From Aequorivita viscosa (GTDB lineage Bacteria > Bacteroidota > Bacteroidia > Flavobacteriales > Flavobacteriaceae), in contig NZ_FNNS01000020.1 of the NCBI RefSeq assembly GCF_900106795.1, positions 39,457-75,003 on the forward strand: a DNA stretch of 35,547 nt, read 5' to 3'. The stretch's first letter is position 1; each line of letters opens with the position of its first letter. This document shows, piece after piece, positions 1-35,547 of this stretch. The position numbers were made by a program, and so were the translations under genes. The notes beneath the pieces were generated by a model. It saw only the letters and a list, made by a program, of their open reading frames with translations, did no database searches and was not told where the DNA came from.

Positions 1-2
1 AG

Positions 3-65
3 ACATATCAGCAGGAATATAATGAGTTTATTAAGAAGTTTGGGTTTGAAAGGTTAGAAGGGTGA
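3..65 (+). CDS. 3' end of a probable REP-associated (Y1, IS200-like) transposase, cut by window edge
   Basis: Only 20 codons and a TGA stop lie inside the window. The readable tail (TYQQEYNEFIKKFGFERLEG) resembles the usual C-terminus of flavobacterial REP-associated tyrosine transposases, which single-strand nick and mobilise short palindromic repeats. The catalytic part (HUH motif, Tyr) is outside the window, so the call rests on the tail and on the palindromic repeats that follow directly at 71-192, the usual arrangement for this family. It could be another protein that happens to end this way. Confidence 0.45.
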   Translation, partial: TYQQEYNEFIKKFGFERLEG

Positions 66-70
66 AGGTT

Positions 71-192
71 GGGCTAAAGCCCATTCCACTCTACTGCATT
101 CTAACCCCCCAGCTGAAGCTAGGGGTTATTCAGACCAAACTGGTGTAGATTACTTTCACCTTATGAATAACCCCGTGGTCTAGCCCGGGGTT
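71..192. repeat. REP-like palindromes next to the transposase end
   Basis: Three short palindromic units follow the transposase stop. The first is GGGCTAAAGCCC at 71-82. The second is a hairpin at 103-127, with AACCCC pairing with GGGGTT and AGCT with AGCT. The third is at 169-192, with AACCCCG pairing with CGGGGTT. Related pieces continue to about 310 (ccccacg, ggctaaagc). Palindromes of this kind beside a Y1 transposase are the known substrate arrangement of RAYT/REP systems. Confidence 0.6.
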
Positions 193-374
193 GAGTATGG
201 CGCTGATTTATTCGGCTTTAGCTCAACTCTTGAGTATACTATCTTAATCTAGAGTAATCCAGACCATAAGAGGCAGCACTACTTCAACTTATTAAAAACC
301 CCACGTTCCCGACAGTGGTATGGGCAAATTCATAAGTTAAGGCTAAAGCACTATCAGTTTACAGGTTCTTTTAG

Positions 375-410
375 GAAGCCGTCTCAGGTTTCGAGACGGC
401 TTCTTTTGTT
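375..410 (+). terminator. Rho-independent terminator
   Basis: A perfect 11-bp stem (GAAGCCGTCTC at 375-385 with GAGACGGCTTC at 393-403) has a 7-nt loop and is followed by TTTTGTTTT. The T-tract lies on the plus strand. Confidence 0.85.
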
Positions 411-558
411 TTATATGGCAATGTTATTGTTCTGTTAAATAAGGAATTGTAATGAAACTACATCTGTGTCCCATCGTCTAAACTACAGTTGCCTAAAACT
501 TCATTTTATAATTTAATTGAATTAGCCTTTAACGAATTATACCTTTTTTAGGTACAAG

Positions 559-593
559 AAAGCCTCTCAGTTTTTGCTGAAAGGCTTTTTATA
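559..593 (+). terminator. Rho-independent terminator
   Basis: The stem AAAGCCT (559-565) pairs with AGGCTTT (582-588). An inner TCAG/CTGA helix (567-570 with 577-580) caps it with a TTTTTG loop, and a T-tract then TATATAT follows. It reads rightward. No gene is visible between it and the preceding terminator. Confidence 0.8.
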
Positions 594-789
594 TATATGT
601 TATCTCAATCCTGTCGCGTTCCGGCAATATGCTGCTATCAATTCAAATTCAGGAAAATGACAGAACACAAATCAACGTTTGAGTCTGCTATGGCGGACTG
701 AATGAGATCTCAGAGGTTTTTAAAGACTATCTAAATGCCACTTGAGGGATTTAAAAATCTATGTTAGGCAATTTTAAATTGATCTAAGT

Positions 790-1803
790 TTACCATCTTA
801 TAATCACACTTCCCCACGTGAAGCCACTTCCAAAAGCAGCAAGAACAACTAAATCACCTTCTTTAATTCTACCTTGCTCCCAAGCTTCTGTAAGTGCAAT
901 TGGGATAGATGCCGCTGTCGTGTTACCGTATTTTTGGATGTTATTAAAAACCTGATCGTCTGTCAGTTTCAATTTTTGCTGAATAAATTGTGATATGCGC
1001 AAATTCGCTTGATGTGGAATTAGCATATCAATATCTTTTACATCTAGGTTGTTAGCTTCCAAACCTTCTTGAATTACTTCAGAAAAACGGACTATGGCGT
1101 GTTTAAAAACAAATTGGCCGTTCATATAAGGGTAATACGGAATGTTTTCTTGTGGATTGTCTGCTATAATCTGCGGCACCCAATATTCGGTACTTGGCCC
1201 TTGCAACGACAATTCGTTTTTGTGCTGTCCCTCGCTATGAAGATGCGTAGATAGGATTCCGCCCTTTCCAGAGTCGTTTCTAGAAACTACTGCCGCTCCT
1301 GCCCCATCGCCAAAAATCACGGAGACTCCACGGCCACGGTCAGACATATCGAGTCCGCCACTATGGTTTTCACTACCAATCACCAAAACGTTTTTATACA
1401 TTCCAGTTTTTATAAATTGGTCGGCCACCGAGATTGCATATACAAATCCGCTACACTGATTGCGGACATCTAAAGCTGGAATGGTTCGCATTCCCATCAT
1501 TTCCTGCACTTCTACCCCTCCCCCTGGAAAATACATATCTGGGCTAAGTGTTGCAAAAACAATCATATCTATAGCATCTGGAGCTAGTTTTGCACGATCT
1601 AAAGCGATTGTTGCGGCTTTTACCCCCATTACCGAAGTAGAGTTACCATCACCTTTCTTTATGTGCCGTCTTTCCTTAATCCCAGTTCGCTCTTGAATCC
1701 AGGCATCATTGGTATCCATTAATTTCGCCAAGTCATCATTCGTGACCACATTTTCAGGAACATAATATCCTAATCCCGTTATTTTTGAACTATACATATA
1801 CAT
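790..1803 (-). CDS. Beta-ketoacyl-ACP synthase III family protein (FabH-like)
   Basis: A 337-residue thiolase-fold condensing enzyme. FabH enzymes join acyl-CoA to malonyl-ACP to start type II fatty acid synthesis in the cytoplasm. The complete triad is visible: Cys117 in NQCSGF, His264 in PHQAN and Asn294 in YGNTTAAS. The family motif RTGIKERR is near residue 40 and the glycine-rich GDGAGA near 166. Length is close to the usual 310-335. The start could be the first or third residue (MYMYSS); the second ATG would remove two residues. It stands alone, divergent from the S9 peptidase gene. Flavobacteria usually carry several FabH paralogues, and I cannot tell whether this is the housekeeping enzyme or one serving a special lipid or pigment pathway, so I give no symbol. 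Confidence 0.92.
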   Translation of the reverse strand: MYMYSSKITGLGYYVPENVVTNDDLAKLMDTNDAWIQERTGIKERRHIKKGDGNSTSVMGVKAATIALDRAKLAPDAIDMIVFATLSPDMYFPGGGVEVQEMMGMRTIPALDVRNQCSGFVYAISVADQFIKTGMYKNVLVIGSENHSGGLDMSDRGRGVSVIFGDGAGAAVVSRNDSGKGGILSTHLHSEGQHKNELSLQGPSTEYWVPQIIADNPQENIPYYPYMNGQFVFKHAIVRFSEVIQEGLEANNLDVKDIDMLIPHQANLRISQFIQQKLKLTDDQVFNNIQKYGNTTAASIPIALTEAWEQGRIKEGDLVVLAAFGSGFTWGSVIIRW

Positions 1804-1968
1804 CGTTTTTAAAGAATGGGGAAAGATACATATATACTGCTTTTCACGGAAATAAATTGAAGTTTATGTATTCGGAGACTACAATCGAAACTTGAAACCG
1901 TCAATTTATCAATATGAAACAACACCATCACGGAATTACAGTCTATTAGCAAAAACGCATTACAATCA

Positions 1969-1976
1969 TAAATTTG
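1969..1976 (+). promoter_or_regulatory. Probable -7 promoter box (TAnnTTTG) of the S9 peptidase gene
   Basis: TAAATTTG matches the Bacteroidota -7 consensus exactly. It would put the transcript start near 1983 and leave about 24 nt before the ATG at 2007. No clear TTG stands at the -33 position. The box overlaps the alternative upstream ATG at 1974, which argues against that start. Confidence 0.55.
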
Positions 1977-2006
1977 AATATCTTTAGGCCTTTAAAATTT
2001 TTTACT

Positions 2007-4433
2007 ATGAAAAACACTATTGCATTTATTGCATTTCTCCTCCTTTCAAGCAACTTTATTGCTCAGGAAAAGCTGACGTATCAAAAACCTCCTAAAGAAA
2101 TCTTAGAACTTGTAGATGCGCCATTAGCGCCTTCGGTTTGGATTGATAGTAATGGTGAAAACGTCGTGCTTTTATATCGCGATGCTTATAAATCTATTGC
2201 CGAGCTCACTGAAACCGAACTTCGACTGGGCGGGCTTCGTATAAACCCAAAAACCAATATTGGTAGCAGAACCCGCTATTACAATAATATTAAGGTTAAA
2301 AAATCTACTGAAAAGGATGCTCGCCAAGTAGTTGGACTTCCAGAAAACGCGAGGATTTCCAATTTTTCAATTTCACCAAATCAAAAAATGATTGCGTTTT
2401 TAAACACTTCGGAAGATGGTGTTCAATTGTGGCTGGCTGATGTTGAAAATGCAACTGCAAGAAAGCTAAGCTCCTTGAAATTAAACGCCAATATGGGAAA
2501 TCCCATCAATTGGTTTAAAGAAAGTAATGCACTGTTAGTAAACGTAATACCAAGTGACAGAAAGGAGTTGATAAACACTTCTGAAGCAGTACCAGAAGGA
2601 CCTACCATTTCGGTTAGTGATGGTGAAAAAGCGCAAAACAGAACGTATCAGGATTTATTAAGCAGTCCGAATGATGAATACAACTTTGAGCAATTAGCGC
2701 GTTCAACCGTTAAAAAAATCACCTTAACTGGCGAGGTTTCCGACTTTCTTCCTACGGCTATGTATGACGACATCGAGTTTTCGCCAGAGGGAAGTTATGT
2801 AATGGTAAATACAATTAAAAAACCATTCTCATATATAGTTCCTTATTACAGGTTTCCATTCGAAACAAATATTTACGACACCAACGGAAACTTAGTTCAA
2901 AAAGTAAACGACGTGCCTTTAAACGAAGTACAGCCAAAAGGTTTTATGGCTACTCGTGAAGGAAAAAGAAGAATGAATTGGCGTTCGGACAAACCTGCTA
3001 CATTATATTGGGCAGAAGCATTGGACAAAGGAGATCCTGAAGTAAAGGTAGATCACCGAGATGCTGTTTATGAACTTGCAGCTCCTTTTAAAGCTAAAGA
3101 AAGATTACTTCTTAAAACCATAAATCGTTATTCGGGTATTATCTGGGGGAACGACAACATCGCAATCGCTTCAGATTATTGGTGGAATGACCGAAATACG
3201 AAAAGTTATATTTTCAATCCTTCTAATAATTCAGAAGCGCCAAAGATTATTTTTGACAGAAGCTATCAAGACCGATACAGCGATCCAGGAAATTTTGTTA
3301 CCACTCGAAATGATTATAACGAACGCGTATTGGAAATCAACAGAAATACGGCGTACCTAATGGGAGACGGTTTTTCTGAAAAAGGACAATTCCCTTTTAT
3401 TGATGAGTTTAATTTAAAAACACATAAAACAAAACGTGTTTATGAATCTGCTTATACCGATAAACTTGAGAACCTAAACTCGGCTATCGATATGAAAAAG
3501 GGGAAGATTTTAGTTCGAATCGAGTCGCAGAATGAATACCCTAATTATTACTTCAGAAACATTAAAAAGAAGAATGATTTAACACCAGTTACTTCATTTG
3601 AAAACCCGTTTAAGAGTATTCAAAATGTTCATAAGGAAGTTATCTACTACAAACGTGATGACGGATTAGAGCTTGAAGGCACATTGTATTTACCTATTGG
3701 ATACGACGTGAACAGTAAAGAAAAAATGCCGATGATTCTTTGGGCATATCCACGTGAATATAAGGACAAGAGCAGTGCAGCACAGAGCACTACAAACCCG
3801 AACGAATTTATATACCCATATTACGGTTCGCCAATTTACTGGGTAACGCAAGGTTATGTGGTTTTAGACGATGCGGCATTCCCTATTGTGGGTGAAGGCG
3901 ACGAGCAACCAAACGATACTTTCGTAACTCAATTGGTTGGAAACGCAAAAGCAGCGATTGATGCGGTTGAGGAAATGGGATATATTGACAGAAACCGAGT
4001 TGGCGTTGGCGGACACTCATACGGTGCTTTTATGACTGCAAACCTACTAAGTCATTCGAATCTTTTTGCTGCGGGAATTGCAAGAAGTGGTGCGTATAAC
4101 AGAACGCTTACTCCTTTCGGTTTTCAAAGTGAAGAAAGAAGCTACTGGGATTCACCTGAAACATATAATACAATGTCGCCATTTATGAATGCAGACAAAA
4201 TGAAAACGCCATTGTTATTAATTCACGGGGAAGCAGATAATAACTCTGGAACCTACCCATTGCAAAGTGAGCGTTATTTCAACGCCTTAAAAGGATTAGG
4301 AGCAACATCCCGTCTGGTTATGCTTCCAAAGGAAAGCCACGGATATAGCGCCAAAGAAAGCGTGCTTCACGTTTTATGGGAACAACACGAATGGCTTGAA
4401 AAGTATGTGAAAAATAAAGAAGATAACGAATAA
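2007..4433 (+). CDS. Secreted S9 family serine peptidase, glutamyl endopeptidase (S9D) type
   Basis: An 808-residue prolyl-oligopeptidase-family enzyme with a signal peptide (MKNTIAFIAFLLLSSNFIAQ), a beta-propeller-like N-terminal part to about residue 540, and a C-terminal alpha/beta hydrolase domain. The catalytic triad is Ser671 (GGHSYGAF), Asp744 (HGEADNN) and His778 (ESHGYS). The stretch from the Ser motif to the C-terminus (IARSGAYNRTLTPFGF, LLIHGEADNN, VLHVLWE) closely resembles plant chloroplast glutamyl endopeptidase as I remember it, which suggests cleavage after Glu in peptides. The start at 2007 is preferred over 1974 because it begins a clean signal peptide and 1974 lies inside the promoter box. 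The protein is probably periplasmic. It is monocistronic, ending before a long hairpin at 4502-4599. Confidence 0.9.
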   Translation: MKNTIAFIAFLLLSSNFIAQEKLTYQKPPKEILELVDAPLAPSVWIDSNGENVVLLYRDAYKSIAELTETELRLGGLRINPKTNIGSRTRYYNNIKVKKSTEKDARQVVGLPENARISNFSISPNQKMIAFLNTSEDGVQLWLADVENATARKLSSLKLNANMGNPINWFKESNALLVNVIPSDRKELINTSEAVPEGPTISVSDGEKAQNRTYQDLLSSPNDEYNFEQLARSTVKKITLTGEVSDFLPTAMYDDIEFSPEGSYVMVNTIKKPFSYIVPYYRFPFETNIYDTNGNLVQKVNDVPLNEVQPKGFMATREGKRRMNWRSDKPATLYWAEALDKGDPEVKVDHRDAVYELAAPFKAKERLLLKTINRYSGIIWGNDNIAIASDYWWNDRNTKSYIFNPSNNSEAPKIIFDRSYQDRYSDPGNFVTTRNDYNERVLEINRNTAYLMGDGFSEKGQFPFIDEFNLKTHKTKRVYESAYTDKLENLNSAIDMKKGKILVRIESQNEYPNYYFRNIKKKNDLTPVTSFENPFKSIQNVHKEVIYYKRDDGLELEGTLYLPIGYDVNSKEKMPMILWAYPREYKDKSSAAQSTTNPNEFIYPYYGSPIYWVTQGYVVLDDAAFPIVGEGDEQPNDTFVTQLVGNAKAAIDAVEEMGYIDRNRVGVGGHSYGAFMTANLLSHSNLFAAGIARSGAYNRTLTPFGFQSEERSYWDSPETYNTMSPFMNADKMKTPLLLIHGEADNNSGTYPLQSERYFNALKGLGATSRLVMLPKESHGYSAKESVLHVLWEQHEWLEKYVKNKEDNE

Positions 4434-4501
4434 GGCCAATAGCCAAGCGCTTATTACTTACTCAATTAAAATAGATAATAATTAGCTTCATTGCTAGTTT
4501 G

Positions 4502-4599
4502 CCACGTTCTATAACGGAAGTCCTAAAGTAAACATAGATTTTTAAAGTGAGTTAAAGCTTTAAAACTATCAGGACACCTTATAGAACGTGGTTTTTTTA
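4502..4599 (+). terminator. Long-armed hairpin with T-tract; terminator or small structured RNA
   Basis: CCACGTTCTATAA (4502-4514) is perfectly inverted at 4579-4591 (13 bp). A nested GTCCT/AGGAC pair (4520-4524 with 4571-4575) and a central TTAAAGCTTTAA palindrome lie inside. The right arm runs into TTTTTTTAT. This would terminate the S9 peptidase transcript, but the roughly 64-bp structured interior is much larger than a normal terminator loop. Confidence 0.65.
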
Positions 4600-4806
4600 T
4601 GGGTGTTTGGTAGATCGTTTGGAGCTGCTTCCCTCCTTTTGACTGAATATTATCAATTAGGAATATTCATAAATGGTTAAGAGCAATATATTATTTGTTG
4701 GTTTATCTAGGATTCGCAGAAGACACGGACGCCGCCACGTGGGAACCTTTGTTATAGGCGGTAAAGATGAATTGTAAATAGGTTGGAATGGGATTTGGAT
4801 TGGGGA

Positions 4807-4901
4807 AACCTAACAGGTATTTTCCTTGGTTTCAAAAGAATTGTGAGCCCTTTTACCTTTTTATCTCGTGAGATGAAGGCGTGGAATAGACCTGTTAGGT
4901 T
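4807..4901. repeat. 12-bp inverted repeat enclosing 71 bp
   Basis: AACCTAACAGGT at 4807-4818 is perfectly inverted at 4890-4901. The interior contains an ATCTCGTGAGAT hairpin. It lies just beyond the stop of the minus-strand cassette at 4915 and could be its terminator region, although no T-tract follows on that strand. The rest of 4600-4914 holds no gene that I can see. Confidence 0.55.
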
Positions 4902-4914
4902 AGGTTTGGTTTAG

Positions 4915-5127
4915 TTATTTAGGTTTTCTTTTTTTCTTGAACTTTCCTAGTTTTGGTTTTAGGAAGAGGTTTAGGAAACAAGACAATACGAAGCTGATTA
5001 CGGCACCAATGGAGGCTAAAAGAGCGGTAATTAAAATATCTTCGACTCTTATTAGGCTTAGAGATGAGAGAAAGGTACCACTAACGGTACCCATCCATAT
5101 TGAGTTGTAATTAGTTTCCATCATCAT
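4915..5127 (-). CDS. Small membrane protein with basic tail, last gene of DUF5675 cassette
   Basis: A 70-residue protein of unknown function. One hydrophobic stretch (about residues 30-56, ITALLASIGAVISFVLSCF) is followed by a strongly basic C-terminus rich in Lys. That suggests a single-pass protein with the tail in the cytoplasm. Three consecutive Met codons make the start uncertain by two residues. It overlaps the preceding gene by 17 bp, so the two are probably translationally coupled. Size, membrane span and charged tail are holin-like, but there is no specific motif. Confidence 0.6.
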   Translation of the reverse strand: MMMETNYNSIWMGTVSGTFLSSLSLIRVEDILITALLASIGAVISFVLSCFLNLFLKPKLGKFKKKRKPK

Positions 5128-5356
5128 TCACTTTACTTGCTTGCTCCTCATTGTCATCATCTACTGCGGCTTGGCTTACAGCCGTTACTACCGTGCCAGC
5201 AACGACTACATAAGTAGCAATTGAGATTAGCCAGGCAGGAATACTTACGGGGGCTGCTAGAATTGTTCCTCCTGCTGTTGCTAGGCCTACGCCAAGTGTT
5301 CGTAATATCCTAAAGAATTTAGGTGTCGGTTTTTTGTATCTGTCTAAGATATTCAT
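5111..5356 (-). CDS. Small hydrophobic (holin-like) membrane protein
   Basis: An 81-residue protein of unknown function. A basic N-terminus (RYKKPTPKFF) is followed by two hydrophobic segments (about 23-43 and 45-65, rich in Gly, Ala, Val) and an acidic C-terminus (DDDNEE). It overlaps the DUF5675 gene by 38 bp and the following small membrane gene by 17 bp, the tight packing of a co-translated cassette. Holins share this size, two membrane spans and charged ends, but that is only a resemblance. Confidence 0.65.
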   Translation of the reverse strand: MNILDRYKKPTPKFFRILRTLGVGLATAGGTILAAPVSIPAWLISIATYVVVAGTVVTAVSQAAVDDDNEEQASKVNDDGN

Positions 5357-5756
5357 ATCGATTTGAATTTATGTTTATTGTTATTTTCTCATTTCTATCT
5401 CTTGCTTGATAAATGACGGATAGTAATTTTTCTAAGGCGAATCTTGAATAAATGCCTGTTCCTATTCCCGTTAAGTGCATCACAGGAGCGATACAGCCTT
5501 CTAACTCTTCTAGCGCATTGTTGGCCGGATGAAATAGGATTGTACTTCTTTTATAAACATCCAATACCTCCAAGTGTCTTTTAAACTTTTGAGAGTATCT
5601 GGGTTTGAGTTCATACTTGCCTTCCGGAATACAGGAAACACCTTTTTGGTTTTCCTTCCACGGAAGCTCAATGGTGAAACAGACGAAGTGTCCGTTTAAA
5701 GTGAGGGTACCATTAGTACCCCCACTCTTATACACCCTTGTTAGCGTGAGTTCCAT
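5319..5756 (-). CDS. DUF5675 family protein
   Basis: A 145-residue protein with the family pattern: an N-terminal L-T-R strand, FTIELPW near 27-33, IPEGKYEL near 43-50, ILFHPANN near 73-80 and ELEGCIAPV near 84-92. Conserved polar residues His76, Asn80 and Cys88 are arranged like the His/Cys pair of L,D-transpeptidase-type enzymes, so a peptidoglycan or envelope role is possible; this is inference, since no function is established for the family. The gene begins 2 bp after the conserved 251-aa gene and overlaps the next small membrane gene by 38 bp. DUF5675 proteins occur in phage and bacterial genomes. Confidence 0.8.
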   Translation of the reverse strand: MELTLTRVYKSGGTNGTLTLNGHFVCFTIELPWKENQKGVSCIPEGKYELKPRYSQKFKRHLEVLDVYKRSTILFHPANNALEELEGCIAPVMHLTGIGTGIYSRFALEKLLSVIYQARDRNEKITININSNRYEYLRQIQKTDT

Positions 5757-5758
5757 TC

Positions 5759-6514
5759 TTAAATGTCATCGACTTTTACGACATTTAGGGCGTTAAAGGC
5801 CCCATTTTTTAAGGAATAGTACTCACCATTTACTTCCTGTTGAAATTCGATTCCCAATACAATCACTACTGGATTGGGCGAATTAGGGGTCAGCGAAGCT
5901 GTTAAGTTTGTAGCTGCTACAGTAGTATTGTCATACGGCAATACTCCCATTTCCATTTCATCGTAAACAAATTCTTTGTTTTCGAAGTCTAACTCGGCTG
6001 AGCCCAATGCAATTTTGTAATGGGTTGTTCCAGCGGGTGCGGTAATTTGCGCAGTAGCACTAAATTCATTAAAAGAAATAGAAGCCTCTCCTGCTACCCG
6101 ATCGAAACCGCAAGTATACAGACCGAAAAAAGTGGTGTCTAACTTGCCATTTAGGTTGAAGTCAAAATGTTCCAGCAACTTTAAATTGCCATCATCCAAT
6201 GTACGTTGCCCTCTTGCATTTACGGGGTCGGTTTTAATAATGGCCAAAAGTTGGCTTGTTAGTCTACTCACCACACGACGATCTTTTGCATTTTGCATTA
6301 GGGAACGTATGGAGTTTCGAAGGAGTTTACCACCCCGACCGGCGCGGCCGAATTCGGAGTTGTTTTCTCGAGTTCTCGCGAATGCGGGACTGTGGAGAAT
6401 CTTGTTGCGGTCTATACCGCCTTTTGCCCGAGCAAGATGCCCGTCTTCAGTTTTGTAAAAAGAAACATCATCGATGGTCCCTTTTAATTTGATAATACCA
6501 GCTTGTTTTGCCAT
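5759..6514 (-). CDS. Conserved Bacteroidota hypothetical protein, first gene of DUF5675 cassette
   Basis: A 251-residue protein of unknown function. The N-terminal part (about 1-115) starts MAKQAGIIKLKGTIDDVSFY and contains HLARAKGG, TRENNSEFGRAG and KLLRNSI. This block recurs, in my experience, in many Bacteroidota proteins found next to DUF5675 genes. The C-terminal half is beta-rich (ASISFNEFSATAQI, KIALGSAELDF) and may be an Ig-like domain. I chose the ATG at 6514 over one 19 codons upstream because the conserved block begins there. It is soluble with no signal peptide. The order conserved protein, DUF5675, small TM, small TM suggests one operon. Confidence 0.75.
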   Translation of the reverse strand: MAKQAGIIKLKGTIDDVSFYKTEDGHLARAKGGIDRNKILHSPAFARTRENNSEFGRAGRGGKLLRNSIRSLMQNAKDRRVVSRLTSQLLAIIKTDPVNARGQRTLDDGNLKLLEHFDFNLNGKLDTTFFGLYTCGFDRVAGEASISFNEFSATAQITAPAGTTHYKIALGSAELDFENKEFVYDEMEMGVLPYDNTTVAATNLTASLTPNSPNPVVIVLGIEFQQEVNGEYYSLKNGAFNALNVVKVDDI

Positions 6515-6663
6515 GATATAATTATTTAAAGTTAGCTGCAAAGATGCGGCGGTAGAAAGGGCGTTGTTCACAAGTTGGGTACGAATTGGGGGGTTGGGGT
6601 TTCGGGTTTCTAGTTCAGGTGTTGGATGCTGAGTGATGGATGGAGATGGGTGCTAAGGGTTCT

Positions 6664-6710
6664 TAGAACAGAGAACAGAGAATAGAGAATAGAGAATAGA
6701 GAATAGAGAG
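6664..6710. repeat. 7-bp tandem repeat (AGAGAAT)n
   Basis: About six consecutive units of AGAGAAC/AGAGAAT run with period 7 and are perfect in the last four. A short-sequence VNTR like this can vary in copy number by slippage. It lies about 150 bp upstream of the DUF5675 cassette start on that cassette's promoter side. Confidence 0.8.
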
Positions 6711-7221
6711 GTAATACTTTTGTTAAGTGAAGGTGGTGTAGTTAAAATTTGGGGTTGGGCTTCGGTACTAACTTCGGTTTTGCGCTGCACACTCAAATTC
6801 ACTCAGCCACCTTTATATAATTGTTTTAATTTGATTTATTACTGGGGGATGGAGAATGCTGAGGACGGCTGGAGGAAAACGAAATCGAAAACGGCAACGA
6901 AGATGAAGATGTGGGTTTGTAGGCTTTTCAACTGGCGTTTAGGAGAAGGGTGTTAATTGGAGTGGTTTACCGTGGAGTTTTCCCTTTGCTCCCTTCGACT
7001 GCGTTAAGGATATGCCACTCGGGGGAAGGGAAATAGTTAAATTTAATTATAATTAGACTCGGATTGGATGTGCTGTTTTTAGAGGGGGGTTTGAGGGAGG
7101 CTATCGTATTTTTTCTTCCATTTATTGCCCAAGTTGGGGGAATATGTGGGTGGTATTTTAAGAGAATGGAAATCTTGGTAGAAATGACCGAAATGGGATT
7201 GAAAATGTATGTTATTTTTTA

Positions 7222-7264
7222 ATGGCTTTTAATGGCTTATCTATGGCTTATCTATGGCTTATCC
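7222..7264. repeat. 11-bp tandem repeat (ATGGCTTATCT)
   Basis: Three tandem copies of ATGGCTTATCT (7232-7264, last with one change) are preceded by a 10-bp related unit (ATGGCTTTTA). Non-coding. Confidence 0.8.
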
Positions 7265-7545
7265 GTGGAGCATCTATTTCTTTCAATATTTATTGGGAAA
7301 AAATGGAGATGTAAGACAGAAAGACTTAGGACTTAAGACTTTTGTTATGTGAAAAACTGGGGATTTCAAATTTAGGGGTTGGCCTTCGTTACGTTTTGAG
7401 AGCTATATGATATTAGAGCTTTCATTAAATAAACGTTGGAGCTTTCAAAACACTCAGGCACCGAAGATTAGTAAGGTGATTAATATCTCTTTAATGTTGG
7501 TTATTCATTGTTATTTGTTATTAGGGATTTGGGGTTGGATTTTTG

Positions 7546-8376
7546 TTAGTCGTCTGCTTGTATTATTTTGTTTATGAGGCTTTTTTTTAGGGTGTCGAGG
7601 AGTTTTGTAGGTTTTCTTTTTCTGGTTCTTATTTCGAGGAAAGACCGGTAAATGTTTTCGATTTTTGTGGAGAAAATACCTTCGATATTTTTGGCTACCT
7701 CATTTATACCCGCTTGACCGTTGTTTACTAGTCCGGAGGAATGTAGGGCGTACACTAGTTCTACGAGGTCTGTTTTGGTGCCTGTCCATTTGAGGTTTGA
7801 AGTTGTTATATTATTGTCTAATGACTTTCTTTTTTTCGGGGATAGCTTTTTCTTTAGGTAGTTTATGGTAAGGGTGTTACCTAAAATTTTCGCTAATACC
7901 ATGTCTTTTGAACTTGAAAAGTTTGGATCTATGATAGATGTAATGGAGGTGCAACAATATGATGTTATGTTTGAATTTCTCGTAAAAAACGAAGAATCCC
8001 TATGAGATAGTCCTCTAATATAATATTCATAAAATTCTCTTTGCTCGACAAAATATTTTTTAAATACAGCGATCTGTTCTACGTAAAAATTTTGCTTTGT
8101 TATGTTATTTGTCATAAGCTTAGCACGTTCAATAGCAACCGTATTCACAAAATGAATTAGAAATCCAACGATTTTAGGTTTAACTGTTTTAAAAAATTGG
8201 CATTCTTCCTCAATGTCTTTAAAGCCATTCTTTAAAACCCTTTTGCGTATCATCTCTAAGGAATCACTACATAGTGCTATTCCCTTTTCGGCTTTGCTAT
8301 ACACATTGGATGATTGGTTATCCAGTTGTTGTAATTGGATTTCCAACTGTGAAAGTACTTCGCTATAAAAATTCAT
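7546..8376 (-). CDS. RteC family protein
   Basis: A 276-residue protein. The C-terminal half carries the RteC-domain pattern: LKWTGTKTDLVELVYALHSS (about residues 196-215), then NNGQAGINEVAKNIEG and YRSFLEIRTRKRKPTK near the end. RteC was described in Bacteroides CTnDOT, where it stimulates excision after induction by tetracycline; chromosomal homologues without a conjugative element are common and their role is unknown. The N-terminal half is helical and shows no motif I recognise. It is divergent from the LytTR gene, with 141 bp between them that probably hold both promoters. No integrase or tra genes are visible in the window, so this is probably an orphan regulator. Confidence 0.85.
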   Translation of the reverse strand: MNFYSEVLSQLEIQLQQLDNQSSNVYSKAEKGIALCSDSLEMIRKRVLKNGFKDIEEECQFFKTVKPKIVGFLIHFVNTVAIERAKLMTNNITKQNFYVEQIAVFKKYFVEQREFYEYYIRGLSHRDSSFFTRNSNITSYCCTSITSIIDPNFSSSKDMVLAKILGNTLTINYLKKKLSPKKRKSLDNNITTSNLKWTGTKTDLVELVYALHSSGLVNNGQAGINEVAKNIEGIFSTKIENIYRSFLEIRTRKRKPTKLLDTLKKSLINKIIQADD

Positions 8377-8517
8377 AATATGGAAATTAATGGTTACGTG
8401 AATACAATTTATTATGATTATTAGATAGTAAATGAAGGATGAGCTCTCAATAATGACGGGTCAACCATCAAATAGAGTAATTACATTTTTTTAATATGCG
8501 TATTCTATTTATTAGCT

Positions 8518-9216
8518 ATGCGCCACTATTTAGTTTTTAATAAGTCAGCACTTCAGGCCACTCAAATCATAACGATTATTGAAGAGGTTAAGGGTTTTCA
8601 TTGTGTAGCTGTATTACATACTTTAAAAGATATTTTACAATATAAAATACATTGTACTCCCGAATTAGTTATAATTAATCTAGATGATTTTGAGTTTTAT
8701 ATTTCAGATATTTTAACTAAAATCAGTAATAGCTTTGGGTTTCCTCCAAAATTAATAGGAATAACAAGTTCCTATAAAACTGCTTATGAAGCTAATAATT
8801 TGGGGGTTGGAGTGCTAATTGGCCCAGACATGGAACTAGCTTCGCTCCTACCTAAAATCAAAGAACACCAAGCTGCAGTAAGGCGGACATATTATTGTAT
8901 TTCCTCTTATAAGGATTTTCATTATATACCTTTAAAACAGTTACTCTTTCTTCGGGCCGATAATAGGACTACCGACTTTATATTACAGGACGGTAAGACA
9001 GTTTGCGGTTTCAACACCTTGAAGTATTATTCAAAAGAGCTTCCCGACAATTTTATAAGAGTTAACCGAAGTTTTATAGTGAATGCCCATATGGTACGAC
9101 GCATAAATTATTTAAAAAAGCGAATCCAATTAGCTGGGACTTCCGATTATATTCCTTTCACAAAACACTATTTAGCGCAAGTTGATGGCATCAAGAAGAT
9201 TTTGACCAAGTGTTAA
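8518..9216 (+). CDS. LytTR-domain transcriptional regulator with a degenerate receiver
   Basis: A 232-residue protein. Residues 1-115 look like a response-regulator receiver fold but lack the acidic pair at the end of strand 1 (VFNKS instead of two acidic residues), and no conserved Lys is evident near 105. Asp56 in INLDDF could occupy the phosphoacceptor place. Residues about 130-230 form a LytTR DNA-binding domain: FHYIPLKQLLFLRADNRTTD, then LPDNFIRVNRSFIVNAHMV and a final basic strand. LytTR regulators bind paired direct repeats through beta strands. The protein is probably regulated by something other than canonical phosphorylation. The next genes include a histidine kinase and a second response regulator, so cross-talk is plausible. 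Confidence 0.87.
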   Translation: MRHYLVFNKSALQATQIITIIEEVKGFHCVAVLHTLKDILQYKIHCTPELVIINLDDFEFYISDILTKISNSFGFPPKLIGITSSYKTAYEANNLGVGVLIGPDMELASLLPKIKEHQAAVRRTYYCISSYKDFHYIPLKQLLFLRADNRTTDFILQDGKTVCGFNTLKYYSKELPDNFIRVNRSFIVNAHMVRRINYLKKRIQLAGTSDYIPFTKHYLAQVDGIKKILTKC

Positions 9217-9431
9217 AATACCAAAAGTGCTTATTAAAAGGGCATCTCACTTCACTAGCTAGCAAACTCACTACTTCAAGAGTTATTTATTTCGACATAG
9301 CGAAAGTGTCGATTATTTTAGTGAAAGGAAGTTGCTCTCCTACTGGCCTATTTGCCAGTTTCATTGTGCACGATGATTCTCGCTTTTTCAAGTGAGGCTA
9401 CTTTTTATTGTTTAACATAAACCCGTACACC

Positions 9432-9593
9432 ATGAAAACTAAACTAATTTACCTCAGCCTTATCATTTTTATAGGAATACAAAGTTCCTGTACCCCTACT
9501 CCGATAAACAACGAAAGCAACACTTATCATGCTCCGCCCATTTATGGCACGAGTGGTGAACACAGTGCAGAACCTGATAATGAAAAGGATTAA
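9432..9593 (+). CDS. Very small lipoprotein
   Basis: A 53-residue protein of unknown function. MKTKLIYLSLIIFIGIQSSC is a complete lipoprotein signal with Cys20 in the lipobox. The mature part is only 34 residues, polar, rich in Pro, Asn and acidic residues, with no recognised domain. The ATG at 9432 was chosen because it starts the signal peptide. It lies between the LytTR gene and the sensor kinase, and a hairpin terminator follows at 9620, so it may be transcribed separately. A peptide signal or a partner of the sensor kinase are both possible but unsupported guesses. Confidence 0.6.
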   Translation: MKTKLIYLSLIIFIGIQSSCTPTPINNESNTYHAPPIYGTSGEHSAEPDNEKD

Positions 9594-9619
9594 AACACAT
9601 AACTACCTGATTTTAAGAG

Positions 9620-9650
9620 AAGCCTTTACAAATAGAAAGGCTTTTCTTAC
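9620..9650 (+). terminator. Terminator between the lipoprotein and kinase genes
   Basis: AAGCCTTT (9620-9627) pairs with AAAGGCTT (9636-9643) around an 8-nt loop, followed by TTCTTACTTTT. It favours the kinase start at 9679 over ATGs at 9529 or 9580, which would place the hairpin inside the coding sequence. Confidence 0.65.
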
Positions 9651-9678
9651 TTTTGATTTCTCCTCAAATGAATCGACC

Positions 9679-11718
9679 ATGTTCCGCACCTGTATATTTT
9701 GTTGGAAGGAATTTCCTTATGTTGTCATTCTCATAATTTATACACTTCCTTTTTTAACCAATTCACAAAACACTGATTCTGCATCTGATTTTGAATATTT
9801 TATAAAAAAGGCACAGGATGTTTCCCTTTCCATTGAAACGCGAAAAGAACTATTAAGAGAATCACACGCTGCGTTAAAACACATTTCTGCGGATAGTATT
9901 AAGTATTTTAAGACCAGTAAAATAGTTGAAATTTCTAGTTCTTTAAAAGACTCTATTTTATTTCACAGTATAGCATCTGAGAATCATGCGTTGGCGAAAA
10001 CCTTAGATAATCCATCTATACTTGGAGATTCGCATTGGAATTATGGTTCTTATTATTTACGAGAACACGACTACGAACAAAGCTATTTTCATTACAATAG
10101 TGCGTTCAAGTATTTTACTTCAGCCAACAGTTTTTACTATGCAGGAAAGATGTTGTACAACATGGCTTATATTTCTCGACAGTCAAATGACTTTACAGGT
10201 GCTGAAATTTTATTATTCCGCAGTATTAAAATCTTTGAAAGCACGAATAATATCAAGCAACTTTATAGGTGTTATAATCTGTTGGGCAATAATTCGGATG
10301 ATTTGGAGGAGTTTCAAAAGTCGCTACACTATTACAACGAGGCTGCACGGATGATACCTAAGTTAGAGAATTCAGAATATTATCAATTAGAGAATTTAAA
10401 CAACCTTGGGGTTCGTTTATACAAAATGAAATTATATAAAGAGGCACTCACTGTTTTTAATAACGCACTAGCCTACCCAGCAATTCTGAAGTTGGAACCA
10501 TCATTACACGCAAGGTTATTGGATAATAGCGCATTTTGTCAGATTTCTATAGGTCGGTATGAGGATGTAGCGCATTCTTTAAAATTTGCGATGGCTTTGC
10601 GAGACAGCATTGAAGATACTGCGGGTTCGGTTATGAGTAGAATGCGTCTTGCATTATATTACGGAAAGGTAACAGATACCATACAAGCTATAGATTATGC
10701 AAAGGAAGGACTTCGTTTAGCCAAAGGGTATTACTTAAACAGCAATGTACTATACGGGCTTGAGCTTTTGGCTGCATTGGATACGGATAACACCAACCAT
10801 TATTTAACACAACATATATCATTAAACAAAAGTCTCAATACTCGAGACCGCCGGCTGAGAAATAAGTTTACTGCCATACAGTATGAAACTGATAAGTATA
10901 TTCAGGAGAATGAGCGGCTTTTTAGCCAGCGGATGTGGATTTTTATTATCGCTATTTCTGTCACTACTATTTTAGTTCTCATTTATATAAATTCCCGTCA
11001 GAATGCTAAAAACAAGGAGCTTCTATTTGAACGGGAGCAGCAACAGTACAATGAAGATATGTTTTTGATGGCGTTATCACAAAAAACAAACTTAGAAAAG
11101 GGAAAGTTAGAAGAGCGTCAGCGTATTTCACAAGAGCTTCACGATGATATCGTTTCACGGCTATTTACACTTCGATTTAGGTGGCAGTCGGTTAAATTAT
11201 CGGGAGCAGCTAGCATGGAGATGCTTCACCAACAGTTTTTAGTGACACTCGAGCAATTGGAAACCGATATCAGAAACTTATCTCATGAGCTTAGAGAGAT
11301 TGTATTTTTTCAGGAAGATAGTTTTTCGATAATCTTGAAAAAGATTGGGCTGGAAAAGAGTGAGATAGGAAAATTTGAATTTTACTACCAATGCAACGAG
11401 CCGGAAGTGTGGGAGCGTCTCCCCTATGTAACTCAAATTCAATTGCGGCGTTTATTTGAGGAAGTACTTCAAAACGTTGTTAAACACGCCCAAGCTTCAA
11501 AAGTAAGCGCTCATTTATATCGGGAATTGGATATTCTCAATATTGAAATAAAAGATAATGGAATGGGCTTTAATCCTACTAAATCTAAAATAGGCATTGG
11601 TATGAAGAGTTTAAAAACCCGAAGTCAAAAACTCAAGGGTAAATTTGATATACACGCTCCTATAGGTGTTGGCACCACCATCAGCATACAAATTCCATTT
11701 AACCCTTCTTTACCATGA
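9679..11718 (+). CDS. Sensor histidine kinase with TPR-type sensor domain (HisKA_3 / HATPase)
   Basis: A 679-residue membrane kinase. A signal or anchor segment near residues 13-28 is followed by a helical periplasmic region to about 410 with TPR-like pairs (GSYYLREHDYEQSYFHYNSA, YNEAARM, ALTVFNNALAYP). A membrane span is at about 418-438 (MWIFIIAISVTTILVLIYI), then a short coiled region. The NarL/DesK-type dimerisation box has His488 in RISQELHDDI, and the ATPase has an N box near EEVLQNVVKHA and DNGMGFNP. Kinases of this type pair with LuxR-like regulators. The gene overlaps the next response regulator by ATGA, which indicates a cognate pair. The ligand is unknown. The HisKA_3 region and the HATPase motifs look intact. 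Confidence 0.9.
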   Translation: MFRTCIFCWKEFPYVVILIIYTLPFLTNSQNTDSASDFEYFIKKAQDVSLSIETRKELLRESHAALKHISADSIKYFKTSKIVEISSSLKDSILFHSIASENHALAKTLDNPSILGDSHWNYGSYYLREHDYEQSYFHYNSAFKYFTSANSFYYAGKMLYNMAYISRQSNDFTGAEILLFRSIKIFESTNNIKQLYRCYNLLGNNSDDLEEFQKSLHYYNEAARMIPKLENSEYYQLENLNNLGVRLYKMKLYKEALTVFNNALAYPAILKLEPSLHARLLDNSAFCQISIGRYEDVAHSLKFAMALRDSIEDTAGSVMSRMRLALYYGKVTDTIQAIDYAKEGLRLAKGYYLNSNVLYGLELLAALDTDNTNHYLTQHISLNKSLNTRDRRLRNKFTAIQYETDKYIQENERLFSQRMWIFIIAISVTTILVLIYINSRQNAKNKELLFEREQQQYNEDMFLMALSQKTNLEKGKLEERQRISQELHDDIVSRLFTLRFRWQSVKLSGAASMEMLHQQFLVTLEQLETDIRNLSHELREIVFFQEDSFSIILKKIGLEKSEIGKFEFYYQCNEPEVWERLPYVTQIQLRRLFEEVLQNVVKHAQASKVSAHLYRELDILNIEIKDNGMGFNPTKSKIGIGMKSLKTRSQKLKGKFDIHAPIGVGTTISIQIPFNPSLP

Positions 11719-12392
11719 AAAAGCAACACCTAAACATTTTAATGATAGATGACCACGCTATGATACTTAAAAGCTATGTGGACGTACTAAGAGTATTGGA
11801 AAGTCAAACTGAAACTTACCATTTTAATATTGAACAAGCGCACTCAATTATGGAAGCCACAGCAACTTTAAGCGAAGGTTTTAAAAAAAGGCAACTTCAC
11901 ATGGTGCTATTGGATATTGGGTTACCTCAATACAAAAATTATCTATCAGGCTTGGATCTAGGCGTTGCAATTCGTAAAGATTATCCCAACTGCAAAATAA
12001 TGGTTATCACTGGTTACAATCACTATCACTTGATTCAAAAGTTATTAGACTCTGTAAAACCCGAGGCTCTTCTCATTAAAAGTGAAATAAATCCTGATGG
12101 CTTTAAGTTAGCATTTCTAGATGTTTTACAGCAAGTACCACATTATTCTAAAACAGTTCGGAAATATCTAACTCAGATTCCATCCAAGCCCATGGTTTTA
12201 GATCATTACGATGTACTGTTATTATTCTATTTGTCTGAAGGAAAACGAACCAAAGAGCTACCTGCGGTGCTACCTATCTCTATGGCTTCTATTGAAAGAA
12301 GGAAACGTAAATTAAAGGATATTCTTCATCTTGAAGCAGATAGCAGTGATGTGCAATTGTTGAATAGAGCAAAAGAAGAAGGGTTTTTGTAG
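11715..12392 (+). CDS. Response regulator with atypical C-terminal HTH, partner of the upstream kinase
   Basis: A 225-residue protein with an intact receiver: Asp12-Asp13 (MIDDHAM), phosphoacceptor Asp67 (VLLDIGLP), a Thr after strand 4 (VITGYN) and Lys at LIKSEI. The C-terminal 65 residues are not a standard LuxR GerE domain. They have a helix-turn-helix-like pattern ending SIERRKRKLKDIL, shared with the paralogue at 12838-13518. It starts inside the kinase stop codon (ATGA), so the two are co-translated. It probably activates transcription of nearby genes on phosphorylation; targets cannot be read from the sequence. Confidence 0.88.
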   Translation: MKKQHLNILMIDDHAMILKSYVDVLRVLESQTETYHFNIEQAHSIMEATATLSEGFKKRQLHMVLLDIGLPQYKNYLSGLDLGVAIRKDYPNCKIMVITGYNHYHLIQKLLDSVKPEALLIKSEINPDGFKLAFLDVLQQVPHYSKTVRKYLTQIPSKPMVLDHYDVLLLFYLSEGKRTKELPAVLPISMASIERRKRKLKDILHLEADSSDVQLLNRAKEEGFL

Positions 12393-12462
12393 CGCTGGAG
12401 GGAATGGGGATTAACGATTTACGATTGGGGATTGGGGATTGGGGATTTGAGGCTAAAGCCTA

Positions 12463-12564
12463 GATGTTTGATGCACGAGCGCTACGCTGCACGATGGGCG
12501 TTGAGGAAGGAAGAAGGAATAGCGAATGTTTAGTTATAAATTTCCGATGTAGAAGTTGAGCGGG
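12463..12564. repeat. Degenerate intergenic repeat, copy 1
   Basis: Begins GATGTTTGATGCACGAGCG and continues through GGGCG, GGAAGG.AGAAGGAAT, a TTTA.TTAT stretch and GATGT.GAAGTT. A second copy in the same orientation at 13573-13668 begins GACGTTTGATGCACGAGCG. The two copies bracket the 12838-13518 gene. The rest of 12393-12837 has no gene: short ATTGGGG tandem pieces near 12424-12446, this repeat, and the hairpin at 12677-12709. Confidence 0.65.
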
Positions 12565-12670
12565 GATTTATGATTGGGATTTGATGCTAGATGCACGAAG
12601 ATAGATGGGAAAGGATGATTATTCATGTTTTGTGTGATGCAATTGAACACCACGCTTAAAACATTGCCTA

Positions 12671-12719
12671 AGTCTAAAACCTGACAGGTCTTTGAGACCT
12701 GTCAGGTTTGTTTCAGACT
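12671..12719. repeat. Perfect 15-bp hairpin element
   Basis: The left arm at 12677-12691 (AAACCTGACAGGTCT) is perfectly inverted at 12695-12709 with a 3-nt loop. An outer AGTCT/AGACT pair (12671-12675, 12715-12719) extends it. Similar CCTGACAGG..CCTGTCAGG palindromes are common dispersed elements in Bacteroidota. It may also stop transcription from the response-regulator operon. Confidence 0.8.
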
Positions 12720-12837
12720 AGCCTAGTTCGTATGCGATTTGAGATGGGAGTCTTGATACTTTTGACATGTTGAATAACGAATCTTAAACTAAATGATAGG
12801 CGTATGAATCGTCACTCAAGCTATTAAAATGTGAGCT

Positions 12838-13518
12838 ATGAAACCACGGGAAATTAAATACTTGCTAATCGAACAATTGCCCTCATTCTTATCAGCATTC
12901 AGAAATGGAATTGGTGAGGCCAAAGCGCCTATATCTCACTTCAATTTTAATGGACATATTATCCACACCATGGAGCAATCGGAAAATGCAATTGCTGCAC
13001 TATTAAAAAATCAGAATCTCCACCTTGTTTGTATAAATCAGAATTTCCCACTATCCCCTACTACCGGTTTTGATTGCTCAATAGCATTCCTGAAATATAT
13101 CAAAGCCAATTATCCCAATATCAAGATTATCATTACAATCCAAAATGCCACAGTGTTTAATTTAAGAAAACTAGGTGTGAGAATAGATCCAGATAGTATT
13201 ATAGAAGTGACAGATGCTAGTCAGGAAACTATTATAAAAGCTTTTGTAGAAACTATTGAAGTCGGTATATACTTTAGTAAAACCATACTGCAATTGCAAC
13301 GAATTTATAGAACGAACCTTCATATTGTTGATGATATAGATTATCATATTCTACACGAATTATCGCTGGGAACCAAAAACATTGATCTTCCGAAAAAGAT
13401 ATTTCTCTCCTCAACTACAATTAATAGAAGGAAACATAAACTAAAGGATTTTCTGGGAATTACAGATCAATCTGATTCTGCGTTGATTCGGAAAGCTAAG
13501 GAATTGCGATATGTATGA
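12838..13518 (+). CDS. Response-regulator paralogue with a dead receiver (Asp67 to Asn)
   Basis: A 226-residue protein, clearly a paralogue of the response regulator at 11715-12392. The lengths match and the C-terminal DNA-binding ends align (TINRRKHKLKDFL here, SIERRKRKLKDIL there). The receiver, however, has Asn67 exactly where the paralogue has phosphoacceptor Asp67 (VCINQNFP against VLLDIGLP), and its strand-1 acidic pair is missing (LLIEQLP). It therefore cannot be phosphorylated in the normal way, and it may act constitutively, bind a ligand, or heterodimerise with the active regulator. It is separated by 445 bp from the kinase operon and flanked by copies of an intergenic repeat. Confidence 0.85.
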   Translation: MKPREIKYLLIEQLPSFLSAFRNGIGEAKAPISHFNFNGHIIHTMEQSENAIAALLKNQNLHLVCINQNFPLSPTTGFDCSIAFLKYIKANYPNIKIIITIQNATVFNLRKLGVRIDPDSIIEVTDASQETIIKAFVETIEVGIYFSKTILQLQRIYRTNLHIVDDIDYHILHELSLGTKNIDLPKKIFLSSTTINRRKHKLKDFLGITDQSDSALIRKAKELRYV

Positions 13519-13572
13519 GGGGTGAAAGGAGAGTATAGATGCTAGATGCTAGAGTCTAGAGGCTGGATGCTA

Positions 13573-13668
13573 GACGTTTGATGCACGAGCGTATGGCGGC
13601 ATGAAGGGCGATGGGAAAGGATGAAGGAATATTTAATTATGAATATCGAATGTCGGAGTTAGAAGGGG
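13573..13668. repeat. Degenerate intergenic repeat, copy 2
   Basis: Same orientation and opening sequence as the repeat at 12463-12564. The rest of 13519-13885 is non-coding. It starts with small TAGATGCTAGA / TAGAGGCTGGATGCTAGA units (13532-13570) and ends in AT-rich DNA before the MauE gene, where I see no clear promoter box. Confidence 0.65.
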
Positions 13669-13885
13669 TTGCGGATTGGAGATTGGGGAATTTTGATTGC
13701 TGATTTCATTGGGAATGAATGATGAATCTGAAGAATCTAGATGCTAGGTTTGGAGTTTAGGGTTTGTTGATTTGAGTTGTGAGTTGTTCAATTTTGAATG
13801 GCTTTTTATCAATTTTGGTTTACTTTCAAAACCAACAGTTGTTTACTTGGGTTTAATTTTATCGAAACACCAATTCATTTAAATA

Positions 13886-15400
13886 ATGACTGTTCAAGAT
13901 AAAAATTCCAAAATAGGTAAATCTATTATAATAGTTACGAGCTACTTATTTGTATTACTGTTTCTCTATGCCGCAACAAGCAAACTGCTCGATTTTGAAA
14001 CGTTTACGGTGCAACTGGCACAGTCTCCCCTACTCAGTGCTTATGCGGGGGTTATTGCTTGGATGGTTCCAGGGATTGAAATAGTCATTGCAGTACTTTT
14101 AGTTTTCCCGCGTTTTAGAATTCTTGCGCTTTATGCCTGTTTTACGCTGATGGTCATGTTTACGGCCTATATCTATATCATCCTAAATTTCTCGGACTTT
14201 ATCCCCTGCTCTTGCGGTGGGGTGCTGGAAAAATTGAGTTGGACGCAGCACCTTATTTTTAATGTGGTGTTTATCATTTTGGCGGGGGTGGCGGTCTTTT
14301 TTTCCTTGCAGGAAAAACCCAAAAAGACCTTGCTTTTGCTTGCCACTCTTGCCATTATTGGAGTAGGGATAGTGACTTTATTGTTTGTCTTTTCCGAAAA
14401 GAAAATGCATCGAAATAATGCATTTCAACGAAGGTATCCACACCATCCTGTGGAGGAATTACAACGTTTTGACATTGGCTATAACTCATATTATCTTGCA
14501 GGTAATACGAAAGACAGTGTCTATCTTGGCAATACTACCGCACCATTGCATGTATTAGTTTTAACTAGGGAACTTCAAGACTCCATACATCGTTCTATCC
14601 AAGTTCCTAATTCAAATATTCCATTTAAGTCTCTAAAAATAGTCATTGAAGACACTTTGTTTTATATAATGGACGGAAGTGTTCCACTTATTTTAAAAGG
14701 AGAGACTAAGTCATTAACTGGCACAACATCTTATAAGTTAACTCAAGAATTTTTAAGAGTAAAGCATATAAATAAAGATGATTTTGTGGTTCGCACGTTT
14801 GACAATCATACTACGGCAAATGTATTAGGCAAAATAACAATAGGAGATACTATAGCGTCTTATCTCCATCCTGATCTATTAATAGCTCACGATGATCCTT
14901 TTTTTGATACAGATGGTCTTCTGCTTTACAACCACCAATTACATAAAATAATTTATGTGTATTTCTACAGAAATGAATTTGTTGTTGCTAATACTGATTT
15001 CTCCCTTGATTATATTGGAAAGACAATAGATACCATTTCACATCCCCAACTGGATGTTCGAACCATTACCTCCAAGAACGAACGAAAAATGGGAAAGAAC
15101 CCCATATTCGTAAACTTACGGGCCTCCAGCTATGGGGAGTATCTTTTTATTCAGAGCGACCGTTTGGGAAAACATGAATCGGAAGAAGTTATTAAATCAG
15201 CATCTATTATTGATGTTTATAATCTTAATAACCAAACTTATTTGTTCAGCTTCTACCTGTACCATAGCGGGCTTAAAAAGCTTCATGAATTTAGGGTTGA
15301 TGGAAGTAGCCTCTATGCTCTGATTGATACTTATCTCATACAATATAAATTAAAAGAGGAGCACTTTAAACCTTTAAAAAAAACTAAAGACACTATATAG
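13886..15400 (+). CDS. MauE-domain membrane protein with a large extracytoplasmic C-terminal domain
   Basis: A 504-residue protein. Residues 12-140 hold four membrane helices of the MauE/DoxX redox-associated type with the vicinal CxC at Cys108/Cys110 (IPCSCGGVLEKLSW). MauE-like proteins take part in disulfide formation in partner proteins. A fifth helix follows at about 147-169. The remaining 330 residues contain repeated beta-strand blocks (YYLAGNTKDSVYLGN, YVYFYRNEFVV, YLFSFYLYHSG) that look like a beta-propeller, with an ending free of further helices. It is followed 70 bp later by a secreted four-cysteine peptide, a pairing I know from Bacteroidota DUF6520 loci. A role in oxidising, exporting or sensing that peptide is an inference. 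Confidence 0.82.
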   Translation: MTVQDKNSKIGKSIIIVTSYLFVLLFLYAATSKLLDFETFTVQLAQSPLLSAYAGVIAWMVPGIEIVIAVLLVFPRFRILALYACFTLMVMFTAYIYIILNFSDFIPCSCGGVLEKLSWTQHLIFNVVFIILAGVAVFFSLQEKPKKTLLLLATLAIIGVGIVTLLFVFSEKKMHRNNAFQRRYPHHPVEELQRFDIGYNSYYLAGNTKDSVYLGNTTAPLHVLVLTRELQDSIHRSIQVPNSNIPFKSLKIVIEDTLFYIMDGSVPLILKGETKSLTGTTSYKLTQEFLRVKHINKDDFVVRTFDNHTTANVLGKITIGDTIASYLHPDLLIAHDDPFFDTDGLLLYNHQLHKIIYVYFYRNEFVVANTDFSLDYIGKTIDTISHPQLDVRTITSKNERKMGKNPIFVNLRASSYGEYLFIQSDRLGKHESEEVIKSASIIDVYNLNNQTYLFSFYLYHSGLKKLHEFRVDGSSLYALIDTYLIQYKLKEEHFKPLKKTKDTI

Positions 15401-15470
15401 TAAAGGGGTGAGACCGAAAACCTTTAGAAAAGAGTAGGTCAATTTAATTCATTTTCAAAATTTTAATATT

Positions 15471-15719
15471 ATGAAAAATTTCAAGAAAAAGTTGCTCTTG
15501 CCGGTTATGGCAATTGCTCTTGCGGTTGGTGGCGCGTTTGCGACCAATGCTACAAAAATCGATGATAGTTTATCAACTATTGGCTATCTCAGCGTTCATG
15601 CACCTTGTGATACTCCCGTAATATGTGGGGACTCTGGTCTTCCGGGCTGTACTATTTCAGGGTGGGGAGAAGCATTCGGTATGGAAAACAACTGTACCCG
15701 AGTACTATTTAAACCATAA
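15471..15719 (+). CDS. Small secreted cysteine-rich peptide, DUF6520-like
   Basis: An 82-residue precursor. Residues 1-24 form a signal peptide (LLLPVMAIALAVGGAFA). The mature part has four cysteines (46, 52, 60, 75) that could make two disulfides, plus a Gly-rich segment (SGWGEAFGMENNC). It fits the DUF6520 pattern of short Bacteroidota proteins beside a MauE-family gene. The function is unknown. It has its own strong terminator 9 bp downstream, shared with the convergent S9 peptidase gene. Possible roles are a signal peptide, a toxin-like peptide or a redox carrier; nothing in the sequence decides between them. Confidence 0.75.
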   Translation: MKNFKKKLLLPVMAIALAVGGAFATNATKIDDSLSTIGYLSVHAPCDTPVICGDSGLPGCTISGWGEAFGMENNCTRVLFKP

Positions 15720-15728
15720 ATGGTTAAG

Positions 15729-15758
15729 GAAAGGCTGGTTATTTCTAACCAGCCTTTC
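15729..15758. terminator. Bidirectional terminator
   Basis: A 13-bp perfect stem (15729-15741 with 15746-15758, arms GAAAGGCTGGTTA / TAACCAGCCTTTC) has a TTTC loop and AT-rich flanks on both sides. It lies between two convergent genes and can serve both. Confidence 0.88.
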
Positions 15759-15762
15759 TATT

Positions 15763-18417
15763 TTAATGGGGATTTGTCATCCAATCTGGAGCAGGTCTAT
15801 CTTTAAGATGGTGATTGAACCACTCTTGCAAGCGGTTCGTTAAATCGATTTGATTTTCTGAACCTTTTATATCGTGTCCTTCTTCAGGGTATAACAACAT
15901 TACATGGTCCTTTTTTAATCTTCTCAGACCCACAAACATTTCTATATGCTGCTCCCAATTAACATTACTATCAAGCTTTCCTGCCCAAGATAAAAATGGG
16001 GTTTTTACATTTTGTAGTTGGTGGATTGGTGAATTGCGTTCGTATGCCTCTGGAATATTAAAATAGCTATCTCCCATACGCCATTGTCCCTTTTCAAAAC
16101 GTGGATATTGTGGTCTATCCCATATCCACGCCATAGAAAGATAAAAACTGAGCATATTGCTCGCTCCTGCACCCGATATAATTGTTGCAAACATATCCGT
16201 TTGGGTTAGCATAAACATAGATTCATATCCTCCAAAGGAATGACCATACAGCCCTAATTTCTGTTTATCAATAAAGGGATATTCCCCTACTTTTCTCACC
16301 CCAGCAGTTACACATTTAGTAGCGGATATTCCAGGATCGCCAATCTTATAGACTATATCGGGATAAAAAACAAAATAGCCTTGGGTGGTATAGTTGGAGA
16401 CGGAAAAGCCAATTGTATTGTGTTGGGTAGGGTTTTGATAATGGTGTAGCTGGTTGGACAGCAATTCATAGCAGAAGGTAATCATTGGGTATTTTTTTTG
16501 AGGATCAAAATCGGCAGGGTAAAACAGCGCTCCCTTGAGACTATCTCCTGTAGGAGTCGTATAATACACCAATTCTGAATGACCCCATTTGTATTTGAAA
16601 TGATGACGGTTGGATTGTTCTATCGCTACTGAATTAGTATTTTTTATATCTCGATACATTAATTTTGGAGGTGCATTGAAGCGTTCCTCTGTATAGACCA
16701 ATTGTTGTCTATTTTTAGATGCTCTTAGATTCTTGATATAACTATCTTTAAGAACAATTTCTTCTAGTCCCTTTTTAGTTGAGTAATTAAAGTAGCCTGT
16801 GCTTTCGTTATTTGTATCTCTGGCGGTTATGAAAACACCCTTCTTAAGATTAAACAATTTGGCATACTGCGCTTCAAATTTAGGATACTCAAAACGGCTC
16901 TCTGAAAGGCGATAGAGCCTATAGATTGTCGAGTTTTCCTTACCCGCCGTGATTTTTTCGACCTTCTTTCCATCTGGAGTAATTGCCCAAATATCGTATT
17001 CATCATAAAGCAGAATTTCTTTTTCATCGGTAGACCAACCTGGGTTGCCATAGGACGGTGGTGGAAGGTATCTACTTGTTTTTGAATTTAAGAACTTTGT
17101 TTTTAGGTTTTTCGTAAGATTAGTGTGTATATCGTATTTTGCGTCATACACCGACCAATTTCCGTCTTTAAAATAAGCTAAATACCTACCCGAAGGTGAC
17201 ATCTGAAATTCAAATCCATGGGGTTTTTCTACTACTGATTTATGAACTCCTGTTTCAATATTATAGACATCAATATTTGAGAGTGGTTCACTTTCTTGAT
17301 AGGAGAGTGAATGATCCTTATGGCTATAAGCATATGCATATTTTGCATCCGTTCCAAAGAGTGTAATAGTGTGTATTGAATCTCCGATAAATTTCCAGTC
17401 GTCCTTTTTGAGTTGCCAAGCGACCATCATAGAAGGGTTGTGAAAACTTTGTTTCGAATATCCATACCCTGGATATAAAAGTTGATCCTTGGTATTCCAG
17501 ATTTCAACCTCAGCTAGTGGCTCATCCATTGTAGCAGACGACTCCATTTTCTTTAATTTAACATTGAAAAAAAGCTTGGTACCATCTGTCGAAAAGTCTA
17601 ACGCAGGCCTTCTATCAGTAGCTATATAAATCTTATTGGACAAAGGGTCAAAGCTCTGAACCTTCGCAGGTTTGGTTATATCCTTAAAGTAATGCACTTG
17701 CGTTTTGTTGGTGCCAGCCCCTTGAAAAAACGCCAATCCACAGCCAGAGTCTGTCCATTTAAGATGGCTATAGGACTGTTTCTTGTTACTATGAAGGGTA
17801 GTGATTTTTTTCGATATTAATGAGAGCACCACGACTTTTCTATCGCCTTTTCCTTCCTGAATAAAGGCTATGTAATCGCCCGAAGCGTTATATTTAAACG
17901 TTGTTACATTTGGGTATTTCAGAACTGTATTATTGTCTAGCCTTTCAATATAAAGCTGCGGTTTTGCCTCTTTTGGCAGCTGTTTTAAATAGGCCACAGT
18001 TTGTGAATTTGGGGAACACCTATACCAAGTTATAGAATCAACCAGTTTTTCTTCTCCCTTCCGTAAATTTACTATCCAGAATTTGTTGCCGCGCGTGCGA
18101 GAGAACATCCAATTCCCATCGGCTGAGAAGTCACTTATAAAAGCATTGGGAAGAATATGTTTTTTCTTTGTCAAGATATTTTGCACTATCAGTGTGTCTT
18201 CTCCTTTTTGATAATACAGACCATAGCTTGCCCACTTTCCATCGCTTGAAATTTTTTGTAGTTCTAGCGTATTCCAGAGGCTATAATCCGTAATTGCGAG
18301 CGTTTTCTTTTTGTCTGCCTGCCCCCAAAGGGGGCAAGTCAAACAAAAACACATGAAAAAAACTACACTGTAAAGGCTAATCCAACGTAATCTATGGGTT
18401 TTAAAAATATTTTTCAT
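15763..18417 (-). CDS. S9 family prolyl-oligopeptidase-like peptidase of the SusCD operon
   Basis: An 884-residue exported peptidase. A signal sequence (SVVFFMCFCLTCPLWGQ) is followed by a beta-propeller-like region to about 620 with WD-like strands, then the hydrolase domain with Ser727 (YGHSFGGY), Asp816 (GKLDSN) and His848 (EEGHDI). The start at 18417 begins the signal peptide and lies 2 bp after the SusD stop; the longer frame would run back into susD. S9 peptidases linked to SusC/SusD in Flavobacteria are thought to process peptides imported or bound by that pair, so the operon is probably for oligopeptides rather than glycans. No glycoside hydrolase is encoded nearby. Confidence 0.9.
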   Translation of the reverse strand: MKNIFKTHRLRWISLYSVVFFMCFCLTCPLWGQADKKKTLAITDYSLWNTLELQKISSDGKWASYGLYYQKGEDTLIVQNILTKKKHILPNAFISDFSADGNWMFSRTRGNKFWIVNLRKGEEKLVDSITWYRCSPNSQTVAYLKQLPKEAKPQLYIERLDNNTVLKYPNVTTFKYNASGDYIAFIQEGKGDRKVVVLSLISKKITTLHSNKKQSYSHLKWTDSGCGLAFFQGAGTNKTQVHYFKDITKPAKVQSFDPLSNKIYIATDRRPALDFSTDGTKLFFNVKLKKMESSATMDEPLAEVEIWNTKDQLLYPGYGYSKQSFHNPSMMVAWQLKKDDWKFIGDSIHTITLFGTDAKYAYAYSHKDHSLSYQESEPLSNIDVYNIETGVHKSVVEKPHGFEFQMSPSGRYLAYFKDGNWSVYDAKYDIHTNLTKNLKTKFLNSKTSRYLPPPSYGNPGWSTDEKEILLYDEYDIWAITPDGKKVEKITAGKENSTIYRLYRLSESRFEYPKFEAQYAKLFNLKKGVFITARDTNNESTGYFNYSTKKGLEEIVLKDSYIKNLRASKNRQQLVYTEERFNAPPKLMYRDIKNTNSVAIEQSNRHHFKYKWGHSELVYYTTPTGDSLKGALFYPADFDPQKKYPMITFCYELLSNQLHHYQNPTQHNTIGFSVSNYTTQGYFVFYPDIVYKIGDPGISATKCVTAGVRKVGEYPFIDKQKLGLYGHSFGGYESMFMLTQTDMFATIISGAGASNMLSFYLSMAWIWDRPQYPRFEKGQWRMGDSYFNIPEAYERNSPIHQLQNVKTPFLSWAGKLDSNVNWEQHIEMFVGLRRLKKDHVMLLYPEEGHDIKGSENQIDLTNRLQEWFNHHLKDRPAPDWMTNPH

Positions 18418-18419
18418 CT

Positions 18420-19808
18420 TTAATATCCGGGGTTTTGGGGTTGCAGGTTTGGGTTTACCAAAAGTTCTTTTTCGGGGATAGGTAACATGCGATCCGTGGA
18501 ATTCCAACCGGGTTTAATGGGGCCTAAAACTTCATCCAATTGGTTGGCACGCCTTAGATCGAAAAAACGGTGACCGTGTTCCGTAAACAGTTCCACACGG
18601 CGTTCCTGTAGTATGGCCGCAAGCAATTCATTTTCTGAATTAGCTGTAGTATTGCCTAGTCCTGCACGACTTCTAATCTTATTGATGTCGGCATGCGCTC
18701 CTGCAATATCCCCCATTCTCGCCCGTGCTTCTGCCCGAATTAGGTATTGTTCTGCCATTCGGAAAACGATGGAATATTCTTCTGAGCTGCTGGCGCCAAA
18801 GCCAAGTTTATATTTATATGGGAAATACCAAGTATTGGTTCCGTCTGAAACATTGCCCACCCAATATTCTTTTCTTAAATCTCCTGGTTCAAAAGCCATT
18901 GCCAATGTATTGGCCATTGCTAAGGTTGAAGGGGGCGCAGCAAACACCACAAATGTTTGTGCCTCGATGGTGTTTTTTCTTGTTTCATCGGGACTAAATT
19001 GCCAAAGTGTGGAGGCGCTCGTTTTTAGAAATACATTTTCGATGTTTGACTCCCATCCGTTGTTTTCTATCACCTCGGAAGCGTACATTGTTGCTTCTTG
19101 CCACTTTTCTGTGTACAGATATATTCTGGACAAAAGTGCGGTTGCAGTACTTGAGGTAGGGCGAACTCCTTCCCCACTGTTGTCCACTACTGGAAGCAAG
19201 GCTTTCGCCTGTAAAAGGTCTGCAATAATCAGCGCATATACCTCTTCAGCAGCTTGGCGAGGAGCCAATTTGTTTTCCAAATAGTTGGTAGTTGAAATAT
19301 AAGGGATATCACCAAAAAGATTCAAAAGGTAAAAGTGAACTAACCCACGAATAAAAAGCGCTTCACCACTAAAAAGATCTTGCTCCTCGGGTGTAAAATA
19401 GATAGATCCAGCAACACCTTCCAGAATGGCATTGGCGGCATAAATTTGGTTGTAGCCACCATTCCATAATTCGGCAACAAAGGGATCATTCGCAGCTATG
19501 GTATTTTTATAAAACTGTTCCTCTGGCAGTCCAAATGGGCTGTAATAATCCATTTCATCTGTGTAGTTTCCGAGTAGATTTGAAAGTCCTTGATGGTCTC
19601 CTGTTAAAAGTCCTTTGGTTCGCAGTGCGGCATATATTCCCACCATCGCAGCCTCCACGGCATTGGGATCTTGAAAAAGTATCTCGCCAGTAAGTAGATG
19701 ATTTGGGGTCTCTACCTCTAGTTTCTCACAGGAGAAAAAAATAATAAGAAGTGAGATAAGAAATATATTTCGGAAACCACGATTCAATATTTGATTACTA
19801 TTTTTCAT
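18420..19808 (-). CDS. SusD/RagB family nutrient-binding outer-membrane lipoprotein
   Basis: A 462-residue lipoprotein. A type II signal is seen with Cys27 (LLIIFFSCEK). The N-terminal part has the typical ILFQDPNAVEAAMVGIYAAL, and the C-terminal part has the SusD signature YLIRAEARARMGD, then DINKIRSRAGL and QERRVELFTEHGHRFFDLRR. SusD proteins cap the SusC transporter at the cell surface and bind the substrate. Length is within the usual 450-600 range. It lies 20 bp after SusC and 2 bp before the peptidase, so the three are one transcript. Similarity in architecture to RagB plus the peptidase neighbour suggests a peptide ligand. Confidence 0.94.
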   Translation of the reverse strand: MKNSNQILNRGFRNIFLISLLIIFFSCEKLEVETPNHLLTGEILFQDPNAVEAAMVGIYAALRTKGLLTGDHQGLSNLLGNYTDEMDYYSPFGLPEEQFYKNTIAANDPFVAELWNGGYNQIYAANAILEGVAGSIYFTPEEQDLFSGEALFIRGLVHFYLLNLFGDIPYISTTNYLENKLAPRQAAEEVYALIIADLLQAKALLPVVDNSGEGVRPTSSTATALLSRIYLYTEKWQEATMYASEVIENNGWESNIENVFLKTSASTLWQFSPDETRKNTIEAQTFVVFAAPPSTLAMANTLAMAFEPGDLRKEYWVGNVSDGTNTWYFPYKYKLGFGASSSEEYSIVFRMAEQYLIRAEARARMGDIAGAHADINKIRSRAGLGNTTANSENELLAAILQERRVELFTEHGHRFFDLRRANQLDEVLGPIKPGWNSTDRMLPIPEKELLVNPNLQPQNPGY

Positions 19809-19828
19809 AAGTTCTCGTTTTTAAATTA

Positions 19829-22800
19829 TTAAAAAGTTAATTCTACCCCAGCGTTTAAGACCTTAAGGGGAGGTAGATTATTAGTGGCTTGGGTCTCTGG
19901 GTCGAGCCCTTTGTAATTTGTGAATGTCAATAGATTTTGACCTTGAACAAATAGTTTACAACCCATTCCCTTTGTCCACTTTTGAGGGATGGCATAGGAA
20001 AGCGCAATATTTTTTAGGCGGATATAGGAAGCGTCGCCTACGCTGCCCGTACTGTTATAAAAATTATTATAAGCGGTATAAACTACATTGTTAAATCCAG
20101 CTGAATACAATTGTTGTTCCGATTGATCTCCAGGCTGTTCCCAGTGGTTCAATACTTCAATGGGCTGATTTTCCATTTGTCCGGGCATTGAAAAAATTGC
20201 CTGATAACTTCTCCCTTTTTGTTTTACGAACTGGAAGAGAAAATCCAAATTGAAATTCGCATATGACAACGAGTTATGTAACCCTCCAAAGTATTGGGGG
20301 CTTATATTCACAATTGATTTAAGGTCGTTTGGTGTAGAAATGATTCCATCGCCATCAACATCCTGAAAGGTGTAGCTTCCCGTTTCTGGGTCAACTCCTG
20401 TGGCATTGTAAAGCAAAATGATATCTAAGGGTTCACCTACAACATACATATTTGAATAAGTAGAAGCCTCCAGTTCTGGGAAAGAGACTAATTTGTTTTT
20501 CGGGTAGCTAATATTGATGGAGGTTTCCCAACGGAATTTCTCCTTATTAAAATTGATTGTAGAAAGTTCAATTTCCCATCCTGAATTTTGTACCGTAGCA
20601 TCTAAGTTTGCGTTTAAGCTCGGAAAACCTGTAGTGCCTGGCAAGGGAATGCCCACCAATTGGTTGGAGGATCGGTTTCTGTAGTAGGCGGTGGAAAGTG
20701 CAACCCTATCCTTTAAAAAAGATAAATCTAAAGCAGCTTCTAGTTTTTTATTAATCTCCCAGCCATAATCTGGATTATATAGTTGTACTGGCTGTAATCC
20801 CTGTATGCCCTGATAGGTTAGGCCGCTCGGTGCATAGGTATCGAGAAATCGATAGTTGCCTATTTGGTCGTTCCCAGAGGAGCCATAGCTGCTTCGGAGT
20901 TTTCCAAGGCTTAAAAAGGCAAGGTTGTTTTTTAATAAGGATTCTTCCGAAAAAATCCAAGCTGCTCCTACCGCACCAAAATTGGCATATTGATTGGCAG
21001 GACCAAAACGGCTAGATCCATCACGTCTTGCCGTGAAATTGACGATGTATTTATGGTCCCAATTGAGATTGAGACGGCCAAATACCGCCTGATATTTATA
21101 CACCTCATCACTATTACTCGATATGGACAGGTTGGCTGCGGCGGCGGGATTATAAATTAAACTGTTGCTGGGAAAGTCACTTGCAAATTGTAGCAGTCGG
21201 GAAGTTTTTTCCTTTTGTAAGGTACTTCCCAACAGAACTTCTATTTTTCCTTTTCCTAGTTCAATGTTATATCCCAACTGCGGCTCTACAATCCAGGAAC
21301 TTCTGGAACCATTGTTTAGGGTAATAGACGAAAAGCTACTATCGAGTCCAAAAGCGGGGTCATACATAGTGTGTGGTGCAGTTCTGGTTTCTTCAAGTGT
21401 TGTGGCAACATATCCAAGATTTGCTTTTAGCCAGAGATTTTTGATAGGTCTATAGGTCAAAACAGTATTGGCGGTAAGTGTATTGGTTACCGATAGATAT
21501 TCTCCATTCCAGGCCGCCAATGGATTTCTGAACGTGCCGTTTTCCCAATTCAATTCCCCTTCTTCCGTATATAAGGCGGGTGCGTTTGGCGACATTGTTA
21601 AGGCTTCTCGAACAAGATTGGAGGGTGGTAGGTCGTTAGCGTCGAACACATAGTTGCCGCTAAATTGGATGTCTAATTTATCGTTAGGTGCTGTATGGTT
21701 TAGGTTTACTAATATACCACCCTTTTTATATTTAGAATCATCAGGAAGTACGGTAGACTCTTCCCTATAATTTCCATTAATTAAAAATTGCGTAAACTCG
21801 CTGCCACCGTTTATGGAAGCGTTTGCAGTGTGGTAGTATGCCGTTCCTCCAATGAGTTCCTCCTGCCAATCGGTATAGCGGTCGGGGCTCCAAGTGCCAT
21901 TAACATCATAAGCATTAAATGGATATTCTGTAATGCCGTCATTAGCAAAGCCCTCGCGACGCATTGCTAGATATTGCTCGGTATTGAGCAAATCCATACG
22001 TCTCGTTATGGTTCCCACTCCAGCACTACTCCCGACCTTAAATGTAGTCTTTCCGGTCTTGCCTTTTTTAGTAGTTATTAGCACTACCCCATTTGCGCCC
22101 CTAGAGCCGTAAATTGCTGTGGCGTCGGCATCTTTTAAAATTTCGATGCTTTCGATGCTGTTTGGGTCAATACCATTAAGGGCACTCTGCGCCCCTCCAA
22201 GCACAGGGGAAAGGTTGTAATCTCCCAAAGACTGCGATGGATAAGGCACTCCGTCTACAATATACAATGGTTCGCTACCATCGGCGCGGATGCTATTGCG
22301 CCCACGGATACGCACCGAAAACCCACCGCCGGGCACGCCAGTATTCTGAACAATATTCACGCCTGCCATTCTGCCCTGCATAGTGGCAAGGGGGTTGTTG
22401 ACAGGCTGGTTTTCAATCTCGGTAGCGGTAAGGCGAGCAATACTCCCCGTTTTCTCTTTATCGGATACTTTGTAGTAGCCTGCGTTAATAACCACGGCGT
22501 CTAATGCAGTGGCATCTGCTAGCATTACAACATTTATGATGGTACGATTTCCTACAGCTATTTCTTGGGTTTTGTAGCCCATATAGGTAAAAACCAAAGT
22601 ATCTGAAGGATGCGCTATAATAGTGTATTCGCCATCCAAATTGCTCTGGGTTCCCTTGGAGGTATTTTTTATTACAATGTTTACGCCTGCCATTTCCATA
22701 CCCAGGGAGTCTTTTACAACTCCCTTTATGTTACCCTGTGGAAAGGCTTTGTTAATTCGGCGGGTAATGGTAATGTAATTATCTTTTGTTGTGATAATAT

Positions 22801-23122
22801 TAAAATCTGCCGGGGGAAGGCATTGTTTTAATAGCTCATTTACCTCGATGGTGCCTTTTTTGAGTTCTATTTTGGGCAAATCCTTAAAGATATTGGATTG
22901 GTAGATGAAGGTACATTCTGTTTGTTTGCCAATTATTTCAAGGACTTCAAAGATGGTAACTTTCCTGTCGTGTTCAATTGTGATCTTTGGGCTTTGATGG
23001 ATCAAAGGATTTGGCGAGAAGCCGAAAATGGTCGTACAACTTAAAAGTAGTATGGTTCTCGCGATAATTTTCGAGAGATGGTTTGCTTGAATTTCAAGCA
23101 CCTTTATTAATTTAATTTCCAT
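19829..23122 (-). CDS. SusC/RagA family TonB-dependent transporter with STN domain
   Basis: A 1097-residue outer-membrane transporter. In order it shows a signal sequence near 18-36, an STN secretin/TonB short N-terminal domain at about 46-125 (VTIFEVLEIIGKQTECTFIY), a CarboxypepD_reg-like domain at about 130-210 (GNIKGVVKDSLG), and the NAGYYKVSDKEKTGSIARL linker. The plug follows with IRGRNSIRADGSEPLYIVDG and ATAIYGSRGANGVVLITTKK, then the barrel ending VLNAGVELTF. The STN domain is the part that contacts FecR in trans-envelope signalling, which fits the adjacent FecR and ECF sigma genes: substrate binding should induce the operon. The gene is 86 bp from FecR. It looks full-length with no frameshift. 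Confidence 0.95.
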   Translation of the reverse strand: MEIKLIKVLEIQANHLSKIIARTILLLSCTTIFGFSPNPLIHQSPKITIEHDRKVTIFEVLEIIGKQTECTFIYQSNIFKDLPKIELKKGTIEVNELLKQCLPPADFNIITTKDNYITITRRINKAFPQGNIKGVVKDSLGMEMAGVNIVIKNTSKGTQSNLDGEYTIIAHPSDTLVFTYMGYKTQEIAVGNRTIINVVMLADATALDAVVINAGYYKVSDKEKTGSIARLTATEIENQPVNNPLATMQGRMAGVNIVQNTGVPGGGFSVRIRGRNSIRADGSEPLYIVDGVPYPSQSLGDYNLSPVLGGAQSALNGIDPNSIESIEILKDADATAIYGSRGANGVVLITTKKGKTGKTTFKVGSSAGVGTITRRMDLLNTEQYLAMRREGFANDGITEYPFNAYDVNGTWSPDRYTDWQEELIGGTAYYHTANASINGGSEFTQFLINGNYREESTVLPDDSKYKKGGILVNLNHTAPNDKLDIQFSGNYVFDANDLPPSNLVREALTMSPNAPALYTEEGELNWENGTFRNPLAAWNGEYLSVTNTLTANTVLTYRPIKNLWLKANLGYVATTLEETRTAPHTMYDPAFGLDSSFSSITLNNGSRSSWIVEPQLGYNIELGKGKIEVLLGSTLQKEKTSRLLQFASDFPSNSLIYNPAAAANLSISSNSDEVYKYQAVFGRLNLNWDHKYIVNFTARRDGSSRFGPANQYANFGAVGAAWIFSEESLLKNNLAFLSLGKLRSSYGSSGNDQIGNYRFLDTYAPSGLTYQGIQGLQPVQLYNPDYGWEINKKLEAALDLSFLKDRVALSTAYYRNRSSNQLVGIPLPGTTGFPSLNANLDATVQNSGWEIELSTINFNKEKFRWETSINISYPKNKLVSFPELEASTYSNMYVVGEPLDIILLYNATGVDPETGSYTFQDVDGDGIISTPNDLKSIVNISPQYFGGLHNSLSYANFNLDFLFQFVKQKGRSYQAIFSMPGQMENQPIEVLNHWEQPGDQSEQQLYSAGFNNVVYTAYNNFYNSTGSVGDASYIRLKNIALSYAIPQKWTKGMGCKLFVQGQNLLTFTNYKGLDPETQATNNLPPLKVLNAGVELTF

Positions 23123-23208
23123 AAATTTGTGAATTGATTGGTTAATATTCCAATTATTATGGGAGTTGAGTTTTTTACTTTCCAGGTAGTGGCTCTTCTC
23201 CCTTTTTT

Positions 23209-24372
23209 TTATCTTATAATCACTGTGTTGTTTTTTATGTCATAGGCGTTTATACTGTTAGTGTTTTTGATTCCGTTCAATATTGCTTCAATTGTTTGCT
23301 TTTTGCTTAATAGGCCGCTGAATTTTACCTTTTCCAACTCGGAGGAGTCGAAGGAAATCTGTACATCATACCATCTGGCCAAGACTTGCATAATCTCTTT
23401 AAGTGGCTTATCCTTAAAATAAAAATAGCCCCTAATCCAGGCCGTGTCGTAATTTACATCCACCTGATCTTTTGACAATTGGCCTGAGTTTAAGTCCAAG
23501 ATGGATTGCTCACTAGGATTGAGATAAGCTTGTTTGTCATTTGCAATAATCTGTACCTTTCCCTCTACCAAGGTGGTGTATATTTTTGCTTCTTCTCCAT
23601 AAGCCTTAAGGTTGAATTCCGTACCAATTACTTCCACCTCCTGTTCTTGTGCAATAATTTTAAAGGCATCTCCTTGATGCTTGGTGCTAGGTGAAACATC
23701 CAAATAAACTTCACCATATAATAGTTCCACAGTCCGGATTTTTCCCGGCTGGAAAGCCACTGGGTATTTTATCTTTGTTTCGGCATTCAACCATATTTTG
23801 GTGCCATCGGCAAGGGTTAGTTGATATTGGCCACCTCTAGGCACCGCCAAATAATTAAATACAGTATGTAGCTGATTATTGACCTGTTTGTATTCCAGTC
23901 TATCGCCTTTGGTTTGGGCGATCTTGTTTTTGAAAGGAGTCTCAGGACTTAATGCTACTTGAGTACCGTCTTCTAGAGTTAAGATAGCCTTATCTGTTCC
24001 TGGTTCAATGGCTACCTGCACTGAAGCTCCTTGTCCAGATTTTTGAATGTGGTTGTAGGTGAAATATGAGAAGGAAAATAACAATAAGGCTATGGCGGCC
24101 GCTTTATATAACTTTGAGATTAGGTTTTTAGTGGGTTTTCTTGTGGGTTTTTGTAATCTGTTGGCTACTTTTTCCCAGTCGTTGTCAATATCAATTTCCG
24201 CTAGTTTGAGTTGTTGTTTCTGAATATTTTCCTCAGAGAGATTTTTTTCAATACGGTTTTTGGTTTCCTTACTAAGGAATTCAGCCTCATTAAGGGCAGC
24301 AATTTTTTCTCCTTTGGAAAGGCTTTTGGCCAATTTGTTTGCCAGGGCAAATAGACGGTCGTGAATAGTCAT
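23209..24372 (-). CDS. FecR family anti-sigma factor
   Basis: A 387-residue inner-membrane regulator. The cytoplasmic N-terminus (1-85) binds the sigma factor, a single span lies at about 89-106 (KAAAIALLLFSFSYFTY), and the FecR domain spans about 115-290 with the motif VPRGGQYQLTLADGTKIWLN. The C-terminal DUF4974 domain (GYFYFKDKPLKEIMQVLARW) would receive the STN signal from SusC. It holds the ECF sigma inactive until the transporter is occupied. Usually the sigma gene is immediately upstream; here a four-helix-bundle gene with G-rich flanks lies between them. Confidence 0.93.
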   Translation of the reverse strand: MTIHDRLFALANKLAKSLSKGEKIAALNEAEFLSKETKNRIEKNLSEENIQKQQLKLAEIDIDNDWEKVANRLQKPTRKPTKNLISKLYKAAAIALLLFSFSYFTYNHIQKSGQGASVQVAIEPGTDKAILTLEDGTQVALSPETPFKNKIAQTKGDRLEYKQVNNQLHTVFNYLAVPRGGQYQLTLADGTKIWLNAETKIKYPVAFQPGKIRTVELLYGEVYLDVSPSTKHQGDAFKIIAQEQEVEVIGTEFNLKAYGEEAKIYTTLVEGKVQIIANDKQAYLNPSEQSILDLNSGQLSKDQVDVNYDTAWIRGYFYFKDKPLKEIMQVLARWYDVQISFDSSELEKVKFSGLLSKKQTIEAILNGIKNTNSINAYDIKNNTVIIR

Positions 24373-24480
24373 TGTGTTTTCTTTGTACCTCTATAACAAC
24401 GGAAATTGGAAAGTGTCTAAAAGATTTTAGGGAAAAGTGAAATAAAATAATTTAAAGGATACTTAGGATATATAAATTTT

Positions 24481-24553
24481 GGGGACGGTGGGGACTTTGG
24501 AGACGATGGGACGGTGGGAACATTGTCTCACGGGGATGCCTGTAGCAGGACTT
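24481..24553. repeat. G-rich repeat on the downstream side of the four-helix-bundle gene
   Basis: Begins GGGGACGGTGGGGACTTTGG. The 16-mer at 24485-24500 (ACGGTGGGGACTTTGG) recurs exactly at 25290-25305 on the other side of the gene, in the same orientation. A related CGGGG.TGCCT stretch follows in both copies. The core GGGACGGTGGGGAC also appears in the pair at 31442-31717. Confidence 0.75.
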
Positions 24554-24588
24554 ATGATTTTTGTGGCTGGCGGAATAGTAACTGTAGT

Positions 24589-25146
24589 TTATGGCTTTTT
24601 GTAATTTATTCTGGCTTTGTACATTTTTTCTTTGAAGCCGCCATCTTTGATGAATTGTTTTTCGAGAGTTGCTATTTGCTTTTTCAATAAATAAGTGGTG
24701 ACGTTTATTAAACTTCTAAGGACGTTTGTGACTATTTGGAGCTCCTGATTTTCTATTGCTTTTTTGAAGGTTTGGTAATTGGCATTTGAGGTGCGGTTTA
24801 GTTGGTCGAAGCGTTTTGAATATGGATGGGTTCTTTCCCAGGTTGGAATATTGTGGGTGCGCATAAAATCTTCATAATCGAGGACAAGTTCCTCCAAGCT
24901 TGCCCGAGCGACGTTTGTAAGTTTTATTTCCATTTCTTTTGAGGTGCCCGATGCCATACTTGCTTCGGCGATATTTTGTTTCCCAGAGCGGGCGGCTTGG
25001 ACCATTTGGTCTATGGTTCTATCGAACCTTGGAAGATGCTGCCTACAGAAAAAGACCGTACCATCATAAATGATCTCTGCCTTTTGAAAGGTAAGGAGAG
25101 ATCTGTAGCCACCGTGTGGAGGAAGGATGTTTTCGCTTTTGGACAT
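24589..25146 (-). CDS. Four-helix-bundle protein with suffix domain (23S rRNA-IVP / Avd-like)
   Basis: A 185-residue, wholly helical protein. The N-terminal part (residues 1-115) matches the four-helix-bundle family related to 23S rRNA intervening-sequence proteins and the diversity-generating-retroelement Avd protein: IDQMVQAARSGKQNIAEAS, then KLTNVARASLEELVLDYEDF. The suffix segment follows, including TYLLKKQIATLEKQF. The family is basic and may bind nucleic acid, but stand-alone members have no settled function and no reverse transcriptase is present here. It is inserted between the ECF sigma gene and its FecR, bracketed by G-rich repeats at 24481 and 25287. This suggests the gene arrived as a unit and is not part of the sigma/FecR circuit. 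Confidence 0.85.
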   Translation of the reverse strand: MSKSENILPPHGGYRSLLTFQKAEIIYDGTVFFCRQHLPRFDRTIDQMVQAARSGKQNIAEASMASGTSKEMEIKLTNVARASLEELVLDYEDFMRTHNIPTWERTHPYSKRFDQLNRTSNANYQTFKKAIENQELQIVTNVLRSLINVTTYLLKKQIATLEKQFIKDGGFKEKMYKARINYKKP

Positions 25147-25286
25147 GACGTACCATTTTGATTGAGGGAGGGTTGGTTAAAATTAAGGAAAATTTTTGAA
25201 TTGGGAGATTGGGTGGTTTTGGGGAGGGTGTGTTAAAGGGAGGGTGGTATTTAAATTGTTGGGGAGGGTGGTATTGGGGGACGGTG

Positions 25287-25345
25287 GAGACGGTGGGGAC
25301 TTTGGGATGCTGTGGGCTTTGTCCATCGGGGTGCCTACGGTGAGG
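25287..25345. repeat. G-rich repeat on the upstream side of the four-helix-bundle gene
   Basis: Direct-repeat partner of 24481-24553, sharing the exact 16-mer at 25290-25305 and a downstream CGGGGTGCCT block. Further G-rich degenerate pieces occur from 25196. The remainder of 25147-25359 is non-coding. Confidence 0.7.
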
Positions 25346-25359
25346 ACGGCGGCTCTATG

Positions 25360-25917
25360 TTACTTAAAAGTAAATAGGAAAATTGAGAACAAATATTTTA
25401 AAGGAGTCAATAGGCCTTTAAGTTTTTGATAGGCTAGGCTTTTTTGGGTTCTAACCGTGCTGGGGGTGATGTTGAGTTCTTCGGCGATTTCGTTATTGGT
25501 ATAGTTGTTTAGTGAAAGGGAAATTACTTTGGCTGCTTTTTTTGGTAGGGTGTCTATGGCTCTATAGAGTTGGGCATGGGTTTCTGCCGAAACCAGTTCA
25601 GCGAAAAAATAATCCTCCGACTGTTGGAGTTCATTGTCTAAGGGAGCAGCATTGGTGATTGTTTTATGGTGTTTGCTTTTTAAGTAGTTGAGGCAGTGGT
25701 TTTTGACAGCGGTATAAAAGTAGGCTTTGGTAGTGTTGTAGTTTGTAAATACTGGTTGCTTCTCCCATATTTTTATAAAAACCTCCTGAACGATGTCTTT
25801 GGAAGTATCCATATCATCAAGGTATTTATTGGCAAATAGGCACAAGGGCGGATAGAGGGTCTTAAAAAGCGACTTGTACCCCTCCAAATCCTTTGGATGT
25901 GATAAATACCTAGGCAT
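25360..25917 (-). CDS. ECF RNA polymerase sigma factor of the SusCD locus
   Basis: A 185-residue sigma-70 family protein. Region 2 is seen at about 10-80 (ANKYLDDMDTSKDIVQEVFI, then TTKAYFYTAVKNHCLNYLKS). Region 4 is at about 125-170 (LPKKAAKVISLSLNNYTNNE and TPSTVRTQKSLAYQKLK). There is no ATPase or extra domain, so it is a minimal FecI-like ECF factor. It is predicted to be held by the FecR protein encoded further along the strand and to transcribe the susC-susD-peptidase operon. The roughly 290 bp before its start are unusually structured (25918-26209), which suggests control at the RNA level as well. Confidence 0.93.
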   Translation of the reverse strand: MPRYLSHPKDLEGYKSLFKTLYPPLCLFANKYLDDMDTSKDIVQEVFIKIWEKQPVFTNYNTTKAYFYTAVKNHCLNYLKSKHHKTITNAAPLDNELQQSEDYFFAELVSAETHAQLYRAIDTLPKKAAKVISLSLNNYTNNEIAEELNITPSTVRTQKSLAYQKLKGLLTPLKYLFSIFLFTFK

Positions 25918-26209
25918 AGCATTGCGGTTTAAAGGGAATTTTTTCCCAGCGCTATTGGCACCGTTTTTACCTTATAAAAAGGCCACTGAATCGAGCTACA
26001 CGGAATAACTATCTGCTTTAAAACCGCAGAAAAAAGTAGGCTCGGAACTCAACTTACCGAACTGGGGTACTGGCATACCTTACCACGATAAGAGAGCCCA
26101 CGCCCGGGACGTGAGCCTTCTACTTATCCTCTCGTGGTTTTAAAAACGCCAGTTTTCAGTTCGAGATTCAAAGCGAATGCTTCTAGTTTTTTGCTCTTAG
26201 AAGAATCGC
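25918..26209 (-). ncRNA. Candidate structured RNA leader of the ECF sigma gene
   Basis: In minus-strand sense the region folds into nested helices. P1 pairs 26157-26163 with 26058-26064 (7 bp). P2 pairs 26148-26153 with 26069-26074. P3 pairs CCACG (26137-26133) with 26087-26083 and ATAAG with CTTAT, with a 5-nt bulge. P4 is 26116-26110 with 26102-26096. A hairpin lies at 26209-26173 and a CTGC/GCAG hairpin at 26029-26013. In P4 one pair is G-U on the minus strand but C-A on the plus strand, which favours minus-strand transcription. Sequence at 26016-26028 is complementary, with one bulge, to 25923-25934 just before the sigma start codon, so a switch over translation is possible. I do not recognise an Rfam family. 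No ORF is visible here. Confidence 0.5.
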
Positions 26210-26251
26210 AAATATATAACATCAACAAAAATAATAAAAATATTTAAATAT

Positions 26252-26263
26252 GGACTATAGTCC
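26252..26263. promoter_or_regulatory. Perfect palindrome, probable operator of the XRE gene
   Basis: GGACTATAGTCC is a 12-bp perfect palindrome ending 38 bp before the XRE start. It resembles the GACT..AGTC half-sites of restriction-modification controller (C-protein) boxes and fits a site for a dimeric HTH_3 regulator. Autoregulation is the likely meaning. Confidence 0.6.
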
Positions 26264-26301
26264 GTTGAAAATATCTAAGATTTTGAAGCTATTTGTATTC
26301 T

Positions 26302-26541
26302 ATGGCTACAAATTTGACGGGTATCGAACTTTTTGTTATTCAAAGGGTAAAAGAAGTTCGAATTGCTAAAGGATTAAGTCAAGAAAAATTATCTCTTGCA
26401 CTGAATAAAGGTGTAGGTTTTATTGGTGATAGAGAAGCTCCTTCCAAAAAAGCTAAATACAATATTAATCACTTGAATGAAATAGCTAAAGTTTTAGATT
26501 GTTCACCTAAGGATTTTTGGCCTGAGTGTCCTATAAAGTAA
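26302..26541 (+). CDS. XRE family helix-turn-helix regulator
   Basis: A 79-residue single-domain DNA-binding protein. The HTH runs from about residue 8 to 45 (IQRVKEVRIAKGLSQEKLSL, then GVGFIGDREAP). The tail NHLNEIAKVLDCSPKDFWP is typical of a small Bacteroidota HTH_3 family. The ATG at 26302 is preferred over the TTG three codons upstream. A palindromic operator-like site precedes it. It is convergent with the CBASS operon (80 bp between their stops), and there is no partner toxin or methylase beside it. It may be an autoregulated orphan or a controller of the island. Confidence 0.85.
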   Translation: MATNLTGIELFVIQRVKEVRIAKGLSQEKLSLALNKGVGFIGDREAPSKKAKYNINHLNEIAKVLDCSPKDFWPECPIK

Positions 26542-26620
26542 GAATTGCGATTTTTATTATTAACGAACAGTACCAACTTAATATTTACCTCTTTTAGATA
26601 AATTAGAGTCATAATTTTAT

Positions 26621-27061
26621 TTAGTGTTTAATTTCTCTCCCTAACCAAACTCCATATTTTTTATACCCTTGATAGTGCACGATCCATTCAGTAATCCATG
26701 GAATCATTTTATATAATGGTATTCCTCGAAATAGAGGTTTGTCAATGATTGGATGATATAAACATAACGACAAGTCCTTGTATAAATGAATATCATCATT
26801 GTATTTAATTGATTTGTCTTTTATGTAAATTCTATCATATCGGTAGTTTAAAAATGGTGAATAGTAAAGTTCTATATCATAACTTTTGTTTTTAAAATTT
26901 AAAGTTCCTTTTCCGAATAGTGCCTTATTTGGATGATGTATTTTTAAATCAAGCCATTCAAAATAATTTTCCACAAGTGCTTTTTCAGTATTTAAAAATA
27001 CACACCAATTTTTCTTAATATCAGATATTCTACTTGCCTCCAAAGCTGTGATGAGGTTCAT
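26621..27061 (-). CDS. CBASS-associated E2-like conjugating protein (type II-short Cap2-like)
   Basis: A 146-residue protein with the pattern of prokaryotic E2 folds linked to CD-NTases: a beta-meander (GTLNFKNKSYDIELYYSP), then LSLCLYHP with the probable catalytic Cys100 and His103, and the typical ending ITEWIVHYQGYKKYGVWLG. There is no E1 or JAB peptidase domain, which distinguishes type II-short from full type II CBASS. In such systems the E2 primes the CD-NTase by conjugation through its C-terminus. It overlaps the CD-NTase gene by 32 bp, so they are co-translated, and is the last gene of the minus-strand operon. Confidence 0.8.
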   Translation of the reverse strand: MNLITALEASRISDIKKNWCVFLNTEKALVENYFEWLDLKIHHPNKALFGKGTLNFKNKSYDIELYYSPFLNYRYDRIYIKDKSIKYNDDIHLYKDLSLCLYHPIIDKPLFRGIPLYKMIPWITEWIVHYQGYKKYGVWLGREIKH

Positions 27062-28202
27062 TCTTTATTCCTTTGTTTATATTGATATTTCCTTTAGAAT
27101 CTGTCATAGCATTATTCCCAATAATTAAACCACTTGAACGTGTAAAATCATCGTCTGAATTTTTTGAAAACATTTTAATTTGTTCAGTAAGTGATTTTTT
27201 ATAAATTCCTTCGCCAAATAATTCTATATAGTCTGTATTACTTGTTTCAAATGAGTTTTTAAGACTTTGCCATTTTTTATGAAAATCAGAAATGAAATTA
27301 TAAAAGCTATTATAATGATTTTGAGTCCATGAATCCGTAAAATCTTCTTCAATGTTTACAGGATTTAAAACTTTAAATTTACACCCTGTTTTAATTGAGT
27401 CTAAGTAACTATCTTTAATTTTTTGGGTTACATTATCTATTGCATCAAAAATTGAATCTTCGCCATCATATAGCTTTGCTACAAGAGTGGTAATTACAAT
27501 ACTTGAAACTCGATAATCTTTGTTTTTAAAATAAATATCTCTATATCTTTTAATAAGCTGTACTGCTCTTTGGAGTGGTGTTTTTATATAAAATTCTTCA
27601 GGTAATGGTTCTGTTTCTACTTTAGCTTCCAATAACACTTTGGAATACATTCTTAATAAAGAAGTATCAACAGAATTAGCGATATTAAGAAACCAATTTG
27701 CAAATCCTTTAGGGTTTCCAGAAGACCAATTTCTTAATGCTTTTTCAGGTATTTTAATTTTTTCTTTATCCATACTATCAGGCATACATGCTGGTAAAAT
27801 GTCCATGTGAAAATCGCTTTTATAATTAAGCCTTACACATCTTGGTTTTTTTTCCATTATGGATTTATAATATGTATCTTTTTCTAATGCTTTTATCAAG
27901 GCATTATATACTTGCTCTGGCGAATAATTATAATACAAATCATATATGTGAAGAACAGTATCTAAATCAAAATCTTCATCATTTATTGGCTTAACAGTAG
28001 TGCCTATTCTTTTTGAACCTTGTGCATAAATTTCAATTTCTAATGGGGCAAAAAAATCATCATCTTTTTTTAATGCTTCGGCTACCGAATGATATGCACT
28101 TTCCATTCTTTCAAGCCTTGTTTTATCTAATTGAAGTTCTTGCGCTATTCTTGCTAAAAGCTCTTCTCGTTGTAGTCTGTAATCTTTAAATATGTCTATC
28201 AT
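27030..28202 (-). CDS. CBASS cyclic oligonucleotide synthase (CD-NTase, cGAS/DncV-like)
   Basis: A 390-residue nucleotidyltransferase. The pol-beta-like active site is intact: Gly62-Ser63 in YAQGSKRIGT, the metal-binding Asp79 and Asp81 in DFDLDT, and the third carboxylate Asp134 in FHMDILPA. CD-NTases make cyclic di- or trinucleotides after phage infection to activate a downstream effector. The clade and product cannot be read reliably by eye. The C-terminal tail ends SFGGK, and a terminal Gly is where E2/Cap2 conjugation takes place in related systems, here with one additional Lys. The gene follows the NUDIX gene by 3 bp and overlaps the E2 gene. Confidence 0.9.
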   Translation of the reverse strand: MIDIFKDYRLQREELLARIAQELQLDKTRLERMESAYHSVAEALKKDDDFFAPLEIEIYAQGSKRIGTTVKPINDEDFDLDTVLHIYDLYYNYSPEQVYNALIKALEKDTYYKSIMEKKPRCVRLNYKSDFHMDILPACMPDSMDKEKIKIPEKALRNWSSGNPKGFANWFLNIANSVDTSLLRMYSKVLLEAKVETEPLPEEFYIKTPLQRAVQLIKRYRDIYFKNKDYRVSSIVITTLVAKLYDGEDSIFDAIDNVTQKIKDSYLDSIKTGCKFKVLNPVNIEEDFTDSWTQNHYNSFYNFISDFHKKWQSLKNSFETSNTDYIELFGEGIYKKSLTEQIKMFSKNSDDDFTRSSGLIIGNNAMTDSKGNININKGIKNEPHHSFGGK

Positions 28203-28205
28203 TTT

Positions 28206-28952
28206 TTAAAATTTTTGATTGATTAGTAATTTTGTTTGCGCTCCAATACGAGCAATTTGTTTTCCATTTTTCATAAATCGTAATTGTCTAATATCATCAG
28301 AACTTACTATTGCATAACCCTTTTTCAGTTTGGTCTTATTCTGGTTTAAAGCTTTAAGTGCTTCTTTCTGTTTTTCATTTGGTAGTAATTCAAAAACATC
28401 ATAAACAAGAATTTCAAAACAGCTAAAAAACTCACTCCATTTTAAGTGTTTTGAAAACCTTCTAATGTGTTTATATTTTATTTGGCTGAATACTTTACTA
28501 TCTAAAATTGAAGTGTTAATTAGTTCTTCATTAAATTCTCTTTCGCCACTAACTTCTCTTTCTTTTCCTTCATCAAACCATTTTATGACTTTGACAACAT
28601 TTTTACCAGTAACTTTAAATCGCAAATCTCCATTACTTTCTGAATCTACATCTAATCCATTTTTTCTATTATCAGGCGAAAATCCCCAATCATTAAATAG
28701 TTTATCATCTCCATAGCGTTTATAAACACCACCAACTGGTTGTAGTTGATTTTCTATTCTTCTGTTAAGAACAAGTAGGTAATTGTCTGTGTCAGGTATT
28801 TGAATTTTAAAAAGATAACTGATTGAGAATCTTATATCTTTACTTCTATACTTTCCGAATAAAGTTTTTAAATAAAGACTTAACATGTCTTTATTTTCCC
28901 ATAGTTTAACTACGGATTTTGTAAAAATTGTTTTAAGTAATGATTCTATCAT
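28206..28952 (-). CDS. SMODS-associated NUDIX protein, CBASS effector or accessory (Cap16-like without TM)
   Basis: A 248-residue protein. A strand-rich core with LQPVGGVYKRYGDD (about residues 70-83) and the helix EREVSGEREFNEELI (about 132-146), which keeps the NUDIX REx2EE signature, identifies the SMODS-associated NUDIX (Sa_NUDIX) family. In TM-NUDIX CBASS effectors the domain is fused to N-terminal membrane helices. Here the N-terminus (MIESLLKTIFTKSVVKLWEN) is amphipathic at most. The gene immediately upstream instead encodes a 51-residue single-span protein, possibly the missing membrane part. Likely role: recognising the cyclic nucleotide and triggering membrane damage. It lies 3 bp before the CD-NTase gene. 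Confidence 0.78.
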   Translation of the reverse strand: MIESLLKTIFTKSVVKLWENKDMLSLYLKTLFGKYRSKDIRFSISYLFKIQIPDTDNYLLVLNRRIENQLQPVGGVYKRYGDDKLFNDWGFSPDNRKNGLDVDSESNGDLRFKVTGKNVVKVIKWFDEGKEREVSGEREFNEELINTSILDSKVFSQIKYKHIRRFSKHLKWSEFFSCFEILVYDVFELLPNEKQKEALKALNQNKTKLKKGYAIVSSDDIRQLRFMKNGKQIARIGAQTKLLINQKF

Positions 28953-29011
28953 ATATTTTATTTTTCTTAAAAAATGGCAGTCCCATTTCTGAGACTACCA
29001 ACATTATTCTC

Positions 29012-29167
29012 CTATTTTGAAGATTCGATAATAGAAGCTATACTACCAATAACAACTAAAAAGGCAAGACTATAAGTCAAAACTTTTGCTAAATCTCCAT
29101 TAGCATCTACACAGTTGTTTTTATAGCAAAAACTTATATTATCTTTTGATAAATTAATTTTACTCAT
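29012..29167 (-). CDS. Small single-pass membrane protein in the CBASS operon
   Basis: A 51-residue protein read directly from the sequence, starting MSKINLSKDNISFCYKNNCV. It has one membrane span at about residues 28-47 (LTYSLAFLVVIGSIASII), a polar 27-residue N-terminus with Cys14 and Cys19, and a short acidic tail ending ESSK. No family is recognised. It lies 59 bp upstream of the NUDIX gene on the same strand. Because TM-NUDIX effectors normally carry their own membrane helices and this NUDIX protein has none, this gene may supply the membrane-embedded part. An alternative is an antitoxin-like or accessory peptide. Confidence 0.6.
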   Translation of the reverse strand: MSKINLSKDNISFCYKNNCVDANGDLAKVLTYSLAFLVVIGSIASIIESSK

Positions 29168-29228
29168 AAAATTAATTTTGTTTGCTTTTCACTACCAGCA
29201 GAAAAACTTTGCCGAACACGTAATAGTG

Positions 29229-29405
29229 TTATTTCTTTTCTTTTCTAACTCCTTTGAATGGTTTGTTGTCAGAAGTCTTTACATCCATAAACCTACCCGT
29301 GTCTGAATCACGTTTTACCCAAGAATCTGTTTTTGGGTTATAAGTCTGTGAACGATCTCTAACAGCACCCTTTCTGGAATTATCCTTTGGTGGATTTGTC
29401 GCCAT
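29229..29405 (-). CDS. Small basic protein at the head of the CBASS operon
   Basis: A 58-residue, strongly basic soluble protein (MATNPPKDNSRKGAVRDRSQ, then TYNPKTDSWVKRD, TGRFMDVK and PFKGVRKEK). The pattern (RxGAVRDRSQ, NPKT, WVKRD, GRFMD, PFKGVRKE) is one I have seen as a short conserved hypothetical in many bacteria, but no function is established. It is probably nucleic-acid or acid binding by charge alone. The ATG at 29405 was chosen because conservation begins there. It is the first gene after the divergent promoter region and lies 61 bp before the 51-aa membrane gene. Confidence 0.65.
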   Translation of the reverse strand: MATNPPKDNSRKGAVRDRSQTYNPKTDSWVKRDSDTGRFMDVKTSDNKPFKGVRKEKK

Positions 29406-29476
29406 CTTTATATAATTTATATTCAACAATATTCTTTTAACTTCTCGACATAAAAGATTTGACGGAAATGAAATAC

Positions 29477-29557
29477 ACTTCATAAGTATAAATGAAAAAG
29501 CGTGACATCATTATTTTTTCTTAAATTGTCACGGATTTTTATTTAGATTAGTGAAAG
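29477..29557. promoter_or_regulatory. Divergent promoter region with oppositely facing TGTCACG boxes
   Basis: TGTCACG on the plus strand (29527-29533) faces the sigma gene, and the same heptamer on the minus strand (29507-29501) faces the CBASS operon, 19 bp apart. The similarity extends beyond the box. Over 31 bp reading outward the two sides match at 22 positions, including TTTT, ATTTA and a TGAA block 18-25 bp after the heptamer. This fits two promoters read by the same alternative sigma factor, with TGTCACG as the -35 element, but it would also fit an operator for a dimer. If it is a promoter, the sigma mRNA would be almost leaderless. Confidence 0.55.
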
Positions 29558-30205
29558 ATGCAATTAGATGAATTAGAAGAAGTGTTATTAACTATATCAT
29601 ACAAAGAAGATGATGAAAAATCTTCATTAGATGCTTTTAATACTATATATAGAGCCTACAGTAAGTTGCTTTCGGCTATCGTAAAAAGTAACTTGAAGAA
29701 AATGGGGATTTACAATCAACAACTTTATGAAGCAACAATCAACAATGTTTTCATCAAGTTATATGAAAACCCATTATCGTTTGAAATACCAAAAAATGCA
29801 AAAAATGATAATTGCTTTAAAGCCTGGTTATCTGTTGTCGCCAGTAACGAAATAAAAAAACTTATTAAAGAATATTATAACAAGGAAAAGTTGCTGGAAG
29901 TAATAAGTGATGAACCAGTTATTGAAAGCGAAGATATTAATGAAGAATTAGCAGATAGTGTCAATAAAAAATTAATGATTGATGCTTTAAATTCATTAAG
30001 TGAACGAGATAAAGCTATAATGTTTACTTTATATAATTATTATGAAGAAGGCAGAAAAACTCCAACAAATGTCTTAAATGATTTATGCAAATTGCACAAT
30101 ACAACAAAATTAAACATTAGAAAAATTAAAGAAAGAAGTGAGAAAAAAATTATTGAATTTTTTGCACAACATTCACAATTAAAACCTTTAAAAAATGTCA
30201 AATAA
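29558..30205 (+). CDS. Sigma-70 family (ECF-like) factor of the CBASS-linked regulatory operon
   Basis: A 215-residue protein. Region 2 is recognisable at about 25-110 (AFNTIYRAYSKLLSAIVK, then VFIKLYEN, FKAWLSVVASNEIKKLI) and region 4 at about 145-195 (LNSLSERDKAIMFTLYNYYE and NIRKIKERSEKKI). It is more divergent than the Sus-locus ECF factor and has no linked FecR. It starts a three-gene operon with a 101-aa charged protein (11-bp overlap) and an ImmA/IrrE peptidase, divergent from CBASS. The promoter boxes shared by both operons suggest that it transcribes both. An unusual transcription factor without sigma activity cannot be excluded. Confidence 0.75.
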   Translation: MQLDELEEVLLTISYKEDDEKSSLDAFNTIYRAYSKLLSAIVKSNLKKMGIYNQQLYEATINNVFIKLYENPLSFEIPKNAKNDNCFKAWLSVVASNEIKKLIKEYYNKEKLLEVISDEPVIESEDINEELADSVNKKLMIDALNSLSERDKAIMFTLYNYYEEGRKTPTNVLNDLCKLHNTTKLNIRKIKERSEKKIIEFFAQHSQLKPLKNVK

Positions 30206-30500
30206 AAAGTTAATTGATTTATTTAAGTCTAAAGGTTTACTGTTTCCTTCAAATGATGAAGAAATTGAAGAATTTGAAAATTCTGAAAATATCTTAAATG
30301 AAACACCTTTAGATTGGGACAATCCATCTGACATATTAAAAAGAGGGTATTTAAAACTTACTAACTTCAATTTAGAGAACGATGCTGTTTCATCTGACGA
30401 AATTCAAAACTTATCAAGAGCTGCAAGAGAAGGTAAAGAAATTTCAGAAAAAGTCAGTAAAAAAATGTTAGAGGATAAAAATGCAAGTAAAAAAAAGTAA
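30195..30500 (+). CDS. Small charged protein between sigma factor and ImmA/IrrE peptidase; candidate anti-sigma
   Basis: A 101-residue soluble protein with no recognised domain. The N-terminal part is acidic (SNDEEIEEFENSENILNE), the middle contains DWDNPSDILKRGYLKLT, and the C-terminus is helical and basic (NLSRAAREGKEISEKVSKKM). It overlaps the sigma gene by 11 bp and the peptidase gene by 20 bp, so all three products are made together. By analogy with ImmR/ImmA and CapH/CapP pairs, the middle protein of such an operon is the natural target of the peptidase. An anti-sigma role is my inference. Confidence 0.6.
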   Translation: MSNKKLIDLFKSKGLLFPSNDEEIEEFENSENILNETPLDWDNPSDILKRGYLKLTNFNLENDAVSSDEIQNLSRAAREGKEISEKVSKKMLEDKNASKKK

Positions 30501-31302
30501 TTCATTTTTAAGTGATTTTGAAAAAGAGGAAATTGAAAATCTTGCAGAATATATATCTTTAAGTTATTTTCAAAAAGGTCCTGTTGATGTTGAGTTAATA
30601 GCAGAAAAAGAAAACATCTCTTTTTGTTATGGTAATTATGAGGAATCTTACGATGGTTTACTTGAACACGAATATGGAAGTTTTCATATTTATATAAACA
30701 TTGACAGATTACAACACGCTTATACTGAAAGAGCAAGATTTACGTTTGCTCATGAATTAGGGCATTATTTTATTGATAGACATAGAAACGCATTATCAAA
30801 AGGACTTATAAACAGTCATCCATCTTTCACAGGGTTTGTTTCTGATATAAAAATGGAACGTGAAGCAGATTACTTCGCTTCATGCTTATTAATTCCAAAA
30901 AAATGGGTTCAAGAATATTGCTTTAAAAAATCTTTTTCATTTAGAATTATTCAAGAACTATCCAAATTGCATCAAGTTAGCTTAACAGCTACTGCAATAA
31001 GGTTTGCTATTATAGGATGCCATCCAATAATGGTAGTTTGTTCTCAAAACAATCGAGTTAAATGGTATTGGAGTACTTCTGATTTTCCTTTTTGGACTTT
31101 AAAACACGGTAAAGAAAAAGTGCCAGTTGATACCGCTGTTGGCGAATATTTTTTAAATGGAACAAAATATGATTCTTCTGAAACTGTTTATGCGGATGAT
31201 TGGTTCAAAGTAAAATTTCAAGATGATTATGACAGAAAATTTTATGAGCAATGTATTTATGGTTATGATAACACTGTTATAAGTATTTTGTGGGAGGATT
31301 AA
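30481..31302 (+). CDS. ImmA/IrrE family metallopeptidase
   Basis: A 273-residue cytoplasmic zinc protease. The HExxH motif is at residues 91-95 (TFAHELGHYF), and the third ligand is probably Glu128 in MEREADYFASCLLIP, both typical of ImmA/IrrE. The C-terminal 120 residues (from about 155) are a separate domain with several Trp and Tyr residues (WYWSTSDFPFW) and may be a sensor. Family members cleave repressors or anti-sigma-like proteins in response to DNA damage or other stress. It closes the operon begun by the sigma factor and overlaps the preceding gene by 20 bp. Its likely substrate is that 101-aa protein. Confidence 0.88.
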   Translation: MQVKKSNSFLSDFEKEEIENLAEYISLSYFQKGPVDVELIAEKENISFCYGNYEESYDGLLEHEYGSFHIYINIDRLQHAYTERARFTFAHELGHYFIDRHRNALSKGLINSHPSFTGFVSDIKMEREADYFASCLLIPKKWVQEYCFKKSFSFRIIQELSKLHQVSLTATAIRFAIIGCHPIMVVCSQNNRVKWYWSTSDFPFWTLKHGKEKVPVDTAVGEYFLNGTKYDSSETVYADDWFKVKFQDDYDRKFYEQCIYGYDNTVISILWED

Positions 31303-31441
31303 TACAGCTTATACTTGCTTTATAATAGTGTGATATTTTTTAAAAAATTGTTATTTCGTTTTGAACTAGTGATTTATGATTCTTGGCACCAGGGTTAAGC
31401 CTGGCAACCATAAAAGGCAGGTTTGATTTGTTTCGATGGCG

Positions 31442-31717
31442 GGGGTTGAATGGCTTTGATGTTTGTTTTGGGGACGGTGGGGACAATGGAGATATTGGGG
31501 ACAATGGGATACGGCTAATAAACCGGAAAAGGCTGTTTTGATTTACCGCCACAGATGAGATAGTTGGAAGGTTTAATGTAGCATGGGGTTGATGTTTTTT
31601 TTGGGGGGACGGTGGGGACAATGGAGATATTGGGGACAATGGGATACGGCTTATAAACCGGAGAAGGTAGTTTTGATTTGCGACCACCGAGAAGGTAGTT
31701 GGGAAGTTTAATTTAGT
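31442..31717. repeat. Tandem duplication of a ~135-bp G-rich unit
   Basis: Two imperfect direct copies (31442-31582 and 31585-31717) share GGGACGGTGGGGACAATGGA, GGACAATGGGATACGGCT and TAAACCGG.GAAGG, and end TAGTTGG.A.GTTTAAT.TAG. The same GGGACGGTGGGGAC core flanks the four-helix-bundle gene at 24481 and 25287. No four-helix gene lies here. The unit looks non-coding: the open frame across it only mirrors the repeat. Confidence 0.8.
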
Positions 31718-32384
31718 AGGGTATACTTAACTAATCATTGATTTGCTTCTAATTTATAAGGCCGGCGCTTTTTCTTTTTATTAATCATAAGAAAATTACT
31801 ATGTTTGGTAAACTCCCCGATTAAAAGCACCCTTACTATTTTGCTTCGCTAATAGAAGGCTAATTTTCTAAGTTAACCCAATTTCGAAAACAATATGAAC
31901 ATCAAAAACCATAAAGAAACTATTGCATATCCGAAATTAATCCGATAAAATTAAAAACAGATAATTAAATTCCGAACAAACTTTGCCCCAACCCTAAAGG
32001 GTGGTTTTTATCTAAACGGATAAATAAATAAATTGAGATTTTTTGTCTCTTTAGGGTCAGAACTGACTCCCATCGAAATCCTATTTATTAATAATTAATG
32101 TAAATTTACATTGCTCTAGAAATAAATTCAAACATACGAGGGCGGGGCAAACAAAAAATCGGCATTGCATTATCGATTTTTAATTGTTATGACTAAAAGC
32201 GGATATGCAAATACGTTTTAATGAAGAGAAAATTCTATAACTCACGTAAAATAAAATTCGTGATCTCGGGCTTGCCAGGGTGAGTGGGTTACGTCTTTCA
32301 GTCCCGATAACTATCAGAACATTGTTAAAACTTAGTCGGACATATCCAATTATAAATTCTATTTAAATCTAAAATTTTCAACTA
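31718..32384. other. Non-coding region before the VCBS protein gene
   Basis: AT-rich sequence without a supported gene. I note a short hairpin (ACCCTAAAGGGT, about 31989-32000), a 16-bp perfect palindrome AATGTAAATTTACATT at 32097-32112, and no clear TAnnTTTG box near the next gene. The palindrome could be a regulator site. Confidence 0.4.
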
Positions 32385-34847
32385 ATGAATAATCTTCTCC
32401 TTGTAATAACGACCTTCTTGATTACCGTTTCATCTTTCGCACAAATAAGCTTTGAAAAGAATATAATCGTTGATGACAGCTATGTTATTAATCCAAAAGA
32501 TGCGTTTTTTGGTGACATTGACAACGATGGTGATATGGACATTATGGCTGCAGGTGGCAGAAATGTAGTTTGGTTTGAAAACATTGACGGCCTAGGTACG
32601 TATGGCAAAAGAAAACTTATCGCCAATTACCCAATTGGAGATTCTGTTGCTTCACCATTCCTTGTAGATTTAGATGGAGACGGAGATTTGGACGCCATAG
32701 CTAGTTCCATTTTTATGGATAAAATTATGTGGTATGAGAATCTTGACGGCTTGGGAAATTTTGGACCAGAGCAAGTAATAGCAAACTTTAGCGCTTTTAT
32801 TTTTGCATCCGATATTGATGCTGATGGAGATATGGACATCCTTGTATCTTACTCATTTGAAGAAAAAATAGGCTGGTTGGAAAACCTCGATGGCCTAGGA
32901 AATTTCAGCAATACACGGATTATCGATATTGATGTTCCAAATGTAAGATCATTAAAAACAGCCGATTTGGATGGAGACGGCGATGTTGACATACTTTTAA
33001 CTTCCTTTTACGAAAATAAGGTGATTTGGTATGAAAACTTGAATGGAAATGGAAACTTTGGCCCCCAAAAAATCATTCATGCAGATCGGAATGAACCAAC
33101 TTCTGTATATGCTGCCGATCTGGATAATGATGGAGATCTGGATATAGTTTCAACATCAGGCTTTTCGAGGACAGTTGGTTGGCAAGAAAATATTGACGGC
33201 AACGGAAACTTTGGGGCTTTACAAACAATAGATACCAATGTAGAAGGCGCTCTTGGCTTAAATGTAGCAGATATTGACAACGACGGGGATATGGATGTTT
33301 TTGTTGCAGATATGGTTGGTAATACTATTGCATTTTATGAAAATCTTGATGGACTAGGCACTTTTTCTGCTGAACAAATCATTTCGAATAAGGTTAATAT
33401 GCCTTTCTCAACTTCAATTAGCGATGTAGATAATGATGGGTATTTGGATGTACTATGCGTATCGTTAAAGGATGCTAAAATAACCTGGTATAAAAACACA
33501 GATGGCCTGGGAAATTTTGGAGCCCAGAATATTATACATGAAGATATTGACAATCTAGAAAATATTATTGCTGCAGATATAGATGGTGATGGGGATATGG
33601 ACATAATATCGGCTTCGCACAACCCATACGTCCATTCAAACAGTATTATAGCTTGGTTTGAAAATCTTGATGGTCATGGAAATTTCGAAAAACCAAAAGC
33701 GATAGACTATCCAAGCGGAGCGAAGTTTGTTAGGGCGACAGATGTTGACGGAGATGGAGATTTGGATATAATAGTCGGGACGTTTTCTTCTTCATCAAAA
33801 GTAATAATCTGGTATGAAAACCTTGATGGGAATGGAAATTTTGGAGAAGCCAACGATATTTCAAATGGGTTATATCAATTGACTTCATTAGAAATTGCAG
33901 ATTTTGACGGTGATAGTGACAACGACATACTTTTTACCACTACAAGTAGCTTTGGATGGATTGAAAACTTGGACGGTCTAGGTAATTATGGACTAGTCCA
34001 TTTACTATCTCCCATTAATAGTTCTTTTGAGTCCATAGCCTATCCAGCAGATCTTGATAATGACGGGGATATGGACATTATTAGTTGGAGATTTAACAGA
34101 AGTGGTCAAGTAATATGGTTGGAGAACCTTGATGGTACGGGGAACTTTAATCCTCATCAACTTATTTTCGATTCTACCGGCGGAGGTTCTATTAACAACT
34201 TAAAAGCTGCTGATATGGATGGCGATGGTGATGTAGACATAATCCTTGGTTCTACGAATCCTAATGAACACCTTTTATGGGTTGAAAACCTTGGCAATGG
34301 AAATTTTGGAGATGCTACATCCTTTAATGTAGCACAAGCACCTCCTACGGCAATATTCCTTGGTGACCTTGATAACGATAATGATATTGATGTTGTTTTT
34401 GCATCTCAATACGAAAGAAAATATGGCTGGAAAGAAAACCTTGACGGACAAGGAAATTTTGGTTCTGAAATAATTCTTTCTTCTGGATCTTTGGAACCTG
34501 TAAGTGTTTTTATTACAGATTTGGATGGTGATGGTGATAACGACATAGTTGCTGCTTCCCGTTTACAGAATGAAATTGTTTGGTTTGAAAATTCACTAAT
34601 TTTATCGTTATATGAAAACAATAATCTCAAATTTTCCGCATTTCCAATTCCCACAAACGATTTTATAAACATTCAATCGGAAACTACCATCGCTATTATA
34701 AAAATATACAATAGCTTAGGACAATTGGTGCTTTCAAAAAATGATAGTAATACTGTGGATGTTTCATCATTACAATCGGGAATATATTTTTTAAATACCA
34801 CCGATAATAAGGGAAACCAAGGAACAATTCGAATAATTAAAAAATAA
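32385..34847 (+). CDS. T9SS-exported VCBS/FG-GAP repeat protein
   Basis: An 820-residue secreted protein. A signal peptide (LLLVITTFLITVSSFAQ) is followed by about 13-14 repeats of 55 residues, each with a calcium-loop motif of the form DxDNDGDMDI and a W(Y/F)ENLDGLGNFG strand. This is an integrin-alpha-like beta-propeller, probably two propellers. The last 75 residues form a type IX secretion sorting domain (FPIPTNDFINIQ, IKIYNSLGQLVLSK, SLQSGIYFLNT, ending IRIIKK). The protein is expected to be exported to the cell surface through T9SS and to bind ligands in a calcium-dependent way. The beginning of a close paralogue follows at 35381, so a small family of these genes lies here. Confidence 0.92.
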   Translation: MNNLLLVITTFLITVSSFAQISFEKNIIVDDSYVINPKDAFFGDIDNDGDMDIMAAGGRNVVWFENIDGLGTYGKRKLIANYPIGDSVASPFLVDLDGDGDLDAIASSIFMDKIMWYENLDGLGNFGPEQVIANFSAFIFASDIDADGDMDILVSYSFEEKIGWLENLDGLGNFSNTRIIDIDVPNVRSLKTADLDGDGDVDILLTSFYENKVIWYENLNGNGNFGPQKIIHADRNEPTSVYAADLDNDGDLDIVSTSGFSRTVGWQENIDGNGNFGALQTIDTNVEGALGLNVADIDNDGDMDVFVADMVGNTIAFYENLDGLGTFSAEQIISNKVNMPFSTSISDVDNDGYLDVLCVSLKDAKITWYKNTDGLGNFGAQNIIHEDIDNLENIIAADIDGDGDMDIISASHNPYVHSNSIIAWFENLDGHGNFEKPKAIDYPSGAKFVRATDVDGDGDLDIIVGTFSSSSKVIIWYENLDGNGNFGEANDISNGLYQLTSLEIADFDGDSDNDILFTTTSSFGWIENLDGLGNYGLVHLLSPINSSFESIAYPADLDNDGDMDIISWRFNRSGQVIWLENLDGTGNFNPHQLIFDSTGGGSINNLKAADMDGDGDVDIILGSTNPNEHLLWVENLGNGNFGDATSFNVAQAPPTAIFLGDLDNDNDIDVVFASQYERKYGWKENLDGQGNFGSEIILSSGSLEPVSVFITDLDGDGDNDIVAASRLQNEIVWFENSLILSLYENNNLKFSAFPIPTNDFINIQSETTIAIIKIYNSLGQLVLSKNDSNTVDVSSLQSGIYFLNTTDNKGNQGTIRIIKK

Positions 34848-35380
34848 AACTCCCAACTTCCCCCCTTACCTATTCAAAACTAGTGGGCGATTTCATGGCA
34901 TTCCTTTTTCTTAACTATAATAATATAATATCGAAACATAAGCTAAAAAAATGATTAGTCGTCTTGCTAGACGGAAGAAGCATATTCTGACTACAACGTG
35001 TAAAGCTGGTGTAATGTATTGAAGTAAAATGTGTATTACTATACTATTTATTAGTGGCACAATTAAAAAGAACGTACTAGATACCTGTAATAATCTGTAA
35101 CCTTTTTAGCATATTTTAGTTACAAATAATTTTAAATAGGTTACCATATATTATATTACTGGCGTGCTTTTGGAAAAGGTGTCTACTTATTGATGGATTT
35201 GTAATGCCGATTGCGGACTTTTGTTATCGACAAAATAGTTTTATTTGTATACTCCCTTATAAAAAATACAAGCTATTAAGATTTTCCGCAAAGGGTAGCT
35301 TAAGATTTTTTTTATCTTTGGAAGCTTTCTATACGCTCTTAAAATAGATTTTAAAATAATTTAAAAGTAACCATTACGTT
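34848..35380. other. Intergenic region between two VCBS-repeat genes
   Basis: No gene is visible. A short hairpin CGTCT..AGACG lies near 34969-34982. TATCTTTG at 35313-35320 matches the -7 box consensus and would give a leader of about 55 nt for the next gene. No TTG is seen at the matching -33 position. Confidence 0.4.
35313..35320 (+). promoter_or_regulatory. Candidate -7 box (TAnnTTTG) for the second VCBS gene
   Basis: TATCTTTG is an exact match to the Bacteroidota -7 consensus, 60 bp upstream of the ATG at 35381. The -33 element is not evident. Confidence 0.45.
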
Positions 35381-35547
35381 ATGAAATTAACACCGCTCAT
35401 TATAATATTAATGCTACTAAGTCTAACTGTTAAGGCTCAAATAGGATTTGAGGAACATGTAGTTATTGACCACACACTTTCTACCGATAAACCAAGTTCA
35501 ATCTTCGCTATCGATCTAGATAATGATGGAGATATAGATATTCTTAC
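35381..35547 (+). CDS. Second VCBS/FG-GAP repeat protein, 5' end only
   Basis: The frame is open to the window edge (55 codons). A signal peptide (LTPLIIILMLLSLTVKAQ) is followed by IGFEEHVVIDH, then the first calcium-loop repeat FAIDLDNDGDIDIL. The opening closely parallels the gene at 32385 (ISFEKNIIVDD), so the two are paralogues, probably from tandem duplication. Full length and the sorting domain are not visible. Confidence 0.85.
   Translation, partial: MKLTPLIIILMLLSLTVKAQIGFEEHVVIDHTLSTDKPSSIFAIDLDNDGDIDIL

Follow-up and report, generated by a model that had tools for sequence, protein, structure and literature searches.

A sigma factor, a small protein and a CapP-family peptidase divergent from CBASS: a candidate positive switch for immune operons in Bacteroidota

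What is a sigma factor doing where a CBASS locus would be expected to carry its repressor? CBASS and other immune operons are reportedly controlled by CapH together with CapP, a pair that Lau et al. are said to have described in 2022. In the window (the whole 35,547-nucleotide stretch of Aequorivita viscosa DNA analysed here), the place expected for CapH is occupied by a sigma-factor gene, just as the first-pass annotation, which had put a sigma factor in the repressor's stead, supposed. The coordinates and gene order given there hold, and its gene identities, read from motifs, agree with family profile matches (Pfam, PADLOC, NCBIfam, PDB); two short − strand ORFs between the NUDIX and sigma genes are additions to its gene list. 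The features are:

26621..27061, − strand: CBASS E2-like protein, 146 aa (PADLOC E2, 6.3e-50)
27030..28202, − strand: CD-NTase (oligonucleotide cyclase), 390 aa (Pfam SMODS 4.5e-18, DncV-like 7.2e-10; PADLOC Cyclase 4.4e-180)
28206..28952, − strand: SMODS-associated NUDIX effector, 248 aa (Pfam Sa_NUDIX 9.9e-61; PADLOC Effector 3.1e-94)
29012..29167, − strand: short ORF, 51 aa, with one hydrophobic stretch (ORF call)
29229..29405, − strand: basic protein, 58 aa, first gene of the CBASS operon (PADLOC candidate family PDC-S38, 5.4e-32)
29501..29533, no strand: inverted repeat CGTGACA-N19-TGTCACG in the divergent intergenic region
29558..30205, + strand: ECF-like sigma factor, 215 aa (NCBIfam sigma70-ECF, family profile, fold)
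30195..30500, + strand: 101-aa protein with a proposed anti-sigma head and a CapP-cleavable tail, proposed cut between A77 and R78 (27-member alignment; PADLOC capH 1.1e-5)
30481..31302, + strand: CapP-family M78 (ImmA/IrrE) metallopeptidase, 273 aa, HELGH + E126 (Pfam M78 8.5e-11; PADLOC capP 8.9e-68; PDB CapP 7t5t 2.9e-7)

By Pfam and PADLOC, 26621-28952 is a type II-short CBASS, composed of CD-NTase, E2 and effector without E1; a Pfam scan of the E2-like protein gave no match, and no E1 family matched among nine proteins scanned from 26293-31302. Divergent from it, 29558-31302 (+ strand) encodes the sigma factor, the 101-aa protein and the CapP-family metallopeptidase, their genes overlapping by 11 nt and 20 nt. 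The reading favoured here, with a probability of roughly 0.6, is that this trio is a sigma/anti-sigma/peptidase switch of the adjacent immune operon.

Does the trio belong with immune operons, or did it land beside this one by accident? The same order of genes is found across Bacteroidota and also in Balneolota and Planctomycetota, and is therefore not due to chance. Among 39 non-redundant loci with a readable divergent side, 30 adjoin immune or ubiquitin-like operons or a DUF1508/YegP gene (CBASS, 14; Pycsar, 3; Bil, 2; other ubiquitin-like operons, 10, one of them assigned by eye only; DUF1508/YegP gene, 1), so the trio is not CBASS-specific; the first-pass annotation had proposed looking for it beside CD-NTases elsewhere, and had counted a trio lying mostly away from defence genes as evidence against its own reading, a condition that this census does not bear out. 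In a class sample of genomes, 8 of the 9 with a match, counting that of the window, had an immune neighbour. Of the 27 loci represented in the CapP alignment (A6), 24 gave a sigma gene with a three-sequence sigma profile, and one more, L061, was assigned by eye; L054 has the small protein and CapP, with no sigma gene in the 726 bp upstream.

The 39 loci are the window, L034-L043, L045, L046, L048-L053, L055-L058, L061, L114-L121 and L162-L168, with L043 and L050 being near-identical copies in two species, and G158 and G072 taken as L046 and L048 on equal trio protein lengths and scores. Duplicate copies were left out (L001, L003-L005, L018, L024-L033, L122-L130, L145, L151, and L161, which equals L040), as were L044, L047 and L054, in which a contig edge hides the divergent side. 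For L057, L061, L120, L121, L052 and L055, the neighbours were assessed by eye on lists of ORFs, and also by eye for L165, whose multiubiquitin-like protein has no PADLOC match. The three-gene layouts of L060 and L062 were dropped (first gene versus sigma, hhalign probability 0.5% each; that of L062 has a weak Sigma70_r4_2 match, E 0.0031), and L169, with a sigma profile E of 0.013, was removed from the neighbour count. On plasmids, 18 records match the peptidase, three of which were examined along with one sigma-matching record; one scan of viral_contigs with the three-sequence sigma alignment found no relative.

In the remaining nine loci of the census, L121 among them, the divergent neighbour is unrecognised; by eye, the trio lies among household genes in L121 and, among the ORFs listed, beside exopolysaccharide-like genes in L120. 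Such loci, and the tendency of defence islands to collect unrelated modules, would suit a stress or toxin-antitoxin-like module that stands on its own and travels with these islands without controlling CBASS. That the trio is divergent from an immune operon in 30 loci, in many of them with a conserved dyad in between, makes this the least probable of the explanations weighed here.

How sigma-like is the product of the first gene? The window protein matches NCBIfam sigma70-ECF at 4.7e-10 (39.3 bits, below the 42.9 cut-off) and no Pfam sigma family; within the 24-member family, Pfam recognises region 2 in 5 and region 4 in 3. The family profile matches solved sigma factors in the PDB, SigW on the region 2 side (2.3e-9) and SigA in region 4, and a Foldseek search with the predicted fold ranks ECF sigma/anti-sigma structures first (sigma-E/RseA, 2.1e-4), at low whole-chain TM-scores of 0.25-0.36 of the query. 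Judged from profile and predicted fold, both sigma regions, 2 and 4, are retained in the family.

The peptidase has the HExxH motif and third ligand of a CapP-type M78 enzyme, and residues H91, E92, H95, E126 and D130 are kept in 27/27 family members. CapP and IrrE/PprI are its nearest solved relatives (family profile versus PDB 7t5t, 3e-25), and the trio-linked CapPs group together in a tree, with 2 label changes as against 16.8 in shuffles. By analogy, the trigger for CapP would be single-stranded DNA arising from damage or from an attack by phage. Could the signal be another one? In type III CRISPR, the CalpL protease cuts the anti-sigma factor CalpT and frees the sigma factor CalpS, the course of events proposed for the trio, and the available text of PMC12751052 has this triad fired by a second messenger, cA4; similarly, the 101-aa protein could bind sigma while CapP answers to the cyclic nucleotide made by CBASS, or to some other phage cue, and not to ssDNA, in a feed-forward loop that follows CBASS firing. 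CalpL is a Lon-SAVED protease in that account (PMC12751052), whereas the trio has an ImmA/IrrE metallopeptidase, in which Pfam and PADLOC scans (E<=1) matched neither Lon nor SAVED. Against a signal other than ssDNA, the trio also stands beside Bil and ubiquitin-like operons, where no nucleotide cyclase was recognised, and its closest solved relatives, CapP and PprI, are both described as ssDNA-activated in the portions of the literature available; this alternative is considered very unlikely.

What would the peptidase cut? Deinococcus PprI (IrrE), also an M78 peptidase, cuts the regulator DdrO before an arginine, at the slash in L/R-G-K-R, according to the accessible parts of PMC10904395, PMC4374696 and PMC8072749. 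The tail of the 101-aa protein carries a motif, AAR-x-G, that resembles this site (L/R-G in DdrO) and is well kept in the 27-member alignment (R78 in 27/27, A77 in 26/27, G80 in 20/27); by analogy, cleavage before the arginine is proposed for the trio as well, but DdrO is an XRE repressor, while the trio's substrate would be an anti-sigma candidate. Is the small protein instead a CapH in another guise? The PADLOC capH model matches 25/27 members; the six tested in PADLOC match PDLC04142 only, whereas the HTH CapHs of L131 and L132 match many HTH models. No HTH family in Pfam matched any of the 27 at E<=1, and the window's 101-aa protein has no Pfam domain; comparison of the tail with HTH-type CapH (profiles A4 and A7) gave a non-significant probability of 2.4% over 22 tail columns, and a Foldseek search with the poor predicted model (pLDDT 71.6, pTM 0.27) returned no match at E<=0.001. 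An HTH or CapH-homologous head is unsupported by Pfam, profile comparison and Foldseek.

The sigma and small-protein genes overlap or lie at most 18 nt apart in 24 of 24 cases (first-start ORF calls). In L165 and L166, the sigma gene is followed by the same small-protein head fused to a different tail; CapP was not found in L165, and none is annotated adjoining the L166 pair. This tail looks by eye like a Panacea/DUF4065 domain, for which a Pfam scan of L165 gave no match at E<=0.01. Because it has no HTH, is tightly coupled to sigma, bears an arginine-anchored tail beside a peptidase, and has a relative with a swapped tail in L165 and L166, the 101-aa protein is, on this indirect sequence evidence, a candidate anti-sigma factor; the tail exchange and the arginine tail support a predicted layout of anti-sigma head plus protease tail. 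The head would bind and silence the sigma factor, and the tail would be what the CapP-type peptidase cleaves, probably between alanine and arginine in A-A-R-x-G. Once CapP cuts, sigma would be freed and would direct RNA polymerase to the divergent promoters flanking the repeat that the two operons share, and the resulting transcription would raise both the switch and CBASS. Sigma binding, the cleavage site, the ssDNA signal, and activation rather than derepression are the steps that we infer.

Does the repeat look like a pair of sigma-dependent promoters? CGTGACA and TGTCACG spaced by 4 to 34 nucleotides occur once in the 3.5-Mb genome (29501..29533), and across loci a repeat with the consensus CGTKAC...GTMACG is conserved between the divergent operons. 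In 15 of 34 loci the dyad scores better than each of 200 shuffles; in 15 others it is no better than chance (p 0.2 or more), some start codons being miscalled. Half-site spans range from 11 to 55 bp; among 19 collected by hand, 11 exceed 15 bp and cluster near multiples of 11 bp (post hoc permutation p 0.010 for a period of 11, 0.015 for 10.5). By eye, dyad boxes GTnACG are followed outward by TATA about 7-12 bp away, and TATA-like boxes stand outside many half-sites; also by eye, this box spacing and the variable span do not fit an ordinary ECF promoter with -35 and -10 boxes, whichever way it is read, and activation of both divergent promoters by sigma is therefore something we infer. The repeat might instead be an operator serving two divergent promoters of the household sigma factor; the sigma-like protein, by itself or in complex with the 101-aa protein, would bind it as a repressor until CapP cut the 101-aa protein and so released it, as with CapH. 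Half-sites arranged in a dyad, the longer spans placed as for a protein on one DNA face, the outlying TATA-like boxes and the capH-model matches would all fit such an operator, and the DNA-damage controllers CapW, CapH and CapS are repressors as far as the available text of PMC13373217 goes. The 101-aa family, however, lacks an HTH by Pfam, and both sigma regions are retained by profile and fold, repression being abnormal for sigma factors; derepression is accordingly held to be rather unlikely.

How would a sigma-based switch compare with known controllers? CapW, CapH+CapP and CapK+CapS, DNA-damage controllers of immune operons, all act by repression in the sections available of PMC13373217. 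CapH+CapP and the trio alike have a CapP-type M78 peptidase and a small protein that goes with it, encoded next to immune operons (CBASS, Pycsar, Bub-type); in the trio, no HTH head can be recognised in the small protein, and a sigma-factor gene comes before it. The phylum also has CapH+CapP pairs whose CapH bears an HTH (L131, L132, L143). The neighbours of CapK+CapS (CBASS, Bil, Bub, MBL, YegP) are similar to the trio's, but CapK+CapS is a kinase with a STAS-wHTH repressor and CapW/BrxR is a WYL repressor, both described without a sigma factor in the same partial text (PMC13373217). The chances are about even that the trio represents a fourth general controller family, one that works by activation: in Bacteroidota, Balneolota and Planctomycetota, CBASS, Pycsar, Bil and ubiquitin-like operons would be switched on by a sigma factor set free, and the module would exchange sigma-binding heads and protease-specific tails, so that one and the same sigma switch could take its input from CapP or from elsewhere. 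Control of this kind, if real, would be positive and self-amplifying, and would explain how some Bacteroidota immune operons are silenced and then fire without an adjacent repressor gene; the presence of the switch beside several kinds of immune operon suggests a little-noticed way to turn immunity on. Operons divergent from the trio would then be candidate unknown immune operons, for example those beside L052, L055, L162 and L168.

Of the two short ORFs on the CBASS side, the 51-aa ORF had no match in Pfam or PADLOC and none above the cut-off in NCBIfam, and the 58-aa basic protein, whose start was set at MATNPPKDN within an 84-aa ORF, has relatives in L114, L045 and L115. Short ORFs resembling the 51-aa one were seen by eye in L048, L051 and L116.

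On its minus strand the window carries an ordinary type II-short CBASS operon, in which family matches bear out the E2, CD-NTase and SMODS-associated NUDIX effector genes first read from motifs. Two short ORFs upstream of these genes were absent from the first-pass annotation; divergent from all five is a plus-strand operon, the trio, whose genes overlap by 11 and 20 nt:

29012-29167, minus strand, 51-aa ORF with a hydrophobic stretch
upstream of the CBASS genes, minus strand, 58-aa basic protein (PADLOC candidate PDC-S38, 5.4e-32)
29501-29533, between sigma and CBASS, dyad CGTGACA-N19-TGTCACG
29558-30205, plus strand, sigma factor gene
30195-30500, plus strand, 101-aa (small) protein gene
30481-31302, plus strand, CapP-family peptidase gene

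Because similar short ORFs lie in the same place in three relative loci (L048, L051 and L116, by eye), the 51-aa ORF may encode a genuine membrane peptide associated with CBASS.

The trio recurs. A CapP-family search of genome contigs kept 80 of at least 96 confirmed loci; 26 of these plus the window form an alignment of 27, and the remaining CapP relatives fall outside the trio group. A 3-sequence profile finds the sigma factor in 24 of the 27 loci; it was assigned by eye in L061, L047 runs into the contig edge, and the 726 bp upstream in L054 contain no sigma gene. Of the 26 fetched loci, 21 gave the small gene in a profile search; in L040, L052, L056, L057 and L061 it was identified by position. 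In a tree of 50 CapP-like proteins, in which the program flagged long branches, the trio label changes 2 times vs 16.8 for shuffled labels.

The peptidase, first read as an ImmA/IrrE metallopeptidase, is a CapP: it matches PADLOC capP at 8.9e-68, its closest solved protein is CapP 7t5t (2.9e-7 as a single sequence, 3e-25 as a family), and H91, E92, H95, E126 and D130 are kept in all 27 relatives. The sigma identity is likewise borne out, by family profile and predicted fold; the window protein alone is below cut-off (NCBIfam sigma70-ECF, 39.3 bits vs 42.9), with no Pfam sigma match and no PADLOC model recognising it. A 24-sequence family profile matches 52 PDB sequences at E ≤ 0.1, with SigW (2.3e-9), RpoE and sigma-E at the top; apart from two cilia proteins (E 0.02), all are sigma factors. 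Of these 24 members, five have a Pfam match to region 2 and three to region 4. The AlphaFold model (mean pLDDT 84.0, pTM 0.51) has eight structural matches at E ≤ 0.001, headed by sigma-E/RseA and other structures of ECF sigma factors or sigma/anti-sigma pairs. Its TM-scores over the whole chain are low (0.25-0.36 of the query), which may reflect differing placement of the two domains; against the region 2 entry 4lup the score is 0.70 of the target.

Why read the small protein as an anti-sigma factor? The main reason is a natural exchange of parts. In L165 (6617-9371) and plasmid locus L166 (5980-7426), its head (matches at E 5.2e-10 and 1e-5 across the two) follows a sigma gene and continues into a different, longer tail; CapP was not found in the 17.5 kb of L165, and the annotation shows no CapP next to the L166 pair. 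L165 has a caspase-domain gene two genes past the head gene (Peptidase_C14, 3.4e-14). HTH-CapH and CapP pairs are present in the same phylum (L131, L132, L143). Together, these swaps and pairs suggest that heads go with the sigma factor and tails with the protease.

None of the 27 aligned small proteins matches an HTH family (Pfam, E ≤ 1), and one has a single coiled-coil-type match (6e-4). The predicted fold of the 101-aa protein is of low confidence (pLDDT 71.6, pTM 0.27) and matches no solved structure at E ≤ 0.001. The PADLOC capH model matches 25 of the 27 (best 5.5e-15) and also matches in all 14 control genomes. Since six small proteins tested match capH and no other HTH model, while two HTH CapHs match many, this model may mix two kinds of partner; profile comparison with three HTH CapHs aligned just 22 tail columns, without significance. 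By the HTH that defines CapH, the small protein thus appears from its sequence not to be CapH. M1 and R78 are invariant; A77, G14 and P18 are kept in 26 of 27, M91 in 25 and G80 in 20, and the tail motif is AAR-x-G-x-x-[IL]. Taken with Leu106-Arg107, given as the DdrO cut site in one report (PMC8072749), this conserved tail leads us to propose that CapP would cut before R78. DdrO R109A is still cut, which calls for caution.

The first-pass annotation proposed that the peptidase cuts the anti-sigma and that freed sigma turns on its own operon and CBASS. The genes and layout stand; the circuit is plausible, with a putative last step. Its logic of protease, anti-sigma and sigma resembles that of Calp, which uses another protease (PMC12751052). 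CapP is common to the trio and CapH+CapP, whereas the trio partner lacks CapH's defining HTH. The open-licence literature, at title and abstract level, yielded no sigma/CapP immune controller; the full text of Lau et al. 2022 could mention one.

The window dyad has no second copy (CGTGACA-N4..34-TGTCACG) in the 3.5-Mb genome, and a reversed control pattern gives 0. Of 34 loci scored for a related dyad upstream of sigma (CGTKAC...GTMACG, picked after the sequences had been viewed), 15 outscore every one of 200 dinucleotide shuffles, four more reach p ≤ 0.03 and 15 are no different from chance. Past miscalled starts, exact dyads also occur in L036 and L037, and 24 of 36 loci have a half-site or dyad, a count without shuffle control; plasmid loci L166-L168 have dyads by eye. 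Spans of 11, 22, 33 and 55 bp recur: among 19 hand-collected spans, the 11 over 15 bp cluster close to multiples of 11 (permutation test, p 0.010; 0.015 at period 10.5; both post hoc). Many half-sites have a TATA-like box ~7-12 bp outside (by eye). Because this spacing is unlike a -35/-10 pair, we do not claim the dyad as sigma's promoter. The dyad is the strongest argument for a rival, repressor-like reading.

What does the trio adjoin? As the first-pass annotation had proposed checking, we looked for CD-NTases beside it elsewhere, and found them at some loci and other immune or ubiquitin-like operons at others. Neighbours at 39 readable non-redundant loci (L165 and L166 contribute sigma and head only) are:

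CBASS, 14: window, L035, L036, L039, L040, L042, L045, L046, L048, L049, L051, L114, L115, L116
Pycsar, 3: L043, L050, plasmid L167
Bil, 2: L034, L119
other ubiquitin-like operons, 10: L037, L038, L041, L056, L117, L118, L163, L164, L165 (by eye), plasmid L166
DUF1508/YegP, 1: L053
no recognised immune neighbour, 9: L052, L055, L058, L162, L168 (adjoining genes unknown or ORFs without assigned function); L057, L061, L120, L121 (nothing immune-like nearby, judged by eye)

As many of these loci came from the CapP query, genome samples give cleaner figures. Two samples of 395 genomes each were searched with the small protein: it matched 10 genomes in the phylum sample and 9 in the class sample, four of them shared by both; an immune neighbour is present in 8 of the 10 (misses G399, G635) and 8 of the 9 (miss G1011), the window's own genome included in each. 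A comparable range of neighbours (CBASS, Bil, Bub, MBL, YegP) is reported for CapK+CapS, described in 2026 (PMC13373217).

The unknown-function genes divergent from full trios at L162:5822-7075 and L168:3965-4933 are candidates for undescribed immune genes. At L060:3031-5902, a CapP-like gene and two unrecognised upstream genes are divergent from a CBASS cyclase operon; this arrangement may represent a second version of the switch, one that has diverged strongly. At L062:6779-16548, a type I-B CRISPR-Cas operon (Cas8b, 4.5e-105; DevR/Cas7 and Cas5 also matched) is immediately preceded by three genes: one CapP-like, one encoding 158 aa and one weakly resembling sigma region 4. In the window, an 82-aa XRE-type HTH gene (26293-26541; Pfam HTH_3, 6.5e-5) lies just past the E2 gene and convergent with it, and the CBASS/switch island is bordered on either side by G-rich imperfect repeats that belong to one family (24477-25315 and 31466-31643).
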